In this document: piece after piece, positions 1 to 37,754 of the stretch
How positions within the stretch are numbered: the stretch's first letter is position 1
How the letters are laid out: each line of letters starts with the position of its first letter
Source: a virus
Reading direction: 5' to 3' (one strand)
DNA: 37,754 nucleotides
IMG/VR virus record: IMGVR_UViG_3300045049_000023
Span: 1 to 37,754 of that record
Made by a program: the position numbers and the translations under genes
Notes under the pieces: generated by a model
Seen by the model: the letters and a program-made list of their open reading frames with translations, nothing else
Databases searched by the model: none
Told to the model about the DNA's origin: nothing

Positions 1-1
1 G

Positions 2-151
2 GGAACGAACCCAAAACACTACTACGCAACTGACGGCTGGTTCAGCATCGAAGAAGCGATCGTGCTTGGCGCGATTGCATCGGCGGCTGTGTGGCTGATG
101 TTCTGGCCGGACTCGGCGATTCGCCTGTTCCTGGCTGCTTTTGGGGTGTGA
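2..151 (+). CDS. Small membrane protein, 5' end missing
   Basis: An open frame runs in from the window edge and stops with TGA at 149-151, giving 49 codons plus stop. The visible part has a polar stretch (GTNPKHYYATDGWFSIEE) followed by a hydrophobic segment rich in A, V, L, I and W, consistent with one membrane helix. No start codon is available in this frame near the edge, and closing the window on itself does not supply one before an upstream stop, so the start lies outside the window. Function is unknown. It heads the left early operon, two bases before a small lipoprotein gene. Confidence 0.5.
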   Translation, partial: GTNPKHYYATDGWFSIEEAIVLGAIASAAVWLMFWPDSAIRLFLAAFGV

Positions 152-153
152 GC

Positions 154-249
154 ATGGTTGCCCTCCTCCTCGCCTTGGTCCCTGCTGTGCTGATCGCCGG
201 CTGCGGCTTCGAACTCTACCTTGGAGCAGCGCATGGTAACGACCGCTGA
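154..249 (+). CDS. Tiny putative lipoprotein (31 aa)
   Basis: ATG at 154 opens a 31-residue frame: a hydrophobic stretch (VALLLALVPAVL) is followed by IAGC, a good lipobox, with the cysteine at residue 17. The mature peptide would be only about 15 residues. It overlaps the next gene, whose ATG is at 233, by 17 bases. The layout resembles small phage envelope or exclusion peptides, but no function can be assigned. The first residues lack the usual positive charge of a signal peptide, so it could instead be a simple membrane peptide. Confidence 0.45.
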   Translation: MVALLLALVPAVLIAGCGFELYLGAAHGNDR

Positions 250-430
250 CCTTTTCCGCCCCGTTCTCCGTCCGCTGCAACTGTGGTGGATCGACCGCCG
301 GCTGATGTGGTCCGACCGCACCGTGCAGGTGATCCGTGCGCAGCGTGTGCAGAACATGGCCGACGAGCGCGCCGAGCACATGAAGCAGGTTCACCTTGCC
401 GCGCGCCGCGCCGAACTCGAACGGGGCTGA
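233..430 (+). CDS. Small basic hypothetical protein (65 aa)
   Basis: I start it at ATG 233 because GGAG at 223-226 lies about six bases upstream; a TTG at 221 is in frame but overlaps that ribosome site. The product is arginine-rich and helical (ADERAEHMKQVHLAARRAEL) with a Trp pair near residue 20 (LQLWWIDRR). I do not recognise a family. It overlaps the upstream lipoprotein gene and is followed one base later by another tiny gene, in a run of small genes ahead of recT. Confidence 0.55.
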   Translation: MVTTADLFRPVLRPLQLWWIDRRLMWSDRTVQVIRAQRVQNMADERAEHMKQVHLAARRAELERG

Positions 431-431
431 C

Positions 432-533
432 GTGCGCGCTTTTCTCGGCCTGTACCGCCTCTATCGCCGCTGCGGCATGACCCGCGTTGCCGCGCTGAAG
501 CGGGCGCGGGAGGTCTGGAATCGTGGGTTTTGA
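432..533 (+). CDS. Tiny basic protein (33 aa)
   Basis: A GTG at 432, one base after the previous stop, opens a 33-codon frame ending TGA at 531-533. The peptide (start MRAFLGLYRLYRRCG, end AREVWNRGF) is strongly basic with an amphipathic look. It fills the gap between two better supported genes and keeps the tight spacing of the operon. The pattern resembles very short phage proteins often found beside recombination genes, but that is an impression. No domain is recognisable. Confidence 0.5.
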   Translation: MRAFLGLYRLYRRCGMTRVAALKRAREVWNRGF

Positions 534-554
534 TCTTTCACTTTGGAGCAATAC

Positions 555-1547
555 ATGAGCAACGCCCTTGCAATCGTCACCGGAGCCATTCAGGAAGCGC
601 GAGACGACTTTTCCCGCGTGCTGGTTGATCGTTCTATCAGCTTCGAGCGGGAAGCCGGTTTCGCCATCCAGGTGCTGCAGAACAATGACTTCGCCCTGAA
701 GGTTGCCATGGGCGACAAGCAGTCGGTCATGAACGCGGTTAAGAACATCGCGGCGATCGGCATCAGCCTGAACCCGGCGCGCAAGCAGGCATACCTTGTG
801 CCGCGCGGCGGCAAGATTTGCCTCGACATCAGCTATATCGGCCTGATCGACATCGCAATCGCGTCTGGCTCGATCCTTTGGGCGCAGGCAGAGATTGTGC
901 GCGAGAACGATGGCTTCCATCTGGAAGGTCTAGACAAGCCGCCAGTGCACACCTTTAATCCATTCGGCAAGGAACGTGGCGAGATCATCGGTGCATACGT
1001 CGTCGCAAAGATGCATAACGGTGACCATCTAACCACCACGATGTCGATTGACGAGATATACGGCATCCGCAACCGTTCCGAGGCATACAAGCGCGGCAAC
1101 GGCCCTTGGAAGACCGATGAAGGCGAGATGATCAAGAAAACGGTCATCAAGCGCGCCTACAAAATGTGGCCGAAGACCGATCGCATCGACGAAGCTGTGC
1201 GCCAACTCAACGATGAAAACGGTGAAGGCTTGGCGCCGGACACGCCGCCGGATTGGATCGACGTTGCGCCCATGATCGCCGAAGCGCTGGCGACCAGGAC
1301 CGATGCCGACGCCCTCGCCTACTGGAAGGCGAACAACGGCCGCCTTGCCAAGCAGCCGGCGGACCATCGCAAGCTGAAGGAAGCCATCAGCAATCACCGG
1401 GCGAAGCTGCGCGAGCAGGTCGAGGATGCGCGGACGATCGATATGCCGGTGGCAAGCGCCGCCCCTGCACCGGTCGACGATGAGTTCGTGCGCCAGATGG
1501 ATGCCGCCGGCGCGCAGCCGGCTGACGATGACTACATTCCACAGTGA
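555..1547 (+). CDS. recT: RecT-family single-strand annealing recombinase
   Basis: The 330-residue product has the family signature: a core with ISLNPARKQAYLVPR, then ICLDISYIGLIDIA, and downstream PWKTDEGEMIKKTVIKRAYK followed by WP. RecT proteins bind single-stranded DNA and anneal it to complementary strands during phage recombination. ATG 555 is chosen over the in-frame TTG at 543 because GGAG at 545-548 is the ribosome site. The next gene, a YqaJ nuclease, begins seven bases downstream, giving the usual exonuclease-annealase pair. The C-terminal 70 residues are acidic and Ala/Pro-rich, as expected of a flexible tail. Confidence 0.93.
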   Translation: MSNALAIVTGAIQEARDDFSRVLVDRSISFEREAGFAIQVLQNNDFALKVAMGDKQSVMNAVKNIAAIGISLNPARKQAYLVPRGGKICLDISYIGLIDIAIASGSILWAQAEIVRENDGFHLEGLDKPPVHTFNPFGKERGEIIGAYVVAKMHNGDHLTTTMSIDEIYGIRNRSEAYKRGNGPWKTDEGEMIKKTVIKRAYKMWPKTDRIDEAVRQLNDENGEGLAPDTPPDWIDVAPMIAEALATRTDADALAYWKANNGRLAKQPADHRKLKEAISNHRAKLREQVEDARTIDMPVASAAPAPVDDEFVRQMDAAGAQPADDDYIPQ

Positions 1548-1554
1548 GGCGACC

Positions 1555-2208
1555 ATGATCCTGATCGAATGCCGTCAAGGCACCGCGGAATGGCTTCAAG
1601 CGCGTGCCGGCGCCATTACCGCTTCCCGCTTCGCTGACGCTATTTCGAAGCTGACCAGAGCATCGGGCGACAAGAAGGCCGGCGACTGGTCCGGCGTTTC
1701 CGACCGCTACGCCGCCGACATCGCCATCGAGCGTATCAGCGAAATTCCCTACGGCGAGCCGCCGAAATCGTGGCTGCTAGATCGCGGCCATGAACTGGAA
1801 GACCGCGCACGCATCGCCTACGAGGCACGTACCGGCTTCCTGGTGGAAGAAACCGGCGTGCTGCTGACTGATGACCGCAAGTTCGGCTACAGCACCGACG
1901 GCATGCCGGAAGACGGCCTGATCGAGATCAAGTGCCCGATCGACAGCATCAAGATCGCGACCATGTGGAAGACCGGCGACGTGTCGGAATACATCCACCA
2001 GATGCAGGGCGGCATGTGGATCACCGGGCGCAACTGGTGCGACTTCATCATGTATGTACCGGATCTCGCCGCAGTCGGCAAAGACCTGTTCGTGAAGCGC
2101 ATCCACCGCGACGACAAGTTCATCGATGAGATGGTAGAGCAGCTGCTTGCCTTTGACCGGCGCGTGCAGGAATTCGAGGCGCTGTTTCGCATGAAGGAGG
2201 CCGCGTAA
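1555..2208 (+). CDS. YqaJ-type viral exonuclease
   Basis: A 217-residue protein of the lambda-exonuclease-like (PD-(D/E)XK) YqaJ family. The N-terminus (CRQGTAEWLQARAGAITASRF) is typical. The core shows LLDRGHELEDRARIAYE, then GYSTDGMPEDGLIEIKCP, where Asp and the E-x-K of IEIKCP form the metal-binding nuclease site, then HQMQGGMWITG and CDFIMYVP. It degrades one strand of double-stranded DNA to supply ends for RecT, which is encoded seven bases upstream. The stop overlaps the start of the next gene (TAATG). Start at ATG 1555; the open frame extends upstream but that part overlaps recT. Confidence 0.93.
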   Translation: MILIECRQGTAEWLQARAGAITASRFADAISKLTRASGDKKAGDWSGVSDRYAADIAIERISEIPYGEPPKSWLLDRGHELEDRARIAYEARTGFLVEETGVLLTDDRKFGYSTDGMPEDGLIEIKCPIDSIKIATMWKTGDVSEYIHQMQGGMWITGRNWCDFIMYVPDLAAVGKDLFVKRIHRDDKFIDEMVEQLLAFDRRVQEFEALFRMKEAA

Positions 2209-2432
2209 TGCCCATCCAACGCCTTTCCGCTTGGCTCGCCTTGAGGTGCAAGGAGGCCGCTTTCCAGCGCTTCCTGCGCGTTCCGGACGAAGCTACGGCC
2301 ATCACATCGGTGCGCGCCATCTGCGAGGTCAAGAGCCGCGGCGAGATTGACCGCAACCCCGAAGCGCAGAAACGGTTTCACGAATTCATCCGCCGTCCCT
2401 ATTCCCAGTATTGCCAGCAGCACCATTTCTAA
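2208..2432 (+). CDS. Conserved-looking small protein after exonuclease
   Basis: A 74-residue protein starting at an ATG that overlaps the nuclease stop (TAATG), so translation is probably coupled. The sequence is basic and helical (AWLALRCKEAAFQRFLRVPDEA; VKSRGEIDRNPEAQKRFHE) and ends YCQQHHF. I have no named family. Its fixed place directly after recT and yqaJ suggests a role linked to recombination or DNA metabolism, but that is inference from position only. Confidence 0.65.
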   Translation: MPIQRLSAWLALRCKEAAFQRFLRVPDEATAITSVRAICEVKSRGEIDRNPEAQKRFHEFIRRPYSQYCQQHHF

Positions 2433-2443
2433 CAGGAGCGCGC

Positions 2444-2704
2444 ATGCGAACCATCACGATTGAAATTGGCGACGGCACCAGCGGCAGCTACACAGTCCGC
2501 GAAGGCGATCGCTTCTGTCCGGAGCTTTGCTGGGACGAGATGCTTGGCACGATTGCCGAACTGACGCATCCGAAGATTGGCACTGCTCGCTACCGCATGT
2601 GGACCGAGGAAGAGCATGCGGCCCACCGCGCGCGCCATGAAGCACGCATGGACGAAATTCGCGCAGGACAGCAAGACCCCGATTTCAACGAAGTAGCGCA
2701 GTAA
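2444..2704 (+). CDS. Hypothetical phage protein (86 aa)
   Basis: ATG 2444 is preceded by AACAGGAGCGCGC, a good ribosome site. The first half looks beta-rich (RTITIEIGDGTSGSYTVREG) and the second half is helical and charged (EEEHAAHRARHEARMDEIR). Two cysteines lie in FCPELCWDEM. No family is recognised. It sits between the RecT/YqaJ pair and a conserved 173-residue protein in a co-directional run, so it is likely part of the same early transcript. Confidence 0.6.
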   Translation: MRTITIEIGDGTSGSYTVREGDRFCPELCWDEMLGTIAELTHPKIGTARYRMWTEEEHAAHRARHEARMDEIRAGQQDPDFNEVAQ

Positions 2705-2727
2705 TTCAACCGCAAACAGGAGAAACC

Positions 2728-3249
2728 ATGTTCGAGCTGACCAAAGCCAAGGTAAAACTCACGTCCATCAACGCACGCGCCGAGATACATGGCGAAGATC
2801 GCAAGCCGGCATTCGACATCATGTTCGAGGCAAAGAGCGGCAACGATGTGCTGACCCCGTTCCATTCCGAATTGCGCTCGATGCTCTACAAGAAGAACGA
2901 GACGCCGGACCTTGTCGACCAAGTCGAAGGCGATGCACTGACCGCGCTGCGCTTCCCGAAGATGGGCACCATCAAGTGGGAGCAGGAATACACCGGCTAC
3001 ACCGTCACCGTCGACTATGGGCTCGGCGGCAAGAGCGACATCAAGCTGGCCGAGGTCAAGCTCGACAAGTTCAAGTTCATTCCCCAGGAAGGCGGCACCG
3101 TTGCCGTGATCTTCCGCGTGATCGCGCACCCGGAAACCGAAGACGTCGGCCGGCTCTGCGAGTTCATTCAGCGCGAGGTGGAAATCACCATCACCCCGCC
3201 CGAGCCCACCAGCGTGCACGAGCTGTTCGGCGAGCAGAAGGCGGCGTAA
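2728..3249 (+). CDS. Conserved phage protein of recombination module (173 aa)
   Basis: The 173-residue protein begins after AACAGGAGAAACC. It is predicted largely beta (YTVTVDYGLGGKSDIKLAEVKLDKFKF by eye; GGTVAVIFRVIAHPE), with an acidic, Pro-rich tail (TPPEPTSVHELFGEQKAA). From memory, similar proteins are common beside RecT and YqaJ in betaproteobacterial prophages, without a proven function. The acidic tail and beta-rich body would fit a single-strand DNA-binding or recombination accessory protein, but that is speculation. The gene ends about 70 bases before the cupin-like gene, in a gap with no clear signal. Confidence 0.7.
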   Translation: MFELTKAKVKLTSINARAEIHGEDRKPAFDIMFEAKSGNDVLTPFHSELRSMLYKKNETPDLVDQVEGDALTALRFPKMGTIKWEQEYTGYTVTVDYGLGGKSDIKLAEVKLDKFKFIPQEGGTVAVIFRVIAHPETEDVGRLCEFIQREVEITITPPEPTSVHELFGEQKAA

Positions 3250-3317
3250 CTCCATCCCTAACTTTGCTGGGTATGGTGGTGGTGGAAGAGGGTTGAATAA
3301 CTGAAGGGAGATTGAAG

Positions 3318-3866
3318 ATGAACGCAGAGGGATTCGATATTGATGCGTTGCTGAAAATGGCGCACTCCCCAGTGCGTAACTACGTGGTTCCGGGGCTAAC
3401 GAGCAGTCTTATCGGCAATCCGTCAGCACACGGCACGATGCGCCTGTTCCAGTGCGAGCGCGATCATCAAGAGTCGATTACCCCGCACAGCCACAGGTTT
3501 GGCTTTCAATGCTGGGTGTTGCGCGGCAGCGTCCGCAATCGAATCTGGACGCAGCACGCTCGCGAGGATGTCAGCTTCGACTGGTTTCTCACTACGACAT
3601 TGGCGTACAAGGGCGAATTCGGCAAGTACACCAAAAACGGCAGAAGCGTTGACCGCTGGGGATATGAGGATACCGTTTATCACGCGGGGCAATGCTATGC
3701 AATGCAAGCCGATGAAGTGCATTCCATCTTCTTCGCTCGCAACACTGTCGTCCTGTTCTTCGAAGGTGCAACGGAATCCAATGAATCAATCATCCTTGAA
3801 CCGTTTGTTGATGGCGAGGTTGTGCCAACCTTCAAGGTCGAGCCTTGGATGTTCAAGAAGGTTTGA
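3318..3866 (+). CDS. Cupin-like phage protein
   Basis: The product of 182 residues has two stretches typical of the double-stranded beta-helix (cupin) fold: SITPHSHRFGFQCWVLRG, with His-Ser-His in the metal-ligand position of cupin motif 1, and YAMQADEVHSIFFARNTVVL with a later His, like motif 2. Substrate is unknown; the fold serves both sugar-nucleotide enzymes and iron/2-oxoglutarate oxygenases. Start is ATG 3318 with GAAGGGAG upstream; an in-frame TTG at 3312 is less likely. It lies just before the DNA methyltransferase, so a role in nucleotide or DNA modification is possible but not shown. Confidence 0.6.
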   Translation: MNAEGFDIDALLKMAHSPVRNYVVPGLTSSLIGNPSAHGTMRLFQCERDHQESITPHSHRFGFQCWVLRGSVRNRIWTQHAREDVSFDWFLTTTLAYKGEFGKYTKNGRSVDRWGYEDTVYHAGQCYAMQADEVHSIFFARNTVVLFFEGATESNESIILEPFVDGEVVPTFKVEPWMFKKV

Positions 3867-3867
3867 C

Positions 3868-4011
3868 ATGCCCACCGTCCTCCACCTATTCCTGAAGCGC
3901 CTGCGATCTGCGGCATTGGAAGATGCGGCGCGGAGGTTCGAGCAAGGCGACGGGAAGCTTTTGAGCCAGTATGAAGTTGCACGGATTTTGAGAGGCTGGA
4001 GGGATGAATGA
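3868..4011 (+). CDS. Small hypothetical protein overlapping methyltransferase start
   Basis: ATG 3868 begins two bases after the cupin stop and gives 47 residues, ending LSQYEVARILRGWRDE. The peptide is helical and basic. Its last codons (GAT GAA TGA, 4006-4011) overlap both start codons of the two genes that follow, at 4004 and 4008, so ending translation here could feed ribosomes into either frame. The sequence GGAGGG at 3998-4003, inside this gene, is the ribosome site for the downstream pair. Function unknown. Confidence 0.6.
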   Translation: MPTVLHLFLKRLRSAALEDAARRFEQGDGKLLSQYEVARILRGWRDE

Positions 4012-4837
4012 GTTGGCTCTTTTCGCAGGCGCTGGTGGAGGAATACTCGGCGGGCACCTCCTTGGCTGGCGAACCGTCTGCGCAGTTGAACGTGATGCCT
4101 ACGCCGCACAAGTTCTGGCGCAACGACAGAACGATGGAATCCTCCGACCTTTCCCAATTTGGTCTGACGTTAAAACTTTTGACGGCGGGCCCTGGAGAGG
4201 AATTGTTGATGTCGTATCTGGCGGCTTTCCGTGTCAGGACATCAGTTGCGCTGGAAAGGGTGCCGGAATCGAAGGCCAGCGAAGCGGACTATGGTCTGAA
4301 ATGCGGCGCATCGTTCGCGAGGTACGACCGGAATACGTCTTCGTGGAGAACTCCCCAGTCCTCACTTCTAGAGGGCTTGGACGTGTTCTCGGAGACCTGG
4401 CCGAGATGGGGTTCGATGCGGAATGGGGCGTCATATCTGCGTCAGACCTCGGTGCCGATCATCAGCGCGAAAGGATCTGGATTTGTGCCCACTCCTACGG
4501 CAACAGACTACAAGAGCGAGTCCATGTCATTGGAGTTGGTTCAGAAGCGCCAAATGTCGAGCAAACGAGGCGTAAGGCTCACGGAATTTCTGCAACGAAA
4601 AATGGTGCCAACTCCTATGGCCGGAAACACGCATTGGGGGGGCAGGCTGGACGAGTTGGGCGGATCGTCAAATCCATTCCGTGGCACCGAGGTTGGGAAA
4701 TTGAAGCTGAACCCACGCTGGACGGAACAGTTGATGGGATGGATAACCGATTGGACCGACTTAAAGCCATTGGAAATGGACAAGTTCCAATCGTGGCTGC
4801 AGCAGCATTCCTTGAACTTGCCAGCCGATTTGAATAA
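4004..4837 (+). CDS. C5 cytosine-specific DNA methyltransferase (Dcm-like)
   Basis: The 277-residue protein carries the ordered C5-methyltransferase motifs: motif I near residues 5-13 (LALFAGAGG, SAM binding), motif IV at 74-80 (GFPCQDI, catalytic Cys77), motif VI at 115-117 (ENS, usually ENV), motif VIII around 154-159 (QRERIW) and motif X near the C-terminus (AIGNGQVP). It methylates cytosine, probably to protect phage DNA from host restriction. It is short for the family, with a small target-recognition region. ATG 4004 directly abuts GGAGGG (3998-4003), a poor spacing, while the alternate-frame ATG 4008 is better placed. Hand count of its first 80 codons gives 39 ending in G or C, lower than recT (27 of its first 40). 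Confidence 0.93.
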   Translation: MNELALFAGAGGGILGGHLLGWRTVCAVERDAYAAQVLAQRQNDGILRPFPIWSDVKTFDGGPWRGIVDVVSGGFPCQDISCAGKGAGIEGQRSGLWSEMRRIVREVRPEYVFVENSPVLTSRGLGRVLGDLAEMGFDAEWGVISASDLGADHQRERIWICAHSYGNRLQERVHVIGVGSEAPNVEQTRRKAHGISATKNGANSYGRKHALGGQAGRVGRIVKSIPWHRGWEIEAEPTLDGTVDGMDNRLDRLKAIGNGQVPIVAAAAFLELASRFE

Positions 4838-4847
4838 CGCCGCATAA
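4008..4847 (+). CDS. Alternate-frame protein overlapping the methyltransferase (279 aa)
   Basis: A second frame, offset by +1 from the methyltransferase, is open for 279 codons, starts four bases after its ATG and ends ten bases after its stop. ATG 4008 has the better spacing to GGAGGG at 3998-4003. The product starts MSWLFSQALVEEYSAG, contains PTPTATDYKS and PTPMAG in the middle, and ends NPRWTEQLMGWITDW, then TDLKPLE and WLQQHS. From memory these N- and C-terminal patterns recur in phage proteins listed as hypothetical, which would mean both frames are maintained. No domain or function is known to me. If not translated, it is an open frame left by the codon use of its partner. Confidence 0.6.
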   Translation: MSWLFSQALVEEYSAGTSLAGEPSAQLNVMPTPHKFWRNDRTMESSDLSQFGLTLKLLTAGPGEELLMSYLAAFRVRTSVALERVPESKASEADYGLKCGASFARYDRNTSSWRTPQSSLLEGLDVFSETWPRWGSMRNGASYLRQTSVPIISAKGSGFVPTPTATDYKSESMSLELVQKRQMSSKRGVRLTEFLQRKMVPTPMAGNTHWGGRLDELGGSSNPFRGTEVGKLKLNPRWTEQLMGWITDWTDLKPLEMDKFQSWLQQHSLNLPADLNNAA

Positions 4848-4855
4848 GGACCGCC

Positions 4856-5866
4856 ATGACCACCACAAACACCACCACAGCGATGTTGAGCGAAGCCGAA
4901 GAGTGCTTGCAAAGCCTGATTGCGAATTACGATGACCTCCGCGAGGCATGCGAAGCCAAAGAGCGCCGCTATCGAGAAGATCGTTATCACAGTTACGCTG
5001 ACAACTGGAAGCAAACGATTGAAGCGCTCGACCGCATGAAAGCGCAGGCAGAGAGCGCAATCGAGCAAAAGGTACGCTCTCCAGCAGCCGCAGCGCAGCC
5101 GGATCTTGAAGAATTGCGGCGCGCTATTTGTGGTATCCGCGTCGTGGGCGATGCTGATGGCCATGAGGTGATTCGGCGCGAAAGTGTGATCGACCTGATC
5201 GATCAGCGCAGAAATGCCGCAGCGCAGGAAGGGAAGAAGGAAGACGCGCTGCTGGCGCTGCAGGAGGTCGGTTGCGACCTACATTACCTATTTGGCCGCG
5301 CATCACTTGAGGGCCATGAAGCTGGACAGGCGCTTGCCAACCGAGTGCAGGCAAAAATGCGCGGCGCGCTTGATGGTTTGACGGATGGGCAGTCTGTTGC
5401 CACCGCCGCAGCGCCCTCCCTGCCAGCAGTAGAAGCGGAGCCGTGCGCGTGGATGAACGAATCCGGCTCGAACATCATCCACAAGGAAACGAAAGAGCGC
5501 CTGCTGGAGAGCAAGGGGCTTGGCGGCGAATTCTCGGTAGCTGCACGGACTGCCGAGCGTTACACGGTCCCGCTCTACCGCCATCCAGCATCCGCTGCGC
5601 CTGTAGTGCCGCAAGATCCGCCTGAAAAGCTGATCGAAGCTATGACACTGGCCTATGAGCGGTCGCCTTGCCATGACCTAACCGGCCCGATGGAAGACGC
5701 GTATCGCGCACTCGTCGCATATTTCGCCGCCTCTCAACCATCAACACTGCTTTCCGACTCCGGCATTACTGACGGTGGTGCGAGCAAATTGAGCGTGAGC
5801 TACCCACAACAGCCACCCTGCACCAATGACTACGTAGCTGACGGCTGCGAAAAATTCCAGGAATAA
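4856..5866 (+). CDS. Mosaic accessory phage protein (336 aa), function unknown
   Basis: ATG 4856 follows TAAGGACCGCC. The first 80 residues form a charged helical, probably coiled-coil segment (LREACEAKERRYREDRYHSY; TIEALDRMKAQAESA). A middle part follows an Ala/Pro linker, and a later part reads EPCAWMNESGSNIIHKET followed by YTVPLYRHP. That tail pattern (a W-containing start and a PLY-x-x-P end) is common in accessory proteins of lambda-like phages of the Ea22/ead type. The protein looks assembled from exchangeable modules joined by Ala/Pro-rich linkers. No enzymatic motif is seen. Confidence 0.7.
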   Translation: MTTTNTTTAMLSEAEECLQSLIANYDDLREACEAKERRYREDRYHSYADNWKQTIEALDRMKAQAESAIEQKVRSPAAAAQPDLEELRRAICGIRVVGDADGHEVIRRESVIDLIDQRRNAAAQEGKKEDALLALQEVGCDLHYLFGRASLEGHEAGQALANRVQAKMRGALDGLTDGQSVATAAAPSLPAVEAEPCAWMNESGSNIIHKETKERLLESKGLGGEFSVAARTAERYTVPLYRHPASAAPVVPQDPPEKLIEAMTLAYERSPCHDLTGPMEDAYRALVAYFAASQPSTLLSDSGITDGGASKLSVSYPQQPPCTNDYVADGCEKFQE

Positions 5867-5868
5867 GC

Positions 5869-6138
5869 ATGGACATCGAAAAGCTGGAAGCGGCGGCAAA
5901 GGCGCTCAAGCTGCTGATCGCGGAGCAGAAATCGTATCAGCGAGTTCGTGATCGGGCTGCCGAGCCGGGAAAGTCTCCGAAGCAGATGCAGAAGCTGAGC
6001 GCGGACATTCACTATGCGGCAATGCACCTGCGCCGCCTGCATAAGGATGCATGGCGAGCGATCAAGGAAGCTGACCTTGAAACCACGCTGGGCGAAGAAG
6101 TCGCCAAGCCGCATGGCTTCCACAATTACAAGATTTGA
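5869..6138 (+). CDS. Helical hypothetical protein (89 aa)
   Basis: ATG 5869 lies two bases after the previous stop; AGGAATAAGC is the likely ribosome site. The product is almost entirely helical and charged (EKLEAAAKALKLLIAEQKSY; PKQMQKLSADIHYAAMHLRR). No family is recognised. It closes the first block of the left operon: after it comes a 70-base AT-rich gap with inverted repeats, before the next accessory block. Confidence 0.65.
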   Translation: MDIEKLEAAAKALKLLIAEQKSYQRVRDRAAEPGKSPKQMQKLSADIHYAAMHLRRLHKDAWRAIKEADLETTLGEEVAKPHGFHNYKI

Positions 6139-6140
6139 GC

Positions 6141-6181
6141 TGTCAAGGATCACTTGACAAGTGAACTCTTAAGTAATCCTT
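6141..6181. promoter_or_regulatory. Nested inverted repeats, candidate promoter/operator
   Basis: The gap between 6138 and 6225 holds three nested inverted repeats: TGTCAAG (6141-6147) with CTTGACA (6153-6159); TCACTTG (6150-6156) with CAAGTGA (6158-6164); and AAGGAT (6145-6150) with ATCCTT (6176-6181). A perfect -35 hexamer TTGACA lies at 6154-6159 inside the palindrome, but no good -10 sits at the right distance (TCCTTA after 17 bases is weak). The region is much more AT-rich than its neighbours. It may be a regulated promoter for the accessory genes that follow. Confidence 0.35.
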
Positions 6182-6224
6182 ACAAGTTGAACTATTCGGA
6201 AATACCTAAATGTTGGAGGAAACC

Positions 6225-7496
6225 ATGACCACCACCCCGGAACTGCCGGAACTCTTGCCGTGCCCGTTTTGTAAGCGCGTACCAACTATACGTCAGTGGC
6301 CTGGTCGTGAGTTGAAGATTTTGGCGCACAAGTGCCAAATCGTTGATTACGACGTATGCGGCTTCCCCAAGGACATGCCAGCAAAGGCAATGGTATGGAA
6401 CAAGCACATTGAGGACGCTCTCGCCGCCCTTGCCGTCACCAAGACGCAGGAGGCGGTAGAGGGATGGAAGCTGGTGCCGGTAGAACCAACAGAGGCGATG
6501 AAGCAGGCTGGCTATCACGCTCCGCACCAACCGGGGCTTCCGGGGCCATACCACGCAATTCCGGTCTATAAGGCCATGGTCGCTGCCGCACCCCAACCCG
6601 CGCAGCCAGCACTACGCGACCTACCCGAGAACGACTGTCCGCACGTTCCGTATGTCGATGAGATTGCGCAGCCAGCGCCGGTACCGGCAAAGCAGGCGCA
6701 TCCGCAATACGTCGCACAACTCATAAAAGAGCGCGATGCATGGCAAGAAGAAGCGAAGGCAAAGCGAGGCGAAGTCGAGCATTTTATGGAGCAGTTGCGA
6801 ACCCGTGCGCAGCATCAGGACCGCGACGTGTGGTTCTGGCAAGGCGATGGCGAGGACCATCTGGAATCAATGGGTAGGGCAATGGTCGTTGTTATCCGCG
6901 CCGATCAATTGCGCTCGCTTGTAGCCGCCCCATCCTCTCCCGAGCCTGACAAGTACGACATCAGCAACGCGAAGACAGCGTATTGGGCATCCCACTGCCC
7001 CGACTGCGCCAAGCCCACCGCTGAAGGTCATATACACACTTGTTCGCCGCAGGTTGAGGGAGCGCAGTCGGCGAAGGATGGGGTGCGGAAGACATCAGAA
7101 ATGTCGCATTCCGACGCAGTGCGGGCGGTGTCTGATTTCGCATCCAAAGTGAAGCGCTGGATGGAAACCTCAGAGGACTTTTCTATACCTGGTCCGAGTC
7201 AGGACAGCACTGCGATTGTCGTCAAGATACTGGTCAGCGGGCGCTTCGGTGCTGCTGAAGGATTTTTCGAGGGCATGCGCGTTCTCGGCGGTCACAAGTT
7301 GCCAGCGAAGGAAGTGGCAAAACCACACCTCCCCGCGCATCGCAATGGCGTGCCGTGCGAGGAATGTGACCCGACCTATGGGTGCGTGATGAACTGCGGC
7401 CCGAGCGCTTCCGTTGGTGCCCGGCCCAAAGAGCGCAAGCGCCCGAACCCTGCCGATGGCGCGCCGAAGCCGCCCGGATATAACCCTGTCGGCTAA
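6225..7496 (+). CDS. Mosaic accessory protein with Lar-like zinc N-terminus
   Basis: ATG 6225 is preceded by TTGGAGGAAACC. Near the N-terminus, LLPCPFCKRVP followed by HKC, a further Cys and MVWNKH matches the layout of Lar restriction-alleviation proteins (CPFC, later Cys pair, WN near the end). Next comes EGWKLVPVEPTEAMKQAG, a segment common in phage accessory proteins, then DRDVWFWQGDGEDHLESMG, then two further Cys clusters: CPDC with HIHTC, and CEEC with CVMNC. At 423 residues it is far longer than Lar alone (about 65), so it is a string of phage modules. A restriction-alleviation role is inferred from the first domain only. Confidence 0.7.
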   Translation: MTTTPELPELLPCPFCKRVPTIRQWPGRELKILAHKCQIVDYDVCGFPKDMPAKAMVWNKHIEDALAALAVTKTQEAVEGWKLVPVEPTEAMKQAGYHAPHQPGLPGPYHAIPVYKAMVAAAPQPAQPALRDLPENDCPHVPYVDEIAQPAPVPAKQAHPQYVAQLIKERDAWQEEAKAKRGEVEHFMEQLRTRAQHQDRDVWFWQGDGEDHLESMGRAMVVVIRADQLRSLVAAPSSPEPDKYDISNAKTAYWASHCPDCAKPTAEGHIHTCSPQVEGAQSAKDGVRKTSEMSHSDAVRAVSDFASKVKRWMETSEDFSIPGPSQDSTAIVVKILVSGRFGAAEGFFEGMRVLGGHKLPAKEVAKPHLPAHRNGVPCEECDPTYGCVMNCGPSASVGARPKERKRPNPADGAPKPPGYNPVG

Positions 7497-7524
7497 GCGC
7501 CGCCCTCGCCAACAAGGAGAAAGA

Positions 7525-7641
7525 ATGAACGCGCATCAAAGACGTATTTGCAGACGCCGCATGAAGCGGGATTTCATCCAACACTTGCGCCTTTTCCGCG
7601 CATGGATTTGGACGGGAAGGGACAACGCCCATGACCACTAA
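7525..7641 (+). CDS. Tiny Arg-rich protein (38 aa)
   Basis: ATG 7525 has an excellent ribosome site (AAGGAGAAAG at 7514-7523) and encodes a 38-residue peptide rich in Arg, His and Trp (NAHQRRICRRRMKRDF; FRAWIWTGRD). It ends inside the next gene, whose ATG is at 7631, an 11-base overlap. The strong ribosome site is the main support. No function can be assigned. Confidence 0.55.
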   Translation: MNAHQRRICRRRMKRDFIQHLRLFRAWIWTGRDNAHDH

Positions 7642-8080
7642 AGACCCGATCCGCGTAGCGCTGGAAGCGCTGGAACATGCGCGCAATCACATTTCGGCGG
7701 ATCGTGAAAACTGCCCCGGCTGCGATCTCGCGACATGGGACAAGTATCAAGCCGCGATAGATGCCCTCTCCCAGCCTGCGGTGGATGCGACGCCTATCGC
7801 TGAAATCGTGTCGGCATACGGCGATCCCGAAGCCTTCGGCGAGCGTGAGATCAAGGTTCTAGCGGACATCCAGAAGCTGCCGTATGGCACGAAGCTGTAT
7901 GTCTCCCGCCCTGCTGACGTGCGGAGGGCGGCGATGCTGAAGTGCGCGGCGGCATGTGATGCACGAGCAGATGATCACGATAACGGTGTATTCAACAATT
8001 TCCGCGTCAAGAAGCGCGATGAGGCTCGCGCATGCGCTGCAGCCATCCGCGCCCTTGCGCAGAAGGAGGCGGGAAAGTGA
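7631..8080 (+). CDS. Hypothetical accessory phage protein (149 aa)
   Basis: The N-terminal part (DPIRVALEALEHARNHI, then CPGCDLATWDKYQAAIDAL) is a common phage accessory segment; the Cys pair CPGC may bind metal. The middle part (AEIVSAYGDPEAFGEREIKVL, PYGTKLYVSRP) resembles the PLY-type accessory ends. The C-terminus (DVRRAAMLKCAAACDARADD; EARACAAAIRAL) is helical and Ala/Cys-rich. The stop TGA overlaps the GTG start of the next gene (GTGA), so the pair is translationally coupled. Function unknown. Confidence 0.7.
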   Translation: MTTKDPIRVALEALEHARNHISADRENCPGCDLATWDKYQAAIDALSQPAVDATPIAEIVSAYGDPEAFGEREIKVLADIQKLPYGTKLYVSRPADVRRAAMLKCAAACDARADDHDNGVFNNFRVKKRDEARACAAAIRALAQKEAGK

Positions 8081-8274
8081 AAGCGATGCCTTTACTCTTC
8101 ATCGTCATGCTGTGCGGCTGCGACAACAGGCCGTGCCTATCGGGCCACGATGAGCAGTATCAGTACCTCGCGCCGATCTTTGTCGGGATGGTGAACAACG
8201 CGCCGCAGTACATCTACGTGCAGCAGACTGGAACGCGGATGGTTTGCGACAAGTACGGAAAGGACCAATCATGA
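8077..8274 (+). CDS. Small phage lipoprotein candidate (65 aa)
   Basis: I start at GTG 8077, which overlaps the preceding stop and follows AAGGAGGCGGGAA; an ATG at 8086 is the alternative. The N-terminus KAMPLLFIVMLCGC is a short signal sequence ending in a lipobox-like LCGC, slightly off the usual L-A/S-G/A-C. The mature part has NRPCLSGHDEQY and TRMVCDKYGKD, so two further cysteines may form a disulfide outside the inner membrane. Such small lipoproteins are common in phage accessory regions and some affect superinfection, but no such role is shown here. Confidence 0.6.
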   Translation: MKAMPLLFIVMLCGCDNRPCLSGHDEQYQYLAPIFVGMVNNAPQYIYVQQTGTRMVCDKYGKDQS

Positions 8275-8582
8275 CCACCGATAACTATGCGGAAATTGCG
8301 GAAAGCGTGGCGAAGACTATTGCCAGTGTTTCCAAGCCCCTCACCGAAGATCAAAAAATCGTCCTTTCTGGTGCGCTGGCCGTATGGCTCTCCGAGTTCA
8401 TATCCGACGGCTACCTCGCCGGACGAGCCGCTGCGGGGAAAGACGCGGAGAGGTATGCATTCGTGCTGGAGTGCGACTATCGCGCCACAAAGCACTATCT
8501 GCCGGACCTTGATGAGACAGCGCACAAGGCGAAACTTCGGGCGAAACATGACGCAGCAATGGCGAAGGAGCAGCAATCGTGA
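8271..8582 (+). CDS. Hypothetical accessory protein (103 aa)
   Basis: ATG 8271 overlaps the lipoprotein stop (ATGA). The product is helical (TTDNYAEIAESVAKTIASVS; LAVWLSEFISDGYLAGRAAA) and then reads DAERYAFVLECDYRATKHYL, a segment also typical of phage accessory proteins. It ends AKEQQS. The gene end GCGAAGGAGCAGCAAT (8562-8577) both encodes this tail and supplies the ribosome site of the next gene. No function is known. Confidence 0.65.
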   Translation: MTTDNYAEIAESVAKTIASVSKPLTEDQKIVLSGALAVWLSEFISDGYLAGRAAAGKDAERYAFVLECDYRATKHYLPDLDETAHKAKLRAKHDAAMAKEQQS

Positions 8583-8779
8583 GCATGATTGATGACCTTG
8601 AATTTCTCCATCCGTATTTCGTCGCGTCGAAAGAAACCGATCTTGATAAGGCATTCGAAGACGGCAAGCAACGCGCCATCAGCACAATTGATCGTCAAAT
8701 AGAGATGCTGCGCCAAAAGGCAGAGCGAATCGAACTGATTACCCGAGACGACTACAATCGAGCGAAGGAGCGGCAATGA
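8579..8779 (+). CDS. Hypothetical accessory protein (66 aa)
   Basis: GTG 8579 overlaps the preceding stop (GTGA), with GAAGGAGC just upstream; ATG 8585 is an alternative start. The product is charged and helical, with a likely coiled coil at the end (IDRQIEMLRQKAERIELITR). The tail AKERQ is encoded by GCGAAGGAGCGGCAAT (8762-8777), nearly identical to the end of the gene before. It is one link in a chain of coupled small genes. No domain is recognised. Confidence 0.6.
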   Translation: MSMIDDLEFLHPYFVASKETDLDKAFEDGKQRAISTIDRQIEMLRQKAERIELITRDDYNRAKERQ

Positions 8780-9111
8780 GAGACTTGGTACAACGGCTGC
8801 GCGCATACGTGGACGGCAACCGCTGGACTGCGGGTCTGAAGATCGAGGACATTGCTGCTGCCGCCGACCGCATCGAATCCCTCGAACGGCAGCTTGCGGA
8901 GGCGCAAAAGCCGCAGTGGCAGCCGATTGAGACTGCGCCGACGACTGGCCGCGAACTGATCTTGCTGCTGACGCCAAGCCGGTTCCCGCAAGTCGCGTAC
9001 AGCAATACTTGGTGGACGGCGGGATTCTCGGTCGAAAACAAGCCGACGCATTGGATGCCGATTCCCACCATAAAAGTGATGAAGCCGGAGCCTGAAGAGG
9101 GAGGGGTGTGA
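8776..9111 (+). CDS. DUF551-like phage protein (111 aa)
   Basis: ATG 8776 overlaps the preceding stop (ATGA). After a helical N-terminus (RDLVQRLRAYVDG; AAAADRIESLERQLAEAQ), the sequence QWQPIETAPTTGRELILLL and later THWMPIP matches the DUF551 pattern (W-x-P-I-x-T-A-P-x-x-G, ending HWMP), a short domain common in phage accessory proteins with no known biochemical role. The N-terminal coiled-coil piece appears to be a separate module. Translation is probably coupled to both neighbours. Confidence 0.75.
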   Translation: MRDLVQRLRAYVDGNRWTAGLKIEDIAAAADRIESLERQLAEAQKPQWQPIETAPTTGRELILLLTPSRFPQVAYSNTWWTAGFSVENKPTHWMPIPTIKVMKPEPEEGGV

Positions 9112-9398
9112 TGGGACGAACTGAGCGCATTCAGGCGGTCGTTGACGACTTCTATAAACAACATGGGCCTTGCTGCGCTGGCTGCGATTGGTGGCGCTGG
9201 TATAACTCGGTGGCTGGGGAATGCACCCGCACTGCACCGACTTCCGGCGTCGCTCGGTTTGCAATGCTCGGCGTGTCGTATTCAAGCCTTCCGCTTGGAG
9301 CTGGCCATGTTATGACACCTCGCGATCACGTTTGCGGCGAATTTCAAGACGGGATCGCCACCCGCCCCACAGCACAGCAGGACGGAGGTAAAGAGTGA
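9111..9398 (+). CDS. Cys-rich accessory protein (95 aa)
   Basis: ATG 9111 follows GAGGGAGGGGTGTG and overlaps the preceding stop; GTG 9108 is in frame as well. The protein has a cysteine cluster HGPCCAGCDWWRWYNS with Cys at GECT and again at HVCGEF, spaced as in small metal-binding or iron-sulfur proteins. It ends QQDGGKE, a tail shared with the next two genes because the same DNA carries the downstream ribosome site. Function unknown; metal binding is inferred from cysteine spacing only. Confidence 0.65.
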   Translation: MGRTERIQAVVDDFYKQHGPCCAGCDWWRWYNSVAGECTRTAPTSGVARFAMLGVSYSSLPLGAGHVMTPRDHVCGEFQDGIATRPTAQQDGGKE

Positions 9399-9917
9399 AG
9401 ATCATGACCACCGAAATATCCATTGCGATGAACGGCGGAAACCCGATCTATGGCGAGCATCGCGTCATCATCCGCGTGGACGACGAAGCGGCTGGCCCGT
9501 ATCTAGTCATTTGCGGGCAGAACGGCGATCCGCAGGAAGGCGAAACCGGGCACGAGTTCTTCTTGTGCACCGAGGACGAAATCGACCAGTTCGCCAAGGT
9601 CTGCAAAGACCTGCTTCGCCAGGCTAACGAGGCAGCCGAGCAGGACGGAGGTAAAGAGCAATGAGCCAACGACCGCGAGTCACAGAACTGGAGCGCGAAG
9701 AAAACCGTTTCGAAGGCATGTACAAGGGCCACGAAATCCGCATTCAGCGAGACGACAACTGGCAAGATTGGTATATCGCGGTGCGTGATCAGCGGGGCTG
9801 CTACGTGTATGACGGCTGGTGGCGAGACTCTAGCGATAAGTCGCTTGATGATGCAATCGTTGATGCGTGTCGCGGCGCTTTGTTGTGGGAGCCGCCCGCA
9901 GCCGGGCAGGACGGAGG
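9378..9917 (+). repeat. Direct repeats at successive gene ends (QDGGKE tails)
   Basis: CAGGACGGAGGTAAAGAG occurs exactly at 9378-9395 and 9641-9658, and its first 11 bases recur at 9907-9917. Each copy encodes the C-terminal residues QDGGK(E) of one accessory gene and at the same time the ribosome binding site (GGAGG) of the next. These repeats mark gene boundaries and could be sites of homologous exchange between accessory cassettes. Confidence 0.8.
9395..9664 (+). CDS. Hypothetical accessory protein (89 aa)
   Basis: GTG 9395 overlaps the preceding stop and follows GGAGGTAAAGA at good spacing; ATG 9404 is an alternative. The product looks like a small alpha/beta protein (HRVIIRVDDEAAGPYLVIC) with an acidic middle and a helical end (IDQFAKVCKDLLRQANEA), then the shared tail EQDGGKEQ. 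No family is recognised. It belongs to the coupled accessory chain. Confidence 0.6.
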   Translation: MKIMTTEISIAMNGGNPIYGEHRVIIRVDDEAAGPYLVICGQNGDPQEGETGHEFFLCTEDEIDQFAKVCKDLLRQANEAAEQDGGKEQ

Positions 9918-9924
9918 GAAGTGA
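9661..9924 (+). CDS. Hypothetical accessory protein (87 aa)
   Basis: ATG 9661 overlaps the preceding stop, with GGAGGTAAAG upstream. The product has a helical start (RVTELEREENRFEGMYKG) and a Trp-rich part reading DDNWQDWYIAVRDQRGCYVYDGWWRD that looks like a small beta sheet. It ends AAGQDGGK, the third copy of the shared tail. It is the last accessory gene before the excision/integration module. Function unknown. Confidence 0.6.
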   Translation: MSQRPRVTELEREENRFEGMYKGHEIRIQRDDNWQDWYIAVRDQRGCYVYDGWWRDSSDKSLDDAIVDACRGALLWEPPAAGQDGGK

Positions 9925-9925
9925 G

Positions 9926-10177
9926 ATGAGCGCCATCTTCGACATGCCGATCGATTCCGAGATTCTCAGCCAGGATGAGATTGCCGGCATCACCGGCTGC
10001 CATCGCAAGGCAGACCAGATCCACTGGCTGGAATTGAACGGCTGGCAGTACCACACGAACAAGGCCGGCGAGCCGATTGTCGGCCGTCTGTACGCTCGCC
10101 TGAAGCTGGCCGGCATCAACCCGCCGACGCTCACAACTTCCGGCGGCTGGGTGCCCGATTTCTCGAAAGTGCAATAA
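9926..10177 (+). CDS. DUF4224 protein, candidate excisionase
   Basis: The 83-residue product reads LSQDEIAGITGCHRKADQIHWL followed by NGWQYHTNKAGEPIVGR, the DUF4224 pattern. These small proteins resemble a winged-helix DNA binder and are nearly always next to a tyrosine integrase, as here (int starts two bases after the stop). By position and size it is the best candidate for the recombination directionality factor. Start ATG 9926 has GGACGGAGGGAAGTGAG upstream. The fold assignment is from family knowledge; the excisionase role is inferred. Confidence 0.75.
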   Translation: MSAIFDMPIDSEILSQDEIAGITGCHRKADQIHWLELNGWQYHTNKAGEPIVGRLYARLKLAGINPPTLTTSGGWVPDFSKVQ

Positions 10178-10179
10178 TT

Positions 10180-11244
10180 ATGCCTGTGCGCCCAAAATCG
10201 ACAGCCAAAGACCTCCCGCCGCGCATGCTCCGGCGGACCAAGATCCTCAAGAACGGTGAGGTATGGGAGGGCTTTTACTATAACGGCCGGGACGAGAACG
10301 GCAAGCGCAAGGAAATCCCACTCGGGACGGACCTGCAGGAGGCCAAACGGAAATGGGCGGAACTGGAATGCAAGCCAGCGCCCGCCGACACCGGCCTGAT
10401 GAAGCACGTTTTCGACCGGTACGAGCGCGACATCGTGCCGACCAAGGCGCCCAGGACGCAGAAGGACAACGAGAAGGAACTGAAGCAGCTACGCGCTGGC
10501 TTCGACAAGGCGCCGATCGACGCCATCACCCCGCAGCATATCGCCCAGTACCGCGACAAGCGCAGCGCCAAGACGCGCGCAAACCGCGAGCTTGCCCTGC
10601 TCTCCCACATCTTCAACATGGCCAGGGAATGGGGCTACACAGCCAAGGAAAATCCCTGCAGGGGCGTCCGCAAGAACAAGGAGACGCCTCGGGACTTCTA
10701 CGCCGATGACGAGGTCTGGAAGGCCGTCTATGCGGTCGCCAGCCAGGAACTGCAGGATGCGATGGACATCGCCTACCTGACCGGGCAGCGGCCGGCGGAT
10801 GTGCGCCGCTTTGCCATGCCGCCGAAGGATGCGGCCGCGCTTGAAACGCGCCAGGGGAAAACCGGCAAAAAGCTGCGCATCCTGCTGGTGGATGAGGAAG
10901 GCATGCCGACCGAATTGGGCAATGCCGTGGAAAGGATTCGCGCACGCCCGCGCAAGATCAGCAGTTTCTACCTGATCGCCCTACCGTCCGGCCAGCCGAT
11001 GACCGAGGCAATCCTGCGGAAAAGGTTCGAGGATGCGCGCGCCGCGGCGGCCGGAGTGGCGGAAGAGCAAGGAAACGCCGAGTTGGCGCAACGCATCCGG
11101 CAATTCCAGTTCCGTGATTCCAGGTCGAAGGCAGCCAGCGAAACTGACCTGGAGCACGCGCAAAAGTTGCTTGGGCACACCAAGGGGCAAATCACAGAGA
11201 CCGTCTATCGCCGCGTTGGCGAGATCGTGAAACCCACGAAATAA
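10180..11244 (+). CDS. int: Tyrosine-type phage integrase
   Basis: The 354-residue protein has an N-terminal arm-binding region, a core-binding domain (about residues 70-165) and a catalytic domain with Arg204 (TGQRPADVRR), a Lys near 227-230, Arg315 in FRDSRSKAAS, His333 (LGHTKGQ) and the nucleophile Tyr343 (TVYRR). In the second box the usual His-Asp-Leu-Arg is Arg-Asp-Ser-Arg, so the first His is replaced. It catalyses site-specific recombination between phage and host attachment sites. The attachment region starts right after its stop, with repeats likely bound by its N-terminal domain. It is co-directional with the DUF4224 gene. Confidence 0.95.
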   Translation: MPVRPKSTAKDLPPRMLRRTKILKNGEVWEGFYYNGRDENGKRKEIPLGTDLQEAKRKWAELECKPAPADTGLMKHVFDRYERDIVPTKAPRTQKDNEKELKQLRAGFDKAPIDAITPQHIAQYRDKRSAKTRANRELALLSHIFNMAREWGYTAKENPCRGVRKNKETPRDFYADDEVWKAVYAVASQELQDAMDIAYLTGQRPADVRRFAMPPKDAAALETRQGKTGKKLRILLVDEEGMPTELGNAVERIRARPRKISSFYLIALPSGQPMTEAILRKRFEDARAAAAGVAEEQGNAELAQRIRQFQFRDSRSKAASETDLEHAQKLLGHTKGQITETVYRRVGEIVKPTK

Positions 11245-11251
11245 CGGGGGA

Positions 11252-11284
11252 GTTGCGGAGATGGGTTGCGGAGATTGCGGAGAT
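11252..11284 (+). promoter_or_regulatory. Integrase arm-type sites, int side (three copies)
   Basis: Three near-identical copies lie just after int: GTTGCGGAGAT at 11252-11262 and 11265-11275, and ATTGCGGAGAT at 11274-11284, the last two overlapping by two bases. Together with copies at 11431-11440 (inverted) and 11493-11503 they flank the attachment core on both sides, as integrase arm-binding sites do. The assignment is from arrangement. Confidence 0.7.
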
Positions 11285-11325
11285 TGCCCCCGCCATGTTA
11301 GCGGATACTATCGCCAAAAGCCTTA

Positions 11326-11385
11326 TGGTGCCCGAGACCGGAATCGAACCGGTACGCCCCCTCTCGGGTAAGCGGCGGATTTTAA
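11326..11385 (-). other. attP: Attachment core (attP): 3' fragment of tRNA-Leu(UAA)
   Basis: On the minus strand the sequence runs from an anticodon loop CTTAAAA (anticodon TAA) through a variable arm, a complete T arm (ACCGG-TTCGATT-CCGGT), the 3' acceptor strand CTCGGGC, then A and CCA. The 5' half (acceptor strand, D arm, 5' anticodon stem) is absent: beyond the loop the sequence reads GAGA instead of a partner for TCCGCC. It is therefore not a functional tRNA gene but the piece a phage carries to rebuild a host tRNA-Leu gene after integration. Position between int and the lysis genes marks it as attP. The exact crossover is not determinable. Confidence 0.85.
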
Positions 11386-11406
11386 GTCTCTCGCGAAATT
11401 GAATAA

Positions 11407-11419
11407 AATCAATGGGTTA
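11407..11419 (+). promoter_or_regulatory. Consensus IHF site in attP
   Basis: AATCAATGGGTTA matches the IHF consensus WATCARNNNNTTR at every fixed position. It lies between the tRNA-derived core and the two outer arm-type repeats, where IHF would bend DNA to let integrase bridge core and arm sites. Confidence 0.65.
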
Positions 11420-11430
11420 TAAAACTTCGT

Positions 11431-11503
11431 TCTCCGCAACCTGTGTCAAAGAACGGGCTTAAAGCCCAATATCCATGCGGGTAGTCCGCTGAGTTGCGGA
11501 GAT
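11431..11503. promoter_or_regulatory. Integrase arm-type sites, lysis side (two copies)
   Basis: TCTCCGCAAC at 11431-11440 is the reverse complement of GTTGCGGAGA, and GTTGCGGAGAT recurs directly at 11493-11503. They complete a set of five copies around the core. The rest of the 315-base stretch from 11245 to 11560 has no credible gene; GGGCTT-A-AAGCCC at 11455-11467 is a short palindrome of unclear role. Confidence 0.65.
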
Positions 11504-11560
11504 GATTTTCCACCACTTCCGCCCACCAAATCCACCCGGCCAGCCAGAAGGATTGGAGCA

Positions 11561-11998
11561 TCATTCCCGGCCTTTCAGCAGCAATTGCCGCTCGGCTTCC
11601 CGTCTGGCAACCAGCCCTGGCAGCTTCTTGCCTCCACCCCATACCCATTTCCGCAGTTCATCGCCAGCGTCCAGCCATTCCCCGGCCTGAATCTTCCGGC
11701 GCAGCGTGCTGGCCTTGTACCTAGTTGTGCCCAGATTGAAGCAGAAATCCGCAATCGCCGCGTGCTTCTCGGGATGATGGATCAGTACCGGCGACAGCTT
11801 GACGGCAGCCGTGGCGAAGCGCTGGGCGTCTTCCGCGGCCATGGATTCGGCAACTGCCGGGGTGATCGGCGGGGAATCCATCGTCACTTCTGGCCCGGTG
11901 TGGCCGTAGCCGACCGTGGGGATACCGGCCGGGCAGCGGTACACCTTCAGGCGCAGGCCCTCAAAGCGCCGGATCAGGCCCATGAGCAGGTCGAGCAT
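11561..11998 (-). CDS. T4-type lysozyme (GH24 endolysin)
   Basis: The 145-residue protein has the GH24 signature FEGLRLKVYRCPAGIPTVGY followed by GHT, then AAIADFCFNLG and a C-terminal LVARREAERQLLLKG. Catalytic Glu13 is followed nine residues later by Cys22, where T4 lysozyme has Asp20, and by Thr28. A Cys here is a known natural variant of this site. It cleaves peptidoglycan during lysis. There is no signal-anchor sequence before Glu13, so export should depend on a holin; two holin-like genes precede it in the same transcript. Start and previous stop overlap as TAAATG. Confidence 0.92.
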   Translation of the reverse strand: MLDLLMGLIRRFEGLRLKVYRCPAGIPTVGYGHTGPEVTMDSPPITPAVAESMAAEDAQRFATAAVKLSPVLIHHPEKHAAIADFCFNLGTTRYKASTLRRKIQAGEWLDAGDELRKWVWGGGKKLPGLVARREAERQLLLKGRE

Positions 11999-12487
11999 TT
12001 ACCGCCCCGAGAGCTTGCGCAGCGCGCGGTCGACGAACCAGAAACTGATGATCGACGCGACGATGGCCTTTTCGTCCTGGCCCCAGATATTCAAGATCGC
12101 CTCGGCCGTGGACTGATGCATTACCCACACCAGCGTGTAGAACTCGGCGCCCAATGCTGCGGTGTACAGCACGATGCACCACCAGAACGTCAGGATCGGC
12201 CGTACAAGGGCGTTCAGGCCGTCGACGAAGGGAATACCCGTCTTCTGCCCCTGGGCGTTCGTAGCCGCGATCATGGCCTGCACGTCGGCCAGGTTAAGCG
12301 CGTTCTCGCCCTCGATCTGGGCAAGCTGCTGGGCGGCCTGGAACTTGAACTTGTCGGCTTCGAGCTGCTTGTCGAACATCGCCAGCTCGTGTGCCCGATC
12401 ATCCCTCCTGTCGAGCCATTTCAGGAGTTCAGGCGCCAGGCGGAACAGGCCGCCGAATAGGGTTCCAAGTAGCGTCAGCATGATCAA
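11999..12487 (-). CDS. GTA-type 3TM holin-like protein
   Basis: The 162-residue protein has a hydrophobic N-terminus (MLTLLGTLFGGLFRLAPELL), a charged helical stretch with heptad-like pattern (ELAMFDKQLEADKFKFQAAQ), then hydrophobic segments around PILTFWWCIVLYTAALGA and IVASIISFWFVDRAL. This order matches the GTA_holin_3TM family. It likely contributes to membrane permeabilisation at lysis. It overlaps the upstream holin-like gene by four bases (ATGA) and directly precedes lysozyme. An alternative is that the other membrane protein is the holin and this one a modulator. Confidence 0.75.
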   Translation of the reverse strand: MIMLTLLGTLFGGLFRLAPELLKWLDRRDDRAHELAMFDKQLEADKFKFQAAQQLAQIEGENALNLADVQAMIAATNAQGQKTGIPFVDGLNALVRPILTFWWCIVLYTAALGAEFYTLVWVMHQSTAEAILNIWGQDEKAIVASIISFWFVDRALRKLSGR

Positions 12488-12816
12488 TCCTCCTTCTTGT
12501 CAGCAGGTGCGGGGAACCTGGACTGGAAGAAGCCCTCCAGCTGGAACAGTGCGCGGCTGCCCATGTGGCCGGCGATGCCGACGAAAGCCGCGGTTGCCGT
12601 CGGCGCGAAGCCCGACCACTCGCATAGGTAGAAGGTCAGCACGCCGGCAAACGCCGAGGTGAATATCTCGCCCGCCAGTTCCACGAAATTGAAGGCCCTG
12701 GCATGCCCCGTCTTCACCTTGCGGATGAATGAAACGACACCGCCAAGGGAGGACAACCCGAACACCCAGGCATAGGTGAGCCAGGTGTAGGTTTCCGGTG
12801 ATTTCTCAGGTGACAT
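12484..12816 (-). CDS. Holin-like membrane protein (110 aa)
   Basis: Three hydrophobic segments are visible: TYAWVFGLSSLGGVVSFI, then VELAGEIFTSAFAGVLTFYL, then APTATAAFVGIAGHMGSRAL, followed by a charged tail ending PADKKED. The pattern resembles LydA/P2-type class I holins. It is the first gene of the lysis cassette (holin, second holin-like protein, lysozyme). The gene starts some 30 bases downstream of a minus-strand hairpin terminator, so it needs readthrough or its own promoter. No spanin gene is recognisable nearby. Confidence 0.7.
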   Translation of the reverse strand: MSPEKSPETYTWLTYAWVFGLSSLGGVVSFIRKVKTGHARAFNFVELAGEIFTSAFAGVLTFYLCEWSGFAPTATAAFVGIAGHMGSRALFQLEGFFQSRFPAPADKKED

Positions 12817-12845
12817 GGCTTAGGCCTTTCTTGTTGTTGAGGACG

Positions 12846-12869
12846 AAAAAAACCCGCGCGAGGCGGGTT
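12846..12869 (-). terminator. Hairpin terminator between virion and lysis genes
   Basis: On the minus strand AACCCGC, loop, GCGGGTT (12851-12869) is followed by a run of seven T (12846-12852 as A on the plus strand, overlapping the stem base). This is a standard intrinsic terminator for transcription leaving the virion operon. Lysis genes start just downstream, so antitermination is implied. Confidence 0.8.
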
Positions 12870-12903
12870 GGCTATAATTCGGGAAACTACTCAGGAGACG
12901 GGC

Positions 12904-12993
12904 ATGGGAATCACAGAATTCATGCTTTGGAAGTTCATCGCCATTTGCGTGATTGCCTTCTTCTACCGTCTTTTCACTCGTCCGCGCCGATAG
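12904..12993 (+). CDS. Tiny membrane protein on opposite strand (29 aa)
   Basis: ATG 12904 follows CAGGAGACGGGC, a strong ribosome site, and encodes 29 residues: GITEFMLWKFIAICVIAFFY followed by a basic tail (RLFTRPRR), a single membrane helix with positive-inside end. TATAAT at 12873-12878 lies about 25 bases upstream, though no matching -35 is evident. It runs against the late genes and overlaps the 3' end of the ejection protein gene by 20 bases. The placement, with own signals and opposite strand, suggests a gene expressed in the lysogen. Confidence 0.6.
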   Translation: MGITEFMLWKFIAICVIAFFYRLFTRPRR

Positions 12994-14548
12994 CGATTGC
13001 GCTGTTTCGGATCAACGGATTATTCGCCGCCCCCTGCAGCATTAAGGACACATTTGGCGTCGCATTTGCTGCCCTGTTGATCGCTCGCGCCGCCAAGGCT
13101 TTGAACGCCGCGCTACGGTCCGCCATGAACGCAGCCCATGAAAGCGGACTGGAGGCCAGCGCAGCAAGCCCCATCGGGTTCTTGTTCATTTCCATTAACG
13201 CCCGTCGCTCTGCGACGCTCAATGTCGAGATCAGCCGCGACTCTTCCGCGTTCAATCCCTGAACACCTGGAACTGCTTGGGCAATCTCTTCTTTCAAGCC
13301 CCGAGCAAGGCCTTTTTGTGCCTCTGTCGTAGCCGACCCAGCCTCTCCGTATTTGCCGGCCAAGATCTTGTAAGTACCCTGCTTCATCGACTGCGCGGCT
13401 TGGACAGGTATGTCAGCACCTGGATAGCTCGGATGGTTCATGAACTCATCAGCCACGTTGCGGATAGCGGCAAGATCGGATGTCGGCGCAACCTGATTCG
13501 AGAATCGTTGCTCCACGTCTCCGAGACGCCCTACAACGGCCTGCTTGCTGATATTCGCCCCCGAATTGCTGATCTTGTCTGCAATCTGGGTATTTATGTC
13601 GTTGATCAGTCCCCGGATCTTCTCAACGCCGGCTTTCGTCGGATTGACTCCGTAGTCGAGCAGAGTCCTGACCGCCGTTGCCGCATCTCCGCTCTTGAGT
13701 TGCTGGATCGTCGGCTTGACGGCGCTTTGCATCAGTTTCTCGGCCGCATTTGTTGCGACATTCCCCACCCCATCAGCAAGAAGTCCGGTAGCCTTAACGG
13801 CGCCTGGCAAAGCAGCGCCCAGCAAGCCGCCGGTGGCGGCATCTTCGGGATTGACTGCGCCAACGGAGAGCAATCCATTGATGCCGCCACCGGCAGCGCG
13901 GATGCCTGCATCGGCAATCTTGCCTGATATTGTCGTGGCCGCTGGGGCGCCTGTGGAAAAACCGCCGCTTTCGATGGAAGAAATAAGGCGAGGCGCAGCG
14001 GTTGAAAGACCCGGCACGAGTCGCAGGCCATTCGCAACGAGACCGCCCATTCCGGCAGTCCCGGCCACTTCCCCTGCCAGCTTACCGCCTTTGAACAGCA
14101 TAGAATCAGGCTCTGCCCCCATGGTCTGAAGCCCGGCATCCATGTCCGCGCGCCGCTGGCGATTAGATTCCAGCGACAGCCCTTTCCCAGCCATGGCGTC
14201 CTTGACCATGTCGTACGGTGCGAGGATGGTTGCCCCGATGGAGCCAGCGCCACGCACCGCGCCGGCGGCAATGTTGCCAACACCCTGTTTCACATCACCA
14301 ATAAACGAAGTTTCCTTTTGTGGCGGCAGAAGCTCTTTGCCGCTGGCACGAGCAGATAGGAGATTGTCGATGTCATCGGCCTGCGGATCGGTCGAGGCTA
14401 CGCCGTTCGTCTCGATGCGCGGTGCATTGACATACTTTGCCTGTTCTTCAGGCGTCAACGGACCTTCTGAATAAACATAGCCCCGCTGCGCAGATTGCGC
14501 AGGGAGCGTGGCGGCACGCTGGGCCAGCAATGCGTCCAGATCATCCAT
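12974..14548 (-). CDS. Internal virion / DNA ejection protein candidate (524 aa)
   Basis: The 524-residue protein begins MDDLDALLAQRAATLPAQS and carries a long central region rich in Gly, Ala and small hydrophobics (GNIAAGAVRGAGSIGATILA; GGLLGAALPGAVKATGLLAD), then helical segments (ESRLISTLSVAERRALMEMN). Such composition is typical of proteins that line or leave short-tailed phage particles during DNA ejection. It is coupled to the upstream transglycosylase gene (ATGA overlap at 14548). No catalytic motif is seen. Assignment rests on composition and position after the tail and fibre genes. Confidence 0.6.
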   Translation of the reverse strand: MDDLDALLAQRAATLPAQSAQRGYVYSEGPLTPEEQAKYVNAPRIETNGVASTDPQADDIDNLLSARASGKELLPPQKETSFIGDVKQGVGNIAAGAVRGAGSIGATILAPYDMVKDAMAGKGLSLESNRQRRADMDAGLQTMGAEPDSMLFKGGKLAGEVAGTAGMGGLVANGLRLVPGLSTAAPRLISSIESGGFSTGAPAATTISGKIADAGIRAAGGGINGLLSVGAVNPEDAATGGLLGAALPGAVKATGLLADGVGNVATNAAEKLMQSAVKPTIQQLKSGDAATAVRTLLDYGVNPTKAGVEKIRGLINDINTQIADKISNSGANISKQAVVGRLGDVEQRFSNQVAPTSDLAAIRNVADEFMNHPSYPGADIPVQAAQSMKQGTYKILAGKYGEAGSATTEAQKGLARGLKEEIAQAVPGVQGLNAEESRLISTLSVAERRALMEMNKNPMGLAALASSPLSWAAFMADRSAAFKALAARAINRAANATPNVSLMLQGAANNPLIRNSAIAIGADE

Positions 14549-16482
14549 CAGAAGCCCCCCATTTGACGAATCGCCGCACGCTTAGCGAGTAGCGCCTTTG
14601 CGTCCGCAGGAGACAAATTGCCGACGAATATCTTTTGCTCTTGCGGTGTCATTGCATTGAGCTGGAAGACGCGCGGATCGAAGTTATTCCTCCATGTGCG
14701 CTCGAACTGATCAAGGTTCACTACGTTGCCATTGTTCGCATCCTTCCAGTTTTGCGCTGCATTGATCTTCGCCTGCAACGCAAGTTCGCCAGCCTTGCCC
14801 CACTGCGCCATGGCTTGCAGCGCCTGCGGAAACATCTTGTCGTTCGGGTTCGACTTGCTGAAAGCATCCAATTGCGCATCGGTTCCCGTGCCGCCGGCAG
14901 CCTGCCAGTTACGCTGGGCGTTCTGGTACAGGAATTTGTTCAATTCCTGGAAGTTGGAGACATCGGATTTCATGCCGGGCAGGATGGTGTCGACGCCTGG
15001 AATTCCTGCGAGGTAGCCCTTCACCTTGTTGGTAAATTCCGCGCTCGGGCCCGTCTGTACGCCGTCCTGCGACAGCTTCAGGATGTTGTCGTATACGTTG
15101 ACGCGAGTAGGACTATCCGCCGACAGATTCACGAGGTCGTTGTACCGCTTCGCGTTCGCCGTCGCGAGCGTTTCCTGTGATGCGTTGAAGCCTGGCGCAT
15201 TGCCGGGCCGGATCATCGCGGGCTGTTGCGGCGCCGTGGCCTGACCGCCGGCATTCTTCATCACAGTGTCGACGTAGTTCCGCGTCTCAGCAGGAAGCTT
15301 GTTCCAGTCCGCGCCCGATTTCAGCCACAGATCCACATTGCCCGGCCCCCAGTTGTAGGCCGCCAGTGCAATCTTGTCGTCGCCGTACTTCTGGCGAAGC
15401 TGCCCAAGGTAACTCACGCCGCCCGCGACATTCTCCACCTTGTCGTTCGGGTTGACGCCCAGCCCTGCGGCAGTCTTCGGCATGAGTTGCGTCGTACCAA
15501 TCGCACCTTTCGGGCTGACTGCGCTCTGATTGCCGCCACTCTCTGCGCCGATCATGGACGGCACGAGGCCGGACGGTGCACCACCTGCCGGAACCTGCGG
15601 AGCGCCGACAGTGCCGGGAGGGACGCCGAGGAAGTATGCCGGAGCGCCGCTTCCATCGACGCCCTGGCCGAGCGTTCCAAAGGTTTTGCCAAGAGCGGTA
15701 GCAGTCGCCATGCCCTGCGTCACGTCCGTAGCTCCGGGAATGCCCTTGATTCCAGTCACATTGCCGTTCTCGTCAAAGATCGGCATGCCTCCGTCCGGGA
15801 TGTGCGGATTGTATGCGAGCACCTTGGACGGATTGAGCGGATCGCGGATGATCGAGCCGGGCCGAGCGTTCACAGGAGCGATGTAGTTCAGCTTTGAGAC
15901 TTGCTGCTGCATGAGCTGGCGACCCATTGGCGAATTCGGATCAATGCCGGATTGCTGCAACTGCTTGGCAAAGTCCGTAGGCGAACTGTTCTTGAACATC
16001 CATTCGCCAATGTTCTTGCCATCGTTGAACGCCAGATCGCTGGCGATCGCCTGACGCGGTACGCCAGAAAGGCCAATGCCACCAGCGGATGGTCCCGTCG
16101 GCAATTGATCCATGCGCGCCGCGTTCGTCACGGTCGGCCCGATGTCGCCAACGGCTGCACCCTGGCCGAGAGCTTGTGTTGCCGCCGACGGCTGCGCGCC
16201 GCCACCAGTCCCGGAAAGCTGCTCGAGCATATTGTTGACGAGCGTATTCTTCCGCGTCGCCTGCGCGATCTGCTGCTTGAGCAAGTCCATCTGCATGGCT
16301 TCGCGCTGCTGGTCGAGTGCCGACTTGCGCCCGGCCTGCATGCCTTGGAAGCCTGCCGCCAGCGCCTGGCCGAGGCTGACCGGGCGCGTAGATGGCCCGG
16401 AAGCGGCGAGCAGCCCTGTCGAAAGGCCGAGCAGCCCAGCAGATTGCGGATCGTCGAAATTGATGTCGAAAAGTCCAGGCAT
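14548..16482 (-). CDS. Internal virion protein with lytic transglycosylase domain
   Basis: Residues about 305-410 of 644 form an SLT lytic transglycosylase domain: MIGAESGGNQSAVSPKGA contains the catalytic Glu, followed by GTTQLMPKTAAGLGV and ALAAYNWGPGNVDLW. The N-terminal 200 residues are helical and Gln-rich (DLLKQQIAQATRKNTLVNNM), and the C-terminus is helical. In short-tailed phages such proteins are packaged and locally open peptidoglycan for DNA entry. It lies between two other large internal or tail proteins, all co-transcribed. Start ATG 16482 follows the previous stop by about a dozen bases. Confidence 0.85.
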   Translation of the reverse strand: MPGLFDINFDDPQSAGLLGLSTGLLAASGPSTRPVSLGQALAAGFQGMQAGRKSALDQQREAMQMDLLKQQIAQATRKNTLVNNMLEQLSGTGGGAQPSAATQALGQGAAVGDIGPTVTNAARMDQLPTGPSAGGIGLSGVPRQAIASDLAFNDGKNIGEWMFKNSSPTDFAKQLQQSGIDPNSPMGRQLMQQQVSKLNYIAPVNARPGSIIRDPLNPSKVLAYNPHIPDGGMPIFDENGNVTGIKGIPGATDVTQGMATATALGKTFGTLGQGVDGSGAPAYFLGVPPGTVGAPQVPAGGAPSGLVPSMIGAESGGNQSAVSPKGAIGTTQLMPKTAAGLGVNPNDKVENVAGGVSYLGQLRQKYGDDKIALAAYNWGPGNVDLWLKSGADWNKLPAETRNYVDTVMKNAGGQATAPQQPAMIRPGNAPGFNASQETLATANAKRYNDLVNLSADSPTRVNVYDNILKLSQDGVQTGPSAEFTNKVKGYLAGIPGVDTILPGMKSDVSNFQELNKFLYQNAQRNWQAAGGTGTDAQLDAFSKSNPNDKMFPQALQAMAQWGKAGELALQAKINAAQNWKDANNGNVVNLDQFERTWRNNFDPRVFQLNAMTPQEQKIFVGNLSPADAKALLAKRAAIRQMGGF

Positions 16483-16494
16483 TTGATGCTCCGA

Positions 16495-18330
16495 TTAGGA
16501 AGTGCTCTTCGTGTTGTTCAGCAGGTTGTAGATGTTCGCGCCCAGCAGTCCGCCGCCGAGAATGTTGCCGGTGGTGTTCTGGTATAGCGGCGTGTTGGTC
16601 GACGAACTGCCCCCGAGCCCCGTATATCCCCCCAGCAGCCCCGACACCTTACCGATCTTGTTCAGCCCGTATGCGTCCTGATTGGTGCCGATGCCGTAGG
16701 TCTGCCCGAGCAGGCCGCCGTTGGCGTTCAGGCCGGCGACAGTGCGATTCGTGTTGAGCTGATCCGTCTGCAACTGCAGCGCCGGGTTCAGCGTATTCAC
16801 TTCCTGCTGGAAGCCGGAATTCGTCTTGTTGGCATCCTGCTGGAACGAGGCGTTTTGGCCTGCGACGCCGTACTGCTGGCCGCTCAGGCCGGTGAGCGCG
16901 GAGAGCGCGCGGCTGCGGTCGGAATCGTAAGCGCCTGCCATGGCGGACGCGCCGGCATCGACGGCATCCTGCCCGACTTGCGACGCTGCGCGCCCCATCT
17001 GCGTGCTGAAATCGTTGATCGCCCTGCCTTCGGCGATGCCTTGGCGGCTCGAACCCATCGCGCCATTGACGATCGCGCCGCTGCGGATACCGGGAAGGAC
17101 GTTCTCCAGCAGGTTGCGCGTGGCATCGGTCTGCAGGTTCTGGAATGCCGTCGTGCCCTGGTGGATGCCTTTCTGCAGCGCCTGCAGCAGATAGGGATTG
17201 CTGCCTGGGGCGCCATAGATCATGTCCCCGTAGGCTGGTGCCAGGCCAATACCGTTCTGCCCGGGCGCATTCACCTGAGCGGCGTCCATCTTCGCCGCCG
17301 TCGCCTGCGGTGCGTAGATGCCGCCGTTCATTAGGCCGTTGGCGGCGGCATACATGTTGTCAATGCTCTGCTTGCCGTTCTGGCCGAGCCACACGTTCGA
17401 CAGGTTGCCGAAGGCGCCCAGCGCGGAATCCTGCGGCGTATCCATCGCGCCGGTAATGCGCGACAGGAAGCCGTTATTGCCGTTCGGGCCGTACAGGATC
17501 GACGCCATGCGCGGGTCGATCTGCTGCTGCGTCGTGATGGTCTGGTCGCCAACCTTGCTTGTACCGTTGATGCCGCCGAGCAGGCCGCCAATGATGGCGC
17601 TGCCGGCTTTGCTGGTAAGCGTATCCTTCAAGCCGGAAGGAATAGAACTGAGAAGATCGTCGAAGATACCCATGCCTGCTCCATAGTTTGCTGCGCCCGC
17701 TCCCGATGCGGCCAGAGAACCAGCCGATCCGATGCCGCCTGCGCCTGTAATTCCCATGCCAGCAGGATCAAAGCCTGCTGCGCTCAATTCCGCTGCCGAT
17801 GGGATGGAGAAACCACCTCCAGCGGCAGGGACAATTGCGCCCCCGCCCGATGCCGCAGTCCCGAGCGCACTACCGCCGCTGGAAAGCGCAGCCGTGCCGC
17901 CGTAGCCTTCCGGCAGGAATCCAGAGCCGCCGATGCCCATGTCCATGGCGCCGGTTCCAACGCCTGCGCCGGCCGATTCCATGCCCGGGATGTAACCGGT
18001 CCCGATTCCTGCGGTAATCGCCGCCGCTGCCAGCGCGCCGAGCGTGTCTGCACTCATGCCGCCATGCGATACCTGATACTGCGACCATCCGCCGGGGCTG
18101 CCGATGTAGTTATAGACCGGTGCGTTGCCTGTGGCCGCGTATGCGGCCCGGCTCTCCGGATCTTGAAACAGGACGGTCCCGTTCGGATCGCGCGATACCA
18201 TGCCAATGCCAGGCACATTGAATTCCGAATAGCCATCGTGATGCTCGTCCGTGAATCGCCCCGCGTCCAAGCCGGCTAGGATGTTGTTCCAGCCGTAGTT
18301 ATTCAAAAGCGTTGCGTAATCGGTTGCCAT
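16495..18330 (-). CDS. Large Gly/Ala-rich virion protein (611 aa)
   Basis: The product begins ATDYATLLNNYGWNNILAGL and is dominated by Gly, Ala, Ser and Asn, with low-complexity stretches (GGSGFLPEGYGGTAALSSGG) and hydrophobic Gly-rich helices (TLGALAAAAITAGIGTGYIP). The C-terminal half is Gln/Asn-rich with repeated short patterns (FQQDANKTNSGFQQEVNTLN). It precedes the transglycosylase gene in the virion operon, so it is probably an internal or ejection protein of a short-tailed particle. No domain is recognised; it could also be a tail-tip component. Confidence 0.6.
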   Translation of the reverse strand: MATDYATLLNNYGWNNILAGLDAGRFTDEHHDGYSEFNVPGIGMVSRDPNGTVLFQDPESRAAYAATGNAPVYNYIGSPGGWSQYQVSHGGMSADTLGALAAAAITAGIGTGYIPGMESAGAGVGTGAMDMGIGGSGFLPEGYGGTAALSSGGSALGTAASGGGAIVPAAGGGFSIPSAAELSAAGFDPAGMGITGAGGIGSAGSLAASGAGAANYGAGMGIFDDLLSSIPSGLKDTLTSKAGSAIIGGLLGGINGTSKVGDQTITTQQQIDPRMASILYGPNGNNGFLSRITGAMDTPQDSALGAFGNLSNVWLGQNGKQSIDNMYAAANGLMNGGIYAPQATAAKMDAAQVNAPGQNGIGLAPAYGDMIYGAPGSNPYLLQALQKGIHQGTTAFQNLQTDATRNLLENVLPGIRSGAIVNGAMGSSRQGIAEGRAINDFSTQMGRAASQVGQDAVDAGASAMAGAYDSDRSRALSALTGLSGQQYGVAGQNASFQQDANKTNSGFQQEVNTLNPALQLQTDQLNTNRTVAGLNANGGLLGQTYGIGTNQDAYGLNKIGKVSGLLGGYTGLGGSSSTNTPLYQNTTGNILGGGLLGANIYNLLNNTKSTS

Positions 18331-18339
18331 TTCGATTCC

Positions 18340-18867
18340 TTACAAGGGCTGCGCGATGATGTAGGCCACCGTGCTAGTGTCAGTTGCGCTCGATGATGTG
18401 ATGGTGAAACTCGTGCCGGCGACGCGCGCCGAAACGCGCAAAAAACCGGGTGTGCCGCCGTCGGCGTTCGAGCACAGGAAAATCCTGCTATTGGCCGCCA
18501 CCGACGTATTGCTGACCGTGACGGTGCCCGCCACCAGTGTGGCGGTTCCCATCAGTGCGTTGCTGCCTTCCTTCACGTACAGGCCGGCCGAGGTAAGCAG
18601 CCGCTGCCAAGCAGTCTGGATGTAGGCAAACAGGCTCCGGCCGGCACCGGTAATCGGCGCCCAATTCGTTCCGTCTGCATATCGTAAATCCCCGTCCCGA
18701 GGCTTGGCGAGCGCAACCGTCTGCACGTCGAGATGGCCGGCGGCCAGTTGCTGCACGGCGACGCTGATCTTCGTGAATTCCTCGCGCAGGTAGCGCTGCA
18801 GCTGCTCGGGATCGCGCGGCGGCTCCCCGGGGGCGTAGCCGATTGAGCTGATAGAGGTTGTGCGCAT
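18340..18867 (-). CDS. Virion structural protein (175 aa)
   Basis: The N-terminus has APGEPPRDPEQLQRYLREEF, then a helical segment, then GDLRYADGTNWAPITGAGRS, a pattern common in phage tail and fibre-associated proteins. The C-terminal 70 residues are Ser/Thr/Val-rich and look like a beta sandwich (ATLVAGTVTVSNTSVAANSR; VAGTSFTITSSSATDTSTVA), similar in style to the 99-residue protein at 24062-24361. Likely a tail or fibre attachment component; the exact role is unknown. It lies immediately after the 518-residue tail protein in transcription order. Confidence 0.6.
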   Translation of the reverse strand: MRTTSISSIGYAPGEPPRDPEQLQRYLREEFTKISVAVQQLAAGHLDVQTVALAKPRDGDLRYADGTNWAPITGAGRSLFAYIQTAWQRLLTSAGLYVKEGSNALMGTATLVAGTVTVSNTSVAANSRIFLCSNADGGTPGFLRVSARVAGTSFTITSSSATDTSTVAYIIAQPL

Positions 18868-20424
18868 TTAGAACCACCCCGTTATTTCGACTTCAGCATC
18901 AAGGGAGTCCATCCGCCATTGGAATGCCGTGCCGCTCTCGATGCGGATTGCCGGGTAGCGGAACTCGACCATGCACTCATTGTTCACGGTGGTGCCGATG
19001 GTGTGCGTCATCGTGGCGGTATAGGTCGGATCAGCATACGGGTCTGTGTCATGGCCGCCCACCTTGATAATCACCGTGTCGCCGTTGTTGCCGGTGATGC
19101 GCGGCCGCACCGACTTGATCAACTTCATGTGCTCATCGTCATCCAGCCCGAGCCCGCGGCGCTCGAGATAAGCGCTTGGCTGGGTGCCGTTGAATGATGC
19201 GGAGCCGTCCAGCAGGTACAGCTTGACGTCCGTGCTGGCCATGATCACGCGGGCGGTGTCCGGCGTGTATTCCGGGCCGTTCCAGGCGGTGAGATCAGCC
19301 TTCCAAGGGTCGTTGTCCGCCGCCCAGGTGCCGGCAAGCGAGATGTCGACCGGCCCGCATGCCGCATGATTCAGGTTCGGCAGCGACCGAAAGCTGACCG
19401 TCTCGTCGACGTAGTTGTAGACCACGGCCTTGTTGCATACCGATGAGCCGATCGAAGGGTAGCAAATGAAAATCTCGTTCAGGAACGGGTTCTTGAACAC
19501 GAACACCAGCCCCTTGTTCGAGGCGTCGATGTCCTGGAAAAAGAAGCGCCGCGCCTTCTTGTCGAGCACTGACTTGGCGGTATAGCCGTCATGCACCACG
19601 ATGTCGGACGAGGTAACAGCCAGGTGCAGGCCGTCGAACTCCACCGCGCAGTTCCGGTTCAGCAAGCCCGTCATGCCGAAAATCTGCTTGTTCGATAGCA
19701 CGAAGACGCCGCCGACGTAATCGATGCGATGCGCCGAGTTCTCCTTGTAGACGATGAAGCTGTCTTTCAGCTCCAGGCCGTCCACAATCTGGCCCTGCCC
19801 CTGCATGATCGGCATTTCGCCGGCATCCTTGGTCGTGTCGGTGTTATCCCACGACGTCGGCAGCGTGCCCGGGTCAGCGGGATGCGACCACTTGACCATG
19901 TGCGGGTAGCTGGTGCCGGACTTCGTGACATTCAGTGCGATCAGGAAGTTCTTGAACGAGCGGAGCGCCTTGCAATAGGTATTGGCCGGCCAGTTCGACA
20001 GGTCGACGAACTTGTGCGACAGGTTCAAGTCCCAATACATCGGGTAGGTCGAAGTGTCCCCAGTGTTGAAGATCGGGATCCCACCGAAATTGCATGCCGT
20101 CCAGGCGTTTACCACTCCCGTGCGCGGCGTTGCGTGCGTGATGTCGGTATGCACGGCCGTGCCGCTCGCCGCCGATACCGCGTAGGAGTTCGCCGCCGTC
20201 ATGTAGAGCCAGTACCGCACGCCGGCCACGTCCACCGGCATCACATGCTGCGGCGCTGCGCTGGGGCTGGCAAACACCTCTGTATGCCCATAGAACTGAT
20301 ACGCCGAGCCGTCGAGGAAGCGGATATTGCTGGCATCCGTCCAAGCGCCGAATGGCAACTCATGCGCGGACAGGTCTTTGATGACCCCCAGCGCGCCGGC
20401 ATTTTTCATGCGAAGGAACGGCAT
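18868..20424 (-). CDS. Tail hub/stabilisation-like protein (518 aa)
   Basis: The sequence is beta-rich with repeated Trp/Tyr-containing strands spaced as in a propeller (FLDGSAYQFYGHTEVF; NAWTACNFGGIPIFNTGDTS; DSFIVYKENSAHRIDYVGGV; RFFFQDIDASNKGLVFVFKN). P22 gp10-type nozzle or head-completion proteins are beta propellers of about this size, and this is my best guess. It lies between the fibre-associated genes and the internal virion proteins. Its start overlaps the stop of the membrane protein gene upstream (TAATG). Function is inferred from fold impression and gene order. Confidence 0.55.
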   Translation of the reverse strand: MPFLRMKNAGALGVIKDLSAHELPFGAWTDASNIRFLDGSAYQFYGHTEVFASPSAAPQHVMPVDVAGVRYWLYMTAANSYAVSAASGTAVHTDITHATPRTGVVNAWTACNFGGIPIFNTGDTSTYPMYWDLNLSHKFVDLSNWPANTYCKALRSFKNFLIALNVTKSGTSYPHMVKWSHPADPGTLPTSWDNTDTTKDAGEMPIMQGQGQIVDGLELKDSFIVYKENSAHRIDYVGGVFVLSNKQIFGMTGLLNRNCAVEFDGLHLAVTSSDIVVHDGYTAKSVLDKKARRFFFQDIDASNKGLVFVFKNPFLNEIFICYPSIGSSVCNKAVVYNYVDETVSFRSLPNLNHAACGPVDISLAGTWAADNDPWKADLTAWNGPEYTPDTARVIMASTDVKLYLLDGSASFNGTQPSAYLERRGLGLDDDEHMKLIKSVRPRITGNNGDTVIIKVGGHDTDPYADPTYTATMTHTIGTTVNNECMVEFRYPAIRIESGTAFQWRMDSLDAEVEITGWF

Positions 20425-20774
20425 TACTCCCTCCGCTTGCAGTGGCAGCCGCGCGGGTCGAACGGATCGAGCAGCGTTGAGCAGAACCAGCGAGCGATGC
20501 GACCACGCCAGCCGTCATCCGAAATCAGGCGTGATAGCCGCGCTGTCACCAGCCATTCACGCGGAACGTCCAGCAGCAGCACCGTCATTACCGTAAGGTT
20601 CACGACCGCATCAAGCAGATACCCAGGAAGCAGCACGCAAAGCGCAAATGCCCGCACCGCGCCAGTCAATGGCGTTATGTCGTCCACGCGCTCCAAGGCC
20701 ATCACAGCCAGGAAATAGACCCAAAGGACATAGAGCGACAGGAAGGCGCCAAGAGCGATCCAAAGCGCGTTCAC
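20424..20774 (-). CDS. Two-helix membrane protein in virion operon (116 aa)
   Basis: GTG 20774 overlaps the preceding stop (GTGA). Two strong hydrophobic segments are present: LWIALGAFLSLYVLWVYFLA and AFALCVLLPGYLLDAVVNLT continuing into MTVLLLD. The C-terminus is basic and ends DPFDPRGCHCKRRE. It is unusual to find a membrane protein in the middle of a tail gene cluster. Options are an envelope protein involved in release or superinfection, or a virion protein acting in DNA entry. No family name can be given with confidence. Confidence 0.6.
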   Translation of the reverse strand: MNALWIALGAFLSLYVLWVYFLAVMALERVDDITPLTGAVRAFALCVLLPGYLLDAVVNLTVMTVLLLDVPREWLVTARLSRLISDDGWRGRIARWFCSTLLDPFDPRGCHCKRRE

Positions 20775-21205
20775 AGCTGCGCCCTCAGTGCGGCAATTTG
20801 GTCGTCCAGCGCCTTGAACTTGACGTAGGCCGGGGTGGTGGAAAGTTCATCGTTGCGAATCTGCTCAACCGTTCGCGGATCATCTGGATTTGCTGCCTTG
20901 ATCATTTCCGCCTTCCTTGTGGCGAGGTCCGACATCGTGACCAAGGCAAGCTCGCGCACGCCACGATTCATTCTTGACACATCCTCAAGCCGGTCAATCT
21001 CGGCTTGTATGGCCGCTTTGCGCTCTTCATCTGTCATGGGCGGCACAGGAGGCGGCACGATCGCCCCGTCCTGAAACAACCATCCGGGGCCACCCCCTTC
21101 GAACGCGAAAAGCTGCGAATCTGGAAACACCGCTTGAACCTTCTCGACGCTCTCGTCCTCGATGGTGTTCACCACCACGCCGTTTTCAATGAAGTGGATT
21201 CGCAT
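20771..21205 (-). CDS. Tail fibre assembly-like protein (144 aa)
   Basis: I start at ATG 21205, three bases past the fibre gene stop; the longer open frame upstream is Arg/Cys-rich and overlaps the fibre gene. The N-terminus (RIHFIENGVVVNTIEDESVE; GGPGWLFQDGAIVPPPVPP) followed by MTDEERKAAIQAEIDRLEDV and a helical end is the plan of phage tail fibre assembly chaperones: a small beta head with a W, a Pro hinge, and a helical tail. Its place directly after a tail fibre gene supports that. Sequence identity to known chaperones is not assessable here. Confidence 0.65.
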   Translation of the reverse strand: MRIHFIENGVVVNTIEDESVEKVQAVFPDSQLFAFEGGGPGWLFQDGAIVPPPVPPMTDEERKAAIQAEIDRLEDVSRMNRGVRELALVTMSDLATRKAEMIKAANPDDPRTVEQIRNDELSTTPAYVKFKALDDQIAALRAQL

Positions 21206-21207
21206 GG

Positions 21208-22068
21208 CTATACGTAGTAGATGTTGATTTGGCCGGCAGCACCGGCATCGGTATTCGTTCCGCCGCCGCCAGGTGCAGTGGGTGATTGATATATAGTTCC
21301 ACCAGTTGTGGAAAATCCGCCGCTTCCTCCACGTGGGGCATCTCCGCCTTTCCATGCGCCGGTAATGTTGTTTCCGGTGCCGTAAAGGCCGCGAATATTG
21401 ATGTCACCACCTGACGCGGTGCCGCCTGTGTAATTGCTGGTGGAGATATTTCCGCCATTTGCGGTAAGTGTGGAAAACGTAGTATTCCCGCCAGCAGTGC
21501 CAGGATTACCAGAGGTTCCAGCAGCTCCTACTGCATAGGCAATCGTCTGCCCGGGCGTCACGTTCAACCATGCGGCGCAATAGCCACCAGCACCGCCACC
21601 GGCAAAGGTGTTCGTATTACCACCCGCGCCCGCCCCCCAGATTTCAACAAAGATGCGCCACACCCCGGCTGGCACAGTGAAATTGCCGCTGCCGCTGGTG
21701 TAGATCTGCTTGTTCATCCCTGCGAGGCGCTGTAGGCGGAAGTTCTGCCCATCACAATCCAGCAGCCACAAGTCTCCGGGATTTTGCGCCGCTGTCGTCA
21801 CGCCTGAAATGTCGAAATATTCCGAAGCGTTCGGATCGTGAGTGATAACACCGGTGCCGACGTTCTCCAGCATCACCCACCAACCATTTCCGAGCTTTGC
21901 GGCAGGATCGTAGGTCTGCGTAAATGTGCCGCTTGAATATTGCAATAGCGTGCCAATATCGCTAAGAGTCAATTGCTGGTTGGCGCTGCGCTGGGTCTGA
22001 AATGGCAGTAGCGGCGGGATCCCCTGCGCGCCAATAGGAAAACCGCGCCCTCTGAAATGCCCGAACAT
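21208..22068 (-). CDS. Tail fibre with Gly-rich tip
   Basis: Residues from ATG 22068 give 286 aa; the open frame extends seven codons further into the upstream gene. The N-terminal part is beta-rich (TLSDIGTLLQYSSGTFTQTY). After FTVPAGVWRIFVEIWGAGAG the C-terminal half is a series of Gly-rich blocks (NTFAGGGAGGYCAAW; GTSGNPGTAGGNTTF; GGGGTNTDAGAAGQ). This polyglycine layout is seen in phage adhesins, where variable loops between Gly-rich helices bind the receptor, so this is a strong candidate for the host-recognition tip. It is followed by a chaperone-like gene. Confidence 0.75.
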   Translation of the reverse strand: MFGHFRGRGFPIGAQGIPPLLPFQTQRSANQQLTLSDIGTLLQYSSGTFTQTYDPAAKLGNGWWVMLENVGTGVITHDPNASEYFDISGVTTAAQNPGDLWLLDCDGQNFRLQRLAGMNKQIYTSGSGNFTVPAGVWRIFVEIWGAGAGGNTNTFAGGGAGGYCAAWLNVTPGQTIAYAVGAAGTSGNPGTAGGNTTFSTLTANGGNISTSNYTGGTASGGDINIRGLYGTGNNITGAWKGGDAPRGGSGGFSTTGGTIYQSPTAPGGGGTNTDAGAAGQINIYYV

Positions 22069-22069
22069 G

Positions 22070-22552
22070 TTAGAAGTCCCCGGCGTCAAAGCTGAATGTC
22101 ACGGCGCAGTTAGTGCCACCAATGGCTACCGTTAAGCCGGCATAGACGGCATACCCTGCAGGAATAACTTTATTGACCGGCAGGGCATAATACGTGAGCG
22201 TCGAGGTCGCAAGAGCTGTCACTGCAGTCGCCGGAATTGCCAGCTCAAACGGCAACAACTGGTTGTTGGCCGCAGTGGTATTTGCGCCACCATTGTTTAA
22301 CCAGAAGCGCACCACAGTGGCTGCGGTCGTACCGCTTGCAGTTGCGCCATTGGTAGACGTCAGCCTCACGTAGATCGTGTCCAAGCGAGATCCGTTTGTC
22401 GTATCCGCCTGAAAAATCTTTTCGAGCTTACCGGCGCCTGTGGCTTCCGTCCCGTCGAAAGCTTTCGTGTTGGTCATTGCTGCGGTCAGCAGCACATTGA
22501 ATACGCCGGCATCTCCCTGTTTCGGGAAAATGGGATTTGTATTGGCAGCCAT
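22070..22552 (-). CDS. Virion-associated beta protein (160 aa)
   Basis: The product begins AANTNPIFPKQGDAGVF and is dominated by Thr, Ala and Asn strands (AATVVRFWLNNGGANTTAAN; LTYYALPVNKVIPAGYAVYA), typical of a beta-sandwich structural protein. It sits between two fibre genes and is coupled to both (TAATG at 22552). It could be a fibre-head or decoration protein. No catalytic or binding motif is evident. Confidence 0.6.
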   Translation of the reverse strand: MAANTNPIFPKQGDAGVFNVLLTAAMTNTKAFDGTEATGAGKLEKIFQADTTNGSRLDTIYVRLTSTNGATASGTTAATVVRFWLNNGGANTTAANNQLLPFELAIPATAVTALATSTLTYYALPVNKVIPAGYAVYAGLTVAIGGTNCAVTFSFDAGDF

Positions 22553-23124
22553 TAGAAGCCTCCGAAATTAAGTGCAAGGGTGATGGTGGAACCGACAGGC
22601 GGCGCATCAACCGCCCACGAAGCAATGCCGTTCGTGCTGTTCAGCTTGTAGGTCGTGGTGCCCCCAGGCTGGGCTGGGAGTGCCGATGAAAAGGCCGTCT
22701 GATCGATGTAGTTTTTCGTCGGGCCGATAAGGCGGAATTCCGTGCCGTTGTAGATGGCGATGTAGATGGAGCCTGAAGCAAGATCATTTGCCACTACATC
22801 GGAGCCATCGACGCGCTTGATCGCCTTGGTTCCGAGGCCGGAGATGTTGAGCGTCGATGCGCCGGTGTTCGTGTTCGTTGGCGCGAATACCGCCGCCATC
22901 TTCGTACCGTACGCAACCAAAGCAGTTGTCGGTGTCAGCGTGTAAGCATTGGCTGCGCCGCCATCCGTGCCGGTTACCGTGATGGCACCGGTATAGCCAG
23001 CGAACGACTGTAGCAGCGCCAACTTGATAAGGCGTAGGTGATCATCGCCCTGGCTCTTGAGGTCGCCAGAAGCCGGGTTCGTGCTGACCAGATCGCCTAC
23101 GTAATTTCCTGTTTCGAGTCCCAT
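22552..23124 (-). CDS. Tail fibre protein, N-terminal attachment type (190 aa)
   Basis: The start GLETGNYVGDLVSTNPASGD then SQGDDHLRLIKLALLQSF is a well-known opening of short-tailed phage fibre proteins and probably attaches to the tail. It continues with beta-rich segments (LNISGLGTKAIKRVDGSDVV; SIYIAIYNGTEFRLIGP) and ends with a short Gly-rich tail. At 190 residues it lacks a long shaft, so the following genes (22070-22552 and 21208-22068) may supply the rest of a multi-part fibre. It overlaps the adaptor gene upstream as TAATG. Confidence 0.8.
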   Translation of the reverse strand: MGLETGNYVGDLVSTNPASGDLKSQGDDHLRLIKLALLQSFAGYTGAITVTGTDGGAANAYTLTPTTALVAYGTKMAAVFAPTNTNTGASTLNISGLGTKAIKRVDGSDVVANDLASGSIYIAIYNGTEFRLIGPTKNYIDQTAFSSALPAQPGGTTTYKLNSTNGIASWAVDAPPVGSTITLALNFGGF

Positions 23125-23750
23125 TACAACCTCACATCAGAGCGCACGCGCATGGTCGAGCCGCTGTACCAATCGACGCTGTTCACGGAATCGATGCCTT
23201 CCACGTAGAGCGCTTCGTAATCGGCAATTTCATCTTTCGGCCGACGCAGCCAGCGTGCGGCGGTCACCAGACAAGCAGCGAGATAGACTTGCGGGTAATT
23301 GGTCAGAAGCCAGTTCGTCGGGCTTCCGGAAGAAAGAGCAGGCACGAGCGCCTTGTAAATGCACTGGATGCTGTAGACGGCATCCGGAATCGGGCCTAGG
23401 TAGATGTTTGTGCCGATGATCGTGAAAGCGCGCGGCTGTTCGCTGGTGCCGGCCGCGTACTGCGTGTTGAACTGGTCCGGCGTCAGGTAATCGAGCACCA
23501 CGTTCGGGCTCGATTGAAGCGTCAGCGAGCGGATATTCACGACGTCCGTAGGCGAGGCGACAGTCTGCGTGCCGGCGACAGTCGCAAGCGTCGAAACGGT
23601 GTCTTGCAAGCGCGCATCGAGGTCGCCGTTGATGCGCTTCTCCGCCAGCGTGATGATGTCCGGAATGACCGAGATGAATGCCGAATTGCTGGCCTTGTGC
23701 AGCCAATCCGCGATCGAACTCTGCAAGCCGGTGTAGTTCGCGAGCGACAT
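23124..23750 (-). CDS. Head-to-tail adaptor protein
   Basis: The 208-residue protein is helical at the N-terminus (LQSSIADWLHKASNSAFISV; DIITLAEKRINGDLDARLQD) and has the beta insertion TVASPTDVVNIRSLTLQSSP, then the C-terminal helices YPQVYLAACLVTAARWLRR and DEIADYEALYVEGIDSV. This is the layout of phage adaptor proteins of the P22 gp4 / SU10 adaptor kind, which form a ring beneath the portal. Position between capsid and fibre genes agrees. Start ATG 23750 lies three bases beyond the preceding stop. Confidence 0.8.
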   Translation of the reverse strand: MSLANYTGLQSSIADWLHKASNSAFISVIPDIITLAEKRINGDLDARLQDTVSTLATVAGTQTVASPTDVVNIRSLTLQSSPNVVLDYLTPDQFNTQYAAGTSEQPRAFTIIGTNIYLGPIPDAVYSIQCIYKALVPALSSGSPTNWLLTNYPQVYLAACLVTAARWLRRPKDEIADYEALYVEGIDSVNSVDWYSGSTMRVRSDVRL

Positions 23751-23753
23751 GGC

Positions 23754-24062
23754 TTACACCCGCCCCGGCCAGATCCGGAAAGCCTTCAGGTCCGGATCGT
23801 TCAGCATCGTCTTGATATGTGCCGGGTTCTGCCAGAAGTCGGCCAGCGTCAAGCCATGGTTGTTGCAGTAGGTCTCGATAATGACGAAGGGAATCGAAGC
23901 GGCATGCCGAAATTCCTTGTCGCCGTGGATCCCTTCGTTGTGCAGCGCCTTGGTGATCTCAGCAATCGGCGTGCAGTCCTGCACCGTGCCGGTAATCAGG
24001 TTGCCGTCTTCGAGCGCGATCTTCGTTTGAACGCCGCCGGCGTGCGTGATGGTCGCTTGCAT
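23754..24062 (-). CDS. Hypothetical virion-operon protein (102 aa)
   Basis: ATG 24062 overlaps the preceding stop (ATGA); an upstream extension exists but lies inside the other gene. The product begins QATITHAGGVQTKIALEDGN and then reads TPIAEITKALHNEGIHG and HGLTLADFWQNPAHI, an alpha/beta mix. No family is recognised. It lies between a small beta protein and the adaptor gene, where short-tailed phages often carry minor head proteins or assembly factors. Confidence 0.6.
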   Translation of the reverse strand: MQATITHAGGVQTKIALEDGNLITGTVQDCTPIAEITKALHNEGIHGDKEFRHAASIPFVIIETYCNNHGLTLADFWQNPAHIKTMLNDPDLKAFRIWPGRV

Positions 24063-24361
24063 CACGAATTCTCCAGCGGGATCACGTTGCATTTTCCTGC
24101 TGCGGAATCCTGAATCGCGGCGATCTTGGTCACGCCGCTGGGAACTTGCAGGATCACGGCATCAGCGGGCTGCACGAGAATATCGTTCGTGGTAGCGGTC
24201 GCGGAAGAAACACCCAGCTTGACGTAGCAGGCGGCCGTCGCAGATACACGGACAAAGCGCGGAACTTCGCCGGCGGAATTGTTAGGGATGGTTGCGCTGG
24301 CCGATGTGCCCGACGTGGTAATGGTCGTGCCGACGGCAGTACAGGTGATGTAATCGTCCAT
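24062..24361 (-). CDS. Small beta-rich structural protein (99 aa)
   Basis: The sequence is Thr/Ser/Ala-rich with strand-like alternation (TAVGTTITTSGTSASATIPN; FVRVSATAACYVKLGVSSAT; ADAVILQVPSGVTKIAAIQD). Such small beta proteins placed near the capsid gene are often head decoration or tail proteins. The stretch RFVRVSA-x-A closely resembles FLRVSARVA in the protein at 18340-18867, hinting at a shared fold. A hairpin terminator lies 21 bases upstream of its start, on the same strand. Confidence 0.6.
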   Translation of the reverse strand: MDDYITCTAVGTTITTSGTSASATIPNNSAGEVPRFVRVSATAACYVKLGVSSATATTNDILVQPADAVILQVPSGVTKIAAIQDSAAGKCNVIPLENS

Positions 24362-24381
24362 GCTTTCTGTCTCCCGACAGT

Positions 24382-24407
24382 AAAAAAAAGCCCCGCCGAA
24401 GCGGGGC
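24382..24407 (-). terminator. Hairpin terminator downstream of capsid genes
   Basis: On the minus strand GCCCCGC-TTCG-GCGGGGC (24390-24407) is followed by eight T (24382-24389). This is a strong intrinsic terminator inside the virion operon, after the capsid and decoration genes. It could lower expression of the downstream tail genes relative to capsid, or be overridden by the Q-like antiterminator. Confidence 0.85.
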
Positions 24408-24427
24408 CGTGATTGCTGCAGTTACGG

Positions 24428-24856
24428 TTATGCCGGGCACATGCCGACGGTGACCACACCGGTTGCCGAGGTCAGCGTTCCGGTGAAGTCGATTGCCAAG
24501 GCGTCGCCTGCCGCCAGCGCCAAGGTGGAAGCCGTCGTGGACAACGTCAGCGCCTGGTTGGTCGCCGCCGTGCCCTTGAGGTTGATCGAGCCCGAATGGA
24601 GCGCCGTGCCGGACGCCGCTGCGGTGCCGGACGGGCACTTGCGAATGACAGCCGTAACCGCGCTTCCATCGGTGCCCGCGACCTCGACGCGTCCGTTGAT
24701 TGTTTGCACAACCATGGCGCGCGGCGCGACGTAGAACACCTTGTCGACCGAACTGGCCGTCCATTCCGAAGAGGCATGCGTGATCGGGCCGGCGTCCTTG
24801 TCGACGCCTTCCAGACCGGTCGAGCCGTCCGGATTCTGCTTAAGGTTGCATCCCAT
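24428..24856 (-). CDS. Capsid-associated (decoration-like) protein (142 aa)
   Basis: This gene follows the capsid gene by ten bases. The 142-residue product begins GCNLKQNPDGSTGLEGVDKD and then forms a series of beta strands (KVFYVAPRAMVVQTINGRVE; LTLSTTASTLALAAGDALAI), ending VGMCPA. Composition, size and position suggest a head decoration or capsid-stabilising protein. It stops 20 bases before a strong terminator hairpin, so capsid and this protein would be the most abundant late products. Confidence 0.65.
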   Translation of the reverse strand: MGCNLKQNPDGSTGLEGVDKDAGPITHASSEWTASSVDKVFYVAPRAMVVQTINGRVEVAGTDGSAVTAVIRKCPSGTAAASGTALHSGSINLKGTAATNQALTLSTTASTLALAAGDALAIDFTGTLTSATGVVTVGMCPA

Positions 24857-24866
24857 GATTCACCCC

Positions 24867-25790
24867 TTAGGCGATGTCGTAGACGGCGCCGTTGGCCTTC
24901 GGTGCGCGGGCTTCCAGCGTGTATTCCACGATGATCTCGCGCTTGTCGGCATCGCCGGTCTTCGCGAGTTCGACCGTCTGGAACGGACGCAGATAGCACA
25001 CGGCCCACTTGTCGGACTGCAGAATGAAGACGTCGCGGGTACGCTGGAAGCGGTTCGGCACAGCCTTGATTTCACCGAAATCCGACACGTACACGTCGAC
25101 AGATGCGTACAGCTTGGCATCCTCCGACTTATCGAAGCGGCTTGCATTGCCGGTGAAGGTGGAGAACGTCTGCTTCGCCGCCGGCCCCATCATGATGGTG
25201 TCCGGTTCGCCGCCGGCCGTGTAGATCAGCTGAATCACCGACTTCAGCTGCGATTCGGTGAAGGCCCGAGTGGTGCCATCGGTGACGCCGGTATTGCCGC
25301 TGTACGATGCCAACGTGGTATCGGATGCCTTGGACGTGTTGTCCACCACCCAGCCGACCAAGCCGCGCGACTTCCGCGGGGATGTGGCCAGCACATCGTT
25401 CTGGGTCAGGCCGAATTCCATGTCGCGCTTGAGTTCGAGCGATGCAAGCGCCACCTGGTAGGACAGTTCATCCTTGCGGCCGGCCGGATTCATTGCCTGC
25501 TGCGAGCCGGACACGATCACCGTCTTGGTGGAAATCTGCGTACGGTTGTTCAGGCGGGTGGTCGGCGTGACGGTCTTGGCAGATGCGTCGTCGCCTTCAG
25601 CCTGGGCGTTCGAAGCTGCCGACGCCAGGTCTTGGGTTTGCCATTCGTGCAGAGTGTTGGTCGCTTTGCCTTTCGCGGCCATGTTGAGCAAGGGGGTGAC
25701 GGTCGGGCTGATCCGGTAGATCACGTCCGTCAAGTCTTCACGGTTGCCGATGGCCGACGTGGTGAGGTAAGTTCCGCTGGGTGCTGACAT
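24867..25790 (-). CDS. Major capsid protein (DUF5309/SU10-like)
   Basis: The 307-residue protein begins SAPSGTYLTTSAIGNREDLT and contains segments typical of HK97-fold capsids of the DUF5309 group: DVIYRISPTVTPLLNMAAKG near the start, TQISTKTVIVSGSQQAMNPA, ELKRDMEFGLTQND in the long helix region, ESQLKSVIQLIYTAGGEPDT and VYVSDFGEIKAVPNRFQRT near the end. It forms the icosahedral shell. The scaffold gene lies upstream and a decoration-like gene downstream. The ribosome site GGAGTCATC is well placed before ATG 25790. Confidence 0.88.
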   Translation of the reverse strand: MSAPSGTYLTTSAIGNREDLTDVIYRISPTVTPLLNMAAKGKATNTLHEWQTQDLASAASNAQAEGDDASAKTVTPTTRLNNRTQISTKTVIVSGSQQAMNPAGRKDELSYQVALASLELKRDMEFGLTQNDVLATSPRKSRGLVGWVVDNTSKASDTTLASYSGNTGVTDGTTRAFTESQLKSVIQLIYTAGGEPDTIMMGPAAKQTFSTFTGNASRFDKSEDAKLYASVDVYVSDFGEIKAVPNRFQRTRDVFILQSDKWAVCYLRPFQTVELAKTGDADKREIIVEYTLEARAPKANGAVYDIA

Positions 25791-25835
25791 GATGACTCCT
25801 GTATGAGGAATGGGGCGCCTTCCCGGCGCGCCGGA

Positions 25836-26813
25836 TTAAAGGAACTGTGCGAATACCGCTGCGGCGTCTTCCACGCGGCCCGTCTTGCCCAAGCGCTGCA
25901 TTGCTGCAGTGCGGCCGTCAGGCTTCGTGGTTTCGACAACGCCGGGGCGCTCGACCTTAGGCGGGAGTTTTTCCACGCGCTTGGTAGCGGCCTGCGCCTT
26001 CTCCATCAGCTGGGCGTACTTCATTGCATTGCGCGCCAGGATGACGAAGCGGTGATCCGCGACGTTGCCCAACTCCTCCGGCTTGAAACCGTTCTTTCCG
26101 AGGAATTCGGCAATCGCTGCTTTTTCGGCCTTGGCCTTCGTCTCGTCTTTCCACTCCGGCAGCTTGGCAAGGAGTTCCTGCTGCTGCGCGGCGAGGTACG
26201 ACTGAACGTTTTTCGCCTGTTCGGCCTGCTGCTGCTCCCACAAACGTGCCTGTTCCGCCTGCACTTTCTGGAAAGTCGCTTGCCTCTGTTCGAAGAGGTG
26301 CTTCTGTCGCAGGTATTCAGTCGGATTGGTGTCGAGGAGCTGCTGCCAATCGATGTTTTGCTGCTGGTCCTGCAGCACCGCGCCTAGCTGCTGGCTGAGC
26401 GCCTGCAGGTTCTGCGCGTATTGCTGCCGTTCCTGACGCGCTGCGGTGGCCTCCGCTTCCGCAGCTTTACGCTGCTCTGCGGCTTCCATCGTCTTGCGCG
26501 TGTAGTCCTGCTGTCGCTGGTAGCCGTTGCGCAGCTCATCGAGCGGCACCTCTACGTCCTTGCCGTCAATCTTGACGGTGAACATTTGGGGTTGCTCAGG
26601 CCGCGTTTCGCTGCCAGGTTCGGACTGTTCCTGCTTGCCGGCGAGTTCTTCGGCCGCGAGCCTTTCGGCGGCTGCTTCCGGTGATTCGCCGGTCGGTTCG
26701 CTGCGCTGCGGCGCATCCTTGGGAGGATCGGTCGACAGAATCGAGGCGAACGCTGCTGCTGCTTGATTGGTGTCAAGCGGGGAATTGCTGGATTCCGATG
26801 CCGGATTGTCCAT
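25836..26813 (-). CDS. Scaffold protein
   Basis: The 325-residue protein is highly charged and rich in Gln, Glu and Ala, with an N-terminal acidic/Pro region (EPTGESPEAAAERLAAEELA), the segment FTVKIDGKDVEVPLDELRNG that often appears in phage scaffolds, then a long coiled coil (AEQRKAAEAEATAARQERQQ; FEQRQATFQKVQAEQARLWE). Lack of a hydrophobic core and position between portal and capsid fit a scaffold that guides procapsid assembly. It ends with a basic C-terminus likely to touch capsid protein. Confidence 0.85.
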   Translation of the reverse strand: MDNPASESSNSPLDTNQAAAAFASILSTDPPKDAPQRSEPTGESPEAAAERLAAEELAGKQEQSEPGSETRPEQPQMFTVKIDGKDVEVPLDELRNGYQRQQDYTRKTMEAAEQRKAAEAEATAARQERQQYAQNLQALSQQLGAVLQDQQQNIDWQQLLDTNPTEYLRQKHLFEQRQATFQKVQAEQARLWEQQQAEQAKNVQSYLAAQQQELLAKLPEWKDETKAKAEKAAIAEFLGKNGFKPEELGNVADHRFVILARNAMKYAQLMEKAQAATKRVEKLPPKVERPGVVETTKPDGRTAAMQRLGKTGRVEDAAAVFAQFL

Positions 26814-26886
26814 GTGAAACTCCGTCTAATTGGCCCTGCTTCGGCCATTGGGGAAAATCCACCGCCATCCCGGCGGGGGTGTCGTA

Positions 26887-27039
26887 TCAGGCTTGCGCCT
26901 GAATCCGGGTAATGCTGTCACCAACCTGGTAGGCCATCTCGCCGCGGTGCGCGCGGGCCAGCCTGCCATTCAAGAGACGCACAAAAAGCTGTTTCGGGTT
27001 CGGATGCCACACGGCGTCAATCTGCCGGTTCTCCGGCAC
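26887..27039 (-). CDS. Small protein with uncertain start (about 50 aa)
   Basis: A frame overlapping the end of the 98-residue gene at 27063-27359 encodes a good-looking peptide: PENRQIDAVWHPNPKQLFVR, then LLNGRLARAHRGEMAYQVGD. No ATG precedes it in frame within the likely protein; GTG 27039 is the first usable start but has no clear ribosome site. Protein-like sequence continues upstream (SDWVAFCDYLRG) past that GTG, into the overlap with the other gene. So either it uses a rare start, or it is reached by frameshift from the upstream gene. Function unknown. Confidence 0.45.
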   Translation of the reverse strand: MPENRQIDAVWHPNPKQLFVRLLNGRLARAHRGEMAYQVGDSITRIQAQA

Positions 27040-27062
27040 GCCGCGCAGGTAGTCGCAAAACG

Positions 27063-27359
27063 CTACCCAATCAGATCCCGCAGGTAGTCCTTGGCCCGTT
27101 CCGCCAGGGACTGCTGGTGCTCCAGTTCCGCCAGGGCCAACTTGCCGCTGTCGAACGTCTGCTTCAGCATGATTTCCAACTTCTCCGCCAGCTTCAGCAG
27201 ATTCCATAGTTTTTCGCGGCCTTCCTGGTCGCGCGCCGGTGAGGTTTGCCATTGCTCGATGATCTCCTGCTTAATGTCAGCCATCACGCGTTGGAATACC
27301 TCGTTTTCGAGAATTTCCTTGGCGCGATTGCCGTCGTAAATGTGCTTTTCAAGCTCCAT
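27063..27359 (-). CDS. Helical virion-module protein (98 aa)
   Basis: ATG 27359 lies inside the portal 3' end (11-base overlap). The product is helical: DGNRAKEILENEVFQRVMAD, then QWQTSPARDQEGREKLWNLL, then KLALAELEHQQSLAERAKDY. From memory, small proteins with the SPARDxEGREKLW pattern are common after portal genes of short-tailed phages; their role is not established. It might be a minor head or assembly factor. The end reads DYLRDLIG, and a similar DYLRG is read in the next frame just downstream. Confidence 0.7.
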   Translation of the reverse strand: MELEKHIYDGNRAKEILENEVFQRVMADIKQEIIEQWQTSPARDQEGREKLWNLLKLAEKLEIMLKQTFDSGKLALAELEHQQSLAERAKDYLRDLIG

Positions 27360-29577
27360 TCGGCTGCTCCGGTGGGCGGTTCATTGCCTGGATGTGCTGC
27401 ATGTGGTTCTGCTGCACCGTGCGCTCGTGCTCGGCTGCCACTTCGGCCAAGTCGACATGCGCCTGTGTCACGGTCTTTTGCGCGTCGACGGCGTTCTTTT
27501 CGCGTGCGACCAGCAATGCATACTCGCCGCGGATTTGCTCCAGGCGCTCGGCGGTGGCCGCTTGCTGCATGCGGTCCTTGTCGCGCTCTTGCGCCTCGAA
27601 TTGAAGCTGCGCCATCTTGAATTGCATCTCGCGCTGGTGCTCCTGATCGGCCTGCTGCGCCTTGATGACGTCCGGATTGGGCTGTTGCTGCTGCTTCGGC
27701 GCATTCGGGTCGGTAGGATCGGTAAAGAACTGCTGTGCGGCGTTTTTGAACCCCAACAGCTCGCCCAGCTTGGCTGACGCGTTGTAGACGTTCTTGGGCG
27801 TCGCCGTGCCGATCTGCAGGCCTTGCAGCTGCTGTTGCTGCAGCATGAGCAGGTGCTGTACCTGCTGGTCCTTGTTGCCGGTGCCCAGGCCCACATTGAT
27901 CGTCAGGTCGAACTGGTTGCGCCATTCGCGCGGATCCACCGGCACCCACTTGTCGCCCAGGCGAATCACCGCTTCCTTGTCCTGGTACTGGCAAACCAGC
28001 TTCAGGATCAGGCGGAACAGGTCGGTAAAGCCGGTTTCAGCGAAGACGCGCGCAACGAGCTCCAAGCGCATGTCCGCCTTGTTCGTGATGATGTTCACGC
28101 CGGTGGCGGTCTTGTTCAGGCTGTCGCCGTTCGTGCCCTGGCTGTAGCGCGTCCAGCCGGTCGAATTCTCTGTGAACGACTCGAACCATTCCATCATGCC
28201 CATCGCGTCGCGCGTATCGGCCACGGCCTGGTCCAGCCTGCCGACGGCGCCGGGCTGCTTGATGCGCACCACGCCGCCCGGACGAGAGGTCAGCAAATCG
28301 TCAAGGTTGACCTGGTTCTCGACCGCGAAATACCGGCCATTGACTTGCAGGTAAAGGTTGTCCAGCTGGGCGCGCAGCAGAGCGGTCTTGATGCGCTGGG
28401 GCTCCATCGACAGATCGGCCATCGACAAGCCGAAGAAGCGATGCGGCAGCGGAATCGGGCAGATCGTGACGAACGGCGGCCCGTCGCACTCGACGTTTTC
28501 CAGAATCTCGTTGCCGGCGCGCACGACCTTGCGCCACTCCGCGATACCGTCGCCATCAACGTCGGCGCGCATGTAGCATTCGGTGATCCAAACCTTGCGC
28601 ATCGACGGATCGAGCGTTGTTTCGTCCGTCAGGTATGGTTGCTCGTCGTCGAACCCTACCCGCTCGATGCGCTCCATGTTCAGCGCGTTGGCCGAATCGT
28701 CGGACGTCAGGTTGTCGACGTTCTTGTAACCCATCGCCTTGAGGTCGGAGATGGTACGCAGCAAGCGATGGCCGCTGAATCCGTCCGAGACCTTCTTGGA
28801 CTTGCGCGAAATCAGGAACTCTTCCGGCGGCACGTTCTCGACGCAGACCTTGCCCGACTTCTTGGTGCGCTTGAGCGTGACGTCGTGCAGCATCGGCGCC
28901 CGCATCTGGCTGATGTTGTCGATCTGCGCCTGAATCTGGATGGAATCCTGCAATGCGACGGCATTGCCCTGCTGCGCCGCCTGCTGGGCCTGGGCAAGTT
29001 GCTGCTGCAACTGCTGGATTGCCTGCTGGCGCTGCTGCTCGGCCTCCTCGTCCGGATAGGCCTTGTGCTCGATCGGCTCGACCTCCGGGTCATCCAACAG
29101 CATGGCAAGCTGCTCGTCGGTCTGCCCGGTGTACTCTTCGCGGCTTTCTTCGACGCGGTTATCCCACCAGACCTTCAGAACGCCGACTTTCTGCAGCAGC
29201 GCGTCGTGGAACCACGAATGCACGATCTGGAAGCCGGGATTCTGCTTATAGAAGACGTAGTTGATGTAATCCGTCGCCAGCTTGGCCTTGTCTTCGTCCT
29301 GCTCCTGGGTGGGCGTGAACTCCACCACGTTGTCGCCGGCGCAGAACGTCTTGATCAGCGTCGGCAGCATCCACAGGATGGTGTTGCGCACGGTCGTATC
29401 GACAACCGTGGAGCGACCCTCGATCTCCGGCGGCGTCAAGTCGCCCTTGGCCAAGCCGAGAAAGTAATACTCGGCCTTGCGTCGCATTTCGGCCAGACGG
29501 CCGCCCCAATACCCGACGCTTTGACGCATCTCTGCGTCGGTCAGGGCTTTCAGTTGGTCATCAGTGAGTCCGGCCAT
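27349..29577 (-). CDS. Portal protein
   Basis: The 742-residue protein begins AGLTDDQLKALTDAEMRQSV and contains STVVDTTVRNTILWMLPTLI, CAGDNVVEFTPTQEQDEDKA, and ATDYINYVFYKQNPGFQIVH, characteristic of P22/SU10-type portals of this length. Later parts include ENVPPEEFLISRKSKKVSDG and ECDGPPFVTICPIPLPHRFF. The C-terminal 150 residues are Gln/Ala-rich and helical, like the portal barrel. It forms the dodecameric ring through which DNA is packaged. It lies between terminase and scaffold, as expected. A 652-codon open frame on the opposite strand is a shadow. Confidence 0.9.
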   Translation of the reverse strand: MAGLTDDQLKALTDAEMRQSVGYWGGRLAEMRRKAEYYFLGLAKGDLTPPEIEGRSTVVDTTVRNTILWMLPTLIKTFCAGDNVVEFTPTQEQDEDKAKLATDYINYVFYKQNPGFQIVHSWFHDALLQKVGVLKVWWDNRVEESREEYTGQTDEQLAMLLDDPEVEPIEHKAYPDEEAEQQRQQAIQQLQQQLAQAQQAAQQGNAVALQDSIQIQAQIDNISQMRAPMLHDVTLKRTKKSGKVCVENVPPEEFLISRKSKKVSDGFSGHRLLRTISDLKAMGYKNVDNLTSDDSANALNMERIERVGFDDEQPYLTDETTLDPSMRKVWITECYMRADVDGDGIAEWRKVVRAGNEILENVECDGPPFVTICPIPLPHRFFGLSMADLSMEPQRIKTALLRAQLDNLYLQVNGRYFAVENQVNLDDLLTSRPGGVVRIKQPGAVGRLDQAVADTRDAMGMMEWFESFTENSTGWTRYSQGTNGDSLNKTATGVNIITNKADMRLELVARVFAETGFTDLFRLILKLVCQYQDKEAVIRLGDKWVPVDPREWRNQFDLTINVGLGTGNKDQQVQHLLMLQQQQLQGLQIGTATPKNVYNASAKLGELLGFKNAAQQFFTDPTDPNAPKQQQQPNPDVIKAQQADQEHQREMQFKMAQLQFEAQERDKDRMQQAATAERLEQIRGEYALLVAREKNAVDAQKTVTQAHVDLAEVAAEHERTVQQNHMQHIQAMNRPPEQPNGA

Positions 29578-29628
29578 AGAATTCAGTTCCAGCTACGGGA
29601 ATGTGGCGCCTCACGGCGCGGGAAGTCT

Positions 29629-29820
29629 TCATGCGGTGCTAAGCCGCTTGTATTTCAGGACGCTGCTTCTGTCCTCGAACTTTTTGCCATCAGGCCCGCA
29701 TGCATCGCGCGGGTCGCTCCGGCGGTCTTCGGCAAGGCGCTGCGTGCGTCCGCCGTTGAACTCGACCAGATCGACACATAGGCCGATTTCGTAATGCCGG
29801 CAGCGCTTGCAGGGGATCAT
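29629..29820 (-). CDS. Small Cys-rich protein after terminase (63 aa)
   Basis: ATG 29820 overlaps the terminase stop (ATGA). The 63-residue product begins IPCKRCRHYEIGLCVDLVEF and has a further Cys in DACGPDGKKF, giving a C-x2-C...C...C pattern typical of a small zinc-binding or iron-sulfur protein. Upstream extension of the frame lies inside the terminase gene and is not needed. Small Cys-rich proteins recur in this genome (also at 32279 and 9111). Its role between terminase and portal is unknown. Confidence 0.65.
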   Translation of the reverse strand: MIPCKRCRHYEIGLCVDLVEFNGGRTQRLAEDRRSDPRDACGPDGKKFEDRSSVLKYKRLSTA

Positions 29821-31127
29821 GCGTATCCCAGCTTCGGATAGTTCAGCGAGTCGCCCCAGGTGCTCGGCGGCTCGTAGGCCACGCACATCAGGCCGAATGC
29901 ATCGGCGCCGTGGCTCGCCCAATCGTGCTCAGGACCGAGGCCGATATTCCGCGTCTCGTCCTTCTTTTCGTGGTACCAGCCCAGCGCCTCGCGGCCCGGC
30001 GCTGTCTTGTCATCGTCGAACCACATCGACGGAAACAGCCGGCGTGCCGCCTCGATACGGGCCTTCGCTGCGCCCTTGCCCTGGTTCGGCACCACGGTGA
30101 CCGTGTAACCGGCAGACTGCAGTGCCGATTGATACGAGACGTCGAAAACCTTGTCGTTCGTCGCGCCGTCGTGCGGCAGCCAGATTTGCGCCCTGTCCTT
30201 CGTGTAGCCCTGCTCGCGCATCCAGGCCAAATGCGTCGCCAGCGGCTGGCCCACGGCTTCGTAATAGTTCAGCACGCGGATTTCCTTGCCGATGAACTGC
30301 GCCGCCCACATGGCGAAGGCATCGGCCCGCGCGCCGGTTCCGCCAATGTCAGCAAAAAGCCGTATTGTCATCAGCGGATCGTGCGCGACTCGGCCGATTC
30401 TTCCGTCCTGCTTGGCCTGCAGCAGCTGGCTGGCGTAGTACGCACCTTCGACGATGGTTTCGTACTCGCCTTCCCAGATGTGGCCGTACTTCTCGGGCCG
30501 CTCGCGCTGGTCGGTTTGCCGATCGCGCTCCAGCTTGGCCGGGAACTTCGGGTTGTCGCGCCAGTTGAGCTGCACGACCTTCACGCGTGGATTGCCGGAA
30601 TGCCGGAACCGCGATTCGACGGCGGCGTTCTTGCGCTTCGGGTTCCAGGTAACCCAGAGTTCGGCGTTCCAGTCCTCGCCTTCCTCGCGCAGCGTCGGAA
30701 TCAAGATGGAGAACGCCTCATCCGTCACCGGTTCCGCTTCGTCCACCCAGCACAGCAGAATCCGGCCCTTCGATTTGATGCTCGCGATGTTCCGATCCAG
30801 GCCGGCGAACGCGAAACTGATTCGCCCGCATTTGCTCTTGATGTACTTGTCGCCGATTTCGTACCAGGCTGCGAGGAACGGCTCTTCCTCGATTGCCCGC
30901 TTGCACTCCTCCAGCGATGAATCCTCAAGGGAATTCATGAACTGGCGTGCGCAAAGGATTTGCCCACGGATGCCGGCCATGCCGTACATGTAGCCGCGCA
31001 CCGCTGCCATCTTGGCGAACGACCGGGTTTTCGCTGATCCGCGGCCGCCGTAAGCACCGCGCACATCAGCCTCACCCTCGAATACCGGAATCAGCTTGTC
31101 CGGTATCTCAATCCGCGCGGTTTCCAT
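29817..31127 (-). CDS. terL: Terminase large subunit
   Basis: The 436-residue protein has Walker A at residues 27-34 (GGRGSAKT), a Walker B at about 122-131 (RILLCWVDEAE region, Asp129-Glu130), the coupling segment WNAELWVTWNPKRKNAAVES, and nuclease acidic residues in RLFADIGGTGARADAFAMW and near the end (HGADAFGLM). It is of the Terminase_3 type. It powers DNA translocation into the procapsid and cuts the concatemer. It overlaps the small subunit candidate by 20 bases and is followed by a Cys-rich gene and portal. A headful mechanism is likely for such enzymes but not shown. Confidence 0.95.
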   Translation of the reverse strand: METARIEIPDKLIPVFEGEADVRGAYGGRGSAKTRSFAKMAAVRGYMYGMAGIRGQILCARQFMNSLEDSSLEECKRAIEEEPFLAAWYEIGDKYIKSKCGRISFAFAGLDRNIASIKSKGRILLCWVDEAEPVTDEAFSILIPTLREEGEDWNAELWVTWNPKRKNAAVESRFRHSGNPRVKVVQLNWRDNPKFPAKLERDRQTDQRERPEKYGHIWEGEYETIVEGAYYASQLLQAKQDGRIGRVAHDPLMTIRLFADIGGTGARADAFAMWAAQFIGKEIRVLNYYEAVGQPLATHLAWMREQGYTKDRAQIWLPHDGATNDKVFDVSYQSALQSAGYTVTVVPNQGKGAAKARIEAARRLFPSMWFDDDKTAPGREALGWYHEKKDETRNIGLGPEHDWASHGADAFGLMCVAYEPPSTWGDSLNYPKLGYA

Positions 31128-31419
31128 TGCCTTTCATGGGAACCAATTCGATGCGGGTAACCGTCTGCAGCGGGTTTTCCGGGTCGCCGATAACCTGCAG
31201 CGGCATGGCCCGGCCCAGCATGCTGCAAAAGGACTTCATGTCCTTGCGCGCTACCCGCGTCAGGTAGCCGACCAGGCCGTCTTTACCGTTGCCGTTCTCG
31301 CCCACCGTCTCGGCGGCGATAACCAGAGCTTCGCGCAACACGCGAGTAGTCTTGTTCGGCACGCCCTTCTTGCGTCCAATGCCCGCCGCTGGCGGCTTCG
31401 CTTTCGTCGTTTCAGCCAT
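31108..31419 (-). CDS. Terminase small subunit candidate
   Basis: I start at ATG 31419 because the longer frame runs back through the terminator hairpin at 31466-31491. The 103-residue protein begins AETTKAKPPAAGIGRKKGVP and then reads NKTTRVLREALVIAAETVGE, a Gly/Lys-rich start followed by a helix, as in KGxPNK-type small terminases. It ends PLQTVTRIELVPMKGNGNRA. Small subunits recognise the packaging site and recruit the large subunit. Overlap with terL by 20 bases fits. Sequence evidence is moderate. Confidence 0.7.
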   Translation of the reverse strand: MAETTKAKPPAAGIGRKKGVPNKTTRVLREALVIAAETVGENGNGKDGLVGYLTRVARKDMKSFCSMLGRAMPLQVIGDPENPLQTVTRIELVPMKGNGNRAD

Positions 31420-31459
31420 GATTTCCTGGGTTCCTTTCGGATTGTCCAGACCGTGGAAT

Positions 31460-31491
31460 AAAAAAGCCCGCGAACCTTTCGGAACGCGGGC
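31460..31491 (-). terminator. Hairpin terminator before terminase genes
   Basis: On the minus strand GCCCGCG (31485-31491), an interrupted inner stem, and CGCGGGC (31466-31472) are followed by six T (31460-31465). It separates the 56-residue gene from the terminase genes and is the second terminator met by late transcription. Confidence 0.8.
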
Positions 31492-31527
31492 GAAGTCCAA
31501 CCCCTGGGAGAGATGGAGGAGACTCTG

Positions 31528-31698
31528 TTAATCGATGGTGCCGCCTTCGGAGACCTGAACGCATCCAGACTCCCGCATTTCCTCCAGCAGCTTTTCCCAC
31601 GGCTGGATCGTGCGCACACGGAACTGCAGCTCGTCCATGCGGTATTCACCGGTGGGCATGCCGTTCAGGTTCCTGCGGATTTCGTCGTTCGTGGTCAT
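31528..31698 (-). CDS. First late gene, small acidic protein (56 aa)
   Basis: ATG 31698 is preceded by TGGAGGTCGCC, a good ribosome site. The product reads TTNDEIRRNLNGMPTGEYRM, then VRTIQPWEKLLEEMRESGCV, ending EGGTID. No family is recognised. It is the only gene between the first terminator after the late promoter (31714-31745) and the second (31460-31491), an odd isolated position. It could be a small head or packaging factor, or part of late control. Confidence 0.6.
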   Translation of the reverse strand: MTTNDEIRRNLNGMPTGEYRMDELQFRVRTIQPWEKLLEEMRESGCVQVSEGGTID

Positions 31699-31713
31699 GG
31701 CGACCTCCAAAGC

Positions 31714-31745
31714 AAAAAGCCCTCGCTGATCGCTCAGTCGAGGGC
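31714..31745 (-). terminator. tR'-like terminator right after the late promoter
   Basis: On the minus strand GCCCTCG (31739-31745) pairs with CGAGGGC (31719-31725), with an inner CTGA/TCAG stem, followed by five T (31714-31718). The upstream half of the hairpin is inside the last codons of the Q-like gene. It lies about 75 to 110 bases after the predicted start of the promoter at 31828-31855, as tR' does after lambda pR'. Confidence 0.8.
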
Positions 31746-32282
31746 TTCTTCGTTTCCTCCGGGGACAGCGACGCCTCCCGTGGGGCGCTCGCTCGTCTGG
31801 TCGGACGGAAACAAATTGTTGGACGGAATTGTATTCCCATTTGCAATGCTGTCAAGCACTTTTTGAATGGTGTTTTCCGCGCTGCGCAATTCGCCGAGGA
31901 AATGGGACGCTGGCCAAGCCCGAATTCCGAGCCTCCGGCAGATCACCTGGGGCTGCGCGTTGAACACGTAGCACCACTTGAGGATGGACTGCTGGCGCGG
32001 ATTCAGGCGGATGAATGCCATCGTGATGCGCTTGGCGTCGTCGACGTCAACGGTCGACCTGCTCACCGGTTTCCAGCCGGTCTGCCCGTTTGCTGCCGTG
32101 GCCAGCAGGTTGCAGATGACGCCGGTCATGCACTGGTAGCCCTGTCCGCCGTACGGGGAAGCCGTGCGCGTCTCCTTGGCCCGCACAGCCGAGCCCCCGC
32201 CCGAGCCGCCCCGCTGGAACTTGCCCCAGTTTTCGAGCCGCTCGCGAATGCCCTTCCCGCTGACGTCGACAGGCTTTTTCAT
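31734..32282 (-). CDS. Q-like late antiterminator
   Basis: I start at ATG 32282, which overlaps the stop of the Cys-rich gene (ATGA). The 182-residue protein has a helical N-terminus (GIRERLENWGKFQRGGSGGG), then AKRITMAFIRLNPRQQSILK, then VICRRLGIRAWPASHFLGEL, a helix-turn-helix as in lambdoid Q proteins of the antitermQ type. The last 38 residues (after KVLDSIA) are low-complexity and are encoded by DNA holding the late promoter. Q proteins load onto RNA polymerase at the late promoter and let it pass terminators. Position just upstream of promoter, terminator and virion genes fits that role. Confidence 0.8.
   Translation of the reverse strand: MKKPVDVSGKGIRERLENWGKFQRGGSGGGSAVRAKETRTASPYGGQGYQCMTGVICNLLATAANGQTGWKPVSRSTVDVDDAKRITMAFIRLNPRQQSILKWCYVFNAQPQVICRRLGIRAWPASHFLGELRSAENTIQKVLDSIANGNTIPSNNLFPSDQTSERPTGGVAVPGGNEEALD
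31828..31855 (-). promoter_or_regulatory. Late promoter (pR'-like) inside Q gene
   Basis: On the minus strand TTGACA (31850-31855), a 16-base spacer, then TACAAT (31828-31833) form a near-consensus sigma-70 promoter. It lies within the 3' part of the Q-like coding sequence and points into the virion operon. Just downstream, TTCCGTCC occurs twice, 18 bases apart (31821-31828 and 31803-31810 on the plus strand as GGACGGAA), possible Q or pausing signals. Confidence 0.75.
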
Positions 32283-32449
32283 TCCTTGTCCTTGTAATCC
32301 CTGCATCGCTTGACCGCCGCCTTGTCCTTCTTGGCGCAGTAGTCTTTTCCCAGCACTTCGGTCACATGGGCGCATCCCTTGCATGATTTCTCCTCCTTCC
32401 GAATCAGGATCTCCAGCGGGTCGCGGTATTGGCCTTTGGTCAGCGCCAT
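32279..32449 (-). CDS. Small Cys-rich protein before Q (56 aa)
   Basis: ATG 32449 overlaps the stop of the upstream gene, and the TGA overlaps the Q-like start (ATGA). The 56-residue product begins ALTKGQYRDPLEILIRKEEK and then has CKGCAHVTEVLGKDYCAKKD with a last Cys in KRCRDYK, a four-Cys pattern often seen in small phage proteins in this position. Metal binding is likely. Coupling on both sides makes it a firm member of the operon despite its length. Confidence 0.75.
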   Translation of the reverse strand: MALTKGQYRDPLEILIRKEEKSCKGCAHVTEVLGKDYCAKKDKAAVKRCRDYKDKE

Positions 32450-32850
32450 CAAACCGCCCCTGTCAACGCCCGCAAATCGTCCATCACATCCGACGCCCGC
32501 ACGCCCGGCTTGTAGACGCCGACCAGCGCATCGCCTCGCTTGCTCAGGAACTCGTTGTAGTTGCTGGAAGTCTGCTTGCGGCAGCTCAGTACGCCGTCGA
32601 TCCAGAAGACGGCCACGGAACAGCCCGAAGCATCGATGCGCTCCATCACACGCTCAATGCCGTCCATGATCTTGGCTTGGTGTTGCATTTGCGGGCTCCT
32701 CCAGCCGAGTTGCGGCGCTGGTGCTTCCTTGATCGTCTTGCGGAACTGGTAGGCGCTGCCGCCCTTCTGCGAGCCTTGCGGCCGACGCGGATGGTTCAGC
32801 GGGCCGAACTGCGCGAGGTGGCCGGGCTTCGTTTCGGGGATGCGGCTCAT
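32449..32850 (-). CDS. Hypothetical early protein (133 aa)
   Basis: Start at ATG 32850, overlapping the RusA stop (ATGA); the longer open frame upstream lies inside rusA. The N-terminus is Pro/Arg-rich (SRIPETKPGHLAQFGPLNHP), then helical (MQHQAKIMDGIERVMERIDA), then an apparent alpha/beta region (GCSVAVFWIDGVLSCRKQTS; GDALVGVYKPGVRASDVMDD). No family is recognised. It may act with RusA in DNA processing, but only position suggests this. Confidence 0.65.
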   Translation of the reverse strand: MSRIPETKPGHLAQFGPLNHPRRPQGSQKGGSAYQFRKTIKEAPAPQLGWRSPQMQHQAKIMDGIERVMERIDASGCSVAVFWIDGVLSCRKQTSSNYNEFLSKRGDALVGVYKPGVRASDVMDDLRALTGAV

Positions 32851-33299
32851 GCGACCTCCAGCAAAGACGCTTGCGGCTGCTCCACCGCCAGCGGCGTAAT
32901 CGTCACCACTACGCGCGCCTCGCCGTCCGGCTCCATGCGCTCGGCCACGATCTTGCGCACCCATTTGTCGTCTTCGATGGCCACGCCCTTGAGCGAGTCG
33001 AGCAACACCTTGTTGGCGTTGTCGAGGTCGATGCACTGCACGGAATCGTCCCAGCTTGCGCCAGCCTGCCGCATGCGCTTCTGCCAGTCCTGCGGGCGGT
33101 TCGGGTAGAGCTTGACGTCGATCTGCACGCGGCCGGTGATGGGTTTGCGCACCCCTTGGGCAATGCAGCATGCCGTCGCCTGCGCGCGGTACTGCTTGCC
33201 CTCCTTGGTCGGGATGATGGCCAGGTGCTTGCCCATCTTCACCGGCATCCAGTAGCGATTGACGGACAGCGGGTACGGCAAAGTCAGCGTGATCACCAC
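32847..33299 (-). CDS. rusA: RusA-type Holliday junction resolvase
   Basis: The 150-residue protein has the RusA plan: LTLPYPLSVNRYWMPV at the N-terminus, QYRAQATACCIAQG, GRVQIDVKLYPNRPQDWQKR, then the acidic catalytic set in CIDLDNANKVLLDSLKG (Asp91, Asp93) and IEDDKWV (Asp110-Asp111). It cuts four-way DNA junctions as a dimer, helping resolve branched replication intermediates before packaging. The start is GTG 33299 (or GTG 33296), overlapping the end of a tiny membrane protein gene, with GGGAGGAT as ribosome site. Confidence 0.92.
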   Translation of the reverse strand: MVITLTLPYPLSVNRYWMPVKMGKHLAIIPTKEGKQYRAQATACCIAQGVRKPITGRVQIDVKLYPNRPQDWQKRMRQAGASWDDSVQCIDLDNANKVLLDSLKGVAIEDDKWVRKIVAERMEPDGEARVVVTITPLAVEQPQASLLEVA

Positions 33300-33424
33300 A
33301 TCCTCCCGTCATCGCGGAACATCTCATCGAGCTCGTTGCCGATGCTGCAGGCGCCGTAGACCAGCAGCGCGAAGAACACCAGGCCGCCGAGCCAGCAGAG
33401 GGCGTCGAAGGTTTCGGGGGTCAT
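33293..33424 (-). CDS. Tiny membrane protein (43 aa)
   Basis: ATG 33424 overlaps the stop of the upstream gene (ATGA) and its own TGA overlaps the rusA start. The 43-residue peptide reads TPETFDALCWLGGLVFFALL, then VYGACSIGNELDEMFRDDGR, giving one membrane helix with acidic ends. Coupling on both sides supports it as a real gene. Function unknown. Confidence 0.65.
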   Translation of the reverse strand: MTPETFDALCWLGGLVFFALLVYGACSIGNELDEMFRDDGRMW

Positions 33425-33669
33425 TTGCAACGCTCGCCGTTTGCGTCCTTGCACGTGTTGGTGGAGACGCCACGTGCTGGAACGATGAACGGCACAGGCG
33501 CCGGCCTAACTTCGGGCGTAACGCTCTTTGCCGCAGGCACGGGTTTGGCTGCCACGGTTGCGCGAGCTGGCGCAGGCCGGGCCGCAACAGCCGCACGGCC
33601 GGCAACGGAAATCGCAAAGGCATGGGATTGCAACAGCATGGCGAGAACTACCAAGGCACCTTTTTTCAT
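33421..33669 (-). CDS. Secreted Ala/Pro-rich small protein (82 aa)
   Basis: Three consecutive ATG codons (33675, 33672, 33669) follow AAGGGAG; the third is best spaced. The N-terminus KKGALVVLAMLLQSHAFA is a clear signal peptide with probable cleavage after HAFA. The mature part is Ala/Pro/Val repeats (RAAVAARPAPARATVAAKPV) ending with two Cys (TNTCKDANGERCK). It would be exported to the periplasm. Such proteins are unusual in an early operon; an envelope or exclusion role is possible. Function unknown. Confidence 0.65.
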   Translation of the reverse strand: MKKGALVVLAMLLQSHAFAISVAGRAAVAARPAPARATVAAKPVPAAKSVTPEVRPAPVPFIVPARGVSTNTCKDANGERCK

Positions 33670-33684
33670 CATCATCTCCCTTGT

Positions 33685-34140
33685 TTAAGCCGCTTCCGGC
33701 TGTTGAAAATTCACCTTCTGCCAGCTGTCCTTGGCAGTCGTTTCCTGCCTGACCGGCGGCATCGAGGTCTCCGAAGCCGCCTTGCCGAGCACGTTGTCGA
33801 GCCGCAGAAGCCACTGCTTCACGGTCTCTTTCTCAAGTTTTTCCAAGTCGCCGCGCTGCTGCACGCGGAAGGCTTGCACGGCGCCGCGGTAGGCATTGGC
33901 CCAGCCCGGCCCGCCGTAATGCCTGCGCATGCCCTGGATCGCTTCCACGAGCCACGCAAGGTGATTCAGCTCGACCGTGATCGCCTGCCACTGAACCGCT
34001 TCCTTGCCGAAATGCAGCCAGCAGAACCACTCCGACGTGCCGAGCGTGCTGCTGGTCATGACGCCCGGCATCGGGCAGCCGTAGGCGGCGCACTTGCAGG
34101 GATCGTGCTGGGCAACGCGGTCTTGGTGGTCGTGGCTCAT
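33685..34140 (-). CDS. Zinc-motif phage protein (151 aa)
   Basis: Start at ATG 34140 with GGGAG upstream; an in-frame TTG at 34146 is less likely. The N-terminus holds a Cys/His cluster: HDPCKCAAYGCPMPG, then EWFCWLHFGKEAVQW. The rest is helical (ELNHLAWLVEAIQGMRRHYG; LEKETVKQWLLRLDN). From memory such proteins commonly follow DUF1376 replication genes in betaproteobacterial phages, with no proven function. Its place suggests a replication accessory role. Confidence 0.65.
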   Translation of the reverse strand: MSHDHQDRVAQHDPCKCAAYGCPMPGVMTSSTLGTSEWFCWLHFGKEAVQWQAITVELNHLAWLVEAIQGMRRHYGGPGWANAYRGAVQAFRVQQRGDLEKLEKETVKQWLLRLDNVLGKAASETSMPPVRQETTAKDSWQKVNFQQPEAA

Positions 34141-34155
34141 GGTCAACTCCCAGCA

Positions 34156-35103
34156 TCAGGCAGCACTTTGCTGCGGTCCGCCGCCGTTCTGGCGCTTGCG
34201 GATTTCCTCGAAAATCCGGTCCTTGTACGACGCGTAGTTCTCGGTTCCGAGTGGGCGCAAACCGAGTTCCCGGCCCTTGCGATCGATGCCGGCGTCGCTG
34301 GTCCACCAGGTGTCCTGCGCCTGCTTCGGCTTGTCGGTCGGGGCTTGAGCGCCTGCCGCCTGGATGCTTGCCGCTTCCTTCGCCCAGCGTTGGATGATCG
34401 CCACTACGTAGCCCACGCCGATAGATTCGTTCGGCTTTGCAGCCTTGGCCTCAGCGCATGCGGCTTGCACGGTTTCGACGGTGACGCCCTGCTGCGATAG
34501 CGCGATGATTCGCGGGTCTGCAGGCTGTGACTGCACGCCTCCGGCTCGCATGGCTTTCGAGATTTCGCCCGGCGAAGCGCCCGCGCCTACTCCGGTTGAG
34601 TCATCGCTGGCGGTTCTATGGTTTTGACTGGTGTCTGGTGACTGGTGTCTGGTGCTTGGTGTCTGGTGAGCATTGCCTTCGGAGTGCGTTCGCATAGCGT
34701 CCGCATCTTTTTCGCCTGATGCGTTCGCATCTTCTTTTGCATGCGTTCGCATTGCGTTGGCATTGCGTTCGGTTTGCGAATTGGTTTTGCTCCAGCGTGC
34801 TTCTGCAGATGCTTTTGCCTTGCGCTGTTTCTCTTGATAGCGTGCGACCTCGGCATCGCAGCGCTTGTTGTGCCAGCCATCGTCAGCCAGGATAAAGAAC
34901 TCTTGGAGCACCGAGTCGACAGCTTCCTTTTCCTCCTTGGTGCGCGCGCCAACCAAGCGTTGCACTGCCTTCAGGTCAGCCGGCAGCGGCTTTTCCTGCG
35001 CGTAATACTTGCGGATCAGGCGGCTGTATGCGGCATCCTCAACGAAGGAAAGATGCGCTGTTGCCTCCGCGTAATCGCCGATGTGGTGCTCGTAGTAGTT
35101 CAC
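34156..35103 (-). CDS. DUF1376 phage replication protein
   Basis: Residues about 1-95 form a DUF1376 domain (NYYEHHIGDYAEATAHLSFV; EDAAYSRLIRKYYAQEKPLP; QEFFILADDGWHNKRCDAEV), a winged-helix type DNA-binding region of phage replication initiators. A hydrophilic linker (about 95-165) is low-complexity and coded by repeated DNA. The C-terminal part (VGYVVAIIQRWAKEAASIQA; WWTSDAGIDRKGRELGLRPL) resembles replisome-loading tails. The start is GTG 35103, overlapping the regulator stop (GTGA). No helicase gene is seen, so host DnaB is probably recruited. The internal repeats suggest the origin lies in this gene, as in lambda O. Confidence 0.82.
   Translation of the reverse strand: MNYYEHHIGDYAEATAHLSFVEDAAYSRLIRKYYAQEKPLPADLKAVQRLVGARTKEEKEAVDSVLQEFFILADDGWHNKRCDAEVARYQEKQRKAKASAEARWSKTNSQTERNANAMRTHAKEDANASGEKDADAMRTHSEGNAHQTPSTRHQSPDTSQNHRTASDDSTGVGAGASPGEISKAMRAGGVQSQPADPRIIALSQQGVTVETVQAACAEAKAAKPNESIGVGYVVAIIQRWAKEAASIQAAGAQAPTDKPKQAQDTWWTSDAGIDRKGRELGLRPLGTENYASYKDRIFEEIRKRQNGGGPQQSAA
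34627..34774. repeat. Iterons inside the replication gene, candidate origin
   Basis: Six 11-base copies related to TGCGTTCGCAT lie at 34685, 34696, 34720, 34742, 34753 and 34764 (start positions, plus strand). Three are exact (34685, 34720, 34742); the last three are head to tail with no gap. The unit is near-palindromic (TGCG-TT-CGCA). Next to them, a 14-base unit (ACTGGTGTCTGGTG) is repeated three times in tandem at 34627, 34641 and 34655, the last with two changes. Together they form an iteron array within the initiator gene. Confidence 0.75.
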
Positions 35104-35561
35104 GGCTGCGAACCCCCTTGACCGGCCTCAAAACCCCTTGCCTCGTCCGCCTGCAGCATGGGATCAGGGGCATGCTGTGCCCGGAGCGTGAGCATCGTAC
35201 GCATCAGTTCGCGGATGACTTTCTGGCCGTACGGATCTAGCTGCGCGAAGTTGCTGAGGACGTCAAGATAGCTTGGCGGCGTAGGGGGGAGTGCCGTGGA
35301 CATTGGGGCGCTGATATCCCCGAAAAGCAAATAAGCCGGCGTAGTATCGAGCCATTCAGCAAGCGCTTGCAGCCGCGGCGCCTGAGGAACGCACTCCCCG
35401 CGCAACCAGGTGCCGGCGCATTGCGTCGAAATCATGCAGCCGACGTAGCGCACATTGAACTCGCGCGAGAACTTGCCCGGGCCGCCCTTCATGCCCTTGG
35501 CTTTCAGCAATCCGCGCAGGCGTTCTCCGAACTGCGAGGCCTGATTCAGACTGTTCCGCAT
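35100..35561 (-). CDS. HTH regulator, CII-like position (153 aa)
   Basis: The N-terminal half is an XRE-like helix-turn-helix: SQFGERLRGLLKAKGMKGGP, then KFSREFNVRYVGCMISTQC, then AGTWLRGECVPQAPRLQALA and LDTTPAYLLFG. The C-terminal half is helical (DPYGQKVIRELMRTMLTLRA). It is likely a transcription factor of the early operon, in the place CII occupies in lambda-like phages. GGGAGGCATC precedes ATG 35561. The stop overlaps the replication gene start. Confidence 0.75.
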   Translation of the reverse strand: MRNSLNQASQFGERLRGLLKAKGMKGGPGKFSREFNVRYVGCMISTQCAGTWLRGECVPQAPRLQALAEWLDTTPAYLLFGDISAPMSTALPPTPPSYLDVLSNFAQLDPYGQKVIRELMRTMLTLRAQHAPDPMLQADEARGFEAGQGGSQP

Positions 35562-35743
35562 GATGCCTCCCTATGCTGCCCGAGCTCGGCCTGCCGGGCA
35601 TAGAAAGCCGCCGCCCAGCGCTTGCCATACTGGCTGTCGGGCTGATACGGGTTTTCTGCCAAGTCGCCGGTTTGCGCTGCACGATCGGCAGCACGCCGAG
35701 CCTGGGTCTTGATGAAATCGCGGGGAATGATCGGATCGCTCAT
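35546..35743 (-). CDS. Small basic hypothetical protein (65 aa)
   Basis: ATG 35743 overlaps the preceding stop (ATGA). The 65-residue product reads SDPIIPRDFIKTQARRAADR, then NPYQPDSQYGKRWAAAFYAR, ending ASCGTV, and runs 16 bases into the regulator gene. No family is recognised. Charge and helix content would suit a nucleic-acid-binding or regulatory peptide. Confidence 0.6.
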   Translation of the reverse strand: MSDPIIPRDFIKTQARRAADRAAQTGDLAENPYQPDSQYGKRWAAAFYARQAELGQHREASCGTV

Positions 35744-36369
35744 AGGTGAATCCTGTCCATGCCGACGTTGCTGTCGATGGGTTGCTTGCGATGCACCAAC
35801 TTACCGAGGGCGTTCTTTGCGCCCTTGCAGGCGTTGCGCGCGGCAGTGATGAATGCCCGGGTGCGCTTGAATTTCTCGTGCACCTTGGCCGTTTCGCGCT
35901 CGGCGATCTCGAGGTTTTCGGCAGTCGGGCGTAGGGCCGCCTCGGTCATGGCGCGCAGCGCGTCATAAGCGGCGGCGCTGGTGTCGTGCGCGACCTCGAT
36001 GGTGAATTCGGTGTGCTGCTCGACGTCCAGCAGGTGGACGGCAAGGCCAGCCGGCCGCAGATATTGCGCAGCGAAAGCCAGCTTCTGCTCGTCATCCATG
36101 GCGCCCAAGATGTACGGCAGCAGGTCGAACAGCTCGACCTTCTCCATGTAGCGCTCGAGCGTGGCGCAATTGGCCTTCAGGCGATTGGCTTCGGTAACGC
36201 TGGAAGGATTGAAGTGCAGCCCCGTCTTCGCTTGCGCGCCGGCCTTGTTGTGGATGCTCACCACCGTGTCGGCGGCGGCTTCCTTTGAGATGCCGGACTT
36301 TCGAATCCAGTTCGCATAGCAGCGGTCGAGGAACTGCCGCCAGCTTTCGTGTGAATCGTTCCACAACAT
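35740..36369 (-). CDS. Early regulatory protein candidate (209 aa)
   Basis: I start at ATG 36369 with GAGAGGAAAG upstream; a longer frame reaches 36498 but lacks support. The product begins LWNDSHESWRQFLDRCYANW, then KEAAADTVVSIHNKAGAQAK and PYILGAMDDEQKLAFAAQYL, and ends with a basic tail (ACKGAKNALGKLVHRKQPID). It is the first large gene after cro in the rightward operon. By place it could be a CII or YdaT-type regulator, but I cannot confirm a fold. A long helical segment (LRPTAENLEIAERETAKVHE) precedes the tail. Confidence 0.6.
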   Translation of the reverse strand: MLWNDSHESWRQFLDRCYANWIRKSGISKEAAADTVVSIHNKAGAQAKTGLHFNPSSVTEANRLKANCATLERYMEKVELFDLLPYILGAMDDEQKLAFAAQYLRPAGLAVHLLDVEQHTEFTIEVAHDTSAAAYDALRAMTEAALRPTAENLEIAERETAKVHEKFKRTRAFITAARNACKGAKNALGKLVHRKQPIDSNVGMDRIHL

Positions 36370-36424
36370 GATCTTTCCTCTCTGAACTATTCTTTTTTTA
36401 AGAAAACAGCCAACGGACAGCGCC

Positions 36425-36646
36425 ATGGCCCTCTCTATCCAGCAGCAACTCGACCTACTGAACGGAAGGCTCCAGGCCGCGCTGGCCGCAATCGCCACAC
36501 TCGTGGTCTGCGTAGAAGAAGAAGCAGGCGGGGCTCAAGAGGACGTACGCGAAGCGCTCGACCAGATCGAAGCCTCGCTCTACGCAACAGCACCATCGGA
36601 TGAATTGCTGGATGGCTTCCGCCAGGCGAAAGAATTGATGACTTGA
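36425..36646 (+). CDS. Small gene antisense to the early operon (73 aa)
   Basis: ATG 36425 opens 73 codons on the plus strand, between cro and the next minus-strand gene. The product is helical and acidic (ALSIQQQLDLLNGRLQAALA; EDVREALDQIEASLYATAPS). The opposite strand has no convincing gene here, which favours it. The ribosome site is weak (CGGACAGCGCC). The rightward transcript from the cro promoter would run across it in antisense. Function unknown. Confidence 0.5.
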   Translation: MALSIQQQLDLLNGRLQAALAAIATLVVCVEEEAGGAQEDVREALDQIEASLYATAPSDELLDGFRQAKELMT

Positions 36647-36693
36647 CGATGCGCCTAATCAATCGCAGGTGATCCGCGCCGTAGCGCATGAGG

Positions 36694-36945
36694 TCAGTGC
36701 GCATCGCCGGGCTCCGGGGTGATGTCGGTGGAGCGGCGGCCGTATTCAGGACGGCGGCTGACGAAATAGTTGAAGAGAGCATCCAGCGTGCTGCTTCGGG
36801 GATCTCTCGTTTCGCGGTATGCGATCTTGCAGATCGTCCTCTCCGGAACCCCGGAATCGCGGGCAATCTCAGGCCAACTGCGCGGCATAGCCTCGCGGAG
36901 GCACCGAACAACAAAATCGATACGAGGTTCAGTTTTGGTTTCCAT
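36694..36945 (-). CDS. Cro-like repressor
   Basis: The 83-residue protein begins ETKTEPRIDFVVRCLREAMP and has a helix-turn-helix SWPEIARDSGVPERTICKIA, then a short C-terminal part (TLDALFNYFVSRRPEY). Its start is eight bases from the -10 of a promoter carrying twin operators, facing the repressor gene. It is divergent from that gene and first in the rightward early operon, the place of Cro. Size fits Cro/CI-type small DNA binders. Confidence 0.8.
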   Translation of the reverse strand: METKTEPRIDFVVRCLREAMPRSWPEIARDSGVPERTICKIAYRETRDPRSSTLDALFNYFVSRRPEYGRRSTDITPEPGDAH

Positions 36946-36952
36946 AAGGCAC

Positions 36953-36981
36953 AGGATAACCCATAAACGGGTTTATAACAA
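36953..36981 (-). promoter_or_regulatory. Early rightward promoter (PR-like)
   Basis: On the minus strand TTGTTA (36976-36981), a 17-base spacer, and TATCCT (36953-36958) form a sigma-70 type promoter for the Cro-like gene and the replication operon. One operator lies exactly in the spacer, so repressor binding would block polymerase. No strong promoter for the repressor gene on the other strand is evident; CACAAT at 37007-37012 is a weak -10 candidate. Confidence 0.65.
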
Positions 36982-36995
36982 CCCACAAACGGGTT
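36958..36995. promoter_or_regulatory. Twin operators for repressor and Cro
   Basis: Two 16-base inverted repeats lie 22 bases apart, start to start: AACCCATAAACGGGTT (36958-36973) and AACCCACAAACGGGTT (36980-36995). Both have perfect AACCC/GGGTT arms and a six-base spacer differing by one base. They sit between the divergent cro and repressor genes. No third copy is seen in the window. Confidence 0.85.
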
Positions 36996-37018
36996 TTGCG
37001 CTGCGGCACAATCGGTGC

Positions 37019-37531
37019 ATGAAAAAACGGCAGAAATTGGGCGAGATCCTGGCCGCCAACCTCAATCGGCTTATGGACAATCACCCGATCCTGAAATCGA
37101 ATAAAGCGTTGGGGTCGCGGGAAGGATTGAGCACCGGCACAGTGGGCCGTGTGCGGAATTGTGAAGTTTCACCAACGCTCGATACTGTCGAGGCGCTTGC
37201 AGAGGCGTTTTCGATTAGCCCGCTGGATTTACTGCGGGGCTCAGATTCCGGTCAAATCGGGCCGCTAACCACTACGGAAACAATGCTTGTGGTTCTATTT
37301 AGAGCGCTACCAGAGGAGGCGCAGCGGCGCATCATCTTGGAGGCAAACAACCCCTCCGGCAGGGAAGACGATCGGGCAGAAGAGCCAGAGTGGGTTGAAC
37401 TCAAGGAACACTTTATGCGTGCCAGTCAGGAGGAGCGACGTTCCATTTTAGGCATCGCGAAAGCGTCTGTTGGAGTCCCTGCTAACGCCAGCGGGAGAGG
37501 ACGAAGAAGAAAAGACAAGCCGAAGGTGTGA
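37019..37531 (+). CDS. XRE-family phage repressor without peptidase domain
   Basis: ATG 37019 gives 170 residues. Residues about 5-75 form a helix-turn-helix: RQKLGEILAANLNRLMDNHP, then REGLSTGTVGRVRNCEVSPT, then LDTVEALAEAFSISPLDLL. The C-terminal half is helical and charged (LVVLFRALPEEAQRRIILEA; RASQEERRSILGIAKASVG) with a basic end (GRGRRRKDKPKV). The S24/LexA-like self-cleavage domain of lambda CI is absent. It faces the Cro-like gene across twin operators, so it is the immunity repressor. No ribosome site is visible just before the ATG, as in leaderless cI transcripts. Confidence 0.85.
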   Translation: MKKRQKLGEILAANLNRLMDNHPILKSNKALGSREGLSTGTVGRVRNCEVSPTLDTVEALAEAFSISPLDLLRGSDSGQIGPLTTTETMLVVLFRALPEEAQRRIILEANNPSGREDDRAEEPEWVELKEHFMRASQEERRSILGIAKASVGVPANASGRGRRRKDKPKV

Positions 37532-37651
37532 GGCCTGCTCAAGATTGCTTTTGATGGTCATTTTTATGCCGAGCAGAAACTGTTTGCGCTGCGCTTCGGT
37601 GAGCTGGAAATATGCTTCGAGTATTTCGCGCTCTTCATCTTCTTTAGACAT
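37448..37651 (-). CDS. Small gene convergent with the repressor (67 aa)
   Basis: ATG 37651 is preceded by GAGGAGGGGGC, a strong ribosome site. The product begins SKEDEEREILEAYFQLTEAQ, then RKQFLLGIKMTIKSNLEQAS, and ends with a Ser/Arg-rich tail coded by DNA overlapping the last 84 bases of the repressor on the other strand. The motif EAQRKQFLLGIK resembles EERRSILGIAK in the repressor's own C-terminal part. It may interact with the repressor or regulate it through antisense transcription; both are guesses. Confidence 0.55.
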   Translation of the reverse strand: MSKEDEEREILEAYFQLTEAQRKQFLLGIKMTIKSNLEQASHLRLVFSSSSSPAGVSRDSNRRFRDA

Positions 37652-37754
37652 GCCCCCTCCTCGCCCGTAGGAATACGACTACAGAGCAGTATTTAAGTTT
37701 CAGTTAAGAATGTAAGGAAAAGTTGCGGTTCTGAAACGTAGGCAAGGATAAGGC

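Follow-up and report, generated by a model that had tools for sequence, protein, structure and literature searches.

A single stretch of the window (the whole 37,754-base virus record analyzed here) holds two long open frames on the same strand, which raises the question of whether both are genes and, if so, what the second one encodes. ORF1 (4004-4837, + strand, 277 aa) carries motifs I-VIII and X and is the putative catalytic subunit of a C5 cytosine methyltransferase. ORF2 (4008-4847, + strand, 279 aa), in the +1 frame, is the proposed recognition subunit, with a PTP-rich zone and motif IX. These coordinates confirm the original prediction that the two frames are open over nearly the same span. 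ORF1 matches the Pfam family PF00145 (E = 1e-30), the match stopping at residue 175, as well as phrog_363 (2.6e-65); ORF2 has no match in Pfam and matches phrog_1008, phrog_26627, and phrog_35493. The window is probably a temperate phage, since an integrase, a RecE-like exonuclease, and a portal protein are among its genes.

The two starts share one module (3998-4010, + strand), in which GGAGGG is followed by ATGAATG, with the ATG of ORF1 at 4004 and that of ORF2 at 4008. GGAGGG (3998-4003) abuts the ORF1 ATG and is separated from the ORF2 ATG by 4 nt, so that in this window it is indeed better spaced for ORF2, as predicted (0 versus 4 nt); across the family, the median distance from the end of the SD sequence to the ORF1 start is 4 nt. 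A 47-aa ORF lies upstream (3868-4011, + strand; ATGAATGA), and because its TGA (4009-4011) overlaps both starts, termination-reinitiation from it could supply ORF1 and ORF2.

Relatives were collected via ORF2 (L001-L080), via ORF1 alone (L081-L160) and, from bacterial genomes, again via ORF1 alone (L162-L216); the last set is mostly from Pseudomonadota, with Chloroflexota, Verrucomicrobiota, Planctomycetota, KSB1, and others also represented. Nearly all relatives keep the +1 frame, but not the -1 frame, open from one end of the gene to the other. We compared 172 distinct homologous genes, drawn from phages and prophages in several phyla. Leaving out the last 25 codons, the +1 frame is stop-free in 167 of them, whereas 2.3 would be expected after permutation of the synonymous codons of each gene, and it contains 0.06 stops per gene against 4.14 expected. 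None of the 172 genes has a stop-free -1 frame, which averages 15.5 stops per gene where 12.6 are expected. An independent sample of 79 genes, picked solely for a 32-nt DNA pattern at their start, gave 72 stop-free +1 frames against 0.5 expected. Both samples bear out the predicted conservation of dual coding, which thereby survived a check, set beforehand, for frequent +1 stops in homologues. In addition, Asn2 of ORF1 is AAT and Glu3 is GAG in 156 of 156 genes (related genes, not 156 independent events), compared with 41% and 31% elsewhere in those genes. As AAT at codon 2 is required for the ORF2 ATG, the fixation of AAT-GAG preserves the ORF2 start.

Annotation tends to retain one frame, either ORF1 or ORF2, and so hides the overlap. 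The phage records inspected often annotate only one (the methyltransferase in Salmonella S9-5, ORF2 in Pseudomonas phPA-G), and a few list two overlapping "methyltransferases". In Pseudomonas and Stenotrophomonas phages (L221, L222, and L223) the pair stands under "hypothetical protein" or truncated methyltransferase annotations, the annotated CDS of L221 being ORF2. The similar stand-alone phage proteins named in the original prediction seem to be either this same overlapping frame annotated by itself, as in Pseudomonas phage phPA-G, or a split C-terminal half.

Selection on the two frames

We assessed selection with a four-class test, in which each change is synonymous or not in each frame and rates are scaled to the doubly synonymous changes. 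In 28 disjoint pairs the dN/dS-type ratios were 0.28 (0.22-0.36) for ORF1 (w1) and 0.27 (0.23-0.33) for ORF2 (w2), the doubly synonymous changes behind these whole-gene values being few (88). Both ratios were stable for kappa 1-4 and with loci found by ORF1 only. A second-frame ratio near 1 had been named as a further check on the claim of dual coding, and the claim survived it. In 15 neighboring genes of the same loci, used as a control, the real frame gave 0.24 and the +1 frame 1.00 (0.54-1.49). Between close pairs, position 3 of ORF1 codons, which is position 2 of ORF2 codons, changes about as fast as position 1, whereas in the neighboring control genes position 3 is the fastest, changing approximately three times faster than position 1. 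The locus is a long same-strand overlapping pair, both frames of which stay open in relatives more often than chance allows and evolve under purifying selection there. ORF1 and ORF2 both behave as real genes, and the overlap is retained in hundreds of phages and prophages.

The regional pattern of selection is, in our judgment, the decisive result on what ORF1 and ORF2 are likely to be. Codons 1-165 of ORF1 (4004-4498, + strand) hold motifs I, IV (GGFPCQ), VI (ENS), and VIII (QRERIW) and overlap the N-terminal half of ORF2; w1 is 0.10 and w2 0.29 over this part, with w2 at 0.26 over codons 1-55. Over codons 166-230 (4499-4693, + strand), w1 is 1.10 (0.75-1.76) and w2 0.29 (0.19-0.46), on 18.5 doubly synonymous changes. 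In this region, where the recognition domain is expected, ORF1 evolves neutrally, in keeping with an unstructured read-through linker, and ORF2, whose proposed PTP-rich recognition zone is encoded by the same DNA, is the constrained frame. Over codons 231-262, w1 is 0.20 and w2 0.13. The ORF1 frame is stop-free over codons 166-230 in 152 of 152 genes (21.7 expected), a set preselected for an ORF1 of at least 600 nt, a length that only 10 of 213 loci fall short of; the linker is presumably kept open because ribosomes must get to motif X.

Conserved methyltransferase residues constrain part of ORF2, and real genes were therefore scored against permuted ones. With three ORF2 segment profiles, real genes outscored all 20 of their synonymous permutations in 59-60 of 60 genes. 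The profile of the ORF2 core (residues 98-145; 4299-4442, + strand; SFARYDRNTSSWRTPQ...FSETWPRWGSMRNGASY), scored in bits, did so in 60 of 60. Permuted genes retain 56 bits with this core profile, and the conservation of ORF2 over motifs VI-VIII is forced in part by ORF1.

Methyltransferase motifs in ORF1, ORF2, and their relatives

ORF1 contains C5 methyltransferase motifs I, IV (PCQ), VI (ENV/ENS), and VIII (RERIW) together with the catalytic-domain fold; a recognition domain and motif IX are absent from the chain. In known enzymes motif IX belongs to the small domain, where the recognition region also lies (PMC3404938). The AF2 model of ORF1 has a pLDDT of at least ~90 for most of residues 1-160, is unstructured over residues ~176-245 (pLDDT 39-56), and is again confident in the helices of motif X (AIGNGQVP...; 4742-4789, + strand; pLDDT 94), where columns A247-P262 are nearly invariant. 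The model has no small domain. Foldseek matched it to the catalytic domain of M.HaeIII/M.HhaI (E ~1e-14), with alignment only to residues 15-170 of M.HhaI. The end of the Pfam match at residue 175, the unstructured residues 176-245, and the neutral codons 166-230 together indicate that ORF1 is a catalytic subunit, that is, an incomplete enzyme.

Individual loci depart from this layout. Six (L030, L031, L091, L170, L172, and L185) have an in-frame stop in ORF1 with ORF2 open and full length, and are either recent pseudogenes or cases in which ORF2 is retained without ORF1. The Gallionella copy (L213:4001-4988) shows a frame change after about codon 100 that alters the relation of the two frames; it is possibly a decaying prophage. 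Two further loci (L236 and L237) carry a long in-frame insertion in motif IV immediately after the proline of the PC motif (PC, then FVAGTSVLTHDG...AAGIVVHN, then CQ), which looks like an intein.

The missing elements can be followed through relatives of ORF2. Its C-terminal part includes the motif IX-like LNPRWTEQLMGWITDWT (residues 234-250; 4707-4757, + strand; family consensus LNPxWVEWLMGWPxGWT), which matches in-frame stretches of two single-chain relatives, L233 and L316. In L233 (Propionibacterium phage PFR1), LSARFVEWMMGLPDG lies in the methyltransferase frame immediately 5' of motif X (RALGNGAVPQQA), and the PF00145 match (residues 2-327) takes in the FVEWMMGLPDG stretch, which the ORF2 profile matches with an E value of 1.8e-5. 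Since it adjoins motif X and falls within the PF00145 match, this stretch occupies the site of motif IX. L316 is one 420-aa chain of motifs I-VIII, three WPTP repeats, LSPDWVECLMNYPLGWTD, and motif X, which the ORF2 profile matches over 112 columns (E = 4e-13). The PTP of PTPTATD in the ORF2 translation (4488-4508, + strand) is kept in A2 and, in frame, in L316. In the split enzymes of mycobacteriophage Artemis2UCLA, L297, L309, L312, and L313, polypeptide 1 ends soon after motif VIII and polypeptide 2, in the +1 frame, carries the PTP zone, IX, and X; the ORF2 profile matches gp89 of Artemis2UCLA (L225) at 3.7e-14, and the split C-terminal halves have no match in Pfam. Among 322 loci surveyed with profile HMMs, which replaced a regular-expression motif survey that missed more than half of the loci, 270 have the arrangement of the window, about 26 are split, and about 12 have motif IX in frame; as the loci were gathered by similarity, these counts are not frequencies in nature. 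The profile matches show that the C-terminal half of ORF2 is homologous to segments that single-chain methyltransferases carry in frame. A role for the PTP zone in recognition would follow from its position, its fusion in relatives, and the selection on it.

The N-terminal half of ORF2 (MSWLFSQALVEEYS...) is long and conserved and is absent from the single-chain relatives. Modeled alone with AF2, ORF2 gave a poor structure (pLDDT 60); Foldseek of this weak model against the PDB found nothing, and the ORF2 profile found nothing significant among PDB sequences. A poor model is to be expected of a partner-dependent subunit, but proves nothing. In Streptococcus phage MM1, orf14 (L226:1499-1924) is a +1 ORF inside a complete single-chain methyltransferase and matches the ORF2 core profile at 2e-7. 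The archaeal Methanomethylovorans plasmid pMETHO01 (L232) also has the same +1 frame, containing LNPVWTEWLMGLPTNWT, on top of a methyltransferase.

A probable single enzyme from two frames, and the alternatives

Both frames are conserved and selected, the catalytic core lies in ORF1, and the small domain is absent from ORF1. We propose, with a probability of roughly 0.8, that a single C5-cytosine DNA methyltransferase is encoded here in two polypeptides that share the same DNA, a catalytic ORF1 and a recognition ORF2. ORF1 would provide AdoMet binding, PCQ, ENS, QRERIW, and then motif X, its halves joined by a neutral linker in which selection would act only for an open frame. ORF2 would be translated from a start 4 nt 3' of that of ORF1 at the same ribosome site, so that one message could yield both subunits, and its C-terminal half would contribute what is missing from ORF1, a recognition zone and motif IX, the PTP zone reading the DNA. 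As the simplest guess, the N-terminal half of ORF2, encoded over motifs I-VIII, probably docks onto ORF1. The assembled pair would then be an active orphan methyltransferase modifying the phage's own DNA; for an orphan phage enzyme, such self-methylation would most likely act against host restriction. The original prediction of two full-length proteins from the same bases, conserved in relatives and forming a linked two-product system, is supported; the suggestion that the second is an unrelated partner for control is not, as the evidence points to ORF2 as the part that the methyltransferase itself is missing, recognition zone and motif IX together.

The alternative that survives best, although we consider it improbable, is that ORF2 is a separate protein, such as a regulator, an inhibitor, or an anti-restriction factor, overprinted on a methyltransferase that works without it. 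Such a protein would account for the conserved N-terminal half of ORF2, with no counterpart in single-chain relatives, and for the conserved cores that remain in the +1 frame of some methyltransferases with an in-frame motif IX (L233, L238-L240, and MM1). However, ORF1 is without a recognition domain or motif IX, codons 166-230 of ORF1 evolve neutrally and encode a stretch predicted to be unstructured, and the C-terminal half of ORF2 matches in-frame segments of single-chain methyltransferases. Somewhat less credible is a programmed ribosomal frameshift that fuses motifs I-VIII to the ORF2 frame and leaves the ORF2 start incidental. The recognition zone and motif IX do lie in the +1 frame directly 3' of motif VIII, and in the split relatives motif X is likewise in the +1 frame, but motif X of the window returns to the ORF1 frame, so that a single +1 shift cannot give all motifs, and the ORF2 ATG and N-terminal half are conserved (AAT-GAG in every gene compared; w2 of 0.26 at codons 1-55). 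We rejected this simple fusion, and likewise the very improbable reading of ORF1 as a relic beside an ORF2 that alone still functions: a few loci do have stops in ORF1 and an open ORF2, but w1 is 0.10 across motifs I-VIII, rising to 0.20 close to motif X, and an ORF1 shorter than 600 nt is the exception. That the +1 frame is open merely through codon bias or conserved methyltransferase residues, ORF2 being no gene, is scarcely conceivable and was also rejected, for although part of the ORF2 core signal survives in permuted genes, the +1 frame is almost devoid of the expected stops and its ratio is far below the 1.00 of the control genes.

Within the two-polypeptide reading, a further and distinctly tentative idea is that the full-length overlap is ancient and family-wide, so that the enzyme halves are passed on together and cannot be separated, with the recognition frame free to vary where the catalytic frame is a neutral linker, and that the conserved N-terminal half of ORF2 may do something further, for example bind a host restriction or recombination factor. 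The two-polypeptide reading would explain the many small phage C5 methyltransferases that seem to lack a recognition domain and motif IX, and suggests a corrected annotation for phrog_1008, phrog_26627, phrog_35493, and phrog_27243. Few long, fully coincident same-strand overlaps with demonstrated dual selection are known from DNA phages, and this one offers a clean system in which to study how one DNA stretch serves two proteins, with one part of it neutral in the first frame and constrained in the second alone. It may also provide natural split methyltransferases for targeted-methylation tools.

Comparison with known systems

The nearest precedent is M.EcoHK31I, in which, as in the window, the large subunit has motifs I-VIII and X and motif IX is on a second polypeptide. 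Its beta polypeptide is reportedly coded in an alternative frame within the alpha gene. ORF1 likewise has I-VIII and X without IX, and the profile matches to the in-frame IX stretches of L233 and L316 place motif IX on ORF2. M.AquI (CYCGRG) and M.EcoHK31I (YGGCCR) are C5 methyltransferases of two polypeptides (PMC3404938, citing Lee, Kam and Shaw 1995 for M.EcoHK31I); EcoHK31I alpha contains motifs I-VIII, X, and the predicted recognition domain, and the small polypeptide only IX (PMC3404938). The recognition domain is therefore placed in the large subunit of M.EcoHK31I (PMC3404938) and, on our reading, in ORF2 here (w1 1.10 and w2 0.29 at 166-230), a difference that counts against the proposal for the window. 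Compared by description, M.EcoHK31I also differs in that the window frames coincide end to end and occur in phages, and no restriction endonuclease adjoining ORF1 and ORF2 was identified among the window genes scanned. The window pair would work like M.EcoHK31I but, lacking its recognition-domain feature, is classed as a variant rather than a member.

In M.AquI, as in the window, the C5 methyltransferase is divided behind motif VIII and a second subunit carries the distal part, but the beta subunit of M.AquI holds IX and X (PMC3404938), whereas the window retains X in ORF1. A second subunit of this type, with IX and X, is not that of the window and is present in relatives L215, L297, L309, L312, and L313; Artemis2UCLA gp90/gp89, L297, and L312 show the AquI-like split. 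MM1 orf13/orf14 ("C5 methyltransferase alpha/beta subunit") and Paenibacillus phage Jacopo gp56/gp57 are annotated methyltransferase pairs in different frames of the same DNA. Unlike ORF1, MM1 orf13 is complete as a single chain, with IX and X of its own, and in Jacopo, unlike the window, the second ORF begins well inside the first.

The out-of-frame HNH endonuclease of ShiLan in mycobacteriophage methylases is, like ORF2, a second protein hidden in another frame (PMC11855218). It is an inserted homing element found in a few phages (PMC11855218), whereas the window has no insertion and its second frame spans the whole gene. A ShiLan-type homing insertion was rejected for the window, as 132 ORF2 members gave no HNH match in Pfam and the overlap covers the whole gene in nearly all relatives. 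A literature search for this overlap returned no report, a weak absence given that most subscription papers lie outside its coverage. What is new here is the proposed placement of the recognition zone and motif IX on an overlapping frame, the end-to-end extent of the overlap, and its wide conservation.
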